A DNA stretch of 64,000 bases from a virus. Under the pieces are notes generated by a model. The model was given only the letters and a program-made list of their open reading frames with translations. It did no database searches and was not told where the DNA came from. Every line of letters begins with the position of its first letter. Position 1 is the first letter of the stretch. Shown one piece after another: positions 1-64,000 of the stretch. Location: IMG/VR virus record IMGVR_UViG_3300042545_001134, positions 182,600 to 246,599 of that record. The stretch is one strand, 5' to 3'. Made by a program: the position numbers and the translations under genes.

Positions 1-405
1 TACCTCTACCTTAACTTCTTTGATTATTTCTTTTGTAATGACTTGAGTGTCACCTTTTATTTCGATAGGTACTTCTCTAACCACTTCAACGGTTACCTCT
101 TTAATTACTTCCCTAATGACCTCAACTGGTACCTCTTTGATTACTTCCTTAATAACTTCAACAGGAACTTTAACTATCTTCTCAACAATCTTCTCTACCT
201 CAACCTCTTTAATAACTTCTTTGATTACCTCCTTTTCAACAACCGTGGGTTCTGATTTAAACCCGTTAGGTGTCTCACCATACTTCAACAACGAAAACCC
301 CTTATTGAATACTTGTTTGGCAAGTTTCTCAGGGTTTTCAATGTTGTTTAAATCACAATATTGTTGAAAGTCGTTATCTAACGTTAAGGAGATTTTCTTC
401 TTCAT
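1..405 (-). CDS. Coiled-coil protein with possible N-terminal ribbon-helix-helix (partial, runs off left edge)
   Basis: An open frame starts at ATG 405 (MKKKISLTLDND...) and stays open for 135 codons to the window edge, so the C-terminus is missing. Residues 1-45 have the strand-helix-helix look of small phage ribbon-helix-helix proteins. From about residue 60 the chain becomes a regular Val/Glu/Ile/Lys repeat (EVIKEV, VPVEV units), which should form an extended coiled coil or beta-rich stalk. It overlaps the end of the gp47-like gene by 32 bases in another frame, so it is probably the next gene of that operon. In T4-type phages the neighbour of gp47 is often gp46 (SbcC-like ATPase), but no Walker motif is visible here. 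Function unknown; that it is coding is well supported by the continuous, non-random composition. Confidence 0.7.
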   Translation of the reverse strand, partial: MKKKISLTLDNDFQQYCDLNNIENPEKLAKQVFNKGFSLLKYGETPNGFKSEPTVVEKEVIKEVIKEVEVEKIVEKIVKVPVEVIKEVIKEVPVEVIREVIKEVTVEVVREVPIEIKGDTQVITKEIIKEVKVEV

Positions 406-1177
406 TTTCTATGTCTGCAATATCTGATATTGAGAAGTGCAGGAATGGTTGTTCGTTTTTTAAATCGCGTGTTGTGTATTCGTTTGTTGGTACATCATAA
501 ATACCATATCCGTGGTAGTTTACGGTCTCACCGAAGTTCTGTTGGATTAATGAACCAATCATTATTGCCTTACCTCCACCGGGTAAATCAAACATTTGTC
601 TCTTATGAATATCACCACATAGAAGTAAATCTAAATCAACAAAGTTTAATGGTGAGTACGCACTTTCAAATTCAAATCCTAAGTCGGTTGACAGACCTTG
701 AATTGGTCCGTGAAATAAACCAACGTAGAAACCTTCTTCTTTTGTGTACTCAGGTTTTTGATTGTGTTCATATAATGAATAAACAACCCAATTGATGTTG
801 TCATCTTCATATACTCCACTATTTTTATAGTATTTAATATCCTCGTGGTTTAATAACTCAACCACAGGTGTGATACTATCTAAACGCTGTACGTTGTTCT
901 CCAAGAAGTCATGGTTACCCGGAATGATAATAACTTTACCAATAATATCGGCAAGTTCTTTAATTAACCAAGAGGTTAACATCATTTGTTCGTTTGAAAT
1001 ATTAATCTTTTGATGTGCAATGTCTCCAGCAATTACAACTCTAATTTCAGAATAGTCATAATCCAAAACTTGTTCCTTTAAATCTTCCAATAGTAAATCA
1101 AATTGTCTCTTGTACATCTCATGGTATTGATATGTACGAATGTGCAAATCTGCAATATGTATAATCTTTTTTATCAT
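374..1177 (-). CDS. gp47: Metallophosphoesterase, SbcD/Mre11-type recombination nuclease subunit (T4 gp47-like)
   Basis: All calcineurin-like phosphoesterase motifs are present in order: D10-x-H12 (IADLHIR), G51-D52 (AGDIAH), G87-N-H-D90 (PGNHD), H156 (FHGPIQG) and G188-D-I-H191 (CGDIHKR). In T4 gp47 pairs with the gp46 ATPase to resect DNA ends for recombination-dependent replication. At 267 aa this copy is shorter than T4 gp47 (339 aa), and the missing part is the C-terminal region that caps the active site or contacts SbcC. Its start overlaps the stop of the upstream nuclease gene by four bases (ATGA type), indicating translational coupling in a recombination operon. The catalytic assignment is firm; the SbcC partner is not seen in the window. 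Confidence 0.9.
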   Translation of the reverse strand: MIKKIIHIADLHIRTYQYHEMYKRQFDLLLEDLKEQVLDYDYSEIRVVIAGDIAHQKINISNEQMMLTSWLIKELADIIGKVIIIPGNHDFLENNVQRLDSITPVVELLNHEDIKYYKNSGVYEDDNINWVVYSLYEHNQKPEYTKEEGFYVGLFHGPIQGLSTDLGFEFESAYSPLNFVDLDLLLCGDIHKRQMFDLPGGGKAIMIGSLIQQNFGETVNYHGYGIYDVPTNEYTTRDLKNEQPFLHFSISDIADIENEEENLLNVR

Positions 1178-2037
1178 TTCTTTTTCATGTATTGTTTAAC
1201 ATTCATTTGTAATATTGATTGGGTAACTTCAAATGGTACCTTAAACTCTTCAAATGTACCATCGTCTTTTAATAAAACAACAACACAACCCAATAATTTT
1301 GTTAGGTCAAATTTAGTACCCTGTAACATTTTAATTAACAACTTACCGTATAATGGTAATTGAATAAAATAATGTGTTAATGCCGTATCGTAATAATTTT
1401 CAAACGGATGTATCATCTTACCTGTGTAAGGTTGGATTTTAAAGTTCTTTGGTTGATTTGTTTTCCAATCCGTAACAACGATACCAAAACCATCTTGTGT
1501 TTTGTTCATCATCAACCACACTTTATCTGGTTGACCTGTGTAACCTAATTCAGGGTCACCAAGTACAAGTTCCGTGTCTAATAATACCGCATTTCTCTCG
1601 GTCATTAAATCTAAGAACTTATTACCAGCACCAATCATCGAATCACTCTTAATAATTTGACTGTTATCACAATTAAAGATTGGTTCTCTAACTTGTTTAT
1701 AGTCTCCATACCTTGTGATGGTTTCGGTTTCTAACAAATAGTGAACACGACTACCCATATTGGTTGAGTAATCTCCCGATGCCTTCCATTGCTCCAGTAA
1801 TTCCCTTTGTTTATTTAAATCACCTTTGGCCATTTGAAGTGATTTTGTTTCAGCGTCAAATGGTACATAAAAATTCTTTATTACTTTAGAAACTGAAGGA
1901 AAGTTACTTTTAATAACACCATCGGTATCCTTCATATAATAAATGTGGTCCTCTTCAATGAATGTGAGTTCCATTTCCTGTCTTCTAATCTCAAGAGCAT
2001 CTCTCATCTCCTGAGCAATCTGTTTTAAGTCTATCAT
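1174..2037 (-). CDS. PD-(D/E)XK exonuclease-like protein (RecB/Cas4-type fold)
   Basis: The 287-aa product carries the signature of RecB-like PD-(D/E)XK nucleases: a GxxxH helix around G95-H99 (MGSRVHYLLE), E156 in a beta strand, D171 in a GQPDKV turn, D190-W-K192 (VVTDWKTNQP) as the metal-binding core, and a Q226xxxY230 motif (QLPLY). This points to a metal-dependent DNA exonuclease acting with the neighbouring gp47-like protein and primase in DNA processing. It overlaps both neighbours by four bases, so the three genes are tightly coupled. No Fe-S cysteine cluster of the Cas4 type is evident. The fold is well supported; substrate polarity and exact role cannot be read from sequence. Confidence 0.75.
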   Translation of the reverse strand: MIDLKQIAQEMRDALEIRRQEMELTFIEEDHIYYMKDTDGVIKSNFPSVSKVIKNFYVPFDAETKSLQMAKGDLNKQRELLEQWKASGDYSTNMGSRVHYLLETETITRYGDYKQVREPIFNCDNSQIIKSDSMIGAGNKFLDLMTERNAVLLDTELVLGDPELGYTGQPDKVWLMMNKTQDGFGIVVTDWKTNQPKNFKIQPYTGKMIHPFENYYDTALTHYFIQLPLYGKLLIKMLQGTKFDLTKLLGCVVVLLKDDGTFEEFKVPFEVTQSILQMNVKQYMKKK

Positions 2038-2981
2038 TCTAATTTAAATTCTTTGTAATCACCTAATTTACCCTGTAAGTCGGCAATATCTTGTTCTATT
2101 GGAAGTTTAATTATCCATACCTTACCCATCAACTTACCACAATTCAATTTGTGGAATAACAATTCAGCATCATTCCATGCGTCTCCATCCAACACAATAA
2201 CCACCTTAGTTGCGTTGTCATAGATTTTATTAAATAAATGTTCCGACATGAACTTACCTAACATTGGTACTGAGTTGGGTAAGAATATACTATCGAACGC
2301 GCCCTCGACAATATAAACGGGGTCTTCCCATTTGATGTTATATTCGTTCCATATAATGATTTCTTTTTGAACCTCGGGGTTCTTATATTTCATATAAGGT
2401 TTTGTCAGATACGACCTGGCAATAAAATAATTTAATTTGAAATATTCATCATATGATGGAATGATAATTCTAAATGCATATGGACCTTCATAACAAAACC
2501 CAATGTTATATCGGGTAATCATTTGGTCGGTAATGTTTCTTTTTTTAATATAATTCCACGCTTGTCTATATTGTGGAGTTAGTTTTAATCCCGCACTTGC
2601 CTTGTCAAACGAGTTATATTCTTTTGGTAATTGAACTTTATTATAAACTCTCTTATTTCCATCCTCATCTTCTTCAGGTCTTAATAGTTCATAATTTTTA
2701 AGATGTTTTGCGTTACCGTGTTTTTTTATCAACTTATAAAGTGAACCATATGTGTTATGTGTTTCTGCACAAGACCAACATTTATAAACACCTCGACGAT
2801 AATTTACTTCCAAATTTCCCTTACCATCACCATCATCTAAACCTTTGATATCATGTGAACAAACAGGACAATCAAATGACATTTGACCCTTGTAGTCGTT
2901 GTGCATGTGATGTCCCCCTAAGATGTCTTCAAGAATGTCTATAATCGGTTCGTATTCCATAATAAGGGTTGCCATACCCAT
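2034..2981 (-). CDS. gp61: DNA primase, DnaG-type with zinc finger and TOPRIM (T4 gp61-like)
   Basis: An N-terminal zinc ribbon is visible (C38-P-V-C41 and C68-W-S-C71), followed by a TOPRIM domain with the catalytic Glu in YIVEGAFDS (E226) and the DxD of VIVLDGDAW (D265, D267). The protein would synthesise RNA primers for lagging-strand replication with the DnaB-type helicase encoded at 33740-35113. Length (315 aa) is close to T4 gp61 (342 aa). Two in-frame starts are possible: ATG 2981 and ATG 2975 (MATL...). The octamer TATTTATA lies only 2 or 8 bases upstream respectively, and a rho-independent terminator precedes it, so this is the first gene of the gp47 operon. Confidence 0.9.
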   Translation of the reverse strand: MGMATLIMEYEPIIDILEDILGGHHMHNDYKGQMSFDCPVCSHDIKGLDDGDGKGNLEVNYRRGVYKCWSCAETHNTYGSLYKLIKKHGNAKHLKNYELLRPEEDEDGNKRVYNKVQLPKEYNSFDKASAGLKLTPQYRQAWNYIKKRNITDQMITRYNIGFCYEGPYAFRIIIPSYDEYFKLNYFIARSYLTKPYMKYKNPEVQKEIIIWNEYNIKWEDPVYIVEGAFDSIFLPNSVPMLGKFMSEHLFNKIYDNATKVVIVLDGDAWNDAELLFHKLNCGKLMGKVWIIKLPIEQDIADLQGKLGDYKEFKLE

Positions 2982-2983
2982 AA

Positions 2984-2991
2984 TATAAATA
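2984..2991 (-). promoter_or_regulatory. TATTTATA octamer upstream of the primase gene
   Basis: Exact octamer on the coding strand, 2 bases before ATG 2981 or 8 bases before ATG 2975. It is the only exact copy found next to a replication-type gene, so the motif is not limited to virion genes. Confidence 0.45.
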
Positions 2992-3018
2992 AAAAAAATG
3001 GATTTTCCAAATGAGCAT

Positions 3019-3053
3019 AAAAAAGGGCGGAGGTTACACCAAAACCCCCACCC
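3019..3053 (-). terminator. Rho-independent terminator after the RuvC-like gene
   Basis: On the minus strand an 11-bp G+C-rich stem (3053-3043 with 3035-3025, two G-U wobbles) with a 7-base loop is followed directly by six T residues (3024-3019). The two mismatches on the plus strand become wobbles on the minus strand, so the element is oriented to end leftward transcription from the resolvase gene before the primase unit starts. Confidence 0.85.
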
Positions 3054-3062
3054 GTAACTAAC

Positions 3063-3080
3063 ACCTATATTTCTATAGGT
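3063..3080. other. Small perfect hairpin between resolvase and primase genes
   Basis: ACCTATA and TATAGGT form a perfect 7-bp inverted repeat around a 4-base loop. It lies in the 148-base gap between the resolvase stop and the primase start, just before the terminator. It could be an operator or an accessory 3' hairpin; no T run follows it. Confidence 0.4.
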
Positions 3081-3129
3081 TCAGTACTATTGTAGAATAT
3101 AAGTAAAAAGATTTATAAAAAAAAATTAA

Positions 3130-3729
3130 TTATAAACTTTTTTGCATATTAACATGACCGATAACGGCAGTTGCTGCGTCACTCATATCGTAATTCTCTT
3201 TTCTGAGTTGTCCCGTTTTACCATATAACCACTCAACCTCAGGACACACCGCATTAACGTGTTCCCATATAACGTGTTTTTTATCAATGTCTTTTGGTAA
3301 ACCACCAAATAAAACTTTCCTACCTTTATCGTTCATACTTACCAAATCAGGAAATGCAAATTTCCTTGCGTTGTAAGTTGAAATAAATGTTGGGAGTACT
3401 CCAAGAACATCATAACACGACTTGAGAATCAATGTGTTATACCTTAAAAGGGTACCAACTGTGTAAATGTTATTTGATTGTAATAGTGGCTCTTCAATCA
3501 CCACCTTGGTAATACCAACATCTCTGTAGTTCTCCAATTGTTTTTTAAACGCATCGGCCTTCAATAAAAGTTCTTCAATTTTATCTTCGGGTTGAGGTTT
3601 AATTTTTGGTGAAAAATGTGTCAGTTCTAATAATTTAGAAGAACCGATATCAAATAGCGCCCATCCGATGGTCTTAGTTGAAATGTCTAAACCCAAAATT
3701 TTGGGTGCATTCTTTAGTTTTATACTCAT
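3130..3729 (-). CDS. RuvC-like Holliday junction resolvase
   Basis: The 199-aa protein has the RNase H-like arrangement of RuvC: D15 on the first strand (ILGLDISTKTIGW), E79/E80 after the fourth strand (VVIEEPLL), and a C-terminal acidic pair D181/D184 in a helix (YDMSDAATAVIGH). These four carboxylates would bind two metals and cut Holliday junctions or branched replicative DNA, for example before packaging. T4 uses endonuclease VII (gp49) for this, so the phage has a different solution. It is followed by a strong terminator and preceded by a 39-base gap after the 721-aa structural gene, so it is probably a short unit of its own. Confidence 0.85.
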   Translation of the reverse strand: MSIKLKNAPKILGLDISTKTIGWALFDIGSSKLLELTHFSPKIKPQPEDKIEELLLKADAFKKQLENYRDVGITKVVIEEPLLQSNNIYTVGTLLRYNTLILKSCYDVLGVLPTFISTYNARKFAFPDLVSMNDKGRKVLFGGLPKDIDKKHVIWEHVNAVCPEVEWLYGKTGQLRKENYDMSDAATAVIGHVNMQKSL

Positions 3730-3768
3730 ATAACAATATATAAGAAATATTATGCAATTAGTAAAGTC

Positions 3769-5934
3769 TTAGAAGTCTAATCTTACTCCAAACACTTGTG
3801 TGCCAATTCTTTTAATTGGTTTTGCGGTTTTAGCAATCACCATAACTTCCTTATTACTGTTCAATAAGGCAACTTCAGTAATTCTTTTATCCGCACCTGA
3901 TGGGTAAGTAGGATTTTGTGTTGTTGTGAACTGAGATGATGGTAAGTTTACCATAAATGTCATTCTTTCTATGTCAGTTGCTCTAACCAATCTAATACTT
4001 CCCGGAAATGGTTGTTCATCACCAAATTGTGGTAATCCAGGTTCGGTTAATGAATCAGATTCATTGGGAACTAAACCTAAATAACTTTCAATATCATATA
4101 ATGTACCACTTGTATACATTGCGTTTGTAACTTTCATTGAAACATTAGTGATATCTAATGGGTCAATTAATTGTCCAACCGTATGTCCCGAAATGTGTGA
4201 TGTGTAATTGATTCTTGTCCAGTTATCATGAATCGGTAGTTCACCTGTATCAGTAACTTGTACCAAAATTTGGAATTGGTTTGCGATGAATCCTGATGAC
4301 GCTCCTGAACACACGTTTGTGTTATTCATGAATGGGAAACTATCTTCTCCAAATTTAACAAATAATTGAGATGGGTTTTTTAAACATTCGTCACCATCAA
4401 ATACTTCAATTTTAGAATAATAATTACATGGTAATCCATTTAATTGTGTGTCACCTGTGTAATTGAACATGTATGTTACCCAAATAGTTTGTCCTGTTGT
4501 TGAACCTGTGAAGAATGATTCTCCTGTAGATGTGTCACTCGGAATTAAACTAATTTTAGGTGCTGGTAATGTGTATTTTCTATTTGATTTATAGTCAAGT
4601 ACCGCAATAAGTTCTTGGTCGTCAAAAACAATTGTTTTGTTGTTAACGTAAATCTTACCAACTTTATAACCTTGTTCATCTAACAAATATCTGAACAATA
4701 ATAATTGAGTTGGGTTAATACTTGATTTCATATAGTAATCGGTAGTATCCATTGTAAATAACGCACCAACTGTGGTTCCAGTATTTCTGTGATATTGAAC
4801 AAACGGAATATAAACCTCAAAATATTCTAAATCGGTAATTGTGTTCTCATCGGCATCTTCCAATAACGCATCACCTTCAACATTATTTGTTGAGATGTAA
4901 TCATCGTACTTATAAAATCTTTCAGGGTCATTAACTAAATCTCCCAATTCTGAATAATGAATAATCGCAATTGTTCTTTGTTCTTCGGGAGAAACAATAA
5001 TTTTCTCGTCAAATGAATTGTAATAAGATGTAACACCCGTAATTGTTCCACCTGTACTGTTTACCCATGTTTGACCACTTGTTGTGGTATAACCTAAAAA
5101 TTGTTTTGTTGATACGTGTTTGTTACTTGTGAAACCAGTTAGATTTTCATCTAAACCATTAACATCAAATCCGGTTGGTTTTTTATCCCATACAATATTC
5201 ATTGTCCACGAATTTAATTGTTGTGATGGGTCGATATCATTTGGACTACAATACGGACTAATTCCCGCATCTATAGGATATTCATTTTCACACGAATTAC
5301 AAATAACCTGAACATTACCCGAACATCCTGAGAAGTTAGGTAAATTTCTATCCACCGTGATTGTGTTTCCACTTACACTGATTACTTGATAAATTAAACT
5401 TGACGCTTGTCCTGTGATAACAGGATAGTTAGGGTCGGTACCTCCGAACTGATTGAAAACCACCGTAATATATTCACAGTCACTAAAACTTGAACCTGTT
5501 GGTACAATTATACTTGTTGTTCCTGTAATTCCCGATAATGGGATTGATTGTGTTGTACATTGGATTGTTGTTCCTGTACATGCAACACTATCATATTCTT
5601 CGTAATTACTAACGAATCCCGCAGGTCCCATTACATTTCTTAAAATGTCAGTTACTGACATATCAATAGGAATACCATACGTTGTTGAGGTATCAGATGA
5701 ATCTATTTTATATGGGTATTTTACCCCACCTTCTTTATCAAATGGTGAGAATACTGATTGGTGTTGAACACCACCTAAACCCGTTAATCCTGTGAATGGA
5801 TTTGTGTAATCAAACTCAGAATCCCCAATTTGGAAATATGATATTACAAAATTTCCTTTGGCAATAGAATTTCTTCCCTTTTGGGTTATTCTTGCTGATA
5901 GGAACTCCGAATTATTTTTACTTAGAAAACTCAT
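3769..5934 (-). CDS. Virion structural protein, probable tail/baseplate-associated fibre component
   Basis: A 721-aa protein rich in Thr, Gly, Asn and Ser with many predicted short beta strands and no enzymatic motif. The N-terminus (SARITQKGRNSIAKGN...YFQIGDSEFDY) resembles the attachment domain at the start of phage fibre and tail proteins, where an all-beta domain binds the baseplate or another fibre. It is the last gene of the leftward structural block, after four modular Thr-Pro proteins, and the octamer TATTTATA lies 4 bases before the ATG. A fibre, collar or adaptor role is inferred from position and composition only. Confidence 0.6.
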   Translation of the reverse strand: MSFLSKNNSEFLSARITQKGRNSIAKGNFVISYFQIGDSEFDYTNPFTGLTGLGGVQHQSVFSPFDKEGGVKYPYKIDSSDTSTTYGIPIDMSVTDILRNVMGPAGFVSNYEEYDSVACTGTTIQCTTQSIPLSGITGTTSIIVPTGSSFSDCEYITVVFNQFGGTDPNYPVITGQASSLIYQVISVSGNTITVDRNLPNFSGCSGNVQVICNSCENEYPIDAGISPYCSPNDIDPSQQLNSWTMNIVWDKKPTGFDVNGLDENLTGFTSNKHVSTKQFLGYTTTSGQTWVNSTGGTITGVTSYYNSFDEKIIVSPEEQRTIAIIHYSELGDLVNDPERFYKYDDYISTNNVEGDALLEDADENTITDLEYFEVYIPFVQYHRNTGTTVGALFTMDTTDYYMKSSINPTQLLLFRYLLDEQGYKVGKIYVNNKTIVFDDQELIAVLDYKSNRKYTLPAPKISLIPSDTSTGESFFTGSTTGQTIWVTYMFNYTGDTQLNGLPCNYYSKIEVFDGDECLKNPSQLFVKFGEDSFPFMNNTNVCSGASSGFIANQFQILVQVTDTGELPIHDNWTRINYTSHISGHTVGQLIDPLDITNVSMKVTNAMYTSGTLYDIESYLGLVPNESDSLTEPGLPQFGDEQPFPGSIRLVRATDIERMTFMVNLPSSQFTTTQNPTYPSGADKRITEVALLNSNKEVMVIAKTAKPIKRIGTQVFGVRLDF

Positions 5935-5938
5935 ATGA

Positions 5939-5946
5939 TATAAATA
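5939..5946 (-). promoter_or_regulatory. TATTTATA octamer upstream of the 721-aa structural gene
   Basis: Exact octamer on the coding strand, 4 bases before the ATG, in the context GTATTTATATC. The same GTATTTATA core precedes the 341-aa modular gene. Confidence 0.5.
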
Positions 5947-5962
5947 CTTTTAATTAATTTTA

Positions 5963-6862
5963 TTAACATCCACTACCTTTTAAACAATCTATATATAACA
6001 CCCCACTAAGTACATAATATAAATTCGGATATGAAGCGCCGGGATTAATTGCGTTGGTATCTGGGAAATATGTTGTCAGTCCCGCATCCGAGAAAACGAT
6101 TGTTGAATCAACAAACGAATCACTTAAACCCATGTAAATTGTTGAGTTACCAATATTACCATTTAATTGGCAGGTCCCACCATTACATAGAGTATCACCT
6201 GTTTGAACTGTAAATTGTATATTAGATGATGTTGGTGTTGGGGTTGGGGTTATAGTTGAGGTGGTTGTAATAAATCCACCTTCAAGTGTACATCCAGTAG
6301 TAACTAAACTTATTGTTACTAAAGTACAATCTGTTGTTGGTAAAGAGCAAGAACATAAATCTAACACCGTTCCCATAGTGAATTGGGGGGTAGGTAATCC
6401 AAAATAATCACCCCGTTCGGACATCGGTGTGTTTGTGTTACAATCAGTCCAATTTATAAATTCTCCACAATAAGAAATATATGTAATTCTATACGTGTTA
6501 CATTCACATACGGAAGATGTTGGTGTCGAGGTGGATGTTACCGTAGGAGTACTAGTTCCCGTAGGAGTTACTGTTGGGGTGGGCGTTGGTGTCGATACTA
6601 TATCTCCACAACATTCATCTAAATTAACTCTAAATGTATTTGAACAACACCCTTCACAGTCAATTTTAACAAAAACTTCCATTAATGTTGCAGACAAACC
6701 TGTTAAGGTACATGTTGTCCCAGTTATATTTACACAATTAGTTGTCCCCGTAACCGTAGAGTCCGTTAGACCCGTATAAACAGTACAATTTGTGTAATCT
6801 GAACCCGAATTTAAATTAATTGTAACACCTTTTGGGGTTACTGTATCTGGAGTACATGCCAT
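5963..6862 (-). CDS. Cys-rich modular protein with Thr-Pro linkers (putative surface/adhesion protein)
   Basis: The 299-aa product has three beta-rich parts separated by low-complexity linkers. Residues 1-89 form an N-terminal domain with a YTG turn and several Cys (ending CCSN...DECC). Residues 91-117 are a Thr-Pro-Thr-X linker. Residues 119-191 are a Cys module (CECNTYRITYI...NWTDC...LCSC). After a second linker (about 198-213) a C-terminal domain of about 85 residues ends in KGSGC. No signal peptide or catalytic motif is seen. The same plan recurs in the next three genes and in the C-terminal half of the 2703-aa protein, so a role as decoration or receptor-binding fibre on the virion is inferred. 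A near-match of the octamer (TATTTATC) lies 18 bases upstream. Confidence 0.65.
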   Translation of the reverse strand: MACTPDTVTPKGVTINLNSGSDYTNCTVYTGLTDSTVTGTTNCVNITGTTCTLTGLSATLMEVFVKIDCEGCCSNTFRVNLDECCGDIVSTPTPTPTVTPTGTSTPTVTSTSTPTSSVCECNTYRITYISYCGEFINWTDCNTNTPMSERGDYFGLPTPQFTMGTVLDLCSCSLPTTDCTLVTISLVTTGCTLEGGFITTTSTITPTPTPTSSNIQFTVQTGDTLCNGGTCQLNGNIGNSTIYMGLSDSFVDSTIVFSDAGLTTYFPDTNAINPGASYPNLYYVLSGVLYIDCLKGSGC

Positions 6863-6912
6863 TTAGTATCTAATATATCAGATAAATATTAGAAAGTAAA
6901 TTTTAAATGGTA

Positions 6913-8352
6913 TTAACTCATACAATCATTATCCACTGTACAGTTACTACCAGGTATTATCGTTGCAGTACTATACGACGGAGCACTTTGGATTCCTAAT
7001 TTTAAAATGTAAATACTATTAATTACTTGTACACACGCAACATATGTTGCAGGAGAATTGTATTGGGTTATAATTTCCGTTCCGTCACATTTAATCATAC
7101 TAACATAAACAATACCGTCATCTGATGCAATTAAATCTCTTTCATCGATGTAAATGTTCGCGCATTGACACTCAGTTAAACACGAGTATATTTCACCGTC
7201 AAATACACATGCGTTTCCTGTATTTGTAATTATTAAATTAGGTTGGTCTAAATTGACTATATTACCACAAAGATTTATGGTTGTTGAGCCCGAAATTGAG
7301 TCTACAAATAACACACCGTTACAATCTTCATATGTTACCGAACATCCTTCCGGATTCGAACATTCAACAGTGTAACAATTACATGGTCTTGATTCTGTAG
7401 GTGTAGGTGTTGATTGTTCCGTTGTCGTCGCCGTTGGAGTACTAGTTCCCGTAGGAGTTGCTGTAGGTGTATTAGTTCCTGTAGGAGTTAAAGTAGGTGT
7501 ACTAGTTCCTGTTGGAGTTAAAGTAGGGGTCGGTGTTATTGTTGGTGTCGCCGTAGGGGTTAATGTAGGTGTTGGTGTTGGTTCACCCGTTACAATACAA
7601 TCACCATCTATAGTACATGGGTTTAATGTATTAGTATATGTTGAAAACTCAATCGGAACGATATCAGACTCTTCCGGTCCATTATATCTATACCAATCTG
7701 TTATTGAGGATATGCAATATCCTGAAAATCCCCCAACACCACTAAATCCTATACTTTGAGGTGTTAAACTACAATCTAAATATTGAAGTATTGGCCCTCC
7801 GTATTCTCCAAATTCACGTTCATCAATATTGAATTCATAACAATAACATCCTTCTGCCGGTGTTGGTGTTATGGTACTGGTTCCTGTTGGAGTTCCTGTA
7901 GGGGTTGCCGTAGGTGTACTAGTTCCTGTGGGGGTCACAGTGGGAGTTGGGGTTATTGTTGGTGTTGGTGTAACATCAGTACTAGTTGTTGTGGGTGTTG
8001 GTGTTACCGTTGGTGTGTTAGTCCCCGTGGGGGTTGGTGTTGGGATTATTTGTGAAATACAATCGTCACATCTTAAATCAACAAAAACCAATTGATAACC
8101 ACCTTGTAATTTAGGTGTTGACGTTGGCACCGAGTTAATGTGTCCATCACAATGTTCAATAAATAAATAAACATTATCATATGAACTATCAACATTCAAA
8201 CTTAAAGTGTATCCCGAAACGGGTACGTTAACGTCTTCCACATAATCAGCGTCATCAATGTCGTGAGTTATTCCAGTATAAACTGAATAACTTTCACATG
8301 GTGTTGTACCATTAAAATTGGAAACTGTTATTTCATAACTTGAAGTTGGCAT
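6913..8352 (-). CDS. Modular protein with three Cys modules and long Thr-Pro linkers
   Basis: The 479-aa product opens with a domain similar in outline to that of the 299-aa neighbour (a YTG turn and a HCDG/DDC end), then alternates Thr-Pro-Thr-X linkers with Cys modules. The modules start CYCYEFNIDE, CNCYTVECSN and CQCANIYIDE, each with a central Y/M-x-x-C-D/S segment and a closing pair of Cys. Linkers occupy about 7395-7575 and 7855-8045 on the DNA. The absence of enzyme motifs, the repeated architecture and the place among baseplate/fibre genes argue for a virion-surface adhesin or glycan-binding stalk. Disulfides would require oxidising conditions after lysis; this is inference. Confidence 0.65.
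   Translation of the reverse strand: MPTSSYEITVSNFNGTTPCESYSVYTGITHDIDDADYVEDVNVPVSGYTLSLNVDSSYDNVYLFIEHCDGHINSVPTSTPKLQGGYQLVFVDLRCDDCISQIIPTPTPTGTNTPTVTPTPTTTSTDVTPTPTITPTPTVTPTGTSTPTATPTGTPTGTSTITPTPAEGCYCYEFNIDEREFGEYGGPILQYLDCSLTPQSIGFSGVGGFSGYCISSITDWYRYNGPEESDIVPIEFSTYTNTLNPCTIDGDCIVTGEPTPTPTLTPTATPTITPTPTLTPTGTSTPTLTPTGTNTPTATPTGTSTPTATTTEQSTPTPTESRPCNCYTVECSNPEGCSVTYEDCNGVLFVDSISGSTTINLCGNIVNLDQPNLIITNTGNACVFDGEIYSCLTECQCANIYIDERDLIASDDGIVYVSMIKCDGTEIITQYNSPATYVACVQVINSIYILKLGIQSAPSYSTATIIPGSNCTVDNDCMS
7395..8045 (-). repeat. Two Thr-Pro-Thr-X linkers in the 479-aa gene
   Basis: Linkers at about 7395-7575 and 7855-8045 flank a Cys module. They use the same T-P-T-G-T-S units as the 2703-aa gene, including the recurring GGAACTAGTAC string on the coding strand. 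Confidence 0.9.
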
Positions 8353-8387
8353 CTATATTAAATATGAATCTATTTTTTATTATTTTT

Positions 8388-10079
8388 TTAACAACAGCAA
8401 CCCACAGGTATACTTGTTCCACAACTTCCGCTTATTATGTCGTCCTCGGGACCGACGGTTTCACTTATTATTTTCCAAGCACAATTAGGATTTGGTAAAC
8501 TACTCATATTTACAAATGTCCCTATTGATAACGAAACAAGGGACTTCGCTATGTACGTTGGGCCGCTCGCTGCGCCCGTATCACAGTTACTTACTGCCCT
8601 AATAAAATAGTAAAATTCCATAGGTGTTGAAGTTGGAGTTATTGTTGGTGTTGAAGTTGGGGTTGTTGTTATAGTTCCCGTTGATGTTGGAGTTATTGTT
8701 GGGGTTGTCGTTGATGTAGGTGTTACCGTTGGGGTTGGTGTTGCTCCAATTGAACCACATATCTCAACAATTTTAAATGTTGTTGTTTTGGGGTCGGACA
8801 CATAAATTGTGTTTGTTGGTGGATAAAATACCACATCAAATGGTGTTGAATCCGGTATTGTTATTGTATCTGATAGTGTACCCGTTGATACATCAATAAC
8901 TTTAACAACTCCACCATCAAAAATTGGGATGTATAATTTATTGTTTACACTGTTATATACAGAGTTATAAATCGTCAACCCAAGTGAAATACTATATGAA
9001 TTTGTAACACTATTTGTTGAACAATCGATTACATCATAACCCCCTGTATGGATTACAAATAATTGATTAGTTGATGATTTATATGATAATGAACGAACCG
9101 TTCCACTGACCGCAATACTCCCAACTATTGTATATGATATCGTAGAAAATCTTTGAACAGTTGTACCCGTACCCGGAAGATAAAGAGTATCGTTAATTGA
9201 GTTATAACTTAATGTATAACTCGTACTATTAATTGGTAAACCAGTAACTTGTGTAATAAATGTTTCAGAAGAACCATCTATTACCGATATTTCACCTGAA
9301 CTCGTTCCAGTATATGAGGAAAGATACATTACATTATCTCCCGAATTAAATTCAAACGCCTTTGGATTTGTTGGTCCATTTCCTAAATATGTTTCGGTTT
9401 GTGGAATTGTTGTATTTTGCATACGTATAGTGCCACCTACGTCAACCCCATAAACTTTATTTGTTACGGTATTCATACCTATAATAGATGTGTTTACACT
9501 GGTCGTAAATGTCCCAAATATGGATTGTGTTGATGAGTTTGGTATAACTCTACTAATGTAATATGCCGCACCAACGTTAAGTGCATAAATTTCATTATTA
9601 TTTGGGTTATACACCATACCGGAAGGTCTGTTATACACTGATGGACTGTTCAATGTTCTTACAATATCGTCACTACAAGTAGTTGATGTCGGGGTAGTTG
9701 TTATAGTTCCCGTTGATGTTGATGTTGGGGTTGTCGTTATGGTTGGAGTTGGAGTTATCGTTGGTGTAGGTGTTGATTGGTTTTCACATGTCACATCGAT
9801 ACTAAAACAGATTGTGTCATAACATGGGAACGCCTTACTATCGTGAGTAAAGATATTTTGAACAATATATCTACCCGTTGCATTGTCCGTCATTTTAATC
9901 CAATACTGAGTATCGAATGTTAAACCTGAAATTGTTATTTCAGTTGTTGACGGAGTATATGAACCCAATAACGTAAAAGTTGAATTAGTTTCAACGGGGT
10001 ATGGATTATTACCCGACTTATAACGAATCGTGTAATTACCATTTGAGATTATATTATATATTCTTACGTTTAGTCCCAT
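8388..10079 (-). CDS. Thr-Pro linker protein carrying a YVTN/NHL-like beta-propeller
   Basis: The 563-aa protein starts with a fibronectin-III-like beta domain (about residues 1-100) and a Thr-Pro linker. Residues about 135-440 then form repeated blades of roughly 40-45 residues, marked by recurring turns such as YNPNNNEIYAL, YNSINDTLYLP, YKSSTNQLFVI, YNSVNNKLYIP and YPPTNTIYVS. This is the pattern of YncE/YVTN beta-propellers, which often bind proteins or glycans. A second linker leads to a C-terminal domain of about 75 residues ending in three Cys (VGCCC). It is the only propeller in the window and replaces the Cys modules of its neighbours. Probably a receptor-binding or decoration protein; target unknown. 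Confidence 0.65.
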   Translation of the reverse strand: MGLNVRIYNIISNGNYTIRYKSGNNPYPVETNSTFTLLGSYTPSTTEITISGLTFDTQYWIKMTDNATGRYIVQNIFTHDSKAFPCYDTICFSIDVTCENQSTPTPTITPTPTITTTPTSTSTGTITTTPTSTTCSDDIVRTLNSPSVYNRPSGMVYNPNNNEIYALNVGAAYYISRVIPNSSTQSIFGTFTTSVNTSIIGMNTVTNKVYGVDVGGTIRMQNTTIPQTETYLGNGPTNPKAFEFNSGDNVMYLSSYTGTSSGEISVIDGSSETFITQVTGLPINSTSYTLSYNSINDTLYLPGTGTTVQRFSTISYTIVGSIAVSGTVRSLSYKSSTNQLFVIHTGGYDVIDCSTNSVTNSYSISLGLTIYNSVYNSVNNKLYIPIFDGGVVKVIDVSTGTLSDTITIPDSTPFDVVFYPPTNTIYVSDPKTTTFKIVEICGSIGATPTPTVTPTSTTTPTITPTSTGTITTTPTSTPTITPTSTPMEFYYFIRAVSNCDTGAASGPTYIAKSLVSLSIGTFVNMSSLPNPNCAWKIISETVGPEDDIISGSCGTSIPVGCCC

Positions 10080-10083
10080 TTAA

Positions 10084-11109
10084 TTATAATTGACAATTTT
10101 CTTGACATGCATTCGTACACACGCCATGACCTGTTGTTCCGTAAAGTATTAAGTTAGGTCCACCACTTATAGTGTTACCTGTAATTTTAAAAATACTTCC
10201 AGTACACGCCCCAACATTTTCAATGTAGAATCTACCAAATACAGGAGACGTTGATGTTGGCATCTCAACAATTACGTTATCATTTATCATTGTACATCCT
10301 GTTGCTACTCCTCCTGAATCGTATTCACATGACCATTCTTCCGCCTCATATGCGGATGTTCCTATTGGTTCAGGTGTGAATGTAGGTGTAACAGTTATTG
10401 TTGGTGTTGATGTTGGTGTATTAGTACCCGTTGGTGTTGATGTTGGTGTATTAGTACCTGTCGGTGTTGGAGTTTCCATTGGTGTAATCGTTTCACATTC
10501 CCCTAGTTGTGTTATGTTACCCTCACCTCCGGTTTGAAATACTGAACCATTTTGAGCACAAACAACTATTGCACTTGTTACTGTTGCAGAATTTGGTGTT
10601 CCATCACACTCTAACCATTCAACATCAATAGATGCGGCACCTTCGATGTTATAACCATAACAAAATAGGATTGGTGTTTCTGTTGGTGTTACCACTGTTG
10701 GTGTGTTAGTACTTGTTGGTGTCGTAGTAGGTGTTGTTGTCGGCGTTTCAGTTGGGGTATTAGTTCCTGTTGGTGTGGGGGTAATGGTTTCCGTTGGTGT
10801 TCCCGTAGGAGTACTAGTTCCCGTTGGTGTTACTGTAGGAGTACTAGTTCCCGTTGGTGTTACAGTAGGTGTTGGTGTGGTAGAACTAATAACATAATTA
10901 ACTTCATTTGTACATAATCCAACACTAGCAACTGTTCCACTTACAATTGTGTATGGTGTGGTGTCAACAGTATAACCCGTTAATAATTGAGATTTTGTGA
11001 TACCTGTTGCTAAAAGAACAACATCAAACGTATCGGTTAATCCCGAAATATTAAATGGTCCCGCATCTGTTGCGGTATATCCTGATGGTATTGTAAATGT
11101 TATAAACAT
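10084..11109 (-). CDS. Cys-rich modular protein with Thr-Pro linkers
   Basis: A 341-aa product with an N-terminal beta domain of about 75 residues and a 65-70-residue Thr-Pro-Thr-X linker (DNA about 10670-10880). A Cys module follows (CYGYNIEGAAS...VEWLECDGTP...CAQ...GECE), then a shorter linker (about 10375-10490) and a final Cys module ending CTNACQENC. It is the first of the four small modular genes in transcription order and follows the 2703-aa gene after 42 bases. An exact TATTTATA octamer lies 19 bases before the ATG, so the four small genes may have their own start of transcription. Function is inferred as surface adhesion/decoration. Confidence 0.65.
   Translation of the reverse strand: MFITFTIPSGYTATDAGPFNISGLTDTFDVVLLATGITKSQLLTGYTVDTTPYTIVSGTVASVGLCTNEVNYVISSTTPTPTVTPTGTSTPTVTPTGTSTPTGTPTETITPTPTGTNTPTETPTTTPTTTPTSTNTPTVVTPTETPILFCYGYNIEGAASIDVEWLECDGTPNSATVTSAIVVCAQNGSVFQTGGEGNITQLGECETITPMETPTPTGTNTPTSTPTGTNTPTSTPTITVTPTFTPEPIGTSAYEAEEWSCEYDSGGVATGCTMINDNVIVEMPTSTSPVFGRFYIENVGACTGSIFKITGNTISGGPNLILYGTTGHGVCTNACQENCQL
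10375..10880 (-). repeat. Two Thr-Pro-Thr-X linkers in the 341-aa gene
   Basis: Linkers at about 10375-10490 and 10670-10880 flank a Cys module. Short imperfect tandem copies (T-P-T-G-T-N/S units) are visible within each. Confidence 0.9.
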
Positions 11110-11128
11110 ATGTCTTTTCTTGTTATTT

Positions 11129-11136
11129 TATAAATA
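11129..11136 (-). promoter_or_regulatory. TATTTATA octamer upstream of the 341-aa modular gene
   Basis: Exact octamer on the coding strand, 19 bases before the ATG, in the context AAAAGTATTTATAAAAT. It lies in the only gap between the 2703-aa gene and the small modular genes. Confidence 0.5.
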
Positions 11137-11151
11137 CTTTTATTCTTTATT

Positions 11152-14100
11152 TTATCTATCACAATCCTCGGGTTTATTACATGGTACTAAACTGTTTACA
11201 TAACTAGAAGTTGGAGCTGTCAGTTGAACGTCACCTTGGAAGTAAACCAATGCAGGTGAGTAACGAGTATCTGCACTCCAAATACATATGTTATATATTC
11301 CTGCAACACCAAACATCGTTAACCTTGGTTCATTACCATAACCGCACTCAAAATATTTAAAGAATACTTTTCCATTTGCACTTGGGTAGTATGCCCCATT
11401 TATGGTAACAGGGTTGTTGTTACCTGTCGCATTATCTATATCCTCTTGACTAATTGTTATTTCATGACACGTACAAATTAATGGTGCCGGGTTATATGGT
11501 GGACAAGGGGTGCAGTCATAACACTGTACACCTGTTGGTACCGCAATGTTATTAGTGTCAGTAAGTAATTCGTCAATACATAATGTGCCCGTTTCTCCCG
11601 GGTTGAAATACTGTTCTTGCGTTCCACCTGTACAGTTAATATAATAAATCCAACCACCCGTATATGATGGTCCTATGTTGTAACATTCAACCGCCAAGGT
11701 TGCTGTAGGGGTTGCTGTTGGTGTTACAGTAGGAGTTGGTGTTCCTGTAGGGGTTGCAGTACTAGTTGGTGTTGCAGTACTGGTTGGTGTTACTGTCGGT
11801 GTTGGTGTTCCTGTAGGGGTTGCCGTACTAGTTGGTGTTACTGTCGGTGTAGGTGTTATGCATGGTCCACAATCTGAACATGTGTTATAATATTGATATA
11901 TTGGTGCACATCCTTCATTTGTTGACCCTACGCTTGTTATTGTGTAACAATATCCATAGTAATTAATAATCTGACCAACGATTGGTAAAGTATATTCTGT
12001 TGAGCATCCCACCCCAATATCAAGTTTATTAACTGTAGGATTTTCAGGACAACAAGAGTCTAAATTAACATTCACATATAACCCCGGATTCTCAATCAAA
12101 CAATCTTCACATGTGGTAAAATCAAATAAAGTGGTTCCAGGATAATATCCATCTGAACCATTACCACCAATGTCGGTTAAATGGTAACAACATCCAAAAA
12201 TACTTGTTGTTAAATTAGTATCTATTGCATATGCACCAGCATCTACCGTTACATACTTAAATTGACTTACATCACAACATGATGTAAGAATAAGATTAAT
12301 AGGTGGTGTTGATGTTGGCGTTTCCGTAGGTGTCTCTGTTGGAGTTGCTGTTGGCGTCTCTGTTGGTGTTGCAGTTCCTGTTGGAGTTGCTGTTCCTGTT
12401 GGAGTTGCTGTTCCTGTTGGAGTTGCTGTTGGCGTCTCTGTTGGTGTTGCAGTTCCTGTTGGAGTTGCTGTTCCTGTTGGAGTTGCTGTTCCTGTTGGAG
12501 TTGCTGTTCCTGTTGGAGTTGCGGTTGGTGTTTCCGTAGGAGTTGCAGTTGGCGTCGCTGTCGGCGTTTCCGTAGGTGTCTCTGTTGGAGTTGCTGTTGG
12601 CGTCTCTGTTGGTGTTGCAGTTCCTGTTGGAGTTGCTGTTCCTGTTGGAGTTGCGGTTGGTGTTTCCGTAGGAGTTGCAGTTGGCGTCGCTGTCGGCGTT
12701 TCCGTAGGTGTTGGGGTTATAGTTGGTGTCGCAGTTGGTGTTTCCGTAGGAGTTGCTGTCGGAGTTGCAGTTCCCGTAGGAGTTGCGGTTGGCGTTTCCG
12801 TAGGAGTTGCGGTAGGTGTTGCAGTTCCTGTAGGGGTTATAGTTGGTGTTTCCGTAGGAGTTGCAGTAGGTGTACTAGTTCCTGTCGGTGTCGATGTCGG
12901 CGTTTCTGTATTAGTTGGTGTAATGGTTCCTGTTGGGGTTGCTGTTCCTGTCGGAGTTGCAGTAGGTGTGCTAGTTGGTGTTTCCGTAGGAGTTGCAGTT
13001 CCCGTAGGGGTTGCTGTTGGCGTCTCAGTAGGAGTTGCTGTTCCCGTAGGAGTTGCTGTTCCTGTAGGAGTTGCTGTTGGCGTTTCCGTTGGTGTCTCTG
13101 TTGGCGTTTCCGTAGGAGTTGCAGTAGGTGTACTAGTTCCTGTCGGTGTCGCGGTTGGCGTTTCCGTAGGTGTACTAGTTCCTGTCGGAGTTGCCGTAGG
13201 AGTTTCAGTCGGAGTTGCTGTTGGTGTACTAGTTCCCGTAGGAGTTGCCGTAGGTGTACTAGTTGGTGTTTCTGTATTAGTTGGTGTAATGGTTCCTGTT
13301 GGGGTTGCTGTTGGTGTTTCCGTAGGAGTACTAGTTCCGGTAGGAGTTGCCGTTCCTGTAGGAGTTGATGTTGGCGTTTCCGTATTAGTTGGGGTCGCTG
13401 TTGGCGTTTCCGTTGGAGTTGGTGTACTAGTTCCTGTTGGAGTTGCCGTTGGTGTCTCTGTTGGAGTATTGGTTCCTGTTGGTGTTACTGTCGGCGTCTC
13501 AGTAGGTGTATTAGTTGCGGTTCCCGTAGGTGTTTCCGTAGGAGTATTAGTTCCTGTAGGAGTTGCTGTCGGCGTCTCTGTGCTAGTTCCAGTGGGTGTT
13601 ATTGTAGGTGTTGCGGTACTAGTTGGTGTTGGTGTTGTTTGAACATAAATTACCTCAACACATGAACATACAGGTTGGACAGAATTAACGGTAAAACTAC
13701 TAACACATTCTCCCTGTTGTAAAACAGGATTCAAATTGAACGAATGTGTATGGTCGTTGTATGCGATTGTTTCTGTTCCATTATATACCGTACCTAAATC
13801 CCCATATGCGGTTCCTGATACCACATAATCACAAATGGCATTTGCGTTACCCGTTAAATTAGGATTATCAAATAATTTCAAACTAAAATTAGTACATCCA
13901 AGTAATTTTACCTCCAAGTATTGAGTTGTAACCAAAGTACATGTTGTAGTTGGTGTTACAGTTGGGGTATCAGTTGGTGACTGTGTAATCGTAGGAGTCA
14001 CTGTTGGTGTTTCCGTAGGAGTTGCCGTTCCTGTAGGTGTAATAGTTGGTGTATCAGTAATAGTCGGCGTACTGGTTCCTGTCGGAGTTGCCGTTGGCGT

Positions 14101-17100
14101 TTCCGTAGGAGTTTCAGTTGGTGTTTCAGTCGGAGTTGCCGTTGGCGTACTAGTCGGCGTTGCCGTTGGTGTCTCAGTAGGGGTTTCAGTCGGAGTTGCC
14201 GTTTGTGTTGGCGTTTCCGTTGGTGTAATAGTCGGCGTTCCTGTTGGTGTTTCCGTAGGAGTTGCTGTTGATGTCTCTGTCGGAGTATTAGTTCCTGTTG
14301 GTGTTTCCGTAGGAGTACTAGTTGGCGTTTCCGTAGGAGTTGCTGTTGGAGTACTAGTTGGAGTTGCTGTTCCTGTTGGGGTAATTGTTGGCGTTTCCGT
14401 ATTAGTCGGTGTACTAGTTGGCGTCTCTGTAGGAGTACTGGTTCCTGTTGGAGTACTAGTTGGCGTTTCTGTGGGTGTCGCAGTGCCTGTAGGAGTTGAT
14501 GTTCCCGTTGGTGTTGTAGTTGGTGTATCCGTAGGAGTTGCCGTTGGCGTTTCCGTAGGAGTTGCTGTTGGAGTTGCGGTTGGCGTTTCCGTAGGAGTCT
14601 CTGTTGGTGTACTAGTTCCCGTAGGTGTTATTGTTGGTGTATCAGTAATAGTTGGTGTACTGGTTCCTGTCGGCGTTTCAGTCGGAGTTGTGGTTGGTGT
14701 CTCAGTAGGAGTTGCAGTAGGTGTTGCTGTTCCTGTAGGAGTTACTGTCGGCGTAATTGTTGGCGTTTCCGTTGCAGTAGGAGTACTAGTTGGTGTCTCT
14801 GTCGGAGTTGCTGTTGGTGTTACAGTGCTAGTTGGGGTTACCGTACTAGTTGGTGTATTTGTTACCGTTCCTGTGGGAGTTTCCGTTGGTGTTACAGTAG
14901 GTGTACTAGTTGATGTTGGCGTTGGTGTTGTCTCGTTAAATATAACATCAACATCGATATCAAAATTACAATCTAATATGTTCACATCGATATCAAAATC
15001 ACAATCTATACACTCACCAAAAACCGAAATCTCTAATTCTTCATTTGTTGGTTCAGTTGGACAATGTTCAGGGTCAATATAATATTGACCTAATTTAAAG
15101 TCAAGACCCGGATGAACACTATATGTGTGTTTCATTAGTAATTGTTCATTTGAGTTACCATTGAATACTACTAAGAAACTATCATCACCTAATGGTGTGC
15201 CGTCCTTCTCAACATTTAAATTAAAATATAGGTTTGATTCACAGTAATTTAAATCGACAGCAATCACTTCGATTGGGTACCCATATTGATTAATTAAATA
15301 ATCTCCATGATTATATAACTCTTTTGGGTGGTCACAGCATGGTTCAATGAAATCTATTGGTTTACTTTGTAATTCTTCAGGAAATCTATCATCAAAGTGA
15401 TAGTTACCATTTGTTACATTTCCAAAATTCTCAATAAACTTATTTGTATAAACTCTAAGTTGGGTTGTTGGTAAAACTTCAAATACTTCATAAATTCCAT
15501 TATTGGTTAAACCCGTAATGACACTCTTCTTAACAGAAGCAAGACAATCTTTATCGGTAACTTTTAATTTAACATATTCATATGTGAACGAATAACCATT
15601 TTCAGGTGCGTCTTGGAATTGTTGATTTGATAATTGGTTACAATCTTTGTATTCAGCAGATAAAATGTAATCATCAACAAGAAGGTCACAAACACTTTTT
15701 TTAATTATATCTCCGTTTGAAATAAAAGTTTCAACATCAATACTTGTGGTACCGCTGTTAATTGTTATTCCCGTTGTGACAACTAAAACATCCGTATCAC
15801 ATTTTAAACCATAATTGAAATTACTTCTATATTCAACTTTAGGGTGAATTGTATGTCCCGTATAATTGTCACAGAATGTGGCACCTGATATGGATGATAT
15901 ACTATTTCCTGAAGTTCCTTGGAAACCTATTAGTTCGAACAATTCAACGTGACTTTTACCACTTGGTAATGGACATGGGTCATGTTCAACTTTGGCCTGT
16001 AAACCTTCTATTCTAAATTTAACTTCTTTATTTGCACCGTCAATAATGTCAAAATCGATAATTTCATTTTGAGTTATTCCAGTTAATTTAAAGACACAGT
16101 CTTCACCCGGTACTCTCTCAATGTATATGTCCGCATTTTGGTTATAACCAGACACACAGTTTGCGTAAATGTAAAATGGCCATTCTCCACTAGGATTTTG
16201 AACGCCTGATTTGTGTCCAATAACCTCAATGTATAAATCGGAAACTAATAAACAATCCACCGGTTCATTACAATAGTATTGACCATCTCCTCTTACCTCG
16301 ACACTCATTTCAACAACATTCTTTGTTGTCTCATAATCCGCCTCAAATCGATAATCAAAATAATCTTTTACCGAACAATCTCCAATACCGTACTTAATTG
16401 AAGAGAATCTAATCATCTCTTCACCATTTACATCAGTAAACAGTTCATAACTAACCATTGGTACTTCTTCAGTTGTATATGTTTGACCTGTTGCACCTAA
16501 GAATGGGTCATAGTCTTCATATCCCGCAGTATATCTTGTTATAGTGATAACACTAATAAGTTCAGATAATGCACTTAACCATAATTGTTTAATCTTAACA
16601 ATATCAGGTTCTAAATAATCTTTATAATCACAAATAAGAGCCAAATTAACGGCATCATTACTTGTTAAATCCGTACAGTCATCCATTGGGAATGGATTGT
16701 ACAATTGTGCACTATTTGTTGTGTTAGTTGTCCCACTAACAACCACTGTCATTGCTGATGTTAAATCACTAAATGACGGACCACCGTAAACAATACCATC
16801 AATTTCAATTGTGGGGTAATATGTTACACCAGTTAAATTGATTAACCCCCTGAAGTTACTTTCTTCACCAAGTAAGGTTTCTAAATCTTCCTCAATTGCG
16901 GTTTCGAAATCGGGATATAAATTTTCAACAAACTCCATTGGTTGGCAATCGAATATGTAAGGGTATTTTGGTCTTCCAAATAGATTATTTTCTATTAGAT
17001 TACCACCCGTCCACAATGTTGTTGCCGGAACTAATTGTTCAATTAGTTGGACCCAATATGGTGTGATTTTATCAACAAATTCATTTACATCGATGAAACC

Positions 17101-19263
17101 ATAAGGACTAAATCCAACTTGGGAAATATAATCTCTATAAATGTCTTCGAGAACAATATAATTTTTCTTATATCTAATCGTATTAGAATTTTTTATTGTA
17201 CCATGTATAAATTTATCTACGAATTCGGCAAATGTTACACCTGTTTGTGGTACCAAATTATTATTAGTACCAAAAGATAGATTTAAGTTTCTACCTCTTC
17301 TATATATGTCATAATCAATACCTTTTGATGGGGAGATATGAACATTAATGTTTTTTCTGTTTAAAATTAATAATGAATCATCTTCAACAGAATGTGTTTT
17401 CTTGTTATCGATTTCTGTTTTAAGACCATAACCCGTATCTAACCCCGGTAACGTTCTAAAAACATCAAAATAATTTTCACCATAAGTGTATGGTTTGTTT
17501 TTTGTTTTGATTGTTTTTGTTAATCCAGTTAGAATTGAGTTTTCAGTATCCAATATCGTTGGTGTACGGTGGTCTAACGTAATGTCGTACCAACCTGAAC
17601 CCTTTTCAAAGAATATTTCGTCCGTTTGGTTGAATGCCCTTCTTGGTAATAAGGTATCGGGGTCAACAGGGTAACCATCTCTATCGAAATTTGTTGTTCC
17701 CGTTACTGTTGATGTTTCGTATGTGTAACCTGTAAGGTTAAATGTCGCAGTTGTGTATGTTTTTTCACCTTGGATGACATCGTAGATGTCTTGTTCCAAA
17801 TCAAAACTTCCCGGAATAGATTCAACTCGGTAAATGTACTCGTCAAGTTTTATTAATGGTTCAGGTGCACCTAAGAATTTTAAGAAAAACTCAATACCCG
17901 CTCTTGTACCTTTTGATTTAAAGATAAACGCCAAGTTTACTAAAAGTCTTCTATAGAATTCATATTCGGCATCAATAAGGTTGAATCCTTTGGAAACACC
18001 CCCATAACTTGAGTCTTGTCTTGAATATAAAACATCCTCTAATGATTTTTCATCAAATAAATTAATTGACGATAAACCTAAATTTTGTGATAAGTTTTTT
18101 AATAATACGTCGGGTAAATTGTTGATACCATCATAACTTACATTTCTCATGTAAGCAATGTTGTCAATGTATTTTTTTACCTTATCGAAACTTTGTCCAT
18201 ATAATTGGAAAACACTTTCCGCCTTTTGGTCTTCAGTGTCAAATTCAAATAATTGTGGAGACGCTAAGAATCTAACCATTAAGTTAGATTTGTAGTCATC
18301 TATTTGGTCTGAGATATCACTCAGATTTTCAACATATGATTCGTAGTCAAGTCCTGCAATTCTGATGTTCCAATTATCTGACGATAACGGCCAAGTATAT
18401 TCAACGTTTTGTAATGTGGTTCTTGAACCATCACTGTTATCCATTGGTATTTGGAAACTTGCAGTGTAAATAGGATTTGTTTCTCTATTTAATAACGCCT
18501 CTTCCAAATCATCCAAACCATTGAAGAACTCTTCAACGATACCGTCATTTGGTCTAAGTAAAAAATTAGATGAATATGTTGTAGACCCACTAAGTGGATT
18601 ACCTAAGACAACAAACTTAATTTCGTTTGCCGAATTCGGTTGTGTGTATTCAATGACAGGGTATGTGTTACCACTAAAAACCGCAACGTACTTACTATAT
18701 GATGAGTATAAGTTTCTTATCTCGTTTTCAGTTGTAGGTTTAATTGCACTGTTTGGTTCAATAAGTGAAACATCAAATGGGTTAAAGAGTTTTGCTCTTT
18801 CAACATAGAATGTTGTTCTATTAAGATTAATATCATAAGACGCATTGAATGCGGTATATGAATTACTTCCAATGGGTCCACCACCCTCAACACTTAAACC
18901 ACCGGGAAACTTATTGATAATACGAGTAACCGATACTAAAATTCTGTCTTTTAATGAACCGAATAAAGATTTGTCGGCGTTTTTCTTATTACTTTTAAAA
19001 CGAATTGAGGATTTCTTTTCCTGTGCTGTTTTATTTTGGGTAACAACAGCAGATGTTTCTTCTTTTAAATTATCTAAAGTTAAAAAATCTGAAAATGGGT
19101 TGTTTTTGAAATTTTTTGCATCCTTTGAAGGTATCGTTTTATCAATATCAAAACTGGTATTAGTCAGCGCGGAACTTCCGTTGGTGATTTGTCTACCAAC
19201 TAAGTTATCGCTAAATGTTTGCCCACCGTTCGCTGCCTGACTCGGTACCTTTGTTGTTGCCAT
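11152..19263 (-). CDS. Giant tail/baseplate protein with mucin-like Thr-Pro repeat C-terminal half
   Basis: At 2703 aa this is the largest product in the window. Residues 1 to about 1440 are a normal structural protein. Around residues 430-465 the segment [20 protein letters not shown] is reminiscent of tail protein I / baseplate wedge proteins, in which a Lys-Gly-Thr-Arg motif precedes a hydrophobic helix. From about 1444 to 2521 three Thr-Pro-Thr-X blocks (about 327, 447 and 60 residues) alternate with Cys-rich beta modules, and two more modules close the protein. The start codon overlaps the stop of the upstream 305-aa gene. Likely a baseplate-anchored fibre with long flexible, possibly glycosylated stalks; receptor binding is inferred. 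Antisense frames over the repeats encode Val-Gly runs and are not genes. Confidence 0.75.
11695..11862 (-). repeat. Thr-Pro-Thr-X coding repeat, block 3 of the 2703-aa gene
   Basis: About 60 residues of a 12-base (four-codon) period reading T-P-T-X, with G, S, A, P and V at X. It separates two Cys-containing modules. Confidence 0.9.
12305..13640 (-). repeat. Thr-Pro-Thr-X coding repeat, block 2 (longest) with recent internal duplications
   Basis: About 445 residues of T-P-T-X with X mainly G, E, A, S and I. Near its left end the DNA is nearly homogeneous: an 18-base unit coding for A-T-P-T-G-T is repeated three and four times between 12376 and 12525. A 92-base string occurs identically at 12317-12408 and 12563-12654, and another of about 92 bases at 12488-12579 and 12620-12711. 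Further right, Thr and Pro codons vary in the third base while the peptide pattern is kept. Confidence 0.95.
13945..14930 (-). repeat. Thr-Pro-Thr-X coding repeat, block 1 of the 2703-aa gene
   Basis: About 327 residues of T-P-T-X linking the baseplate-like half to the first Cys module. Unlike the left end of block 2, neighbouring units differ at many synonymous positions, so this block is older or more diversified. Confidence 0.95.
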
Positions 19264-20180
19264 TATACAGTAATCGTATCAAAATTTAAGGTTTCATCAA
19301 TATCTGTTCTCTCTTCACGAACTTCGTATAATGTTTCATTAAACTCGTCCTTAACTTCGTAAAGATTGTATTGTCTATAGATGTTATTGTTATTATCGTA
19401 TATCGTGTAGATACCTTGAGAAATCGCCTTACTTTGATTACCGTATAATGCGTGTGCTAACGTAGTTGCGTCATGTTCAACCATTTCAATCTCAACAGTT
19501 GTTGGGTTGAAGTAGGTGTTAGATAAAATAATTTTTTGTGATGGAGTACCAATGAATGGAACCGTGTTTGGTTTATTCGAAGGTGCCGAAGATGGTGTTA
19601 CCGTTAAGAACATCAAGTTCGTAGCCTGTTCACTGTATTGATATCTAATAGACTTTTGTGAAGTACTAGTTAAGTTTGATACAATTGGTGTACAATAGAA
19701 AGACGACGTAACGATTCTATAAAAGTTAGACACCTTCTTATTGTCTGATGAGTTAATATACTCAACTCTATAACCAACCAACCCTTGTGGGGTAAATTTA
19801 TTTCTATCAGCCGATGGTACATTACTTAAATCGATAACCAATCCTCTAACGGATGGTAACGACGCTAAAATACCACAATCAGTAATTGTTGTGCGAATTT
19901 GTTTAGGTCTGATGTGTAAAGTATAGATACCTAAATCAGAAAAATCTGCAGCGGTTAATTTTAAATTGTACAAACCACCCAAAATTTCCACATCGGGAGC
20001 ACTCGTATCGTCTGTTGTATCCGTATTATGGAATACAGGTGTTAGTACATCATTAGTACTAAGTCTTTTTAAAGTCGCAGTTGCATCACTCGTTCTTCCC
20101 GATACATAGTGGAAGTAAATTTCCACATCTTCTGGAGAAACGTCCGCGGGTCTTATAATTCCGTAACTTCCTACTGCCAT
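19263..20180 (-). CDS. Baseplate-region structural protein, unassigned
   Basis: A 305-aa acidic, beta-rich protein (MAVGSYGIIRPADVSPEDVEI...) without recognised motifs. It sits between the 368-aa structural gene and the giant 2703-aa tail protein, within the run that in T4 order would hold gp8 to gp12, and its length is in the range of T4 gp8/gp9 (334/288 aa). That correspondence is from position only. The stop overlaps the ATG of the 2703-aa gene, suggesting coupled synthesis and possibly a complex between the two. A near-match octamer (TATTTATT) lies 11 bases before the start, followed by an A-rich leader. Confidence 0.6.
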   Translation of the reverse strand: MAVGSYGIIRPADVSPEDVEIYFHYVSGRTSDATATLKRLSTNDVLTPVFHNTDTTDDTSAPDVEILGGLYNLKLTAADFSDLGIYTLHIRPKQIRTTITDCGILASLPSVRGLVIDLSNVPSADRNKFTPQGLVGYRVEYINSSDNKKVSNFYRIVTSSFYCTPIVSNLTSTSQKSIRYQYSEQATNLMFLTVTPSSAPSNKPNTVPFIGTPSQKIILSNTYFNPTTVEIEMVEHDATTLAHALYGNQSKAISQGIYTIYDNNNNIYRQYNLYEVKDEFNETLYEVREERTDIDETLNFDTITV

Positions 20181-20205
20181 GTTTTTTTATTAATAAATAT
20201 AATTT

Positions 20206-21312
20206 TTATTGTTTTCTTATGTTAAAATATCCATTTCCGTAGATTTCTATTTCTCCGGTGTTATCAATTTCAGATAATCGTAAAGTTTTTTCTAAAACTC
20301 CTTGTTTTCCTCTTTCAACGAATATGTCAGAATAAATGGTTGGTTCATCAATAAAACCCAAGAAATGTTCGTTTCTAGTGAGTACTAAATTGAAAACTTC
20401 TTCTTTTGTGAACCCTGAGGTTGCACCCGTAATTGTTGTTACTCCGTCCGCAAAATCTTGATAATATAAATTATCGATAGTGTAGGCACTGTAAACAATT
20501 CCCGATGTTGTTCCTGTTGTTATTCCTAAGTATGTGTTTGAACCATAGAGTTTTTTCTCATCAATTCTACTTCTACCCATTGCAGCATAGTTAAAAATAG
20601 TATTACCTGTGTTATTAGTGTAATCTAAATCATTCAAATAATCAAGGGTTTGACCCGTAATTGTTGTGTATGGTATAGTAAAACCACTAAATGTACCCAT
20701 TGGGTCTGCAACTGTTATATTTGAAGGTACTGTTACTTTCTTTTGTGTTTTAAAGTTCATCCACGGGGTATCAATTGAGATTGCGATGGTTTTCACACCT
20801 GTGGTTGAGAAAGTCTTAGAAATCGAATTTAAAGTGGTTCCAGTGTGTGTTGTTAAGGTACCTGTTGTACCATCACCCCAATCCACCGTAAAATTAATTA
20901 CGTGAATTTCAGACACTTTAGTTGAATCTACGGTATTGTAAACCTGTACGGTATTTCCTGTTTGGGTATATGAAAAATTACAGATTTGTTCAACCTGTTC
21001 CATTTTACCATCAAAACCAACCATAACCCCCATTTCATCGACCGAACTTTCTAAAAATAATGGAACATCATAACTACCGACAGCAACGGATTCACTAATC
21101 GAAGTCCAAACCGAACCTGACCATTTATAATAACCAACGGAAACATCTCCCGATACGTTATAAACCACATATCCAATCGATGGGGGTAAAGTCGTATCTC
21201 CCGACCATGGAACCCAATTACCAAAATAATCATACCAAAACTGACCCGATAATGAGTGTAATCTCACATTAGGTATGTTTTTTCTTAATATTTTATATGT
21301 GTTCTTTTCCAT
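20206..21312 (-). CDS. Structural protein with PKD-like domain
   Basis: The 368-aa protein begins with a Trp/Tyr-rich region (FWYDYFGNWVPWSG...), repeated as a second Trp segment (YYKWSGSVWTS). At about residues 130-175 it contains VDWGDGTTGT...SKTFSTTGVKTIAISI, the WGDGT plus closing G-x-K/Y-T-I strand typical of the PKD/Ig-like fold. Such domains are common in phage fibre and baseplate proteins and mediate surface or carbohydrate contacts. Its stop overlaps the neighbouring start on the left of the wedge cluster. Role in the baseplate periphery is inferred from position. Confidence 0.6.
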   Translation of the reverse strand: MEKNTYKILRKNIPNVRLHSLSGQFWYDYFGNWVPWSGDTTLPPSIGYVVYNVSGDVSVGYYKWSGSVWTSISESVAVGSYDVPLFLESSVDEMGVMVGFDGKMEQVEQICNFSYTQTGNTVQVYNTVDSTKVSEIHVINFTVDWGDGTTGTLTTHTGTTLNSISKTFSTTGVKTIAISIDTPWMNFKTQKKVTVPSNITVADPMGTFSGFTIPYTTITGQTLDYLNDLDYTNNTGNTIFNYAAMGRSRIDEKKLYGSNTYLGITTGTTSGIVYSAYTIDNLYYQDFADGVTTITGATSGFTKEEVFNLVLTRNEHFLGFIDEPTIYSDIFVERGKQGVLEKTLRLSEIDNTGEIEIYGNGYFNIRKQ

Positions 21313-22172
21313 TATCTAATTTTTTCGTAAAAATCTATTGGGTCTCCTGTTTGACCTATTCTTGGTCCGATACTTCCATTAAATTCAAATATTTGATAAG
21401 AAAAATTAGTCCTATCAATAATCACTTTATAGTACATATCGTCTTCCTCCACAATCCCATTGGTGAATGGTACGTTTTTGTTTGTAAAATCAATCACTGA
21501 CCCATCTTTTGCATTATAAAATTTTGCGGTCATATAAAAAGTATTACCAGTAATGGTTGTCTCACTAAAAGGTGAATCATCGGTAAACCAAAAGAAATAC
21601 ATATTTTCTTTATTTCTATAATTCGAACCCGTAAATACAGGAAAGTATATATAATCATTAAGTGGAACCGTAGAACCCGATGTAGTTCCTGTATAGAAAA
21701 TTTTTTCACCCAATGGTAGTGCCAAATTTTTAGCAAAGACCATTCTTCGATTTGCGTTATTCGGAGCCTCGTCATTCGGTGTTTTATAAAATTCTAACCT
21801 AAAAAAACTTTCAGTGGATTGTTTTAACATTAACGCATTTTCCTGTAATGTGAAATCAACCAATTGATAATCTTGTTCCCTTGTAACTCCCGTCAATATC
21901 GGATTCAATGGGTTGGACATGTTATATGAATATCGATTAAAATAGAAATAGAACCATATGTCTGTTTGTTGAAACGTCGTACCACTTTTTGTTACACCAT
22001 AAGGTTGATGAATGTATCTTACAGTCTCATAATTTTCCGTTGGATTGATTATCTCATAAAGAATTTCTTTTTCAAATACTTCCGCATTCTCCGTCCATCC
22101 TAAATCAGTTTTAAATGTTTGTTCGGTGTTTAATATAATGTTTTGATTTGTGGTCTTTCTTAATATTTCCAT
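21312..22172 (-). CDS. Baseplate-region structural protein, unassigned
   Basis: A 286-aa protein with many aromatic residues and short beta segments. It begins MEILRKTTNQNIILN; the downstream 368-aa protein begins with a similar short K/R-N motif (ILRKNIPN). No catalytic or metal motifs are seen. It is packed with one base between stop and next start on one side and an overlapping start/stop on the other, so it belongs to the wedge/fibre operon. T4 gp9 (288 aa) occupies a similar slot and length, but similarity cannot be judged by eye. Confidence 0.55.
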   Translation of the reverse strand: MEILRKTTNQNIILNTEQTFKTDLGWTENAEVFEKEILYEIINPTENYETVRYIHQPYGVTKSGTTFQQTDIWFYFYFNRYSYNMSNPLNPILTGVTREQDYQLVDFTLQENALMLKQSTESFFRLEFYKTPNDEAPNNANRRMVFAKNLALPLGEKIFYTGTTSGSTVPLNDYIYFPVFTGSNYRNKENMYFFWFTDDSPFSETTITGNTFYMTAKFYNAKDGSVIDFTNKNVPFTNGIVEEDDMYYKVIIDRTNFSYQIFEFNGSIGPRIGQTGDPIDFYEKIR

Positions 22173-22173
22173 T

Positions 22174-23916
22174 TTAACAAATTATTTTAATCACCTTTTT
22201 AATCGCATCAGTTTTATTGGTGTATTGTTGTTCATTACGTAAATAGAAATTAATATCATTTTTTACATAGTGAATATTATTAATGAATGAATAATTTGTC
22301 CCAAATCCTTCGGGGTCAATAAATCCATGGTCATATACGTCATGCCATTTCCATAATAGTTCATCTTCAAAATATTTTGCATTCTGAGGTAAACCATAAA
22401 CTTGACTTGTGTTTGATGTCTCAATATATGGGGAGAGTTGTCTAAGTTTAACTCGATGATGTGGTTGGTAATATAAACCGACTTTATTGTTCACCGATGC
22501 TCCCGAATAATAATCCATATCGTCTTGTTGGTGGTCAAAAATGGCTGACGGTGATGTTAATTTATTAAACGCCTCACTGACAACTCTTTCTTTTAACTCT
22601 GAACGATTATATTCAATAAATGCACCCGTTAATACCGTGTCCACAGGTATTGTTGCTCCGGTAATAAATGTATACCCCGAATTTGTAAATGTTCCATGAG
22701 GTAATGTTGATTCAACGGATGTTGTACCACTAAAATGTTGGTCAATCCATGTGTCATGAAAATTAAATTTATAACCCACTTTGTGTGGATAATCAAAATA
22801 ACCGTTACCGTTTCTAAAAATTATAGAAACATAAACATCAGTTGGAAGGTATCCTAAATTATTTGTTAATCCCGTCAAAACAAATGGTTCTTTAAAGTCA
22901 TAAACCAATGTTTCCATTTTATTTCTGACAACCAATACATCATTTTCTTGAGCACTGTTTTCAAATACAAGTTTCTTTTCGGTTTCCCAAATAGATGACT
23001 CGAATCCCATTTTATCTAAAATGTATCCGTCACCCGATGTTAAGACTTTGTGTTTGTGGACGTAGTAAGTTGAAATGGTCTCAGATAATCTATTTCTATC
23101 AACGCATCTTTTACCGAACACAACCGTTGATAATGTTGTACCCGATGGCAACTCAGATTTTGAGATTTCCAAAACATAATTTTCAGAATTAAAATATGAA
23201 TCTCCAACAGAAATAACAGAAAAGGTTCTCCCCGTTTCAGGTACGGTATTGTTTAATGTTCCACCCGATATTACAATGTATTCACCCTTTTTAATTCCGT
23301 GTTCAACAGGACTTGTTAATTTATAGGTTGAACCATTATTTGTAACTCTAAATGGAATTCCATCTTCGGCTTTGAAACTATAAACAGTATTACCCGTTAA
23401 AGTATATTTCATTGGGTGTTTTGTATCACCCGAATAAACATATGATAAAGAAATATTCCAATTATGATATGGTGCAGTTATGGTTGAGATATCAATATGG
23501 TTTGTTAATCCCGTAACAACAATGTTTGGTGTAAACGCACTCAATATTGTTGTTGAGTATGGGTCATTTTTTTCCCTTATAACATCTTCTCTTAAAAATG
23601 CAAACTCATTGTACGGTAAAAATCCATCGAAGTTGGTACCCGTATCGTCCACAACATAAATAGATGTAGATAATGGGTCATATGTTGTCGAACCACTATA
23701 CATGTTTCTAAAAACCATTCTTAGTTTTCCATGTATCTTATAGTTTGGACTTTCGTTTCTTTCTTTGGCGAATAATACCGACATATCAAGAATAACAGTC
23801 CTATCTCCTTCTCTGAGCAAGTTTTTAGATTCATCTAAATTTATTTTTAGACTTAAATCTTCATCAATCGCTCCGAAGAATTTCTTTTTGGGTAATATGA
23901 TTCTTTTCTTATCCAT
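22174..23916 (-). CDS. Baseplate-region structural protein, unassigned
   Basis: A 580-aa Thr/Ser/Gly/Tyr-rich protein with a basic N-terminus (MDKKRIILPKKKFFG) and repeated LTGLTN-type strands (IVVTGLTNHI, FVLTGLTNNL), consistent with an all-beta structural protein. T4 gp10 (602 aa) has a comparable size and place in the gene order, but no motif supports a direct assignment. Its stop is one base from the next start and its own ATG overlaps the stop of the 1293-aa gene, so expression is coupled within the wedge operon. Confidence 0.55.
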   Translation of the reverse strand: MDKKRIILPKKKFFGAIDEDLSLKINLDESKNLLREGDRTVILDMSVLFAKERNESPNYKIHGKLRMVFRNMYSGSTTYDPLSTSIYVVDDTGTNFDGFLPYNEFAFLREDVIREKNDPYSTTILSAFTPNIVVTGLTNHIDISTITAPYHNWNISLSYVYSGDTKHPMKYTLTGNTVYSFKAEDGIPFRVTNNGSTYKLTSPVEHGIKKGEYIVISGGTLNNTVPETGRTFSVISVGDSYFNSENYVLEISKSELPSGTTLSTVVFGKRCVDRNRLSETISTYYVHKHKVLTSGDGYILDKMGFESSIWETEKKLVFENSAQENDVLVVRNKMETLVYDFKEPFVLTGLTNNLGYLPTDVYVSIIFRNGNGYFDYPHKVGYKFNFHDTWIDQHFSGTTSVESTLPHGTFTNSGYTFITGATIPVDTVLTGAFIEYNRSELKERVVSEAFNKLTSPSAIFDHQQDDMDYYSGASVNNKVGLYYQPHHRVKLRQLSPYIETSNTSQVYGLPQNAKYFEDELLWKWHDVYDHGFIDPEGFGTNYSFINNIHYVKNDINFYLRNEQQYTNKTDAIKKVIKIIC

Positions 23917-26900
23917 TATTCTGCCGATGGGAACGCACCTAATGGTCCGAACCTTTTAATAAATTTATCCACTCCAGTGTTACCCGGTCTTAAACCAAAA
24001 TAGAATTGGAATGGTGTTGATAGTATTTGTTTTTGACTCGAGTAATAATCTTGTGTTTTTCTTATTATGAAATCCATTGTATTATTCCACGATAATGTGT
24101 GCCAAGTTCCTGCGGTTCCGTATCTCGTATAAAGTGTTCCTGAAATTGGTGAGGCAATCGTTCCTGATGTTACATGTAAATAAGTAAATCCGGGATATTG
24201 GTCATCATAAATTCCCGGTATTGTCAATGGTGTGGTTGAAACCACATCAAATTCAACAAAATCAGTTGTATCCCCTGTTATTGTTAAACCACTAAAAGTG
24301 TATGTCATCGGTAACAAAAGATATTTGTCGGATGGGTCATTAGTTCCACCTGTTAACGTATAACCATAAGTCATACCTTGTAGTGGTTGAGATTCAATGT
24401 ATCTATACTCCCAAGATTGGTTGTCTTTGGTTGCATCATTATATGGTCCAAATCCCGTCCCTTTTTTATCCCATAAGAAGAATGGAATATTTTGTGATGA
24501 TTCTGTTAATCTACCCGGTTCATTTAAACATACTCGAACTCGTTGTCCGTCTAAATCAAGTTCCAAAGTGATTGGTGTTGGTCCCCAAACTGATGTTCCG
24601 TTTTTAAACACCGCAGGGTAAGTTTCAGGGTCTAGTTTTTGGTATGAATATCCAAGGTACTTTGGACTTTGTAAATTAAACTCCTCAATTCCCACCTCAT
24701 TGTTGATTGATATTAATTGTAAAATGTCACCATCTAGAACTTTCTTTCCGTAACCAGATTTATTGAATCCATCGTTATCGAAAAACTCATTTAAACTAAA
24801 TTCATCATTTGCTTCGGTATCTAATCTATAATTAATAACTAAACCAAGTAGTTCACCAAAACTTTGGAATGATGTTGGCCCTATTGACCTAACAACAGAA
24901 CAATTTGGGTCAAGTGTTGGGTCAGTACAAATTTCTTTTATGAATTCATCTCTTGGACCTAAATCAACCATGGTCGTAGGGTGACCCAATCGTATTTGTT
25001 CGTCTCCATCAATCGGCACCGGTAATCTTTGAACTGATGGGGTATATCTTTGCCCCGTAAAAACCCCAAGTCCCGATGATTTTGTTGAACGATAATAAAA
25101 TCTTTTAACCGCAGTTCCACTAACTGACTCACTAACTTTAAAGTAAACTAAATCTTCACAATAATTTGTACGTGCGACATTTAAATCTAATTCCTCTTCG
25201 TTGTCCCATCTAACTTTTGCTTTGAATAGGAAGAAATATAATGAACCACTTAACCAGTTATCAATGAAACTATAATTTACAATACCACCACAAAACATGG
25301 TACCCACTCTCTTTCTTCTTCTATATTCTTTTAATATATCAAAAATTCTTGTTGCAGTTTGGGTTCCGGGTGTGTAATAAAAAACACCATTACTAAATTC
25401 CGTTGCCCCACCTAACGTATTTGGTGTGTATGTGTCACCTTCATATCCCGTTGGTAAATAATAATTTCCTTGGTCCGATAATTTAGTTGCACTAACGTCC
25501 GAACCGGGAGGTAATGTACTATAGGTATATCCAACTCGACCGGAACCGGTACCCACATAGTACGTGTCCACAATGTTTTCGTTATATGGTACGTCGTATA
25601 AATCACACCCCCCTTCAATTGCGGTTGTTGATGATGAACTCGATACCGGTTCATTTTTATCTTTAATTAAACAACTAAATGGGATTCCCCCATTGGTATC
25701 ACTGAAGATACCCAAATTGTCGGTAAATGTTAATGAATATCCGGTTAGAATTAGGTTAAGTGGGTCGGTTGCATCATATTCATTGGTAATTGTAAAATAT
25801 TCAGAACCAGATGGATTCAATTCAATAACATTGACCGTACCTCCAGTTGTTGTATAAACTAAAACATAGTTTGTTTGGGTGCTTATAAAATTATTTGCAC
25901 TAATGTTTTGGTCTGTGTCCCATATGAGTGTTGACCCCGTACAAGTTGGTGGGGTGTATGGGTTTGTTGGATAATATATATCATTCGAAACTACCAATAC
26001 CCTATTTAATTCATCACTAGTACCCGTAATATCAACTTCACCTACACTGCAATAATCGACAACACCACCCCCTAATGAGGTACCAAATTCACTTTCACCG
26101 TTACATTCTTCGCATTCGGGGTAATTGATTAAATATAATTTTCTCTGTGTTGCATTTTGAAAACTATATGCCCCCCTTCTAATTCTTACTGATAACCTCC
26201 TAATCGGCCAAAAATTAACACCGTCCGCTAATCCGTGTAAAAAATATGCAACGACATTTGTTAAGAAAAACGTAAATAGATTTATTAAGTGTTCAAACAA
26301 TAAAAGAACATCCGCAATCAACAATTGAAATGTATAATTTTTAAAACCAAAATTAACAGGTGGAGTAACCGCACTTCCAGAACAATCCTCCTCTTCCGAT
26401 GGTACTAATTCTTTTAGACCTAAAAATCTGTCTCTAGTGAATGTACTACCTTTAAAATATGACCCTTGAAATGATGATACGGTATAAACTTTATTAAAGG
26501 TTACTCGATAAAAATAATCTTCAGGATAATAAAATCCATCAGTATTATTTAAAATATAATTATTAACCGCATGTGTTGGGTAATCATCATAGTTAGTTGA
26601 AAATGCGTATGATTTATCCGTGTTTAAATTACTATCGGAGTATTCTCTAATATTTGGTACCAAATAATCGGCATTTCTCCTAACTCTTTCCATTCCGTCA
26701 TCTGAAAGACTAAATCTAAAACGATAACATGCGGATGTTGGGATACCCTTATTTGGGTCATTGGTATATTCATTTTCACCAAACTCATTGGTAAATTGAT
26801 AATCCATATTCATCACAACTGGAAGAATGAATGAACCATCCTCATCAATATCTTCATTGATATCGACATTTTCCAATATTGGTCTGAATTTATTGTCTTT

Positions 26901-27797
26901 TTTACTACTGAATCGAATCGCCTCAATCTTACCTTTTCTTGATTCGAGGTCACATTTTCTACCCATTTTTTTTCTTGGGGTACAGTTCTTGTTCACCGAA
27001 CTCTTACCTGTATCGGCAAACGTACCTCCAAGGATATACGCCTTAGGTTCAATACGAACACCTTTATCTGATAAATCAAAGTCGGTTCTTGTGATTCCTA
27101 TTTCACATAAATCTTCATTTCCCCAAAACGGGTAAACTTCAATTGTTTGATTAAACGATACAATTTGAGGTAATGAATCAATATCTTGAGACCCTTTGTA
27201 AGTGTATTCATTTTTAAATGAATCAACACCCATACCTTGACGGATAAAATCATCAGGTCTTAATGAAAAACAACTGATATCGGATAAATCTACATCAACA
27301 TGGATTGTTTGTGTACCAAGTGGTACCCCCCAAATCATGAAGTCACCCGCATCGTTTGTCTTAGTAGTGTATTTGTAATATTTTTCGTAAACTTCAAGAA
27401 TCTCTTCTCGATTTAAAACATCTTTTTGGTCAGGAAATGTTCCCGTAGGGGCATGTCCTCCGTGTTGTTGTCTACTCGGTAAAAGATTGTATCTATAACC
27501 GTCTTCATTCTTGTCTGTAACGGTTGTGAATGGATATAGTGCAGATATTACAGGGTCGTTTGAATCTTCCTCTGTGATGGGTATGAATATTGAAATCCTT
27601 GCGTTCGGGACACCAAATCCATTATTTACAGAAATTCTACCCACAACAACACCATAGTCGGAGCACATTGAAGAATATGCATCAACTTGAGTAAATTTTA
27701 AGGATAAAATCTCTAAAAGGTCATAGTCTTGTTTTAACTCGACAGTAACCTTTTGGTCTCTACCTATATTCGTGGAAATTCTATGTTTCTGTATCAT
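23916..27797 (-). CDS. Large baseplate wedge protein in the gp7 position, with internal hydrophobic segment
   Basis: A 1293-aa protein directly downstream of the gp6-like gene, where T4 has gp7 (1032 aa). The N-terminus carries a carboxypeptidase-regulatory-like beta sandwich: GRISVNNGFGVPNARISIF near residues 48-66 and AGDFMIWGVPLGTQTIHVDV near 146-165. Residues about 487-525 form a long stretch of Leu/Phe/Ile/Val with few charges (ADVLLLFEHLINLFTFFLTN and beyond), followed by an Arg-rich segment (RRLSVRIRRG). The middle is Cys-containing and Thr/Gly-rich. An exact octamer with the extended form TCTATTTATAGTA lies 5 bases before the ATG. The gp7 equivalence rests on synteny, not on visible sequence identity. 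Confidence 0.6.
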   Translation of the reverse strand: MIQKHRISTNIGRDQKVTVELKQDYDLLEILSLKFTQVDAYSSMCSDYGVVVGRISVNNGFGVPNARISIFIPITEEDSNDPVISALYPFTTVTDKNEDGYRYNLLPSRQQHGGHAPTGTFPDQKDVLNREEILEVYEKYYKYTTKTNDAGDFMIWGVPLGTQTIHVDVDLSDISCFSLRPDDFIRQGMGVDSFKNEYTYKGSQDIDSLPQIVSFNQTIEVYPFWGNEDLCEIGITRTDFDLSDKGVRIEPKAYILGGTFADTGKSSVNKNCTPRKKMGRKCDLESRKGKIEAIRFSSKKDNKFRPILENVDINEDIDEDGSFILPVVMNMDYQFTNEFGENEYTNDPNKGIPTSACYRFRFSLSDDGMERVRRNADYLVPNIREYSDSNLNTDKSYAFSTNYDDYPTHAVNNYILNNTDGFYYPEDYFYRVTFNKVYTVSSFQGSYFKGSTFTRDRFLGLKELVPSEEEDCSGSAVTPPVNFGFKNYTFQLLIADVLLLFEHLINLFTFFLTNVVAYFLHGLADGVNFWPIRRLSVRIRRGAYSFQNATQRKLYLINYPECEECNGESEFGTSLGGGVVDYCSVGEVDITGTSDELNRVLVVSNDIYYPTNPYTPPTCTGSTLIWDTDQNISANNFISTQTNYVLVYTTTGGTVNVIELNPSGSEYFTITNEYDATDPLNLILTGYSLTFTDNLGIFSDTNGGIPFSCLIKDKNEPVSSSSSTTAIEGGCDLYDVPYNENIVDTYYVGTGSGRVGYTYSTLPPGSDVSATKLSDQGNYYLPTGYEGDTYTPNTLGGATEFSNGVFYYTPGTQTATRIFDILKEYRRRKRVGTMFCGGIVNYSFIDNWLSGSLYFFLFKAKVRWDNEEELDLNVARTNYCEDLVYFKVSESVSGTAVKRFYYRSTKSSGLGVFTGQRYTPSVQRLPVPIDGDEQIRLGHPTTMVDLGPRDEFIKEICTDPTLDPNCSVVRSIGPTSFQSFGELLGLVINYRLDTEANDEFSLNEFFDNDGFNKSGYGKKVLDGDILQLISINNEVGIEEFNLQSPKYLGYSYQKLDPETYPAVFKNGTSVWGPTPITLELDLDGQRVRVCLNEPGRLTESSQNIPFFLWDKKGTGFGPYNDATKDNQSWEYRYIESQPLQGMTYGYTLTGGTNDPSDKYLLLPMTYTFSGLTITGDTTDFVEFDVVSTTPLTIPGIYDDQYPGFTYLHVTSGTIASPISGTLYTRYGTAGTWHTLSWNNTMDFIIRKTQDYYSSQKQILSTPFQFYFGLRPGNTGVDKFIKRFGPLGAFPSAE

Positions 27798-27802
27798 TCT
27801 AC

Positions 27803-27810
27803 TATAAATA
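27803..27810 (-). promoter_or_regulatory. TATTTATA octamer upstream of the 1293-aa wedge gene
   Basis: Exact octamer on the coding strand, 5 bases before the ATG, in the context AAATTTCTATTTATAGTA. The flanks match those upstream of the 1602-aa tail gene. Confidence 0.5.
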
Positions 27811-27850
27811 GAAATTTATCTATTTTCCAGAAAAATAAGGAAAAATAAAA

Positions 27851-29683
27851 TTAGAAGGTAGTCGAACCTAAAGTTTTAACCCTGATTTTAATATCTTTAT
27901 TAGGGAATCTAATTTGGAAAATCTGGTTTGACTTCATATATACAGTCATATCAGACTGTTGTATTTCTTTTGTTGATGTGTCAACATATGATTGTGCAAC
28001 CTCCGCAGATGAATATTCACCACCTGTTAAGTTGTAGGCGCGTACATCAACTACGTTAATCACTCCCGTTACTTGTCCTATTAATCTATTTAAATCACCA
28101 ACAAATAGTGGGTCACCCATTTTTCGTTTCTCGATGGCAAAATAATCAACAATATCTTCAATTGTTGTCTTAATAATTTCTGTTTGATTACCGTTTTTAT
28201 CTATTACCAAATCAATCTCAAGTCCCATGTCAATTACCTGTCCACTTTCAATATCAACAAAGTCATTAATCATTCTGTATTCAGATAGATAATTTAAGAT
28301 GTTATCTTTTAAAGTCGTTGAAATGGTGTTTGAAAGATTACCATTTTCATCATATGACAATAACTTGATTTTAACCTTGTTGTCTTCTTCCATGACGTTT
28401 ACCTTCGCAGGTGCTCCGTAAGTCGAAGGCATGGTCTCTATTAACGATTTATAGTCATTTAAGGTAACCGCTCTGTTCTGTGCCGCAAAATTGTACGCAA
28501 TCATATTTCTAACTTCTTCAATTCCCGGTAAATCAGAACCACCGATTGCTGGTGTTATATTCGTTACAATAAGTGATTGGGTTACTTGTGTATTGGTTGC
28601 TCCGTTTGGACCTGTTATAACAAAATCAACATCATCAATACTTGTAATAACATTAACTCCAAGGTTTGTGTCTTTACCTCCACCAATTCTATATTTGATG
28701 AATAATGTGGTACCAATTTTTGGTAACGCACCTAAAGACATGTTATTAAGATAGGTTCCCAAGTTAACTTTAAGATTACCATCGATGTAATTGTCTAAGT
28801 TATCCATTGGGTCGACATTACCCGAACCAAAAGTTACCGAGAAATACCCCTCAGGAGTGTATTCAGTAATGAATTTATTGGCAACACTAATATAATTTCC
28901 AGCCTTAAAGTTATCTCTATCTGATGCCGTGGTCGGGTCTTCTACGAAAACCTTATCTTGTACTAATGATTTAACTTCGTACCACTTATTAGTTGCCTCT
29001 AAGAATTCTGAGTTAGTTGGATTACCAGCAAATGAGGTACCATCTTTATGAATTATTGATGTTATACCCAAAACGTTTTGTTCAGGTAGGTAAAGTTTAA
29101 AGAAAGGTTTTTGGTCAAGTTCCGTGATTACTTTTCTGAAAATTCTTGTTACACCGTTAACTACCGCTTCTCTTTTTAAGATTGTATATGAAATCAATCT
29201 ATTATTACCATCAAAATTTGGTATTTTTAACCTATTTGGTTCACCTTTACTATTGAAAGGGTTGGAAAAATCAATATCTTCAATTGTTTCGAATACTTGT
29301 CCACCGCCCGATATTTGGGCTCCACCTTTGATTGTACCTAAATAACGTTCATCCTCTTTGTCACCCCTAATGGGTACATTGATTGAGAAATCACACAATG
29401 CAACCGATGGTCTATTACCCGGTAGTCTAACACCATATGTTTTCGCAATATGATAAAGAGATTGTCTTTGTTGTGCAAAGTCCAACATAGTTTCTTGCCA
29501 CACTCTATCGATGTGGAAGTGAAGGTTATCTGTAACCGCAGCATTTAAGTCCAATAGAACTGAATATATTGATGCGTCGTTGGTATTCTTTACTAAGTCT
29601 GGATAGTATTCTTTCGTTAAGTTAACTAACTCCTGTCTTAATCCCGCAAAGTCTCTTGTTGCGTATGATATCTTTTTAGCCAT
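27851..29683 (-). CDS. gp6: Baseplate wedge subunit, gp6-like (baseplate J family)
   Basis: The 610-aa protein shows the N-terminal pattern of T4 gp6: YATRDFAGLRQELVNLTKEY, then DASIYSVLLDLNAAVTDNLH and an R-x-x-E helix, and later the baseplate-J-type core with GSGGGD-like and NFAAQNRAVTLNDYKSLIET segments. The latter is the R-A-V-T-x-x-D-Y motif typical of baseplate J/gp6 proteins. gp6 dimers form the inner ring of the baseplate wedge and undergo the main rearrangement on contraction. Length is close to T4 gp6 (660 aa), and it follows the gp25-like gene as in T4. Confidence 0.88.
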   Translation of the reverse strand: MAKKISYATRDFAGLRQELVNLTKEYYPDLVKNTNDASIYSVLLDLNAAVTDNLHFHIDRVWQETMLDFAQQRQSLYHIAKTYGVRLPGNRPSVALCDFSINVPIRGDKEDERYLGTIKGGAQISGGGQVFETIEDIDFSNPFNSKGEPNRLKIPNFDGNNRLISYTILKREAVVNGVTRIFRKVITELDQKPFFKLYLPEQNVLGITSIIHKDGTSFAGNPTNSEFLEATNKWYEVKSLVQDKVFVEDPTTASDRDNFKAGNYISVANKFITEYTPEGYFSVTFGSGNVDPMDNLDNYIDGNLKVNLGTYLNNMSLGALPKIGTTLFIKYRIGGGKDTNLGVNVITSIDDVDFVITGPNGATNTQVTQSLIVTNITPAIGGSDLPGIEEVRNMIAYNFAAQNRAVTLNDYKSLIETMPSTYGAPAKVNVMEEDNKVKIKLLSYDENGNLSNTISTTLKDNILNYLSEYRMINDFVDIESGQVIDMGLEIDLVIDKNGNQTEIIKTTIEDIVDYFAIEKRKMGDPLFVGDLNRLIGQVTGVINVVDVRAYNLTGGEYSSAEVAQSYVDTSTKEIQQSDMTVYMKSNQIFQIRFPNKDIKIRVKTLGSTTF

Positions 29684-29684
29684 A

Positions 29685-30134
29685 TTATATGTTAATAATT
29701 ATAAAGTCTGACGAACTAAATGGTTCATTATTAATGTCGTAATCGATTCTAACCTTGGCAGTGTATGGTTTTGTTGAATTATCTGATACTCTAAATAATC
29801 TTTCATCATCTTGTTCACTCACACTTGAAGGTTGCTCGGGGTCCATATCCGCAGGGGTTATTCTAATTGATTTAATATCCAAATTAGGTATGTACTTCTT
29901 TACTGTGGTTCTTATCTCATCTTCAATAAGTTGAAACGTAACTGCATCATTTGGTTCAAAGATGAACTCATATAATCTTGTCCCAAAATCGGGCATATAA
30001 TATCTAGTACCCCTTCTGGTTAAAATTAAATGAATCAAATTTGCTCTAATTTCCCTTTCAGGTATTTCCGTCATGTTCAGGAAACTACCTTTTGAACTTT
30101 GTCTAAATGGGAAGTCTATACCATATGTCGCCAT
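29685..30134 (-). CDS. gp25: Baseplate wedge subunit, gp25-like (GPW/gp25 family)
   Basis: The product (149 aa from ATG 30134, MATYGIDFPF...) has the gp25/GpW fold signature: an N-terminal loop, then EIRANLIHLILTRRGTRYYM followed by PDFGTRLYEFIFEPND. This corresponds to the conserved I-x-x-x-L-x-T-x-x-G-x-R...P-x-F-G-x-x-L core. gp25 joins gp6 and gp53 in the wedge core and resembles the type VI secretion TssE. A longer frame from 30152 begins with TTG and is unlikely to be used, because the octamer variant TATTTATT ends 3 bases before ATG 30134. The gene is one base from gp6, and a terminator separates it from nrdA. Confidence 0.88.
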   Translation of the reverse strand: MATYGIDFPFRQSSKGSFLNMTEIPEREIRANLIHLILTRRGTRYYMPDFGTRLYEFIFEPNDAVTFQLIEDEIRTTVKKYIPNLDIKSIRITPADMDPEQPSSVSEQDDERLFRVSDNSTKPYTAKVRIDYDINNEPFSSSDFIIINI

Positions 30135-30171
30135 ACAAATAAATATAAACAATATAAGAATACTAGTAAAT

Positions 30172-30201
30172 AAAAAATCCCAACCTTTTCAGATTGGGAT
30201 T
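30172..30201 (-). terminator. Rho-independent terminator downstream of nrdA
   Basis: On the minus strand AATCCCAA (30201-30194) pairs with TTGGGATT (30183-30176) around a 10-base loop. It is followed by a T run that is six long if the stem's terminal bases are counted. It ends the leftward nrd/replication transcript before the gp25 gene. Confidence 0.8.
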
Positions 30202-30296
30202 GAGTATATGTTGTTTAGTTTTTCGCCCCCTGTATAACTAAACAAAATAGATGCTTGCGGTCGGCCGCGAACCATTAAGGGAGCCACCCACTTTTT
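30202..30296 (-). ncRNA. Candidate structured RNA element between nrdA and its terminator
   Basis: This gap of about 95 bases is markedly more G+C-rich than its surroundings. In minus-strand order it contains a GGG...CCC hairpin (GGGTGGCTCCC), a GCGG-CCGA-CCGC hairpin, then a perfect 10-bp stem TTGTTTAGTT / AACTAAACAA (30220-30211 with 30245-30236) with a 15-base loop holding GGGGG. The loop G run could pair with the upstream CTCCC, giving a pseudoknot. The terminator follows directly. No open frame of note is present. It may be a stable 3' RNA processed from the nrd transcript, or a 3' UTR protecting it; no known RNA family is recognised. Confidence 0.35.
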
Positions 30297-32726
30297 TTAG
30301 GAACCACATCCCTCACATTCAAACGGTGAATCAGTTGGTCTTGAACTCATAACCATTTCCATTAATTTCATTTCTTCTGAATTATCTTGGATAAGGTTAT
30401 TTGTACTTGGAACCTCTTGGGTTTCACTATTTGGTTTTGTTGTGGACATGTCGATACCTAACCCTTTAAGTGGGTCAACCGCGGATTTGGTTCTTAGATA
30501 GTACATACCGGTTTTAAGACCGAGTTTCCATCCGTAAAGGTGTGCCGCTAATACTTTCTGTTTACTTGCATTTGCGATGAATAAATTCAACGACTGAGAT
30601 TGGTCGATGTAAATAGAACGATTCGCCGCCATAGATAAAATTCTCTTTTGAGACATTTCCCATACGGTTTTGTAAACTTCTTTTACCTCAGTTGGTATTT
30701 CAGGGATATTTTGAACCGAACCATTCTCCATGATAAGTTTCTTTTTAATTTCGTCTGACCAAATACCCTTTTCAAGTAATGTTTTAACAAGGTGTTTATT
30801 AACTACCACGAATTCACCACCTAATGTTCTTCTTGAAAATAGATTAGATGTAAATGGTTCAAACGCTTCGTTATTTCCTAAAATTTGTGCTGTCGATGCT
30901 GTCGGCATAGGTGCTACTAACAATGAGTTTCTTACACCGTACTTAACAACTTCTTTTCTTAAAGACTTCCAATCCCATTTCTTACTTGTGTCTTTATCTG
31001 TTTTACCCCACATTTCATATTGGAAGATACCTTCAGATAAAGGTGACCCTTGGAATGTTTCATACGCTCCGTTTTCTTTTGCCAAATCTTTTGAAGAAGT
31101 CAATGCCGCAAAATAAATGGTTTCAAAAATCTCCGTTTGTAGAACATCTGCCGCGTCACTTTCGAAAGGTAGATTTAACATACAAAATACATCGGCTAAA
31201 CCTTGAACTCCTAAACCAACCGGTCTGTGTCTCATATTTGAACGTTTTGTTTCCTCAGTAGGATAGAAGTTCAAATCGATAACGTTGTTTAAGTTCTTTA
31301 CAACTTGGTATGTGTAATCATATAATAAATCATGATTGAATTCATTATCCAAGATGTATTTTGGTAATGCAATTGACGCTAAGTTACAAACCGCCTGTTC
31401 TTCGGGACTTGAGTATTCGATAATCTCCGTACATAAGTTTGAAGATTTAATCGTACCTAAGTTCTTTTGATTTGATTTGTAGTTTGCTGGGTCTTTATAT
31501 AACATGTAAGGCGTTCCTGTTTCAATTTGTGCAGTTAGAATTGCATCCATTAATTTTCTTGCCTTAACAGTTTTACGAGCCCTACCTTCTTGTTCGTATT
31601 GTTCATATAAACGAGTAAAAGATTTATCTTCAGGTGTATCGTATATATCAGATAAACCCGGCGCCTCATCAGGTGAGAACAAAGACCAATCCAAATCTTT
31701 CTCAACTCTCTCCATGAATAAATCAGGAGTCCACATTGCCAAGAATAAATCTCTTGCTCTCATTTCTTCTTTACCATGATTCTTTCTCAAATCAATAAAT
31801 TCAAAAACGTCAGCATGCCATGGTTCAAGATAAACGGCAAAAGAACCTTTTCTTTTACCACCTTGATTAATCCAACGAGCAACTTCATTATATGTTTTCA
31901 TCATAGGAAGAAGACCATCAGATTCTCCACCTGTTCCTCTAATGTAAGAACCCTTTGCTCTCACATCATGAACGTGTAATCCGATACCTCCGGCCCATTT
32001 AGAAATTTTAGCAACATCTTTAATTGTGTCAAATAAACCATCAATATCATCACCTTTGTTACCGATTAAGAAACAAGATGACATTTGTGCTCTACGAGTA
32101 CCGGCATTAAATAATGTAGGAGTTGCGTGAGTGTAGAAATGTAATGAAAGGTCGTCATATATTCTTAACGCCATTTCTAAATCACCATTACAAATACCAA
32201 CGGCAACTCTCATGTACATATATTGTGGTCTTTCAACAATACGATTATTGATTTTCAATAGATAAGAACGTTCCAATGTTTTAAATCCAAAATAATCGAA
32301 ATCAAAATCTCTTTCTTGGGTAATAGCACCATCTAAAACTTCTTTGTTTTGTTGAACAAATTTAGCAACATTATCATCAATCAAAGAGGATTCCTTATTT
32401 GTTTTAGGTTCAATGAAATGATGCAACTCCTTAATACACTGAGAGAATTTTTTAGGTGTTGTTTTATGTAAATTAGAAACCGCAAGTCTTCCGGCCAATT
32501 TCGCATAATCGGGATGTGAGGTTACTAATGATGCGGCTGTCTCTGCCGCCAATGTATCCAACTCCACAGTTGAAATACCGTCATATATACCCTGTGTTAC
32601 TTTTAATGTAACTAATGTTGGGTCAATAAATTCAATATTCAAATCATCACAAAAATGTTGTATTCTCCTTGTTATTTTGTCATATCTCATCTCCTCTAAG
32701 GAGCCATCTCTCTTTTTTACTTTCAT
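30297..32726 (-). CDS. nrdA: Ribonucleoside-diphosphate reductase, class I large subunit
   Basis: The 809-aa protein reduces ribonucleoside diphosphates to deoxynucleotides for phage DNA synthesis, with NrdB supplying the radical. It has an N-terminal ATP-cone (about residues 1-90, VKKRDGSLEEMRYDKITRRI). The active-site set is present: the Cys in QMSSCFLIG, the N-L-C-T-E-I segment with catalytic Cys and Glu, and the second redox Cys in AVCNLASIAL. The conserved PMPTASTAQILGNNEAFEP loop is also there. The C-terminus ends in C-E-G-C-G-S, the cysteine pair that regenerates the active-site disulfide. It lies 15 bases downstream of nrdB in the replication operon. No inteins or introns are seen. 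Confidence 0.97.
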   Translation of the reverse strand: MKVKKRDGSLEEMRYDKITRRIQHFCDDLNIEFIDPTLVTLKVTQGIYDGISTVELDTLAAETAASLVTSHPDYAKLAGRLAVSNLHKTTPKKFSQCIKELHHFIEPKTNKESSLIDDNVAKFVQQNKEVLDGAITQERDFDFDYFGFKTLERSYLLKINNRIVERPQYMYMRVAVGICNGDLEMALRIYDDLSLHFYTHATPTLFNAGTRRAQMSSCFLIGNKGDDIDGLFDTIKDVAKISKWAGGIGLHVHDVRAKGSYIRGTGGESDGLLPMMKTYNEVARWINQGGKRKGSFAVYLEPWHADVFEFIDLRKNHGKEEMRARDLFLAMWTPDLFMERVEKDLDWSLFSPDEAPGLSDIYDTPEDKSFTRLYEQYEQEGRARKTVKARKLMDAILTAQIETGTPYMLYKDPANYKSNQKNLGTIKSSNLCTEIIEYSSPEEQAVCNLASIALPKYILDNEFNHDLLYDYTYQVVKNLNNVIDLNFYPTEETKRSNMRHRPVGLGVQGLADVFCMLNLPFESDAADVLQTEIFETIYFAALTSSKDLAKENGAYETFQGSPLSEGIFQYEMWGKTDKDTSKKWDWKSLRKEVVKYGVRNSLLVAPMPTASTAQILGNNEAFEPFTSNLFSRRTLGGEFVVVNKHLVKTLLEKGIWSDEIKKKLIMENGSVQNIPEIPTEVKEVYKTVWEMSQKRILSMAANRSIYIDQSQSLNLFIANASKQKVLAAHLYGWKLGLKTGMYYLRTKSAVDPLKGLGIDMSTTKPNSETQEVPSTNNLIQDNSEEMKLMEMVMSSRPTDSPFECEGCGS

Positions 32727-32741
32727 CGTTTATTTTATTTT

Positions 32742-33719
32742 TTAGAAATCTATCTCGTCAAAATTCGTATTTAGGTCCTCTATAGACGAATTATTATTTA
32801 CCCCTGCCTTTTGGTATTCTGCAACTCTTTTTTCAAAGAAATTGGTTTTACCTTGGATGGCAATGTTCTCCATAAAATCAAATGGGTTTGTAGAGTTATA
32901 AACTTTATTAACTCCCAATGACATTAATAATCTATCGGCAACAAACTCAAGGTATTGTTTCATCAAATCAGAGTTCATACCAATTAATCTTACAGGTAAT
33001 GCCTCTAAAATGAATTCTTTTTCAATTTCCAATGCCCCACAGATTATCTCTTTAATTTTTTTATCTGATAATTTCTTTTCAATGTGGTGATTATATAAAT
33101 GACACGCAAAGTCACAATGCATTCCTTCATCACGAGAAATAAGTTCATTTGAAAAGGTTAAACCTGGCATTAAACCACGTTTCTTTAACCAAAATATAGA
33201 ACAGAACGAACCACTAAAGAAGATACCTTCAACCGCAGCAAACGCAATTAATCTCTCAACAAAAGAATCAGAGTTAATCCACTTGATTGCCCATTCTGCC
33301 TTCCTCTTGATGGCAGGTACCGTATCAATTGCATTGAACAAATGATTTTGTTCGTTCTTATCTTTAATGTATGTATCAATTAATAATGAATATGTTTCAC
33401 TATGAATGTTTTCCATCATAATTTGGAAACCATAGAACATTTTTGCCTCGGTATATTGAACTTCATTTAAAAAGTTAATACCCAAGTTTTCATTTACGAT
33501 ACCGTCAGACGCAGCAAAAAATGCCAAAACATTCTTAACAAAATGTTGTTCATCTGAATTTAGTTTATTGTCCCAATCATTAATGTCTTGGGCTAGGTCA
33601 ATTTCTTCTGCTGTCCAAAAACATGTTTCTTGTTGTTTATAAAGTTTCCAAATATCGTGATGTTCGATTGGAAAGATGACAAAACGGCCTGGATTCTCTT
33701 TAAGAATTTTTTCACTCAT
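32742..33719 (-). CDS. nrdB: Ribonucleoside-diphosphate reductase, class I small subunit
   Basis: The 325-aa ferritin-like protein has the di-metal ligands D72 (ASDGIV), E103 and H106 ([10 protein letters not shown]), E164 (AAVEGIFF), and E198 and H201 ([10 protein letters not shown]). Y110, seven residues after E103, matches the radical-bearing tyrosine of class Ia enzymes, so a Tyr-radical rather than a Tyr-less mechanism is expected. The radical would be passed to the NrdA active site. It is transcribed just before nrdA, and the order helicase-nrdB-nrdA indicates that nucleotide supply is co-expressed with replication. Confidence 0.96.
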
Positions 33720-33739
33720 AGTATAAATTTTTTAATTGA

Positions 33740-35113
33740 TTAACGATTTAATGTTTCTTGTCTTTTCTTGAACATTTCTGCTGCTCTATTGACATTGGTT
33801 TTCACTGTTTGTTCTTGGTGACCAAGTAGAGTTGTCTGAGTCTCGGTGTCGATAATTAAGAATTTGTTATCGAACTTACAGTTGTTCCATATTACACCGT
33901 CTTGACCAATACGTGATTTCAGTAAGGTCATCGTTGCTAAATTGTGTTCTTTCTGTTCAAGTGTTTTACCTACTGATAAAACTACGTGACCAATTTGTGC
34001 CTTCTTAATAGAGCCACCCATTTGGTCTGTTGTTACCACCTCTGATGAAATAGATTCTCTGTTACCCTGAGTTGCCGTCCAAATTGCGATGTTGAATTCA
34101 GTCGTCATCGATTCAAGACTTCTCATAACAGAACCCTCACCTTTCCATTCTTCACCAAAATTAGACCTATCAGGGCTGATACAATCAACATAATCAATAA
34201 GTAACATGTCAATTTGTTTTCCTTCTGAAACTTGTTTTCTAATTCTTGATTTAATTTCAGATATTGTTACAGAATCACTTGGTAATTTAATAATACTAAG
34301 TGAACCCTTACATCTACCCTGAAGTTCCTCAACCATTTCTTTAACCTCTTCTTTTCTTTCTGGTTGTTCATCGGGTTCAATACCCGTCCAAATAGTGAAG
34401 TGTTTTCTTTTAATGTTTGCCGGATTATCTTCAAAAAATATTTGAAGTACGTGGAAATCGTGAACATATGCAGAGTTGGCGAACTTGGTTAACAAAGTGG
34501 TTTTACCGGTACCTGTTGGTGCCAATACAACTCCTAATTCACCTCTTCCTAAACCACCTTTCAACATATTGTCCAATCCGTTGATTCCGGTCGGTATTGC
34601 TTGTCGGTTGTCTTTTTCCAATGCGGCATCAATATCATGAAACACATCCATCGACTCTTCAGGTGGAATACCCACTTGTAATGCCTTTTGGATAATACTT
34701 TCAATTGTTTGATACTCATGGAATGCACCATTGTCAATAATGGTGTTTACCTTTTTTAGTTCTTTTCTAAGGTTTTGTTGTTTACAAAAGTTCAACGCCT
34801 CATCTTTAACCAATTGTTCGGTATCTTCTTTTTCTTTAATCGATTCGATAGTATCGAGGTGGATTCTGGCACTCTCTTGTGAGCCCATTTCAAGTACTAT
34901 CTTTTGACTTAAACTATCATAATTGGGAATTTTACCGTATTTCGTGTAAAGTTCCTTAATGTGTTGAGTGATGAATCTAAAAGAATTATTATCAAAGTAC
35001 TTGCTCTCGATTACATCAATAATTGTTTCCCCATATTTCTTATCCTCAATTATCGCCTTAATTAGTGCCTGTTGGAATGATGTTCCGAGAAGACCAAAGT
35101 TCTTTTCTGTCAT
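33740..35113 (-). CDS. gp41: Replicative DNA helicase, DnaB/T4 gp41-like
   Basis: The 457-aa protein has a RecA-like core with Walker A at residues 198-205 (APTGTGKT) and Walker B at about 303-307 (MLLIDYVD). It also has a DnaB-type C-terminal segment with the QMGGSIKKAQIGHVVLSVGK loop. The N-terminal 150 residues are helical and shorter than in bacterial DnaB. It would form a hexamer unwinding the fork 5' to 3' on the lagging strand together with the primase encoded at 2034-2981. Size is similar to T4 gp41 (475 aa). It sits between nrdB and an unassigned 147-aa gene in the replication operon. Confidence 0.93.
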   Translation of the reverse strand: MTEKNFGLLGTSFQQALIKAIIEDKKYGETIIDVIESKYFDNNSFRFITQHIKELYTKYGKIPNYDSLSQKIVLEMGSQESARIHLDTIESIKEKEDTEQLVKDEALNFCKQQNLRKELKKVNTIIDNGAFHEYQTIESIIQKALQVGIPPEESMDVFHDIDAALEKDNRQAIPTGINGLDNMLKGGLGRGELGVVLAPTGTGKTTLLTKFANSAYVHDFHVLQIFFEDNPANIKRKHFTIWTGIEPDEQPERKEEVKEMVEELQGRCKGSLSIIKLPSDSVTISEIKSRIRKQVSEGKQIDMLLIDYVDCISPDRSNFGEEWKGEGSVMRSLESMTTEFNIAIWTATQGNRESISSEVVTTDQMGGSIKKAQIGHVVLSVGKTLEQKEHNLATMTLLKSRIGQDGVIWNNCKFDNKFLIIDTETQTTLLGHQEQTVKTNVNRAAEMFKKRQETLNR

Positions 35114-35136
35114 GTTACAAAGTTATATTTTTATTT

Positions 35137-35580
35137 TTAAAGTTGGTAATTTAAATAAGTTGTTTCTAATACATCGGTAGATAGTATGTCAGTTAACACT
35201 GCCAAGTATCTCTTTAGATTAGGACGAATATCCACCGTATATCTCACCTTTGGATGGAAGAAATATGCGGGAATGATTCTTGAAATAAATACATCGTCAC
35301 CCATCTTAATTTCAAGAAGGAAATGTTCTTTTTCGTCATTATCACTGGTCTCTACATTGGTCAAACCATAAAAATATTCACGATTCTCATAGAGATAGTC
35401 GGAAGTTTTTATTCTCAAACCATCAAAAATTTCGTCTGAAATTTCTTTTACGTACTCATGTATATCCATCGAACGTCTAGATTGTGGGTTATGCTCTCTT
35501 ACGTTGAAAAAACGTTGGCAGATAATGTTTCCTTCAAGAGTTAAAAGGAATTCGAATTTGGTTACATCTTGATTATTCAT
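35137..35580 (-). CDS. Conserved-looking protein of unknown function in the replication operon
   Basis: A 147-aa protein, acidic in the middle, with alternating strands and helices (FEFLLTLEGNIICQRFFNV at the start, KRYLAVLTDILSTDVLETTY near the end) and no motif that I recognise. Its start overlaps the end of the exonuclease gene by eight bases and it is followed after 23 bases by the helicase gene. It is therefore co-expressed with replication proteins and could be a helicase loader or accessory factor. That suggestion rests on position alone; T4 gp59 (217 aa) is larger and differently composed. Confidence 0.7.
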   Translation of the reverse strand: MNNQDVTKFEFLLTLEGNIICQRFFNVREHNPQSRRSMDIHEYVKEISDEIFDGLRIKTSDYLYENREYFYGLTNVETSDNDEKEHFLLEIKMGDDVFISRIIPAYFFHPKVRYTVDIRPNLKRYLAVLTDILSTDVLETTYLNYQL

Positions 35581-36595
35581 TGTTTTTAATTTTTATTATT
35601 TTTTTATTTTTTTCTTTTCTTGTTAATCGGAGGAATGGATTTAAAAAATTAATCCACGCATCGTCTGATTTGGGTAAGAGAAGGAAGATACCATCTTCCA
35701 TCATCATCTTCATCGTGTTTTTATAAGAACGACCTTCGGGGTCCATTTTATCATGGATTAGTGATTCAACCGACTCCTTTGCCTCATCTGTTAGAAATGG
35801 GTTATCTAAACTTACTATTCGACTGTTAACATCAAAAAATTCTTCACCCAGTACCCCATATTTGGTCACTCCCGTGAGCAAATTGGTGATTAGACGATTA
35901 TCCCTATCCTGTTCGAATAAGTCGTTAAAACGGTTCCTAATGAATTCTAATGTAAGTTCTTCAGTTTTTAGTTCAGGGACAACTGATAAGAGTCTTCTAA
36001 CGCCGAGGTTTTTAATTCCTGCAATGTTATCTGACGGGTCACCACACAACATCTTTACTAATTTGATGTTCTCGATTCTAATCTCTTCGTGGTCATAAAC
36101 AAACATATCTTTTGGTTGATATAGTTTACTATGTGAAGGATTAAACAGTTTTGTGTTTTCTGAAACTAATTGTGTTAAATCTCCATCTGATGAGAATATG
36201 ATAATATTCTCCTTTGGTGAGTTTTGTGAATAGTATGCAACAGAATCGTCAGTTTCACAGTATTCGTATTCACCTTGACGGACAAAAAGTTCTTCCAAAT
36301 ATTGTTTTACTCGGTTTCTTTGTTGTCCGTATGCGGTTACTTCTTCTTCTGTTCTAATCCGACTTTTTCTATTCTCTTTGTATTGGTGATAGTATCTCTT
36401 GCGAGATGCAGAACCCTCTTCACCATCCCAAAAAACGACTATTTTGTCTAAATGGTGGATTTCAACCATTCTACGAAGGGTATTAATAAAGTGATATAAA
36501 CCACCAATATGATTCCCTTTGTAGAAATGATTTTTAAGTCCAAAAAACCCAATGGTCAATAAATTATCTCCATCAACCAATAAAACATTTGACAT
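35573..36595 (-). CDS. rnh: 5'-3' exonuclease / RNase H (flap endonuclease family, T4 rnh-like)
   Basis: The 340-aa protein has the PIN-like FEN acidic cluster: D8 (LLVDGDNLL), D57 (VVFWDGEEGS followed by the basic R-K-R-Y-Y clamp), D137/D139 (FSSDGDLTQLV) and D186/D189 (MLCGDPSDNIAG). A helix-hairpin-helix follows (GIKNLGVRRLL). These residues bind two metals and remove RNA primers and flaps during Okazaki fragment maturation. T4 RNase H is 305 aa. The C-terminus is very basic (RKEKNKKIIKIKNN), possibly for DNA binding. It is transcribed between the RecA-like gene and the helicase gene. Confidence 0.92.
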   Translation of the reverse strand: MSNVLLVDGDNLLTIGFFGLKNHFYKGNHIGGLYHFINTLRRMVEIHHLDKIVVFWDGEEGSASRKRYYHQYKENRKSRIRTEEEVTAYGQQRNRVKQYLEELFVRQGEYEYCETDDSVAYYSQNSPKENIIIFSSDGDLTQLVSENTKLFNPSHSKLYQPKDMFVYDHEEIRIENIKLVKMLCGDPSDNIAGIKNLGVRRLLSVVPELKTEELTLEFIRNRFNDLFEQDRDNRLITNLLTGVTKYGVLGEEFFDVNSRIVSLDNPFLTDEAKESVESLIHDKMDPEGRSYKNTMKMMMEDGIFLLLPKSDDAWINFLNPFLRLTRKEKNKKIIKIKNNE

Positions 36596-36634
36596 TTAGT
36601 CTTTTCGTATTAAACGTTAAACAATAAAATAAAA

Positions 36635-37657
36635 TTAATCCTCGTCTTCGTATCCGACTTCAAATTCGATACCTGCAATGTCAGTGATTTTTTCACCGAA
36701 AAGTCTTGTTCCAATGTACTCTAAGTTGTTCTTCAAGTAATCTTCTCTTGACTTCTTTTCTTCAACAGCGTCTCTCATTTTCATGAAACCGTGTGATGTG
36801 ACCATGATTTTTCCATCGGCGAATGAGATACCATTTACGTGGTTCTTCATTACTGAAATTTTACTTCTACTTCCGATGTTTGCCTTTCTACCTTTTCTTG
36901 TAATATCAATTTTAGTAGTACCGGCATTTTTTTGGTTACCAAATAAGAAAACTAATGTTGAGTTTAACCAAATTGATTCTCCTCCTTTTGCTTTAATTTT
37001 TGGTTGACCGTATGGATTATCAGGTAACTCAACCCATGGTTGGTTTACGATGATAAGTGTGTTTGTGTGTTTTTTATCCGCTCTTCTTGAACCTGAAATA
37101 CGTTGGTTAATACCCATACCGATTTTATCGGCCAATGTTGACGCATTATGTTGTTTACCACCTTTACCTTCAAATGTCATTTTACATGGAACAGAACCAA
37201 CAGAATCCCAAAGGAATAACAAATCATAAGGAATTGTACCTTTTTCTTGTGCATCCAATAATTCATTAATGAAATCAGTAATTTGTTCAATGTATTCAAA
37301 ATCATTTCTGAAAATGAATTGACCCGAATAAGTAATTTCACCCGTAGATTTGTCTAAATCCTCAGTTACGGGAATACCCATAATATCTGCGTGTTCAAAT
37401 GCAAATTTTTGTTCGGTGATAATAAAGACAGGAAGAATTTCTTTCTTGATTGCATCTGCGGCGGCAGATAAAAGTGCCGTAGTTTTACCTGTATCTGAAT
37501 GTCCTAAGAACATATTGATGTGTCCAAGTGCGGGACCGGGAATACCGGTTGCATCCAAGAACGCATCTCCAAGGTCTAAGAACCTATCAGGTTTGTAGGT
37601 CATTTTACTCGAATACTTCGAGATAACACTCGAAAAGTCTTGTTTCTTTATTGCCAT
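36635..37657 (-). CDS. uvsX: RecA-like recombinase (T4 UvsX-like)
   Basis: The 340-aa protein has a RecA/RAD51 core: Walker A at residues 52-59 (GHSDTGKT), a catalytic Glu candidate after the next strand (FIITEQKFAFE), and Walker B at 145-151 (DLLFLWDSVGSVP). A conserved NQPW segment corresponds to the RecA Q-loop strand. It would form filaments on single-stranded DNA coated by the neighbouring gp32-like SSB, driving recombination and recombination-dependent replication. T4 UvsX is about 391 aa, so this copy is somewhat short. It is the first gene of the leftward nrd/replication unit, directly after the SSB terminator. Confidence 0.92.
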   Translation of the reverse strand: MAIKKQDFSSVISKYSSKMTYKPDRFLDLGDAFLDATGIPGPALGHINMFLGHSDTGKTTALLSAAADAIKKEILPVFIITEQKFAFEHADIMGIPVTEDLDKSTGEITYSGQFIFRNDFEYIEQITDFINELLDAQEKGTIPYDLLFLWDSVGSVPCKMTFEGKGGKQHNASTLADKIGMGINQRISGSRRADKKHTNTLIIVNQPWVELPDNPYGQPKIKAKGGESIWLNSTLVFLFGNQKNAGTTKIDITRKGRKANIGSRSKISVMKNHVNGISFADGKIMVTSHGFMKMRDAVEEKKSREDYLKNNLEYIGTRLFGEKITDIAGIEFEVGYEDED

Positions 37658-37680
37658 ATTAATAATATAAGTTTTTTTTT

Positions 37681-37726
37681 AAAAAAAGGACACCCTCAAA
37701 GACAAAAAGTCCGTGAGAATGTCCTT
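37681..37726 (-). terminator. Strong rho-independent terminator downstream of the SSB gene
   Basis: On the minus strand an 18-bp stem (37726-37709 with 37703-37686; one mismatch, three wobbles) and a T5 loop are followed by five further T residues (37685-37681). It ends the SSB message 12 bases after its stop and insulates the UvsX operon. Confidence 0.92.
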
Positions 37727-37737
37727 GGGGGGTTAGA

Positions 37738-38583
37738 TTAGAATGGTAAATCGTCGTCAGATTCAGCTTCAGATTGTGCATCGTATACTGGTTCTGATGG
37801 TGTGGATGTTGATGGTGCCATTATTTGAGTTTCTTCTTGAGAATTTGAAACAAATTTCTTAGTTTCTGAATCCCATCTAGGAACTTCACCTTTAGCAATC
37901 ATCTCCAAATAGTCTTCAGGTTTTTTAGAGTAAACATCGTTCCATGTTAATTCGTCATTAACCCACGATTGTGAAACCGTTTCATCATTGTTTAATGGAC
38001 TTGCATCCTCATACATGATTGAACTAATGGTTGTGTATTCTCTACCGTTACCTGCCTTACTCAAACCAAGAGTAACAATTAAGTCACGTCCTGAATTGAT
38101 ATCGGTAATATCTCCTTTGTTTTTAAATAGTGGGAAAATTTTGTCAAGAATTCCTTCTTGCTTACTGTTGTGTTTAAAACGCCAGAACTTTGGTCCGTCC
38201 TGTTCGTTTTCACGGTCAATCACTTTAACGATGTAAAATTTACGTGCTCTGTACTGACGAGCAAGAACCTTGTCAGATTCTAAACCTGTCATCATTAACG
38301 CATCATAAACTTCGTTTAATGGAGAGCGTTTGCCCTCTTGTTTTGGGTCATAAAGTTTAAGCCAATTTCCATCAACTTGAACTTCGTGGAAGTACGCTTC
38401 TTTAAATGGAGAACTTCCGTCAGTCGTAGGAATGATACGGATTCTTTTTTCCCCACTTCTAGCACCTTTTGGTAAAAGGGTAGTGAAGTACTTTTTTAAT
38501 CGGTCTTCTTGAGACACTCTGTTTTGGTTGCCACTTGTGGCATTCTTGTTGTACTGTGCTAGTACTGAATCAAATGTTGACAT
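37738..38583 (-). CDS. gp32: Single-stranded DNA-binding protein, T4 gp32-like
   Basis: The 281-aa protein has the gp32 layout: a short N-terminal cooperativity region (MSTFDSVLAQYNKN), a central OB-fold domain rich in aromatic and basic residues (EKRIRIIPTTDGSSPFKEAY, KFWRFKHNSKQEGILDKIFP), and a flexible acidic tail ending D-D-D-L-P-F, the hallmark protein-interaction tip of SSBs. The zinc-binding Cys/His of T4 gp32 is not evident. It coats lagging-strand DNA and recruits UvsX, helicase and primase. Terminators lie on both sides, so it is a monocistronic unit, as expected for a protein needed in large amounts. Confidence 0.93.
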   Translation of the reverse strand: MSTFDSVLAQYNKNATSGNQNRVSQEDRLKKYFTTLLPKGARSGEKRIRIIPTTDGSSPFKEAYFHEVQVDGNWLKLYDPKQEGKRSPLNEVYDALMMTGLESDKVLARQYRARKFYIVKVIDRENEQDGPKFWRFKHNSKQEGILDKIFPLFKNKGDITDINSGRDLIVTLGLSKAGNGREYTTISSIMYEDASPLNNDETVSQSWVNDELTWNDVYSKKPEDYLEMIAKGEVPRWDSETKKFVSNSQEETQIMAPSTSTPSEPVYDAQSEAESDDDLPF

Positions 38584-38622
38584 AAATCTTGGTTTTTAAA
38601 TTGTTTATAGTAAAATATAGAT

Positions 38623-38651
38623 AAAAAAAGTCGAATTACAAAATCCGACTT
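38623..38651 (-). terminator. Rho-independent terminator upstream of SSB (end of the small-gene unit)
   Basis: On the minus strand AAGTCGGATT pairs with AATTCGACTT (38651-38642 with 38637-38628; one G-U) around TTGT, followed by five T residues. It ends transcription from the 78-aa gene and upstream genes. A weaker TCCCAA/TTGGGA repeat lies at 38687-38708. Confidence 0.85.
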
Positions 38652-38714
38652 CAAATATTTTCAAAAAAGTTGTTTTCCCTTATAAATCCCAATCTATGGG
38701 AGTTGGGACTGTTG

Positions 38715-38951
38715 TTATCTCCATTTGATAACATAATCATTGTTGGTACCCATAAATGAATTTGACTTTGCATAAACTTTATATCCGTATACGTTAGTCA
38801 AATCGCTAATCATGTTCTCATTTAAAAAATGTTGTGGTATACTCAACTCATATAAACCTTGTGAAGTTGCTCCCGTAATTAAAGTATTAATGTACGATAA
38901 CGAACCTGTTGTTGTGTTAGACGCTATAACCGCTGCTGAACCTGATATCAT
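38715..38951 (-). CDS. Small protein of unknown function
   Basis: A 78-aa product (MISGSAAVIASNTTTGSLSY...) with a Ser/Thr-rich start, a central amphipathic segment and an aromatic C-terminus (VYGYKVYAKSNSF...VIKWR). No motif is recognised. It starts one base after the stop of the Dps-like gene and ends before a terminator, so it is the last gene of a four-gene unit of small proteins. The composition resembles minor virion proteins, but this is weak evidence. Confidence 0.6.
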   Translation of the reverse strand: MISGSAAVIASNTTTGSLSYINTLITGATSQGLYELSIPQHFLNENMISDLTNVYGYKVYAKSNSFMGTNNDYVIKWR

Positions 38952-38952
38952 T

Positions 38953-39324
38953 TTATTCTAGTGTTAATAAGTATTTTAATTTATTGATTGCTCCCAACAT
39001 TTCGTCTCTCACATTTAAGAGATTAGTATCAGACTCTTCTAATTGTTCTGAAAATTGATTCAACGCAGAAATTATAACATCTAACATCGCCTCAGGTTTA
39101 AGTTCCTTCAAATTCGCTAATTGAATTGTGTTGGTTTCGTCATCTAATGTGAATCTACCGTACTTACCCATTGCTTCTTCAACAAAGGTATCAATTAAAT
39201 CTTCTAAAGTATCATATGTCACACCAAATGCGTTATGTCTTGCATAACCTTTTGTCTGCCAATGAAATATTCTTAACTGTGCTTGTAACCCTAAAAAAAG
39301 GTTGACATTAGAATTTAAAATCAT
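38953..39324 (-). CDS. Small helical protein with ferritin/Dps-like N-terminal motif
   Basis: The 123-aa all-helical protein opens with LFLGLQAQLRIFHWQTKGYA and H30. This is close to the first helix of Dps/ferritin-like proteins, in which H-W-x-x-K-G precedes a second His and then acidic ligands. Candidates here are D38, D42, D45, E49 and E50 in the next helix (YDTLEDLIDTFVEEAMGKYGR). Small proteins of this kind are known from other large phages as uncharacterised domains. The full set of Dps ferroxidase ligands is not clearly present, and the chain is shorter than Dps. Its start overlaps the preceding gene by 17 bases. Role unknown. Confidence 0.6.
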   Translation of the reverse strand: MILNSNVNLFLGLQAQLRIFHWQTKGYARHNAFGVTYDTLEDLIDTFVEEAMGKYGRFTLDDETNTIQLANLKELKPEAMLDVIISALNQFSEQLEESDTNLLNVRDEMLGAINKLKYLLTLE

Positions 39325-39964
39325 CTTCCTGTTGTTCTGGATTAAATGTGTTTTTTATTGTTTGGGGCGAATAAGTGTCAATGTCTTGTTTAGTTAAAAC
39401 ATATTCATTTTTACCACTTTGTCTCATTTCACCTTGTTTTTGTGCAAAGAATTGTTGTGGGTTCTGATTAAATGGATACGAATCAAATGAACGCATTTCA
39501 AGTTTCTCTTCAGGAGTTTTTTCTCTCATCGTTTCAACCTTGTTGCCAAGTTCATCAATTTTACTCATAACCGCATCCATCTGTGCTAATTTTTGTTCTA
39601 AATCTGATAACTTACTGAATACGTCATCCATTTTACTAACAACACCTTCGTTTTCCGATTTACTATCGTCAAGGTCTTGTTTAATAGACTTAGTCATATT
39701 AACCAAATCAGTAATATCGATTTCTTCAGTATCGCCACCTTCCGCCGGTACATCTGTTGGTATCGGTTCGTCTGTTGGCATTTCAGCATCAGGTGCTCCC
39801 ATATCTGCTGGAGGTGGAGGTAATTCACCACCTTCTACCGGTGGTTCAATTGCCGCAGGGTCTTCAACAGGTACTCCCTGTTCGTTCATAAGTTTAGTTG
39901 TGTACTTATTAATAGCATTAAATCTTGCTACCTCTTCTATTAATTGTTTTTCTAAGTTATTCAT
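39308..39964 (-). CDS. Proline-rich/coiled-coil protein of unknown function
   Basis: The 218-aa product has an N-terminal helix (MNNLEKQLIEEVARFNAINK), then a Pro/Glu/Asp-rich disordered stretch at about 35-80. A long coiled coil follows at about 85-150 (DLVNMTKSIKQDLDDSKSEN, MDDVFSKLSDLEQKLAQMDA), and the C-terminal tail ends in acidic-aromatic DDFKF. Such helix plus disordered layouts are seen in phage scaffolding or prohead-core proteins, but no cleavage motif or capsid gene is nearby to support that. It lies between a 67-aa gene and the Dps-like gene with short spacing, so it is co-expressed with them. Confidence 0.6.
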   Translation of the reverse strand: MNNLEKQLIEEVARFNAINKYTTKLMNEQGVPVEDPAAIEPPVEGGELPPPPADMGAPDAEMPTDEPIPTDVPAEGGDTEEIDITDLVNMTKSIKQDLDDSKSENEGVVSKMDDVFSKLSDLEQKLAQMDAVMSKIDELGNKVETMREKTPEEKLEMRSFDSYPFNQNPQQFFAQKQGEMRQSGKNEYVLTKQDIDTYSPQTIKNTFNPEQQEDDFKF

Positions 39965-39968
39965 GATA

Positions 39969-40172
39969 TTAATCTTGTAAAAGTTGTCTACCGTCTTCGG
40001 TAATGAATTTTTTATTTATTCTTTCAACAATACCATCTTTAGACCTGATAACATAACATTCACCAGTTCTTAGGTCACACTCTTCTCTTTCCATTCCGTC
40101 CTGAGAAACACTACTTACCATCTTAGGGGAAATGTAGTTGTTAAGCGCATCGTTTAATTTATCGTTATTCAT
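39969..40172 (-). CDS. Small protein of unknown function
   Basis: A 67-aa protein (MNNDKLNDALNNYISPKMVS...) with a central ECDLRTGECYVI segment containing two Cys seven residues apart and a basic/acidic C-terminal half. It is the first gene of the unit ending at 38715, spaced 4 bases from the next gene. An exact octamer lies 12 bases before its ATG. It resembles short regulatory or virion-associated proteins, but nothing specific can be stated. Confidence 0.6.
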   Translation of the reverse strand: MNNDKLNDALNNYISPKMVSSVSQDGMEREECDLRTGECYVIRSKDGIVERINKKFITEDGRQLLQD

Positions 40173-40184
40173 AGTATTTTTTTA

Positions 40185-40192
40185 TATAAATA
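40185..40192 (-). promoter_or_regulatory. TATTTATA octamer upstream of the 67-aa gene
   Basis: Exact octamer on the coding strand, 12 bases before the ATG, in the context GATATTTATATAA, in the 64-base gap after the 1947-aa gene. Confidence 0.5.
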
Positions 40193-40236
40193 TCATAGAA
40201 ATGAGAAAACTCGTTGTTTAAACCACTAATAAAAAG

Positions 40237-43200
40237 TTATGATAGTTTAAAATACACCACATCTCCATCATATAATCCAAGTTCGGACATTAATGACGGT
40301 GACATACCCATTCCATAACCTGAAACATTTGGTCCATTACCTACTGGTCCATTGGTTACAATAGTTCCTATTGATTCCGCTAATTGATAACTTGGGTTCA
40401 ATGTATATGTTTTACCGTTTTTAGGATTCTTAAATTCTGTTTTTGCCGTTCTAATTTTTTCCGAACTCGCAATGTTTGATAAAAAGGTAGTATTGTAAAA
40501 CTTATAATTGGCTCCACTGATTTTTGACCATTTAATACCGTCAGCAACTCCCATTGTGGTATCGGGGTCAATTGGGTACTTTTCTCCACCCATTTTTACC
40601 ACCACCGCTCTTAACCATGTTCCATTGTTATCAACTTTTTGAATGTCTTTTTGGTTTTTATAACCATTATATGGTATTCCAAATTCAGTAACCCCCACTT
40701 TTGGTTCAGACTTAGTTATTTCTTCACCTTGTATTGTTTTACCTGCTCTATCTGTTGAGTATGCTATACCTTCATAAGTAACAACCTCTTCTTTTGATTC
40801 ACTAGGTTTTTCGTTTTGTTTAAGTATCGATTGAGCCTTTGATGCCATTCTATCAAATAAAACACGGTAACTTGAAATAAATGAGTCTTTAGGGTCAGGT
40901 AAAGATGTATACGGAATTCTTGCACCAGAAAACGTTGTTGTAATTGTATTACCCTTAATTGAGTGACTTACTTCCGTAATCCAATATGAACCTTTAAACA
41001 TTGGTATGTTTTTTAAATAAAAGTACATTGTTGGTTGAATCATTACATTACCCATACATGTGACTTCACATTTATATGACGCTTGTTTGTAATAGTCAAA
41101 TAAACTAACATCCACATTATATGCACCCGCACCTGATTCTGACCTAGCCAAATTTTCTAAAACCACAAATGATTCAGATGTGTTCTTTAAGGTTGATTGG
41201 TCTAATTGTACCCCCTTGAAAATACCTTGGTTTTGGTCACCAAAACTTACCTCGAATGCAACTACTTTATTTGATTTACTCAAATCAGTTGCCGCAAAAC
41301 TTTCTAATGATGTAATCACTAATGGATTGTTATTTACGCTACCAATGTAAAAACTATCATCCGCAAACTTATATTCTTTACTATTTGATAAGTCAGGTCT
41401 TTTTGATGACGCTCCGACTAACTGAATAATAATCTTTGGTGACGATTCCTGATAATCAACTTCTAAAAAGGTACCGAATAAATTTTTGGCAACATTTTTA
41501 GATGGTGTAATCTTTGTTTTACTTTTTAAGTTCGTACCATAGAAATTAACATATGCGGGGAGTGCCCTCATATCGAGACCCGTTCCCTGTATCAATATTG
41601 ATATTGACCCATATAAACTTTGCTTCATGTTATTTGGGTGTAATAAATTTGTAATCCTATCTATATTCATATAGAATTTATCCCCAATGTCTCTATTCGC
41701 TTTATCTAAAAATAAAAATTCTTCAAGTAATAATCTTTGACCGATTGAGTTACCGGCGGTCCATTTGTCATTAAATGATTTGAAGGTATTATACAATTCT
41801 AACTTCGTATCGTTCGTGTTATATCCTTGGTATCTTCTAATATCGGTGGATGAGTCTTTTCTTTCGATATTACCCTTTTTACTAATTTCCCCTAACACTA
41901 TAGTTAAGAAATATTTTAATCTAACGTCAGAACCACTCGCATAAATCTTATTTCCTTGCCCCTGAAACACGGATAGTCTAAGATACTCCCTAAATGCCGC
42001 CTTTGTGTTGGTTCCACCTGACTTTCTATATCCCGCATAGATTTGTACTAATGGTCTAAATCTGATAATATTTTCTTCAGTAAGTTTTATGTCATTAACA
42101 CCAAAGAAATCTTGATAGTAACCGTCGATATCCTCTCCAATGTATAATTTAATAAAATTTTGATTTGTTGGGGTTAGGTCACTGTTATTATACGTGGCAA
42201 CACTAAAAACATTGTAATTATCAAAAGATGTCATACCGTAAAACGTATATGGGTCAATTTCTTTTGGATTTGCCAATGTGAATTTTATAATATTATTAAC
42301 ACTTAACAAACGGTTACTCACCGATTTTGATTTTTCAAGTTGTCTATCTTTTACAATGTTGAACATTGTATTAGACGTACTATCAGTGGTTTCTTTAGGT
42401 ACGGTCACCAATTCTTTAAGTAAGTCTTGGAATTTACCGTAGTTTAAGTTGTCAAATGTTTGGAATGGTATCTCATCATTAGTTTTTTCAGACGCAAAAT
42501 CTAAGAACATTCCTTCAAACGATTCTAATATTTGTGGACTGAAAGTTCCAATTAAATCAATTACCTTTCTGTAGTTTGCGTCAATCGTAAATGTGTTATC
42601 CGTGGTTGAACCCGAAACGTAGTTTCTTGGGTATTCGGAATATGATGCAAATGTTTTACCTGAAAATTCATCAGTTACACTCTCATCTATCCACCAACCT
42701 CTAAATGTATATTGTTCAGCAAAATCAAATGTCTCTAAATTCTTATTACCTAAATCCGATTGGTTTAAACCATGGGACGGTAATAATGTATAAAATTGTT
42801 CCGTTGATTTATATTTTGAGTTATCAACCAACACACTCCAATAAGTGTTATTATTATTTCCTTTAAGTGGTTTGTGTATAATATTATTGGTGTTTGTTTT
42901 ACCCGTATAGTCAGTATTACCCGAATAAACATTATAATGTGAATACCCATTAACAATTTGATGAAATATTGACTGATAATATGGATTTAAACCTACGTTA
43001 TTTGACAACGAATGGTTAATAGTATTTGCACCTACGGTAAATGTCTCAAAAGTTGTACCTGTGAATCCACCATCAAAAAATGAACTACCGGTTATTGGTT
43101 GAGTAACGTTACTTGAATTTACAAATCCACTTAAAATATCAACACCGTCGATAATTTGTTTTTTATATCTATGATACATCGCACCCCACTTTAACATTAA

Positions 43201-46080
43201 GTGATATGGTACAAAATGAGTTGATGATACTTCTCTGAATAAAGAAGACATTAATATTGATTTACTGTTGTTAGTTTGACCAAACATTACACCTAATGTG
43301 TCAGTAAATGTGATGGTATCTTCTAAATCTAAAAACGGTAACGAATTTAATAATAGATATGATGACCCAACATACTTTCCAAATTTGGTTGTTTTACCAA
43401 AATCAGATTTTAACTGTTTATGAAAATATGGTGTGTTTAATATATTAACGGATGTGTTACCATTTTTAAGTTTTTGTGTAAACATGTTTTCATCGTACCC
43501 AGGTTTAACCCATGAAGTCACATTAAACGGTGAACACACAAATGCTTGTGATGGGTTAACTTGTAAAATTCCATTAAATTTAAAATTATCATCAGTAAAT
43601 TCGGTCTTATTCAAATAATCTAAATAAATGTCTGAATTGAATGGATATATTTTAGTTCTATATGGTTCAGGAACGTATTTCACTAACTCAGCGTTTATTT
43701 CTTTTCCTTTAAACGATTTTCTTTGTCTATTAACAGTTCCGTATTTTTCAAACTTAAATGGAGAATCAATAATATCTTTTAAGTATGGTACTGTTGGTAA
43801 ATGGTCTCTAAAATATGGAAACCTTTCATATGGTGATGAACTTGGGAGGTATCCATCAAAAAGAGTCACGGTTTTTGGTTTACCTTCTGAATCTAATTGT
43901 GGTGTTCCGTTATCATTTAGTAAGGGTGATGCTGATTTATATCTAATTAGTGCATCAATATTTGTTAATTTTTGACATAGGTCAACTAAATCAACATCTT
44001 CACTAATTGATTCTTTAATATTTTCCACCTCTTCTTTTGCCAATAAATCCAATAAGTTGTTATTGTACGAATCGAATAGGGTTGTGTATTTTATTCTTTC
44101 ATAAAGTTCATAAACAAATGATGAAAATACCCTATCAACATAAGGTACCCCTTCATTCATGGCATCCATACCACTTATATCGTCTAAATTATTTTCAGTA
44201 GAATCAGTTTCAAAAATATAATTAACATCACTAACCGTTGGTTCGTTTGTGACACCCGTATCTAATTTGTTAGTTACAATTTTAATGTATTCTTCAACAA
44301 AGTCAACTTCAGGCCAAATGGTGTTATTGTTTGATTTTAATTTATTTATTAATTCAGGTTCACCCGGATATGCAATAACATTTTGTTTACCACCTGAAAT
44401 GGGTTTTTTAACTTCAGGCCATGGATATATTGCACTACCCTTTCCTTTTTGTTCATCAGTTAAACCCGATAATAACTTAGCACGGGTTTTCGCAGAATCA
44501 AACGCTCTGTTGTGTGTGTCTTTCATTAAACGGATGTAAACTTCCGCGTTTGCTAAAAGTACTGCAAATATATTTCTGATTGTTGGTTCAAATCCAAATC
44601 CTTGAGAAGGGTCTTTGATGACCTCGTTCATTTTTTTCTCAACGTCGTCTTCGAGTTTTTTTCTTTGTTCATCAAATGACTTCTTTATTTCAAAAATATC
44701 TTTGAACAATGTGTCAATACCAATCAAAACAAAACCATCACTCTTTACATCATAATAGTTTTTAATGTTTTTAATTGTGTTTAATGAAATTTTCTTAAAA
44801 TCCGCAGAAGTTTTATTCATCAATTTATTTGTAAAATCAATTGATTTATTTAACGCATCAGGGTAAATTGTAATAAGTCTTTCTAAAGTTCCTTCGGTTT
44901 GTCCTGTTATCTTTTCTAAAGTTTTCTTATCTTTTACTAAGTAATACCAATTATAATCTGTACTTTCAACTAACGGATTTACAACGGTAGGTGTTTTGGT
45001 TTCATACTCTTTTGAAGATAAATTTTGTTTTGACCACGCCTTAATGGAATTTTCAAAGTTATTTAAGTTATCCTCAAGTTCTTTAATTCCTTGGAATACT
45101 TTCATATCAACAACCTCGTTAAAGATTTTTCTCTCTAAGATTTTGTCAAGTGATTCGGCAATATAACCTAAGTCTTTTAATGTCTTTACAGGTTTACCGT
45201 CGTTTTTAATAAATGTACCTTTTGGTACTAAACCTTTTTGTTCGTATTGTTGATATATCGACCTTAATACTTGGTATCCTCTTGAGCCTCTTGATATTTT
45301 CTTTTCGTACCTACCTTCTTTTTCGTTAAACTTTTTGTTCTCAACATTCTCAGTTAAAAACATATATGGGCAGTTGATAATTGCAGATAAAGGTATGTCA
45401 TTCATATATGCATACGTTGACCCAACAAATGTTGTGGTTACTTCAAAATTACCATTACTATCATTAAATTTAGATGAAAACTTGGTCATATGTAAACGAT
45501 ATCTTATCGCCTTACCATAATAACCCTTTACCGTCAAATAGAATATTGGCCATGGAATATGAAAAAATGCACGGTATGGTGAATTTTCAGATGATTCAAA
45601 TAGTGTCTTACCTCTAACGTCAATAAAGTTAATTGTGACTTGGGGTGTGAAATTTGCACCTTTAACTGTTATGTTAATACTATCCATACCGAAACTCTGA
45701 CCACTAGAATCAGATAGGTAATAATCATCCGTTACTTTGGTTTTTGCATCGTTAGCTGTGTTTAATTCGGGTTTACCCAAATAAGACTCCGTCCACGATG
45801 TATCAAAGTTACCATCACCTGTTTGATTTTTAAGAAAATTAAGATTACCTTTAGCAATACTAATTAAGGTACTTCCTTGGTCTTTGGCAACAAGAGATGT
45901 TCTCGGAATAATATCTGCTTCCAAGTTAACATACATAACCAAATTCTCTTGTTTTACACCCCTTGGTTGAATATTACCGTCATTATCGACAATACTATTC
46001 GGGTCGATGTAAATAAGATTGTTTTGGTCTACTTTTACAAGTATGTTTTCACTATTTGATAAATCGTTATTACTCGCCAT
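40237..46080 (-). CDS. Very large baseplate hub/spike-region protein
   Basis: A 1947-aa Asn/Lys/Tyr-rich protein. Near the C-terminal third, YFYLKNIPMFKGSYWITEVS followed by HSIKGNTITTTFSGARIPY matches the end of the gpD/gp27-type hub barrel in many myoviruses, where the strand pair reads G-x-Y-x-I-x-x-V-x-H-x-I-x-G-x-x-x-T-T-x-x. The final 150 residues form a separate domain (about 1800-1947, closing in GYGMGMSPSLMSELGLYDGD), possibly a double-psi barrel-like module. No lysozyme active site is apparent. It overlaps the gp53-like gene by 11 bases, in the hub/wedge-core cluster. The size is about five times that of T4 gp27 (391 aa), suggesting fusion of several hub functions. Confidence 0.65.
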   Translation of the reverse strand: MASNNDLSNSENILVKVDQNNLIYIDPNSIVDNDGNIQPRGVKQENLVMYVNLEADIIPRTSLVAKDQGSTLISIAKGNLNFLKNQTGDGNFDTSWTESYLGKPELNTANDAKTKVTDDYYLSDSSGQSFGMDSINITVKGANFTPQVTINFIDVRGKTLFESSENSPYRAFFHIPWPIFYLTVKGYYGKAIRYRLHMTKFSSKFNDSNGNFEVTTTFVGSTYAYMNDIPLSAIINCPYMFLTENVENKKFNEKEGRYEKKISRGSRGYQVLRSIYQQYEQKGLVPKGTFIKNDGKPVKTLKDLGYIAESLDKILERKIFNEVVDMKVFQGIKELEDNLNNFENSIKAWSKQNLSSKEYETKTPTVVNPLVESTDYNWYYLVKDKKTLEKITGQTEGTLERLITIYPDALNKSIDFTNKLMNKTSADFKKISLNTIKNIKNYYDVKSDGFVLIGIDTLFKDIFEIKKSFDEQRKKLEDDVEKKMNEVIKDPSQGFGFEPTIRNIFAVLLANAEVYIRLMKDTHNRAFDSAKTRAKLLSGLTDEQKGKGSAIYPWPEVKKPISGGKQNVIAYPGEPELINKLKSNNNTIWPEVDFVEEYIKIVTNKLDTGVTNEPTVSDVNYIFETDSTENNLDDISGMDAMNEGVPYVDRVFSSFVYELYERIKYTTLFDSYNNNLLDLLAKEEVENIKESISEDVDLVDLCQKLTNIDALIRYKSASPLLNDNGTPQLDSEGKPKTVTLFDGYLPSSSPYERFPYFRDHLPTVPYLKDIIDSPFKFEKYGTVNRQRKSFKGKEINAELVKYVPEPYRTKIYPFNSDIYLDYLNKTEFTDDNFKFNGILQVNPSQAFVCSPFNVTSWVKPGYDENMFTQKLKNGNTSVNILNTPYFHKQLKSDFGKTTKFGKYVGSSYLLLNSLPFLDLEDTITFTDTLGVMFGQTNNSKSILMSSLFREVSSTHFVPYHLMLKWGAMYHRYKKQIIDGVDILSGFVNSSNVTQPITGSSFFDGGFTGTTFETFTVGANTINHSLSNNVGLNPYYQSIFHQIVNGYSHYNVYSGNTDYTGKTNTNNIIHKPLKGNNNNTYWSVLVDNSKYKSTEQFYTLLPSHGLNQSDLGNKNLETFDFAEQYTFRGWWIDESVTDEFSGKTFASYSEYPRNYVSGSTTDNTFTIDANYRKVIDLIGTFSPQILESFEGMFLDFASEKTNDEIPFQTFDNLNYGKFQDLLKELVTVPKETTDSTSNTMFNIVKDRQLEKSKSVSNRLLSVNNIIKFTLANPKEIDPYTFYGMTSFDNYNVFSVATYNNSDLTPTNQNFIKLYIGEDIDGYYQDFFGVNDIKLTEENIIRFRPLVQIYAGYRKSGGTNTKAAFREYLRLSVFQGQGNKIYASGSDVRLKYFLTIVLGEISKKGNIERKDSSTDIRRYQGYNTNDTKLELYNTFKSFNDKWTAGNSIGQRLLLEEFLFLDKANRDIGDKFYMNIDRITNLLHPNNMKQSLYGSISILIQGTGLDMRALPAYVNFYGTNLKSKTKITPSKNVAKNLFGTFLEVDYQESSPKIIIQLVGASSKRPDLSNSKEYKFADDSFYIGSVNNNPLVITSLESFAATDLSKSNKVVAFEVSFGDQNQGIFKGVQLDQSTLKNTSESFVVLENLARSESGAGAYNVDVSLFDYYKQASYKCEVTCMGNVMIQPTMYFYLKNIPMFKGSYWITEVSHSIKGNTITTTFSGARIPYTSLPDPKDSFISSYRVLFDRMASKAQSILKQNEKPSESKEEVVTYEGIAYSTDRAGKTIQGEEITKSEPKVGVTEFGIPYNGYKNQKDIQKVDNNGTWLRAVVVKMGGEKYPIDPDTTMGVADGIKWSKISGANYKFYNTTFLSNIASSEKIRTAKTEFKNPKNGKTYTLNPSYQLAESIGTIVTNGPVGNGPNVSGYGMGMSPSLMSELGLYDGDVVYFKLS

Positions 46081-46393
46081 AATATAAATTATACAATTCT
46101 ACACTTCTTTTGTAATCTTGTAAAGTCGTAGTTAAAGGAAATGGTACTCTAATTAACGAATTGTTCGGAATTTCAAACTCTAAACTACCGGCCAATGGAT
46201 TTGCCATTAAAATAACCCAACCAAAAACGGGTGAATTATAATATTCTTGAGAGATTTTATCCAATCTATCTTTTCCTTTCTTATAGAATGTATACTTGTC
46301 GGTTCCTTTAATCGGAATCTCAATACCCGGAACAATTTTAAATTCACTGTCCTCAATGAAAAACTGATATCTGTTAAAATAATCCCTTGCCAT
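46070..46393 (-). CDS. gp53: LysM-containing baseplate protein, gp53-like
   Basis: The 107-aa protein has a LysM-like core (YTFYKKGKDRLDKISQEYYN followed by SPVFGWVILMANP) in which the segment Y-Y-N-x-P-x-x-G-W-x-I-L-x-A-N-P corresponds to the conserved helix of gp53 and gpX-type tail proteins. In T4, gp53 binds gp6 and gp25 in the inner wedge ring; phage LysM domains in this setting bind protein partners or peptidoglycan. It overlaps the hub gene start, and its own ATG overlaps the end of the 1602-aa gene, so the three are translationally coupled. T4 gp53 is larger (196 aa). Confidence 0.75.
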   Translation of the reverse strand: MARDYFNRYQFFIEDSEFKIVPGIEIPIKGTDKYTFYKKGKDRLDKISQEYYNSPVFGWVILMANPLAGSLEFEIPNNSLIRVPFPLTTTLQDYKRSVELYNLYYGE

Positions 46394-49300
46394 TACTTTT
46401 TATCTTTATTACTTTTGTAGTAGTTTAGTTTGTCTGTCACTTCAACATTATCTGAATGTACTTTTTTAGATTCTTCATTGAATGTCGCATCTGTAGATAA
46501 GTTAGTGGTCGTGAAAGAAAATGTAATTTTTTTACTGTTCTTCCTATCTTTAAATTTTGAAAATTTAAAATCCTTATCTTTAAGTTCCTCAACAAAATCT
46601 TCAATCTTATTTCTAATTTTCTTTCTAATGTTCTCAGGAAATATTGTTTGGTCATTTTCATAAACCTTAACAATCTCATTAACCTTTTCTTGAAGAAATA
46701 CGGTCATAATTCTTTCAAATTCAATTGAACCAATTGTTGGTGTATTAAAATTAATTGTTGATGTTAAATCAATAAACATTTTTGGTGTGTTCTTTTCAAT
46801 GTAGTCAATACAACTACTATACTCATTATATAGTAAATCATATGTATAACCCGATAAAACAGCCTCAGTAACATCTTCATCTTTTACCATTGTATCCTTA
46901 CCAAATTTAACAAGGAAGTTAACGTAGTCTAAACTCTTAATCAACGAATCTCTCACAGATTCAAATTCACTGAATGGATTTGTATCGATTAGTTCGTTTA
47001 ATTTATCTTCAACTATTTTAGTAATCAAAGGTTTAAGATATTCGTTTGACTTGGCTAATTTAGGTGGTGTTAAAACTTTATCTAATCCAAACATGAGTGA
47101 TAGGTCGGTATTATCTAATTGTGCAATCATCGCACTTTTAACACCCCTCATTAAGATTGGTAATTCATTGTTTTTCTTATAAAGACCAACTAATGATAGT
47201 GTTTTTCCCGGTGATGTACTAGTGGTTGTGTAAACATCATATTGTTTAATTGTTCTATACGTGTCAGTAAACAATAATGTACCAATGTCTTGACCATATC
47301 TTTTAATCATTTTGTTATAGGTAGTTTCGTACTTTTTAAAATAATTGTCAGTATTATCAAATACTGGTTTAAGTAATGGGGTGAAGTCCATCGTTGATGA
47401 TGGGGTAATAAATGTACCAATCCATTTTCCTTCACTAATTTCATTAGTGTTTTGAGTTTCAGGGGTTTCTTTTTGTTTTGGTAAATCACTTAATAATTTC
47501 TCCAAGAAATCTTTTGTAAATTCTTTTGCGTCCACACCACCGATTGTCTCATTTGTTGGTATTGACCTTTCATCGTACATTTCAGTATTAGCAAAGAAAT
47601 TTGATGAAAGAGCGTTTTGTAATCTCTCAACAGGTCTTGACAATCCCTGTCCTCCAATAAATGCAATTTGACATGTAATATTGGCAATCATTGGTTGTAC
47701 ACCAATACCTTCAGGGTTTAAATCCCATGGTGAATCATCATACGTGATGTTAACATCACGAATAATAATTTTAGAATGGTAAAAATCACCAATTCTAAGA
47801 ACACAAACAGGTGGTGGACCAAATGAAGTATTTCTTGCATTTAAATCTGCATCATCCGCAATTCCCTTAATAGGTATTGTGTCACCCGGTCTTATACATT
47901 GTAACATAAAGGTCAAACGAGAGTTCAATCCTTCAGGAGTTGTTGAGTGGAAACCTGGATGGAAATATTTTAATTTTTCTTTTAATGATTTGAACGCCAC
48001 TGGAGAATCCTCTTCAAGTTTTTTGAAATAGAAACACTCTGAAAGAGTTTTCATGATGATTCTCTTCATTGGGTCTATCGCAGGTTTCTTAGTTGGTGGA
48101 TATAAAGTAGTTTCACCATCCGGTTCAATTCTCGTAACGATTGTTGGGGGAGGTGTTGGTTTTGGTTTTTCAGGTTCAATATGGTATTTAACCTCCGCTG
48201 TTGATTGTCTACAGAAAAATGCAACTGGTGCGTGGATTTTTAAACTCTTAACAGTAATAAATTCCTTTCCTCTACATTGACTATCGGGTGACGGTCCTGT
48301 AAAATTTTCACCGTAGTTTGCCGAGTCAATAACAACTGAACCCGTATTATCCGTCCATCCAAAATCACTTAATTTATATTCTTTTTTAATAACTATTGGT
48401 TTACCTTTCGAAATGATAACTTTATCATTTTCAGATAAGTTTTTATTCTCAGCAATACCAATACTTTTAACCCATTTAAATTCTTTAGGAACAGTTCCAT
48501 CTTTTGAAATATTTTTAAAGAATTCTTTTATAATACTTGAACTTCTTCTAAGTGCCAAGTTTTCATTATATAGTTCAGATGCAACTGATGAACAAGACGA
48601 TTCAACTGTTAAGTAAATTCTTTGTACAGTACCCCCACTAATCATTTCTTTAAGTGTTGCAGTTCCACCAGTAAACTTCTCATATTCTTTTTTTGCCGTT
48701 TCAAAATAACCATCAAGTAAATTTGTTTGATAAAGAACGGCTGCATTATCAATTGTAGTTCCCGTTTTACCAAAAACATATTCTCTCTCTTTTAAAACTT
48801 GTGCGGTTTGTGTTATACCAGTAATACTTCTTAATGCGGTATCAAGTGCCGCGGTATGTCCTGTTTTTTGTATGTAGAACGGTTCAAACAATTGACCGTA
48901 TGGTGTGTCAACTTCTACGGATTGAAAACGTGGACCCGGAATGTCGTTATCATATTTAAGAACACATTTAAAACCTTCATTTTTACCATTGTTAGCGTTT
49001 GCCGAACCACCACTTTGGTCCGTATTAACAACGGGTTCTATAATGGTTTTGTATTTCTTAATTACTTCAGGGTCTTTACCTTTTTCTAAGAACATCTTTA
49101 TTAAAGTGATGTCATCAGAATCCAAATAAGTGTATCTTCTAATAAGTGAATAGAAATCCAATTCCTCACATCCCGCAAAAAATGCGTTGATGTAATTTTC
49201 GGACTCTTCGTCACTCATATTTTTAAAGTGTTCTCTAACTAATAGGTTTAAGATACTAGGGTGGTCGACAACCACTTTGAATGATAATGTTCCCGTTCTT

Positions 49301-51201
49301 GATGTATCTTGGTACGTATATATTGGTTCAGGTCGACCTAAGAATGTGTTATCACTCCATCTTGCTGAGTTCTGCTCACTGATTTTTAAGTCATATGGTG
49401 GAAACCACATAACTCTACCTCCGTTGTTACCTCTTTCACAGTAAGGTAAATCATTATATGTGAATCCAGGGGTGTTTGATGTTTTCCATGCCAAGTTCTC
49501 AATTGAGAACATATATTTTTTTGCATAAAATCCATCTCCGGGAGGTCCTTTTTTAATGTTTGTTGAAACCCCTTCAAAATTTCTATCACCATCTGACATA
49601 GGTGCAATGTTCAAGTTCCATGGGGTTGACATCACACTATCATCGAATTTACGGATATTACCCGTTCTCTTCATGGTATCTGAATAGTTAAAGTAAGACC
49701 TATCTTTTGTCCACACTCTACAATATTCTATACCGGTGTTTTCTTTTGTGTATTTGTCAACATATTGAATTGCGGAACCTCTTGATAACATTGTTTCACC
49801 TTCTCTGAACACTCTACTTGTTTGGTCAATAACATTACCAACGTGAGTACGAGACGCCATGCCGTCATTCGGCATAGAATCAAGGAGTTCCTGTGTTTTA
49901 CCTAAAATCGAATCTTCTCTAAAACCATATTTTGTTGATAGAGAATCAACATGTGATGTTTGTTCTCTTGAATATGTTGTTTCCGACCTTTCACCAAAGA
50001 AACCGGTACGTGGAATTTTTGTTTCATTTGGTGATAAATTATATTCTTTTGAATTACGACTAATCCATGTTAGTTTAGTACTTAGTGTACCTCCTTCACT
50101 TATATTTCTTTGTCTTTCAAATAAAGATGTCTGAACAGGGTCAAACATCATACCCATATAGTAACTACCTTTTACCATATTGTTATTTGCGTCAGACATT
50201 GTCATCTTAACATCTTCACTTCTATCATCACCAATATATGCAACACCTTTTGGTGCCTCTAACCCTAAAAGAGATTTAACTCCTTGAGCAAATTGACTAA
50301 TGTTGTTAAAAAGTTTTGAAGACTGTTGTGACCTTGCAGTAGTCGTGTAGTTTGGTGCGTATTTCGAATATGATAAGTTGTCAAACAAAGTTTGTTTTTG
50401 ACCATCACCCATATATTCAATCATCAAATCAGAAGGTTTTCTTGAAACCTTTGGTCTTCTTTGAATTCCAATTAATGAACCTAACGCACCTGTAATATCT
50501 TGTAGAATTGCCCCACCTTCAGTTCTTGGTGTTGGTCTATTTTCAATTGGGTTTTGTGGGTTAGATAAATAATCACCCGGTATTTCACTAAACGGGAATT
50601 CGACACCCGCAACGGTTTGTAGAAAATCTATCCCCTTACCTAATAATGTCTTGGCGACCGTAATTTTATAATTCTTTTCAATTAACGGTTCTCTACCTGT
50701 AACGATATTGATTGCCGTTGCTGTGTTTCCATTTATTGCATCCGCAATTCTAACTCTACCTAATGTGGCCGCAGTTAAATTTTGTGTAATCCTCGCAAAA
50801 ACGGGACCGTCTCTATTTTCACGTATGTTTAATGCCGCGAATTTCATTAACTGCGATTCATTATCGTAGTTACTGTTAGACATAATACCAAATAAACTAC
50901 TTATATCTCCTCTTGTAAAATAGGGGTATAAATTTAAATTGGCACTTCTTGGTATTGTATTAATATTTTCAGTTACAAAGTAACTTACAGGTTTAAAAAT
51001 GTTTGTATTTTTAATCTGTAATAAATCATTTGCACGGTTTGTGTCGACCGCACCTGGGTCAACATTGGCTAAATTACTTAGAGTCTGAACACTATAGTTT
51101 GCCGCAGTAAATGTTTGGGGACCAAATGGACGTTGTAACGTCTTTGATATTAAGAAGTCCCTGAATGTCGATGTACTACTAAAATCTAAATAACTTGGCA
51201 T
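46393..51201 (-). CDS. Large tail/baseplate structural protein, unassigned
   Basis: A 1602-aa protein beginning MPSYLDFSSTSTFRDFLISK. About residue 1040-1080 is a Pro-rich hinge (EPEKPKPTPPPTIVTRIEPD). It is followed by a compact region with GDTIPIKG and VCVLRIGDFYHSKIIIRDVN, then a strand-rich stretch ending GGQGLSRPVERLQNALSSNF. This looks like the beta-barrel part of a tube-initiator or hub protein. The C-terminal 300 residues are helical and Lys-rich. It lies between the tape-measure candidate and the gp53/hub genes, where T4 has gp48 and gp54, which start the tail tube on the baseplate. An exact octamer with extended flanks lies 12 bases upstream. Confidence 0.6.
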   Translation of the reverse strand: MPSYLDFSSTSTFRDFLISKTLQRPFGPQTFTAANYSVQTLSNLANVDPGAVDTNRANDLLQIKNTNIFKPVSYFVTENINTIPRSANLNLYPYFTRGDISSLFGIMSNSNYDNESQLMKFAALNIRENRDGPVFARITQNLTAATLGRVRIADAINGNTATAINIVTGREPLIEKNYKITVAKTLLGKGIDFLQTVAGVEFPFSEIPGDYLSNPQNPIENRPTPRTEGGAILQDITGALGSLIGIQRRPKVSRKPSDLMIEYMGDGQKQTLFDNLSYSKYAPNYTTTARSQQSSKLFNNISQFAQGVKSLLGLEAPKGVAYIGDDRSEDVKMTMSDANNNMVKGSYYMGMMFDPVQTSLFERQRNISEGGTLSTKLTWISRNSKEYNLSPNETKIPRTGFFGERSETTYSREQTSHVDSLSTKYGFREDSILGKTQELLDSMPNDGMASRTHVGNVIDQTSRVFREGETMLSRGSAIQYVDKYTKENTGIEYCRVWTKDRSYFNYSDTMKRTGNIRKFDDSVMSTPWNLNIAPMSDGDRNFEGVSTNIKKGPPGDGFYAKKYMFSIENLAWKTSNTPGFTYNDLPYCERGNNGGRVMWFPPYDLKISEQNSARWSDNTFLGRPEPIYTYQDTSRTGTLSFKVVVDHPSILNLLVREHFKNMSDEESENYINAFFAGCEELDFYSLIRRYTYLDSDDITLIKMFLEKGKDPEVIKKYKTIIEPVVNTDQSGGSANANNGKNEGFKCVLKYDNDIPGPRFQSVEVDTPYGQLFEPFYIQKTGHTAALDTALRSITGITQTAQVLKEREYVFGKTGTTIDNAAVLYQTNLLDGYFETAKKEYEKFTGGTATLKEMISGGTVQRIYLTVESSCSSVASELYNENLALRRSSSIIKEFFKNISKDGTVPKEFKWVKSIGIAENKNLSENDKVIISKGKPIVIKKEYKLSDFGWTDNTGSVVIDSANYGENFTGPSPDSQCRGKEFITVKSLKIHAPVAFFCRQSTAEVKYHIEPEKPKPTPPPTIVTRIEPDGETTLYPPTKKPAIDPMKRIIMKTLSECFYFKKLEEDSPVAFKSLKEKLKYFHPGFHSTTPEGLNSRLTFMLQCIRPGDTIPIKGIADDADLNARNTSFGPPPVCVLRIGDFYHSKIIIRDVNITYDDSPWDLNPEGIGVQPMIANITCQIAFIGGQGLSRPVERLQNALSSNFFANTEMYDERSIPTNETIGGVDAKEFTKDFLEKLLSDLPKQKETPETQNTNEISEGKWIGTFITPSSTMDFTPLLKPVFDNTDNYFKKYETTYNKMIKRYGQDIGTLLFTDTYRTIKQYDVYTTTSTSPGKTLSLVGLYKKNNELPILMRGVKSAMIAQLDNTDLSLMFGLDKVLTPPKLAKSNEYLKPLITKIVEDKLNELIDTNPFSEFESVRDSLIKSLDYVNFLVKFGKDTMVKDEDVTEAVLSGYTYDLLYNEYSSCIDYIEKNTPKMFIDLTSTINFNTPTIGSIEFERIMTVFLQEKVNEIVKVYENDQTIFPENIRKKIRNKIEDFVEELKDKDFKFSKFKDRKNSKKITFSFTTTNLSTDATFNEESKKVHSDNVEVTDKLNYYKSNKDKK

Positions 51202-51213
51202 TTATTGTTTTAC

Positions 51214-51221
51214 TATAAATA
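51214..51221 (-). promoter_or_regulatory. TATTTATA octamer upstream of the 1602-aa tail gene
   Basis: Exact octamer on the coding strand, 12 bases before the ATG, in the context AAATCTCTATTTATAGTA. Confidence 0.5.
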
Positions 51222-51241
51222 GAGATTTACTTATTTTATGT

Positions 51242-53158
51242 TTATGATTGACTAGTATAATCTCTTGGACTAGTTCCATTTAAAAATTCGTCAATTGCTT
51301 CGGGTCTTCTAACAAGATATCTTGACCATTCATCCATAATCGTATCACTCTTAATATTAAGTGTAACTTCTGTTTTATTGGATTGTGGTTCAGTTGTTGT
51401 TGCCGGTGTATTTGTTGTCGGTGTTGAATTGTTAACAGGTACTGATTGTTGTGGTGTTGATTTAGAACCATACATTCCAACGTCAGTTGCCATTTTAATT
51501 GTTTTGTCCACCACGTCAATATTTGCGTTTTTTGCACCAGTTTTTGAACTCTCGTTCATTTCTTTCGCAGTTTTTGAAAGGTAATCTGAGACACCTTTTG
51601 TTTCCGCATCAATGGCAGCACCTGCAATTCTCGCTTCACGAGCAAATCTAACTCTCAAAATACCTAAAATTTCAGCGACATTCAACGCCATATTTTGAGT
51701 TTGAGTAAATTGTTCTTTTGCGATTTGTTCAGTTGACATTTCTTCAAATGCCTTTTGATTTGCCAATAATGCATCCGCTTCAACTTTGGTTAGAGTATCT
51801 AAAGCAATTCTCTGAGCTCCACCAAATTCTTTTGATATAGAGGAAACGTCAATAACCATTTTACCACCTTCCATTCTTGAGATGTTGGTTAAGAATTCTT
51901 TCTCTTTTTCATCTAACGCAAATCCTTTTGACATAAGAGCAGTTGATGCGGACTGTCTTTCGGATGCCTTAATAGAAGTTTTACTTAATTCTTCCATTGT
52001 CATTCCGAATTGCTCAGCCATCGCTTTTGCCTTTCTTAAATTAACTCCTGTTATTTCAAAACGACCTTGTTCTTGGTTGTAAGTTGCTAATGAACCTGCA
52101 GCGCCTATTATTGCATCCTGTATTCCTCCAACATCATTTGTTGCGTTATACATCATTTTAAGTGGGTCGTTAAAATCACCAATTGCACCACCTATTGCTT
52201 GTAAATTTGCCGTTAAATCAATTGCTTGGTCTGGGTCAAATAATTTTTCAGCCAAATCAAAGGTATTCTGCATGTTAAATTTGAATTGAACTGATTGTTG
52301 AACCATTTTGGTTAAACCTTGAACCCCATTTTGAAAACCGTATTGGTTTATTTTAGATAAATTCGTATTTACCTCAGATACAACCTTTCTAGAGTTTAAA
52401 CCTAAAACCATAGATGATTTACCCGCCTCGTTAATTTGTTCTAACGCATCTCCCGCTCCTATACCAATTTCATTGAAGTTGTTTAGATATTGTGGAAGGT
52501 CCTGTAAGTTACCAATGAACGCTCTTGATGTAACCGCCCCCTTTTCAAAAACATCAGCACCAACCATCGCCATATTACCCATGTCTTGTGACACTTGCAT
52601 GGTAGTTGACGCTAATTCATCGAAACTATATCCCATACCTGCAACCGCGGGCATGGCTTCAAAAATATTATCCCTATAATCTCTCGATAGTTGGCCCGCC
52701 ATTCCTAATTTGGCGTTTACTTCGTTTCTTAATTTAACTTCGTTAGTAAGAACGTCCGTTATTTGTTTACCGGCAAATTCTAAGGATTTAAAAATTGAGT
52801 CACCGAGTAATGAGGTTATACCTCCACCCAGACCACCTCTAATTGTTTTTACAATATCAGTAACCTCAAGTTTTTCATTATCAGCCAATGACGCTGAAGC
52901 GGGTAGACTTTGAGAACCAGCTAATCTTTCAACAAAATCGCCACCTGTTTTTGATGCGGCTTTACCAAAACTATATTTATCGCCACCACTATTAGAACCA
53001 GTACCCCGACCAATAAAACCTTGGGCAAATTGAGACTGCTCGCTACTTGACAATGGATTACCTCCATTTAATTTTTTAGCATATGCCTCCGATTGAGTAT
53101 CAGAATGATTTAACTTTCTTGAGTCTTCACCTACTTTTTTCCAATCAATTGTTGCCAT
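51242..53158 (-). CDS. Tape-measure-like protein (T4 gp29 position)
   Basis: A 638-aa, largely helical protein rich in Ala, Gly, Ser and Gln, with small-residue repeats and hydrophobic helices (for example GGGITSLLGDSIFKSLEFAG near 105-125 and GGIQDAIIGAAGSL near 345-360). This is typical of tape-measure or hub-lysis-tip proteins threaded through the tail tube. T4 gp29 is 590 aa. The strongest support is gene order: tube, tail-assembly gene with overlapping frame, then this gene. The N-terminal about 60 residues and the Thr/Pro/Gln-rich region near 575-605 look disordered. An octamer ends 3 bases before its ATG. Confidence 0.7.
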   Translation of the reverse strand: MATIDWKKVGEDSRKLNHSDTQSEAYAKKLNGGNPLSSSEQSQFAQGFIGRGTGSNSGGDKYSFGKAASKTGGDFVERLAGSQSLPASASLADNEKLEVTDIVKTIRGGLGGGITSLLGDSIFKSLEFAGKQITDVLTNEVKLRNEVNAKLGMAGQLSRDYRDNIFEAMPAVAGMGYSFDELASTTMQVSQDMGNMAMVGADVFEKGAVTSRAFIGNLQDLPQYLNNFNEIGIGAGDALEQINEAGKSSMVLGLNSRKVVSEVNTNLSKINQYGFQNGVQGLTKMVQQSVQFKFNMQNTFDLAEKLFDPDQAIDLTANLQAIGGAIGDFNDPLKMMYNATNDVGGIQDAIIGAAGSLATYNQEQGRFEITGVNLRKAKAMAEQFGMTMEELSKTSIKASERQSASTALMSKGFALDEKEKEFLTNISRMEGGKMVIDVSSISKEFGGAQRIALDTLTKVEADALLANQKAFEEMSTEQIAKEQFTQTQNMALNVAEILGILRVRFAREARIAGAAIDAETKGVSDYLSKTAKEMNESSKTGAKNANIDVVDKTIKMATDVGMYGSKSTPQQSVPVNNSTPTTNTPATTTEPQSNKTEVTLNIKSDTIMDEWSRYLVRRPEAIDEFLNGTSPRDYTSQS

Positions 53159-53161
53159 ACC

Positions 53162-53169
53162 TATAAATA
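53162..53169 (-). promoter_or_regulatory. TATTTATA octamer upstream of the tape-measure gene
   Basis: Exact octamer on the coding strand, 3 bases before the ATG and 2 bases after the stop of the +1-frame extension, in the context TCTATTTATAGGTATG. At this spacing a transcript starting downstream of a -10 box would begin inside the gene. Confidence 0.5.
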
Positions 53170-53171
53170 GA

Positions 53172-53321
53172 TTAATTTGTATTTTCTATATCCATAAGAT
53201 ACTTTATATAGTATCTTCGAACATAGATAGGCATACCCATAATATCCCCATAAGAGAACCCTCTTTTGACTAAAAATAAAATTTCGTCTAACTGACCTTT
53301 CTTATAATCCGTAGAAAGGGC
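53172..53321 (-). CDS. Overlapping +1-frame extension of the gp26-like gene (candidate programmed frameshift product)
   Basis: Beyond a T6 run at 53328-53323 the frame +1 to the gp26-like gene stays open for 49 codons to a TAA at 53174-53172. It reads ALSTDYKKGQLDEI... and contains GFSYGDIMGMPIYVRR followed by a Tyr/Lys-rich helix. This has the look of the C-terminal part of tail assembly chaperones, with a helix, a Met-Pro turn and an Arg-Arg segment. There is no ATG at its beginning. A peptidyl-tRNA-Phe on TTT (53325-53323) could slip forward to TTC, giving a 292-aa fusion. Location between tube and tape-measure genes fits the G/GT arrangement of other phages. A -2 shift would give the same frame. 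Not experimentally shown; a sequencing error is the main alternative. Confidence 0.6.
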   Translation of the reverse strand, partial: ALSTDYKKGQLDEILFLVKRGFSYGDIMGMPIYVRRYYIKYLMDIENTN

Positions 53322-54051
53322 GAAAAAACCCAACCCCGAACCCAATTTCAATTTGGGTAATATCTCCAGACGGGGTATTAATTGTTTGGGTTAAATTCAC
53401 ACCCGGTTTATTTTCTTCTACAAACTTTCTAAAATCTTGAGAGTCTTTGATTGGTAATCTATCAACAAAATTGTGAGTATTCATTAAATCCTTATTTCCC
53501 TCAACGGATTTAATCATCATCTCAAGTTTTTTTGTGATGATAGGTGCAACCCCATTACCATTCCAACTTGTTTCAATATCTTTTAATTCTTTTTCTTGTT
53601 TTGAGGTCAAAAATTTAAAAGTAATATTAACCTTACTTTTTTCCATATGATATGGATATTCACCATTTGAATCCGCAACTAACGTAAAGTCTTTATATTT
53701 TAATTCACTTAAATCGATATCAACAGTAAACTCTTTTTCTGTTTTTGGGTCGATTGTTGTGTATTTGTATATTGAACCGAACGCGGTATTTCGTAAGAAA
53801 ATTAATATCGCCTGTTTATCTTCTTCACATAATTCATCAGTATTGAAGTCTTTATCTAAAACTTTTCTTTTGAGTAGTTCTTCGAGCATTTTATTACTTG
53901 CCAGTAAATTTGCCGATGATAGGATATTTTCATCAGATGCGGTTAAATACGCGATTCTTAATGATTTCTTACCACTTGGGTAATGAATACCTCTTGAAGG
54001 TAATTCTACAACATCATATGATATTGTTGGGTCGATTCTAAATTCTTCCAT
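53302..54051 (-). CDS. gp26-like baseplate/tail assembly protein, probable tail assembly chaperone
   Basis: The 249-aa product shows the outline of the T4 gp26-type baseplate family. It begins with VELPSRGIHYPSGKKSLRIA, then YLTASDENILSS (the L-T-x-x-D-E-x-I-L motif), KVLDKDFNTDELCEEDKQAIL and RNTAFGSIYKYT. It lies between the tail tube and tape-measure genes, where tail assembly chaperones are encoded in many phages. Its last codons include TTT TTT before a stop seven codons further, and a second frame continues past it. The C-terminal 45 residues (VNLTQTINTPSGDITQIEIG...) are beta-like. A hub-assembly or chaperone role is inferred from family resemblance and order. Confidence 0.72.
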   Translation of the reverse strand: MEEFRIDPTISYDVVELPSRGIHYPSGKKSLRIAYLTASDENILSSANLLASNKMLEELLKRKVLDKDFNTDELCEEDKQAILIFLRNTAFGSIYKYTTIDPKTEKEFTVDIDLSELKYKDFTLVADSNGEYPYHMEKSKVNITFKFLTSKQEKELKDIETSWNGNGVAPIITKKLEMMIKSVEGNKDLMNTHNFVDRLPIKDSQDFRKFVEENKPGVNLTQTINTPSGDITQIEIGFGVGFFRPFYGL

Positions 54052-54103
54052 AAATGTGTTTTATTATAACTATACTATTATACAAAACTTATTATAAAAA
54101 GTA

Positions 54104-54128
54104 AAGGTCTCCCTTGTGAGGAGACCTT
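54104..54128 (-). terminator. Hairpin terminator downstream of the tail tube gene
   Basis: A perfect 9-bp stem (AAGGTCTCC / GGAGACCTT) with a 7-base loop; on the minus strand it is followed by TACTTTTT. It sits 32 bases after the tube stop and would limit read-through from the abundant tube message into the gp26-like gene. Confidence 0.8.
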
Positions 54129-54160
54129 CATATTGACAGATTCTATATTTTTTATTTCTA

Positions 54161-54649
54161 TTAGTAAACTTGGATACATCTATCCATACGTAAAGACGCA
54201 GTGATAGTTGCGATATCGTCTCTTGAGTAATCAAGTTCATTGAAGTTCAAGTCAGTCAAGAATGTACCTTGAAGAATCCATTTTTCAACCACAACACCCG
54301 TTGGGTCTAACATCTCCAATTCGATGTCTTTCTTATAACCCGCAGCGTAACCCATACGACCCGTAACAGACTCAGCGTGAAGACGGAACCATTCCATCAA
54401 TGCCTGTGACGCAGAAGGACCAATAGGGTCTTTAAACGTTACTCTTAATTCGTTCCACTCAAAACGTCCCGCAACATAAGTTGAGGTATTGATGAACGGA
54501 ATCGCAACTGAATTGATTTTTGCACTTGGTCTAGCCGCTGATGACACATACCATTCGTTGATACCCAATGAAGAAGGGAATCTAAGTATGAATCGGTTAA
54601 CTCTTTTCGGTTCGTAAGGAACCGGCATTTTCATTAATAAATCTGCCAT
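54161..54649 (-). CDS. gp19: Tail tube protein, T4 gp19-like
   Basis: The 162-aa protein is almost the same length as T4 gp19 (163 aa) and has its pattern: an N-terminal arm (PYEPKRVNRFILRFPSSLGI), a central segment with WNELRVTFKDPIGPSASQAL, and the closing strand pair ILQGTFLTDLNFNELDYSRD...ITASLRMDRC. This fold, shared with Hcp and gpV-type tube proteins, stacks as hexamers to form the inner tail tube. It follows the sheath gene as in T4, separated by a 306-base regulatory-looking gap, and has its own terminator. The leader is unusually long (octamer 44 bases before the ATG). Confidence 0.93.
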   Translation of the reverse strand: MADLLMKMPVPYEPKRVNRFILRFPSSLGINEWYVSSAARPSAKINSVAIPFINTSTYVAGRFEWNELRVTFKDPIGPSASQALMEWFRLHAESVTGRMGYAAGYKKDIELEMLDPTGVVVEKWILQGTFLTDLNFNELDYSRDDIATITASLRMDRCIQVY

Positions 54650-54693
54650 GTCTATATTTTTGTTTTAGTTTTTTTTTGGTTATTCTTCTTACT

Positions 54694-54701
54694 TATAAAT
54701 A
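54694..54701 (-). promoter_or_regulatory. TATTTATA octamer upstream of the tail tube gene
   Basis: Exact octamer on the coding strand, 44 bases before the ATG (the longest spacing seen), in the context GGCATATTTATAAGTAAG. Confidence 0.5.
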
Positions 54702-54773
54702 TGCCTATCTTGAAAAAATAAAAAATTTCAACGTAGGCCTTTTTTATTTGGTTTTTTTTTCGTATTTTTTCCC

Positions 54774-54866
54774 TATACTAGTATAAATACTGGAACTGGA
54801 TTTAAAGATTTAATAAATAAATCTAGAAATATAATACTAGTTCTAGTATACTAGATATAATACTGG
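54774..54866. repeat. Palindromic and direct TACTAG/TACTGG repeats upstream of the tube gene
   Basis: TATACTAGTATA (54774-54785) is a perfect 12-base palindrome. ATACTAG-TT-CTAGTAT (54834-54849) is a perfect inverted repeat and CTAGTATACTAG (54843-54854) another palindrome. The 20-base strings starting at 54774 and 54847 agree at 16 positions and both end in AATACTGG, so there are also direct repeats 73 bases apart. This arrangement is typical of multiple binding sites for a dimeric DNA-binding protein. Confidence 0.55.
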
Positions 54867-54920
54867 GTAAAATATACAAATATTTTTTTTATACTTTTTG
54901 GTTCCTCGTGGAACATATAA

Positions 54921-54944
54921 ATGGGAGAGGTTACCCCCTCCCAT
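54921..54944 (-). terminator. Hairpin terminator downstream of the tail sheath gene
   Basis: On the minus strand ATGGGAGGGG pairs with CCTCTCCCAT (10 bp, one G-U) around a GTAA tetraloop, followed by the weaker T-rich TTATATG. It begins 12 bases after the sheath stop. Confidence 0.75.
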
Positions 54945-54955
54945 CTTTATTTTCA

Positions 54956-57793
54956 TTAGATATTATCAAATGATGCTCCTGTTGGGGTAATTATGAACTC
55001 AACATCGATAAATTCAAGTGAACGAGTTGGTTTTACATAGATTTTACCTCTAAGTGTGTTTGCATCAATGTCCTCAGGGTCATTAGATACAGTTACACGG
55101 AACTCATATAAACCTCTTTCTCTCTTAATTGCTTCAAGAATTGGGTTTACTAATCTCAAGAATTCATTACGAACTTGTTCGTCATTTTGTTCGAACAACA
55201 ATCTTACAGCAACTGCTGAAATAAGTTTTCTTGCTCTTAACAATAATCTTCTTACGTTAATTCTATCCAATGCAGATTCTCTTACTTGAAGGGTTTTGTT
55301 ACCCCAAATAATGGTACCTGTATCAGAGAAAGTAGCGATTGGGTTGATTCTTGCCTTATATAAATCATCTCTTTCGTCAAGAGTTAATTTTTTAACCGCT
55401 TTGATTGCCTTAACCAAACCTCTTGAATAACCCGCTACTGCGAACCAAGGGAATGATACGTTATCTGTTAACGCAATGTTTCTTACAACCTCACCTGTAG
55501 GTGGAATGTATAATTGAGTTGCGTTGTCTTGGTCTCTAACTTGAATCCAAGGCCAGTAGGTTGCTGAATAGTTAGTATCCAATGCCACACCGTCCAATGC
55601 GTCAATTACTTCGTCCGCAGTTGATACGTTTGGAGATGCAATAACATAAAGTGAATCCGCTCTATCGTTTTCCATAATATCGATTGCCTGTGTAGTTAAT
55701 GAACTATGGTCGTAGAAGTTAATACCCGGAGTTGCGAAGATGTTGATATCTACCGCTTCAGGGTTTGCGAATGTGTTAATACCTTGTAGGTATGCATAAT
55801 AATCAGAGTTTCCAACAGTTGTACTGAATACACCACCGTTAGTTGTGTGACCACTTACATATGTTGATTTACCAAAGATATATCCGTCTCCGTAAGTTTT
55901 AGTTTGACGATAAATGTCAAAACCATCGAAACCACCACCAACTGCAAATGTGAATTTACGGTAAGTTGTTGCTGTTAATGGATTATCAACACCTGTTTGT
56001 CCTTCTAAATCGTAAGGAGTTGTTGTAAATGTTGTACCTGTAATAGTAGATGCGTTTACTGATAAGTGGAAACCACTTGTTGAACCCGCAGCCGCCGCTC
56101 CTTTATATTTGAATAAGTCTTTGTCAAGTCCAACTTGTGAAGATAGACCTAAAGTTACTTTTCTAATTTTATCACCGGCAGATGTAACTGGAGAACCATC
56201 AACATTGTAACTGATAACATCACCTGCGGTGTAGTATTCCGTTTTATATAATACTGAACCCAAAACAGAACCTGAGAAGTTTGTGTTTGCTACAAATCCT
56301 TTAAATCCTGCTGGAAACGCATCAGTTGGGTGGTTTTCAGCCATATTCAACATGATGTATTTTGAACGTAATTCGTATTCACCGTCAGAAGTACCAACTT
56401 TCTTAGCCACATAACCTGGTAGGTCTGGATTCATTGAACATCTTGTAAATTTCTCAAGTGCAACTAAATTATCGTCAGTATCGTTAAAGTCACGAACAAT
56501 TAAATCAAATTCACCTGTTTCGATATCGATATTGATGATAGACATTTTGATTTGTGCGTTCGCTGCGTCACCATCTGAAATTGTAATAGTCTCAAATAGG
56601 TCAGAAACCTCACCACCACGTACTTCAGATACTACCATTGGAGAAATTGGGGTATCCCACTCTCTAACGAAGTTTGTACCTTCAGAAACATAAAGTTCAG
56701 TTAAACTAATACCTCTTACTAAACCTTGTTCGTATGCGGTCTTTAAATAATTTGGATATGTTTCGTAAACATACACCGGAATGTCCGATTTAGGTTTGTC
56801 ATATACATCAGTACCTAACACTTTAGTTACATACTTAGATGATGATAAATCCATTGAACAAGTGAATGATTTTACACCACTTGTAGAACCCGTTACATTA
56901 ACTGTAAACTCGGCGAAAGGATTTGTTGACAAATCAGAACCTGAAATGTTGAAACTTGTGTTACCTGTAACTTCAAGTAACAATGTTTGTCCTGAATAAG
57001 AACCTCTTGAACGGAACGCCGCAACAACTTCACCGTCATTGGTTAATGTTGCATCGTACTCATATCTTGTTACTGAGAATAGGTTAGTTGAACCATTCCA
57101 TACGAATAAATAAGAATAAACCTCATTTGTACCGTTATTGAATGTGTTGTACCAATTTTTATTCCAAGATGAATTTACATTTAGGTCACCTGTAAGTGGT
57201 GAAATCATTTCTTTAGTTGGGTCTTGAGCTGCAACATCTGTTGCATCCGCCGCACCAATAACGAACCATGTACCTGTACCACCTGTGAAACCACTAAATT
57301 CTGTGTAGATGTAATCTGTAATAGATGTACCATCATATGCAGTTTTACCCGAAAGTTCAGCGTATACTGTACTTCCTGTGTAAGTTGCTAATGGTGTTGG
57401 GTCCATTGTGATACCTGTTGTGGTACCTGTTGTCATACTCCCCAAAACAAAACCACCAAGGGTTTGAATTGCGAAAGTTTTCACTGGTTTATATCCTGTT
57501 AACCCTAGGATTCTTGTTACGAATAATTGATTCGATTCTTCAAGGTATGCTTTAGCAACATAAGGTAACTCATATTTTGGGTTACCCGCCCCGTCTTTTG
57601 CTGGTGATGAACCTCCAAAGTACAATTTAAACTCATCATAATCTTTAACTAAGATTGGTTCGAAGGCTGGACCCTTTAAGGTTTCACCTACCAAACCTAA
57701 TGTAGTAACACCTACACTTTGTGCGACGAATGTTAAATCTTTTTCTGATGTATAAACACCTGGAGATACAAATACTCTATTTGAATTTGCCAT
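54956..57793 (-). CDS. gp18: Tail sheath protein, T4 gp18-like
   Basis: The 945-aa protein starts with the sheath signature VFVSPGVYTSEKDLTFVAQS, followed by TTLGLVGETLKGPAFEPILV and DYDEFKLYFGG. It ends with the conserved C-terminal domain: WGNKTLQVRESALDRINVRR, then the Arg-rich helix region and FEQNDEQVRNEFLRLVNPIL, and finally RGKIYVKPTRSLEFIDVEFI. The sheath contracts around the gp19 tube during injection. It is about 290 residues longer than T4 gp18 (659 aa), the extra mass being Thr/Gly-rich insertions in the middle (about 100-650), probably surface-exposed domains. An octamer lies 37 bases before the ATG and a terminator follows the stop. Confidence 0.95.
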   Translation of the reverse strand: MANSNRVFVSPGVYTSEKDLTFVAQSVGVTTLGLVGETLKGPAFEPILVKDYDEFKLYFGGSSPAKDGAGNPKYELPYVAKAYLEESNQLFVTRILGLTGYKPVKTFAIQTLGGFVLGSMTTGTTTGITMDPTPLATYTGSTVYAELSGKTAYDGTSITDYIYTEFSGFTGGTGTWFVIGAADATDVAAQDPTKEMISPLTGDLNVNSSWNKNWYNTFNNGTNEVYSYLFVWNGSTNLFSVTRYEYDATLTNDGEVVAAFRSRGSYSGQTLLLEVTGNTSFNISGSDLSTNPFAEFTVNVTGSTSGVKSFTCSMDLSSSKYVTKVLGTDVYDKPKSDIPVYVYETYPNYLKTAYEQGLVRGISLTELYVSEGTNFVREWDTPISPMVVSEVRGGEVSDLFETITISDGDAANAQIKMSIINIDIETGEFDLIVRDFNDTDDNLVALEKFTRCSMNPDLPGYVAKKVGTSDGEYELRSKYIMLNMAENHPTDAFPAGFKGFVANTNFSGSVLGSVLYKTEYYTAGDVISYNVDGSPVTSAGDKIRKVTLGLSSQVGLDKDLFKYKGAAAAGSTSGFHLSVNASTITGTTFTTTPYDLEGQTGVDNPLTATTYRKFTFAVGGGFDGFDIYRQTKTYGDGYIFGKSTYVSGHTTNGGVFSTTVGNSDYYAYLQGINTFANPEAVDINIFATPGINFYDHSSLTTQAIDIMENDRADSLYVIASPNVSTADEVIDALDGVALDTNYSATYWPWIQVRDQDNATQLYIPPTGEVVRNIALTDNVSFPWFAVAGYSRGLVKAIKAVKKLTLDERDDLYKARINPIATFSDTGTIIWGNKTLQVRESALDRINVRRLLLRARKLISAVAVRLLFEQNDEQVRNEFLRLVNPILEAIKRERGLYEFRVTVSNDPEDIDANTLRGKIYVKPTRSLEFIDVEFIITPTGASFDNI

Positions 57794-57830
57794 TTTTAAT
57801 TGTTTGGTTTATTTATTTTATTTGTTATTC

Positions 57831-57838
57831 TATAAATA
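57831..57838 (-). promoter_or_regulatory. TATTTATA octamer upstream of the tail sheath gene
   Basis: Exact octamer on the coding strand, 37 bases before the ATG, in the context AAAGATATTTATAGAAT, followed by an A/T-rich leader without a Shine-Dalgarno box. It lies in the 123-base divergent region shared with the 52-aa plus-strand gene. Confidence 0.5.
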
Positions 57839-57916
57839 TCTTTGATTCTAGCAAAGATTTCGTAAGTTTTTTAAAAAAAGATATTTAAAAATCCTTTTTT
57901 ATCATTATTTATCTTT

Positions 57917-58075
57917 ATGACAAAAGAAAACTTAAAAAACATCAAAGTCAGTGAGAAACACCATGAGATGTTAAAAGATTATTGCGATAAAAACGGATTG
58001 AAGATTTATAAGGTTGTCCAAAAATGGATTGAGGAGACCTGTAAACCAAAAAAGAAAGATTTATATGGAGATTAA
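57917..58075 (+). CDS. Small ribbon-helix-helix-like protein, possible DNA-binding regulator
   Basis: An ATG at 57917 opens a 52-codon frame ending TAA at 58073-58075 (MTKENLKNIKVSEKHHEMLK...). The order is a short strand (NIKVS), a helix (EKHHEMLKDYCDKNG) and a second helix (KIYKVVQKWIEETC), then a basic tail (KPKKKD). This is the layout of Arc/MetJ-type ribbon-helix-helix regulators, which bind palindromic operators as dimers. A near-match octamer TATTTATC ends 3 bases before the ATG. The gene is divergent from the sheath gene and overlaps the end of the gp15-like gene by four bases, tail to tail. The left-edge protein begins with a similar segment. Regulation of the late genes is speculation. 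Confidence 0.65.
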   Translation: MTKENLKNIKVSEKHHEMLKDYCDKNGLKIYKVVQKWIEETCKPKKKDLYGD

Positions 58076-59325
58076 CTTAGGTAAACCACGCCAATTTTTG
58101 AACCGATAACAGGGGCTCCGAGTAGTTTAACTTTATAGTTACCTGATACTTCAAATCCCGACCCTTCATCTTCAACAAGACCGTTGATGTCTAAACTGAC
58201 AATACTATCTATTGGTGATGAGGTTGTGAATTCCAATGTGGAACCATCATATACAAAAGTTTCATTTGTAACTTGTAATGGTTTACCGAAGGTATCAATA
58301 AATGTATCGTTTCTACCTTTAAAGTATGTGATGGTAATAACATCATTCTCATCAGGTGGAGATGCAAAGGTTATTTTAGACGTTCCGGGGATGTGGTAAT
58401 AATCATCATCTCTAACTTGTACAAGACCATTAATCGCAACGGTAAAGAGGACATTAATACTTTCACCAACACTAAAAACGGTTTGTAAACCATCGGCGGT
58501 GAACGTTGCCACCGTAATTTCAATGGTTTTATTAATATATTTTTTCGCAAAGTTATTACTTGCGATAAACTCATTCAAAAGAAACATTCTACTGATTGCT
58601 GGTTTAACTTCAAACTCCTCGTCGTCAATTAAAAACCCTAACATTGTAAATGTGTAGTTTTGGATATAGAACCTTCTACCGTCCAATGAGTCCATTGGTG
58701 TGTTATCTTCGATTCTATCCAATATAATCGGAATGTAGTGTCCTTTTACACTTGTGTACGATTGACGTGAAGAGAACTTCTGTAAAACGATTTTATTAAA
58801 TCTATTTACGTCTCTAACCTTTGTACAAACAATGGTCACATCAAAAGTAATGTCAATTGCCACGGGTTGAGGTATCTTGTATATGTCCGCACCCATTTGA
58901 GTTCCGTTCCATGTTGGAACCGATGCATAGAAAAAGTCTCTCCTATCGGGAATTGTTCTTTGAACAACAGGGTTTGTACCGGGTTGAACGTCGGGTCTTC
59001 TAATAACCGCCATAAATGGTAGTTTCATATTACCATCCTCATCGGCAAATGTCCAATTGTTTGACATCTCACCCCATCTTTGAATTGTTAATATTCTCGG
59101 GATAATCGGAATTTGGTCTCCGTCAGATATAATCTTAAAATGTTCTTTAACAAAATCGAGCATACCTAAGTCAAGGTCCTCGTGTAAAATCGAATCAGGT
59201 AAAAAAGTGTCTGACTTGGTTATTCTCTCAAGTAACTCTTTTCTTCTGCCGACAATATCGGGTCCGTTCATATCGGATTTAACTCCGTAGACTTGGATGT
59301 TATTTTTTCTTTTAGGTATTCCCAT
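58072..59325 (-). CDS. Tail terminator/completion protein in the gp15 position with C-terminal beta repeats
   Basis: The most likely start is ATG 59325 (MGIPKRKNN..., 417 aa); a longer frame to 59367 overlaps the neck gene. Residues about 140-245 contain PVAIDITFDVTIVCTKVRDV, KFSSRQSYTSVKGHYIPIIL and RRFYIQNYTFTMLGFLIDDE, the pattern of gp15-like tail completion proteins that cap the tail tube and sheath at the neck. The C-terminal 140 residues hold a repeated beta unit with INGLVQVRDDDYYHIPGTSK followed by ITF..PP, common in phage fibre and neck proteins. It starts two bases after the gp14-like stop and is transcribed toward the sheath gene, as in T4 (14, 15, 18, 19). Confidence 0.72.
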   Translation of the reverse strand: MGIPKRKNNIQVYGVKSDMNGPDIVGRRKELLERITKSDTFLPDSILHEDLDLGMLDFVKEHFKIISDGDQIPIIPRILTIQRWGEMSNNWTFADEDGNMKLPFMAVIRRPDVQPGTNPVVQRTIPDRRDFFYASVPTWNGTQMGADIYKIPQPVAIDITFDVTIVCTKVRDVNRFNKIVLQKFSSRQSYTSVKGHYIPIILDRIEDNTPMDSLDGRRFYIQNYTFTMLGFLIDDEEFEVKPAISRMFLLNEFIASNNFAKKYINKTIEITVATFTADGLQTVFSVGESINVLFTVAINGLVQVRDDDYYHIPGTSKITFASPPDENDVITITYFKGRNDTFIDTFGKPLQVTNETFVYDGSTLEFTTSSPIDSIVSLDINGLVEDEGSGFEVSGNYKVKLLGAPVIGSKIGVVYLS

Positions 59326-59327
59326 GT

Positions 59328-59840
59328 TTAAATTCCACGAAATTCTGATTCCTGTGTTGGAACACAAAGAATGGTTCTATAATATGGTTTGAATCCAAAC
59401 ATACTATGTTTATTGTCTGAGGTTACTTTACCATCATTTGTAACGGTATAATATCTAATTCTTTCTTCAGATTCAGGATACCCAATGTAATCTCCGTATC
59501 TTATATCTATTTCGAGTTCCTCTAAATGTCTCATATAAACAGAAACAGTCATATTACCAGGTTCCAAATATCTACCTAAACCACCTTTATATGTGGTATT
59601 TTTTGGTTCCTCAATTTTTACCAATGCATTAAACTCAACAGGAGGTAAAAATTTGATTTGGTCTTTACCAACTTCAGCGTATACTTCATCGGTATCTGTC
59701 TTTTGTCTATCGACACGAAAAACAACCAATTTCATATTCAAATCACCATGCAAATATTCCTGACCCATTTGAACATTTAAATCAAAATCGGTTTCAGAGA
59801 AAAATTTACTAAGTCTTGTTATTGGTAACTTATGTTTCAT
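59328..59840 (-). CDS. Neck protein, gp14-like by position
   Basis: ATG 59840 (MKHKLPITRL, 170 aa) is preferred over a TTG at 59846, because the octamer variant TATTTATT ends 4 bases before it. The protein has a charged N-terminus, DLNMKLVVFRVDRQKTDTDE, VKIEEPKNTTYKGGLGRYLE and IDIRYGDYIGYPESEERIRY. The last of these resembles the G-D-x-I-x-x-P strand of gp14-type neck proteins. gp13/gp14 hexamers seal the DNA-filled head and bind the tail. It is shorter than T4 gp14 (256 aa). Assignment rests on position between gp13-like and gp15-like genes and modest motif resemblance. Confidence 0.6.
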   Translation of the reverse strand: MKHKLPITRLSKFFSETDFDLNVQMGQEYLHGDLNMKLVVFRVDRQKTDTDEVYAEVGKDQIKFLPPVEFNALVKIEEPKNTTYKGGLGRYLEPGNMTVSVYMRHLEELEIDIRYGDYIGYPESEERIRYYTVTNDGKVTSDNKHSMFGFKPYYRTILCVPTQESEFRGI

Positions 59841-59890
59841 ACCCAATAAATAGTTCCATTATTCATTCTAATTTCTTATATTTAGAATAT

Positions 59891-61642
59891 ATGCAGAATA
59901 AAATACCCGAGATAGAGGCGAGGGATATCTTATTAAGTTACGAAGGATTCAACAATCAGTTGTTGGATTGGAAAGAAAAGTTTTCTAAAGTTAAAAACTT
60001 TCAATTGACTCGACCTCAGGCAGAATACGTCTTGAAATATCATGAGACGGTACCTCGTGTTGCTAAAAAATATCTAAACATTTCTAAAAACTTTGCGAGT
60101 ACAATTATGGAAAGTAAACATCTCACTTATGTCCCTGAAAAGATATGGTGTGAGAAATTGTTGTGTGAAAGTGATAAGGCATACCACATTTGGGGTAAAG
60201 TAGTTGAGACTGAGAAGAACTATTCATTATGGTTACCAAAGTCGTCAATTATTCAAGAAGAAAAGAAACTAAACAGAGAAGTGGATTATAGTCCATACTC
60301 ACATAGAGCACCAATGGAACACCAAAAGGTGGCAATTGAAAAATTATTGGCAAATAACAAATACATACTTGCCGATGATATGGGATTAGGTAAAACAACA
60401 TCAGCAATTATTGCATCACTTGAGAGTGGGGCAAAGAAAGTATTAATTATCTGTCCCGCATCTTTGAAGATTAACTGGCAACGTGAAATCGATAACTACA
60501 CCGATAAAAAGGTGTTAATTGTTGAAGGTCGTAAATGGGGGTCCACATTTGATTTTTATATTATCAACTATGACATCATTAAGAACTACCACACGACCGA
60601 AAACTCTGAAGATAGTGAATCATACCAATTAATAGTTAAAGAAGGGTTTGACCTCGTTATAATCGACGAGGCACACTATGTTTCGAACCCAACCGCACAA
60701 AGAACAAAATTAATCAACGATATCGCCAAACAAATACCTAAAGTGTGGTTGTTAACTGGTACTCCGATGACATCGAGACCAATTAATTATTATAATTTAT
60801 TAAAATTAGTTAATTCACCAATCGCGTTAAATTGGCAAAGTTTTGTTAGGAGATATTGTGCCGGATATCAATTTAATGTCGGAGGTAAAAAGATTTGGAA
60901 CACAAGTGGTGCAAGTAATCTCGATGAATTAAGAGATATGACTAAAAACATTGTTCTTAGAAGAATGAAAACGGATATCCTCGATTTACCTGAAAAAATT
61001 ATCACACCTGTTTTCTTAGATTTAAAGAGTACGTTCTATGATGAAGAGTTGGAGGATTTCATGAGAATTTCTAAAGACAATCAAAAGAAAGAATCAATTA
61101 CGGTAACACTTAATCGTCTGATGAAAATTAGACAGGTTATTGCATATGAAAAAGTACCATATACATGTGAATTAATTGAAAAGTTTATTGAACAAGGTAA
61201 GAAAGTAATTGTGTTTACAAACTTCACAATGAGTCTCGATATGATACATGAGAAGTATAAGAAGAACTCTGTTACTCTTGATGGTAGAATGTCAAAAGAT
61301 AGAAGACAGGAAAGTGTTGACCGTTTTCAAAACGATGATAAGATTAAAATCTTCATATCTAACATTAAGGCCGGTGGTGTGGGTATTACCTTAACTGCGG
61401 CGGAGACTGTTATTATGAATGACTTATCGTTTGTTCCTTCTGACCATTCACAGGCGGAAGATAGGGCATATAGATACGGGCAAAAAAATAGTGTCCTCGT
61501 TTACTATCCTGTATTTGAGAACACTATTGAAAGAATCGTTTATAATATCTTACAAAAGAAGAAAGGTATTATTGACCAAGTTATGGGTGATGGTGAATAC
61601 TCTGAGAGTTTTGCACAATCATTACTTATGGAACTTCTCTAA
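59891..61642 (+). CDS. SNF2-family DNA helicase/translocase
   Basis: The start is taken at ATG 59891 (MQNKIPEIEARD, 583 aa). Helicase motifs of the SNF2 family are complete: Q-like H-Q region (MEHQKVAIEKLL), Walker A with the SNF2-type D-D-M-G-L-G-K-T (162-169), motif Ia (LIICPASLKINW), D-E-A-H (259-262), LTGTPM, and in the C-terminal domain GGVGITLTAAETVI and QAEDRAYRYGQ. The closest families are SMARCAL1/ZRANB3-type annealing helicases, with functional parallels to T4 UvsW in fork remodelling. It is on the plus strand, dividing the neck genes. Its end overlaps the convergent 397-aa gene by 21 bases within a hairpin. Confidence 0.92.
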   Translation: MQNKIPEIEARDILLSYEGFNNQLLDWKEKFSKVKNFQLTRPQAEYVLKYHETVPRVAKKYLNISKNFASTIMESKHLTYVPEKIWCEKLLCESDKAYHIWGKVVETEKNYSLWLPKSSIIQEEKKLNREVDYSPYSHRAPMEHQKVAIEKLLANNKYILADDMGLGKTTSAIIASLESGAKKVLIICPASLKINWQREIDNYTDKKVLIVEGRKWGSTFDFYIINYDIIKNYHTTENSEDSESYQLIVKEGFDLVIIDEAHYVSNPTAQRTKLINDIAKQIPKVWLLTGTPMTSRPINYYNLLKLVNSPIALNWQSFVRRYCAGYQFNVGGKKIWNTSGASNLDELRDMTKNIVLRRMKTDILDLPEKIITPVFLDLKSTFYDEELEDFMRISKDNQKKESITVTLNRLMKIRQVIAYEKVPYTCELIEKFIEQGKKVIVFTNFTMSLDMIHEKYKKNSVTLDGRMSKDRRQESVDRFQNDDKIKIFISNIKAGGVGITLTAAETVIMNDLSFVPSDHSQAEDRAYRYGQKNSVLVYYPVFENTIERIVYNILQKKKGIIDQVMGDGEYSESFAQSLLMELL

Positions 61643-62815
61643 ATCTTTTAGAGAATTTTCCATATTTGTACCCGTTTCTATTTTGTTAATGATTTCCTTC
61701 CACACATCGATGATAGGTTGGTCGACATATTTTTTGTCGTCAGTAGGTAATTTTATACTTACGGATTTCATATTTTCATCGTATGTTGCCGACGTAGTGT
61801 CATCAACATCCATTATGAATTGTAATCCATGTTTGGTACAGTACATGAAGAATTCGTAAAAAATCTTCGATTTAAAAATTTGGCTAATTGGTTCTTCCAT
61901 CATGATTGATTTTGGGTCGAATGTATATGTGTCTCCACTGTTTAAATGTTTTTGTTCAGTAAATAAATTTGGGTCCATTCTAAAAAACAACATCCTTGTT
62001 GGGTTTATTGTAATTTCATTTGGGGTATACTTAATATTCATTTCTGTTATTACTAAGTAATCAACACCCATTTGGTTGTAGAACTTCGTATTGATTGGAC
62101 TGTAGATTGTATTACCGTCATAAATTTTAGCGGACTTTACTTGGTATTTTTTTACAATACTCTCATCTGATTTTTCGGTGGTGTATAAATCGACCCCATT
62201 GAAATCGTCTTTATTACCTTTAATGGTGGAACTTCGGTATACGTTGTATTTTATTAGTTTAGACCTAAACAAATACTCAACACACAACTCCGCTAATGTC
62301 CCTACACCCATTGTACTTATTGATTTGTCAATTAATATCGATAAGAAATCATTGTCAGTTAAAGTACTTTGGTCTTTGAATATTTTATCTCCGTAATGAT
62401 TTAACCAAAAGAAATACTTTTCCAATTCACTGAATGCGTATTCAATCGTTGTGTTTGTTTTGTCGAATTGTATTAACTCAACCTTTCTCCCTTCAAACTC
62501 ATCAATACCTCTAGCAATGAAGTCATTTGATAACTGTTGGTTCAGATATTGTGAAATATATTCATTACAAGTAGGGTGAGTGTTGAATTGATTAATTCTC
62601 GACCAACCTCCGAAAGGTGTCAAAACACCGGTCATTTCATTGTGAACACAAGTACCGTATTGATTATATTTTGTATAATATTTTACATAAATGGCGTCCC
62701 AACTAACCTTCAAATACCTCTTAACTTCCTTATATTGACCATTTCCGGAACATATTTTCTTTAAAAGGTAAACAAACTTACCGTCTTTATATTTAATATT
62801 ACTTCTTAGTTTCAA
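61622..62815 (-). CDS. Putative PD-(D/E)XK endonuclease-like protein
   Basis: The 397-aa product has an N-terminal region with Trp, Tyr and Cys (YLKVSWDAIYVKYYTKYNQY) reminiscent of an AP2/NUMOD-like DNA-binding strand set. The middle carries GTLAELCVEYLF (E176), D209 in FNGVDLY, and Q225-V-K227 in KKYQVKSAKI. The last two, on consecutive strands, form the D...(E/Q)xK core of restriction- and homing-type nucleases, with the helix Glu upstream. It stands alone between the SNF2 gene and the divergent gp13-like gene, a place typical of homing or moron genes. It may be a free-standing homing endonuclease, a restriction-like defence gene, or a DNA repair nuclease; sequence does not decide. Confidence 0.6.
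   Translation of the reverse strand: MKLRSNIKYKDGKFVYLLKKICSGNGQYKEVKRYLKVSWDAIYVKYYTKYNQYGTCVHNEMTGVLTPFGGWSRINQFNTHPTCNEYISQYLNQQLSNDFIARGIDEFEGRKVELIQFDKTNTTIEYAFSELEKYFFWLNHYGDKIFKDQSTLTDNDFLSILIDKSISTMGVGTLAELCVEYLFRSKLIKYNVYRSSTIKGNKDDFNGVDLYTTEKSDESIVKKYQVKSAKIYDGNTIYSPINTKFYNQMGVDYLVITEMNIKYTPNEITINPTRMLFFRMDPNLFTEQKHLNSGDTYTFDPKSIMMEEPISQIFKSKIFYEFFMYCTKHGLQFIMDVDDTTSATYDENMKSVSIKLPTDDKKYVDQPIIDVWKEIINKIETGTNMENSLKDLEKFHK
61635..61655. terminator. Hairpin within the overlapping 3' ends of two convergent genes
   Basis: TTCTCTAAA pairs perfectly with TTTAGAGAA (9 bp) around TCT, with TTTTC after it on the plus strand. The stop codon of the SNF2 gene lies inside the stem. It can act as a terminator for the plus-strand gene and, less strongly, for the opposite one. 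Confidence 0.6.
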
Positions 62816-62846
62816 AACATTTCAATTAATAACTCAAATATACGAA

Positions 62847-62854
62847 TATTTATA
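62847..62854 (+). promoter_or_regulatory. TATTTATA octamer upstream of the plus-strand gp13-like gene
   Basis: Exact octamer on the plus strand, 13 bases before the ATG, in the context CGAATATTTATAGATAAAAC. Its presence in coding-strand orientation on the plus strand shows the motif follows gene direction. Confidence 0.55.
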
Positions 62855-62867
62855 GATAAAACAAAAT

Positions 62868-63986
62868 ATGTCTGCTACGATTATTACAAATCCTGAAAAA
62901 CAGAAGTTATACACTCAAGTATTCCACTTATTAGGATTACCTGTTAGAGGTATTGAACTTACTGAGGAACAAATGGATACGTTTTTAGAATTGTCACTTT
63001 CTGAATACGAACAATACGTGAACGATTGGTTAATCGAGTCACAATGGTCATCATTAATCGGTATAGATGTTGATACCCAATCTTTAACTCGTGCATTCAC
63101 AACCAGAAGTTTGGATTATGAAACACAATTTTCACATGCATATTCTAAAATCGTAGGTTTACAAACAGGTGGAAACTCTGAACTTAAAAAAGACTATTTT
63201 GAATTATCAGCAAACACACAAACCTATATTGTTCCCGCAGGAAGAGAAATAAATGAATTATTATGGTTCTCAAGAGCGGAATTAACCGATTCTATCGTTG
63301 ACCCGTTTTTAGGGGGATTTGGTGGTCTTGGTGGTGTTGGTTTTGGTGGTGTGGGTGGTTTTGCACAACAAGGTACATCGGGTTCTTACTTTATGTTACC
63401 CGCATTTGACCTTTTATTAAGAATGGGTGATAGAAATCTTAAAAACCGATTAATCGGTGGTGATTTAACCTATAGAATAACGGCGGGACCTAATAGTACC
63501 AAAGTAGTTCACTTATATAATGTACCGGGTGGTAGATTCGATTTTGGTTCTATTCAAAACAACCGTAGTAAGGTTTGGTATTGGTATTATGACACCATGG
63601 ATAGAGATACGTGTTTAGATAAAAACAAAGATATCATCAAATTACCTTCAGATGTTGACGTTGAACAATTGACGTGGGATATGTTAAATAAACCAGCACA
63701 AAACTGGGTTAGAAAATATCTTATTGCATATTCTAAAGAAGGGTTAGGAAGAATTTGGGGTAAGTACTCGGGTGATATACAAGTACCTGATAGTCAAATT
63801 AAATTGGATTACACTTCATTGTTAACTGAAGGTAAAGATGAAAAGTTAAAACTAATCGAAGAGTTAATGCAGAGATTGGAAAGACTTCGTCCTGACAAAA
63901 TTCTTGAGAGAAAAGGGAATGAAGCAGAAAACCTTAATAAGGCATTAAAGTATAGACCCTTCCAATCTCCGTATAACGTAATCTAA
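62868..63986 (+). CDS. Neck protein, gp13-like
   Basis: The 372-aa protein has an N-terminal helical region (EEQMDTFLELSLSEYEQYVN), then YIVPAGREINELLWFSRAEL. A Gly-rich insertion follows at about residues 148-167 (GGFGGLGGVGFGGVGG). The C-terminal half contains WVRKYLIAYSKEGLGRIWGK, YSGDIQVPDSQIKLDYTSLL and KLKLIEELMQRLERL. The last part matches the gp13 pattern (A-L-x-K-x-x-W-G-x-x-L-x-K-F, then G-x-x-I-x-L-x-G, then E-E-x-x-x-L). gp13 forms the first neck ring below the portal. It is on the plus strand while the other neck genes are on the minus strand, an inversion relative to T4 order. T4 gp13 is 309 aa; the Gly-rich loop accounts for part of the excess. Confidence 0.72.
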   Translation: MSATIITNPEKQKLYTQVFHLLGLPVRGIELTEEQMDTFLELSLSEYEQYVNDWLIESQWSSLIGIDVDTQSLTRAFTTRSLDYETQFSHAYSKIVGLQTGGNSELKKDYFELSANTQTYIVPAGREINELLWFSRAELTDSIVDPFLGGFGGLGGVGFGGVGGFAQQGTSGSYFMLPAFDLLLRMGDRNLKNRLIGGDLTYRITAGPNSTKVVHLYNVPGGRFDFGSIQNNRSKVWYWYYDTMDRDTCLDKNKDIIKLPSDVDVEQLTWDMLNKPAQNWVRKYLIAYSKEGLGRIWGKYSGDIQVPDSQIKLDYTSLLTEGKDEKLKLIEELMQRLERLRPDKILERKGNEAENLNKALKYRPFQSPYNVI

Positions 63987-64000
63987 TTAACTTTCAATTA

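Follow-up and report, generated by a model that had tools for sequence, protein, structure and literature searches.

Frameshifting has reportedly been kept in several groups of T4-like phages, T4 itself being said to use genes 26 and 51. The tail assembly chaperone (TAC) genes of T4-like phages were identified by Vladimirov, Gautam and Davidson in 2022 (Virology 566:9-15; cited in PMC10885494 and PMC12846349), and these citing papers credit that work with two TAC genes in some of the phages and with polyT -1 signals in such genes. A review of 2016 had described G-T frameshifting as widely conserved, with T4 as an exception; the lambda G part attaches to the tape measure, and the T part to the tube protein (PMC5009743). 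T4 gp26 and gp51 have been listed as hub assembly chaperones (PMC3004832), and the record of Acinetobacter phage Stupor names gp26, gp51, and gp28 as tape measure protein assembly chaperones. As for forward shifts, the tail-chaperone region of the haloarchaeal myovirus HSTV-2 has been described as very likely using +1 (PMC5009743), and PRFect predicts 0 of the 481 forward shifts in RECODE.

The gp26-family gene described here very probably is a TAC of the T4-like gp26/gp51 family that produces short and long forms by a +1 shift at TTT TTT C. The original prediction, a candidate programmed-frameshift TAC between the tube and tape-measure genes with Phe-tRNA slipping +1 at TTT-C, is supported by conservation; its accompanying view, by which proteins of the gp26 type are not generally regarded as frameshifted chaperones, has been overtaken by what the citing papers report of Vladimirov et al. 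(2022).

The locus and its conserved +1 extension

The window (the whole 64,000-nt stretch of DNA analyzed) belongs to a virus record of 310,691 bases, and its relevant features are as follows.

54161..54649, minus strand: tail tube gene, directly upstream of the gp26-family gene (phrog_4542, E 1.5e-23)
53302..54051, minus strand: putative short chaperone form (TAC-N, gp26 family), 249 aa, 0-frame ORF (PF12322; phrog_150)
53333..53376, minus strand: predicted upstream RNA hairpin (from pairing coordinates, covariation, and synonymous recoding)
53376-53371 with 53338-53333, minus strand: outer stem, ACCCCG with CGGGGT
53358-53353 with 53345-53340, minus strand: inner stem, ACCCAA with TTGGGT
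53329..53332, minus strand: 4-nt spacer from the outer stem to the slip codons
53322..53328, minus strand: putative slip site TTT TTT C, its C being the first base of the rare 0-frame Arg codon CGC
53302..53322, minus strand: short 0-frame tail past the slip codons (RPFYGL plus stop), overlapping the +1 frame
53172..53321, minus strand: putative TAC-C, T-like domain, ALSTDYKKGQLDEILFLVKRGFSYGDIMGMPIYVRRYYIKYLMDIENTN, 49 aa plus stop, +1 frame
51242..53158, minus strand: probable tape-measure gene, directly downstream, 638 aa (from position and length)

The predicted positions were confirmed: the gp26-like gene ends at 53302, the sequence TTTTTTC at 53328-53322 precedes the divergence of the frames, and the +1 frame remains open for 49 codons 3' of the slip site, as far as a stop at 53174-53172. 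In profile searches, the 249-aa 0-frame protein matches PF12322 (T4_baseplate; E 1.1e-10) and phrog_150 (E 1.4e-9, 38.8 bits), and its fold matches in BFVD are T4-like baseplate hub assembly proteins. Predicted folds of the short form and of a T4-type gp51 gave no significant match in the PDB, YqbN (3klu) appearing at a probability of only 0.23 and not being counted as evidence. The gene sits between a tube gene assigned by profile match and a tape-measure gene identified by position only, in a group that also holds a sheath-size ORF on the same minus strand; the 638-aa ORF at 51242..53158 has no significant Pfam or PHROG match, and in Flavobacterium phage immuto the record calls the product of the corresponding gene a tail tape measure protein. 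No tRNA genes were found in the 64,000 nt.

Conservation of the offset was assessed in 80 IMG/VR relatives from the clade of the window (clade A), 78 of which are readable at the junction, the contigs of the other two ending too early. The extension lies in the same +1 offset in all 78, and the junction, GGG GTN GAR TTT TTT CGN CCT TTC TAY GGN NTA TAR, is near-invariant with few exceptions. In the sister clade (clade B, of the immuto type), 79 of 80 relatives are readable and all 79 place the extension in +1; their site reads TTT followed by CTT, TTT, or CTA and, in nearly all, by TGG CCT GAC. Across the two clades, the extension is therefore in +1 at 157 of 157 loci, none showing a -1 extension behind an X XXY YYZ heptamer. 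A sequencing error, which the original prediction had named as a possible refutation together with single-frame relatives, is excluded because the +1 offset is conserved in relatives; none of the relatives in clades A and B fuses the two parts in one frame, and the extension itself is conserved.

Slip site and direction of the shift

In 18 clade A relatives the +1 frame opens only three codons ahead of the junction, so that the shift must fall between that point and the 0-frame stop, a stretch of about 27 nt. Within it, TTT is the only codon able to re-pair in +1 (TTT to TTT or TTC). The choice between the first and the second TTT leaves the protein identical in clade A; one variant (L066) requires the second codon for the slip, and the stem spacing and clade B fit the first better. 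With the second TTT in the P site, the A-site codon in clade A is CGN, and in the window CGC is used 0.3 times and all CGN codons together 6.3 times per 1000 codons. This A-site codon is not universal, since relatives carry CGT, CGA, or, in L066, CTC, and the clade B codons are CTT, TTT, and CTA, not CGN.

The offset had originally been put down to "+1 (or -2)". If the ribosome moved by -2 on the T6 run, the extension would be unchanged except for an additional Phe, and the run permits such a shift in most of clade A. Frameshifting by -2 is known in phage Mu. It is known in arteriviruses as well (PMC5009743). However, three clade A variants (L066-L068) read GAA TTC TTT CTC, and part of clade B reads TTT CTT or CTA TGG; these sequences hold no run for re-pairing in -2 and yet retain both TTT-C and the offset, and an upstream hairpin, such as that described below, is expected to oppose backward shifts (PMC6321510). 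Because the variants break the -2 run and keep TTT-C, +1 is favored over -2 on this sequence comparison, and we regard a -2 shift as improbable.

The same variants show that a simple T6 run is not the signal, since those without it keep TTT-C and the offset; of the expected conservation in relatives, the offset held in 78 of 78, and the site was likewise conserved. This bears also on transcriptional slippage, in which the polymerase product at the T6 run would be a population of mRNAs of altered length. A homopolymer of six T is present in most of clade A; six bases are short for such slippage, the run is missing in L066 and much of clade B, and the RNA structure conserved about the site argues for an event in translation instead, leaving transcriptional slippage highly improbable.

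The extension as a domain of the chaperone family

Beyond the 0-frame stop, the extension of clade A has a median dN/dS of 0.11, the gp26 domain standing at 0.21; read in the other two frames, which are wrong, this DNA gives 1.08 and 1.54. The extension in the +1 frame is thus under strong purifying selection, and selection and conservation extend back to the slip site. The question of an independent start codon, which the extension had been said to lack, needs some qualification: the +1 ORF of the window holds a TTG at 53351, but this TTG is not conserved in relatives, and 76 of the 78 clade A loci have no ATG ahead of the junction in the +1 frame. In 18 of the 78, ATG, GTG, and TTG are all absent, because the +1 frame opens only three codons before the junction. 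An independent start codon as a general explanation is ruled out by these start-less frames.

Some arrangements do resemble a separate small gene with its own or a coupled start, comparable to the cyanophage gp51 annotation: the extension is annotated as an ORF of its own, a separate hypothetical protein, in Microcystis phage Mel-JY01 (L083:4228-4464) and partly in immuto (L082:4354-4464; truncated), likewise in cyanophage P-SSM5, and a TAATG overlap occurs in Pseudomonas phage Cygsa01. Against this stand the clade A frames without an upstream ATG or without any start, the selection and conservation reaching back to the slip site, and a profile comparison in which both parts align as one protein. 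A separate gene at this locus is, on balance, very unlikely, and a single frameshifted gene remains the reading that we follow.

T4 gp26 and gp51 are paralogues, both of which match PF12322. Along the 282 positions of phrog_150, T4 gp51 reaches position 280 and T4 gp26 ends at 235; the fused protein of the window scores 47.5 bits, 8.7 more than the short form, with a match running to position 269, and so enters the region covered only by the long T4 gp51. In hhalign comparisons, the +1 clades A and B align with E 5e-45, the fused form of clade B aligns with the fused -1 form of cyanophages (clade C) with E 5e-6, FF being aligned on FF, and the cyanophage form aligns with T4 gp51 with E 2e-18. 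Neither the isolated clade A extension against the C-terminus of T4 gp51 nor the fused clade A form directly against T4 gp51 gave a significant match, the link passing through clades B and C. Judged by these profile alignments, the extension is placed where T4 gp51 has its extra C-terminal domain and is homologous to it via this chain of clades.

The direction of the shift is divided within the family. The extension is also in +1 in Mel-JY01 and in the uncultured phage LR756508, whereas it is in -1 at T TTT TTC in P-SSM5 and its 80 relatives (80/80) and in -1 at T TTT TTN in two Rhizobium phages and Vibrio phage vB_VmeM-32. In the last of these (KU160494, L092:3684-3900), the -1 extension that follows T TTT TTT carries no annotation, the record being blank between gp26 and the next gene, and an IMG/VR search with its gene found no relatives. 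Two further members differ from both types: Xanthomonas phage phiXF1, a distant relative (L086:3411-4300), has a TTC TTT CCC TAA end and an open +1 frame, a possible +1 site of the CCC-stop or TTT-C type, and in Cygsa01 (L093:2572-3482) the gp26 gene and the C-terminal domain overlap at TAATG without a slippery site; this looks like a third arrangement, in which initiation is coupled. A 746-nt match to a gp51 homologue at L262:2001-2746 has a broken frame, through either an error in the sequence or disruption of the gene.

In a tree built on the short-form domain, the +1 rows are all united in one clade (96/90), and a single change between +1 and -1 is the minimum required. The 595-kb uncultured phage LR756511 (L085:3501-4400), whose gp26-family gene carries T TTT TTC, a -1 frame encoding the C-terminal domain, and a long charged 0-frame tail, is the sole -1 row on the +1 side. 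One change of direction is the simplest reading of these sequences, not proof, because the tree lacks a known root, the long branches of LR756511, phiXF1, and T4 gp26 meet in it, and LR756511 groups where it does.

Upstream hairpin, proposed mechanism, and known systems

The original prediction had included neither the split between -1 and +1 in the family, nor the fact that the extension is homologous to the C-terminal domain of T4 gp51, nor a covarying hairpin just upstream of the slip site. In an alignment of 41 distinct clade A sequences, the outer stem of this hairpin pairs (A/G)CCCC(G/A) with (C/T)GGGGT, the inner stem is also present, and the distance from the outer 3' arm to TTT TTT C is 4 nt in all 41, so that a conserved stem has its 3' arm ending close to the E site. 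Of the alignment cells, 94.3% are paired, and the covariation score is 0.187, versus 0.127 in shuffled alignments (0 of 500 as high) and at most 0.084 in slid ones. At synonymous positions, CCG occurs together with TTC (20 sequences) and CCA with TTT (16), 5 of the 41 being unpaired. On the tree, the covarying positions change six and five times, jointly six, and the supported branches provide only three independent pairs, of which two agree, none opposes, and one is unchanged; three such pairs are too few for the covariation to reach significance once kinship is taken into account. Synonymous recoding gives the hairpin a mean z of -2.6, the lowest in the gene (background mean -0.24, SD 0.34, minimum -1.2). 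The same scan shows no stable structure just downstream of the slip in clade A; a weaker signal, with a mean z of about -1.4, begins about 31 nt past the 0-frame stop, towards the tape-measure start (53172-53270). The bulge of the clade A hairpin conserves TCNGGAGA (53362-53370), a Shine-Dalgarno-like stretch of the AGGAG type in most relatives, which reads TCAAAGGA in L075-L077.

A short candidate stem of five pairs, likewise spaced by 4 nt, occurs in clade B; its covariation is weaker (3 of 500 shuffles as high), and its mean recoding z is about -1. A strong hairpin in clade B is rejected on this weak signal, and since the stem is short and its covariation weaker, the hairpin is not established as a general +1 feature. 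In the -1 cyanophages, a strong hairpin stands 5 nt downstream of the slip site (z -4.6 to -5.2), and synonymous recoding gives no upstream structure signal.

An upstream refolding hairpin acts like an internal Shine-Dalgarno sequence on 70S ribosomes, raising +1 and lowering -1 shifts (PMC6321510, Huang 2018), and an upstream hairpin stimulates +1 in yeast (PMC3639245, Cho 2013). The hairpin before the slip site, from its position and conservation, probably helps the forward slip in the clade of the window. For the expression of the two forms, their ratio, the P-site position, and the stimulatory role of the hairpin, we infer the following scheme. Most ribosomes would stop at 53302 and yield the short form TAC-N, whereas a minority would shift +1 at TTT TTT C and yield a 292-aa TAC-NC with the T-like C-terminal domain. 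In the shift, Phe-tRNA (anticodon GAA) in the P site would move from UUU to the overlapping +1 codon, reading then resuming after UUC; with the second UUU as the slip codon, the rare CGN in the A site would be slow to decode. Behind the ribosome, the hairpin would refold, its 3' arm lying 4 nt before the first UUU, and push towards +1 and away from -1, standing in for an internal Shine-Dalgarno sequence. The two forms would serve as a tail assembly chaperone, perhaps with binding roles like those of lambda G and T.

Before the ATG starts of longer ORFs in the window, a Shine-Dalgarno-like motif occurs in 0 of 35 cases; since the shuffled expectation is only 0.6, this means absence of Shine-Dalgarno use, not depletion, and starts of this kind are what one would expect in phages whose hosts are not dependent on such sequences. 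A broader proposal would be that in phages poor in Shine-Dalgarno sequences an upstream refolding hairpin is a natural +1 stimulator in place of the internal sequence, and that the direction of the TAC shift changed once, the structure switching sides of the Phe-Phe site; we believe this about as readily as we doubt it.

The family constitutes a natural experiment, with one gene and a homologous Phe-Phe site read in two directions and hairpins on opposite sides in the +1 clade A and the -1 cyanophages, by which the idea that upstream structure leads to +1 and downstream structure to -1 becomes directly testable in bacteria. The arrangement, kept in about 160 related phages, would supply the missing long chaperone form for many phages in which the extension is unannotated or labelled as a separate hypothetical gene, and the locus would be a forward shift of the kind missed by PRFect. 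In a literature search with most subscription journals outside its reach, no paper was found on the +1 clade or the upstream hairpin; the large +1 clade, the slip-site variants favoring +1, and the upstream covarying hairpin in the clade of the window appear to be new.

The role proposed for this locus is worth comparing with those of known systems. It shares with the TAC genes of T4-like phages the PF12322/phrog_150 family and the combination of a short form with a long form bearing an added C-terminal domain, but would shift +1 at TTT-C with an upstream hairpin, in place of the polyT -1 signals cited for them; T4 has two paralogous genes, for gp26 and gp51, sited elsewhere than between tube and tape measure. 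Lambda gpG/gpGT (Xu et al. 2004) likewise lies between tube and tape measure, a low-level frameshift adding the T domain (PMC5009743), although lambda shifts -1 and the gene of the window +1, the likeness being one of position and arrangement. HSTV-2 offers a +1 shift in the tail-chaperone region of a myovirus, but of an archaeal virus. The bacterial prfB +1 site, CUU UGA with an internal Shine-Dalgarno sequence, resembles the present one in its pyrimidine-rich codon, at which the P-site tRNA re-pairs in +1, and in the duplex lying close ahead of that codon, whereas at the site described here the A site carries no stop, a hairpin would replace the Shine-Dalgarno duplex, and the genes are unrelated. 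The refolding hairpins of Cho (2013) and Huang (2018) likewise place a stem beside the E site; those were reporter constructs, whereas here a natural, conserved candidate is found in a phage gene.
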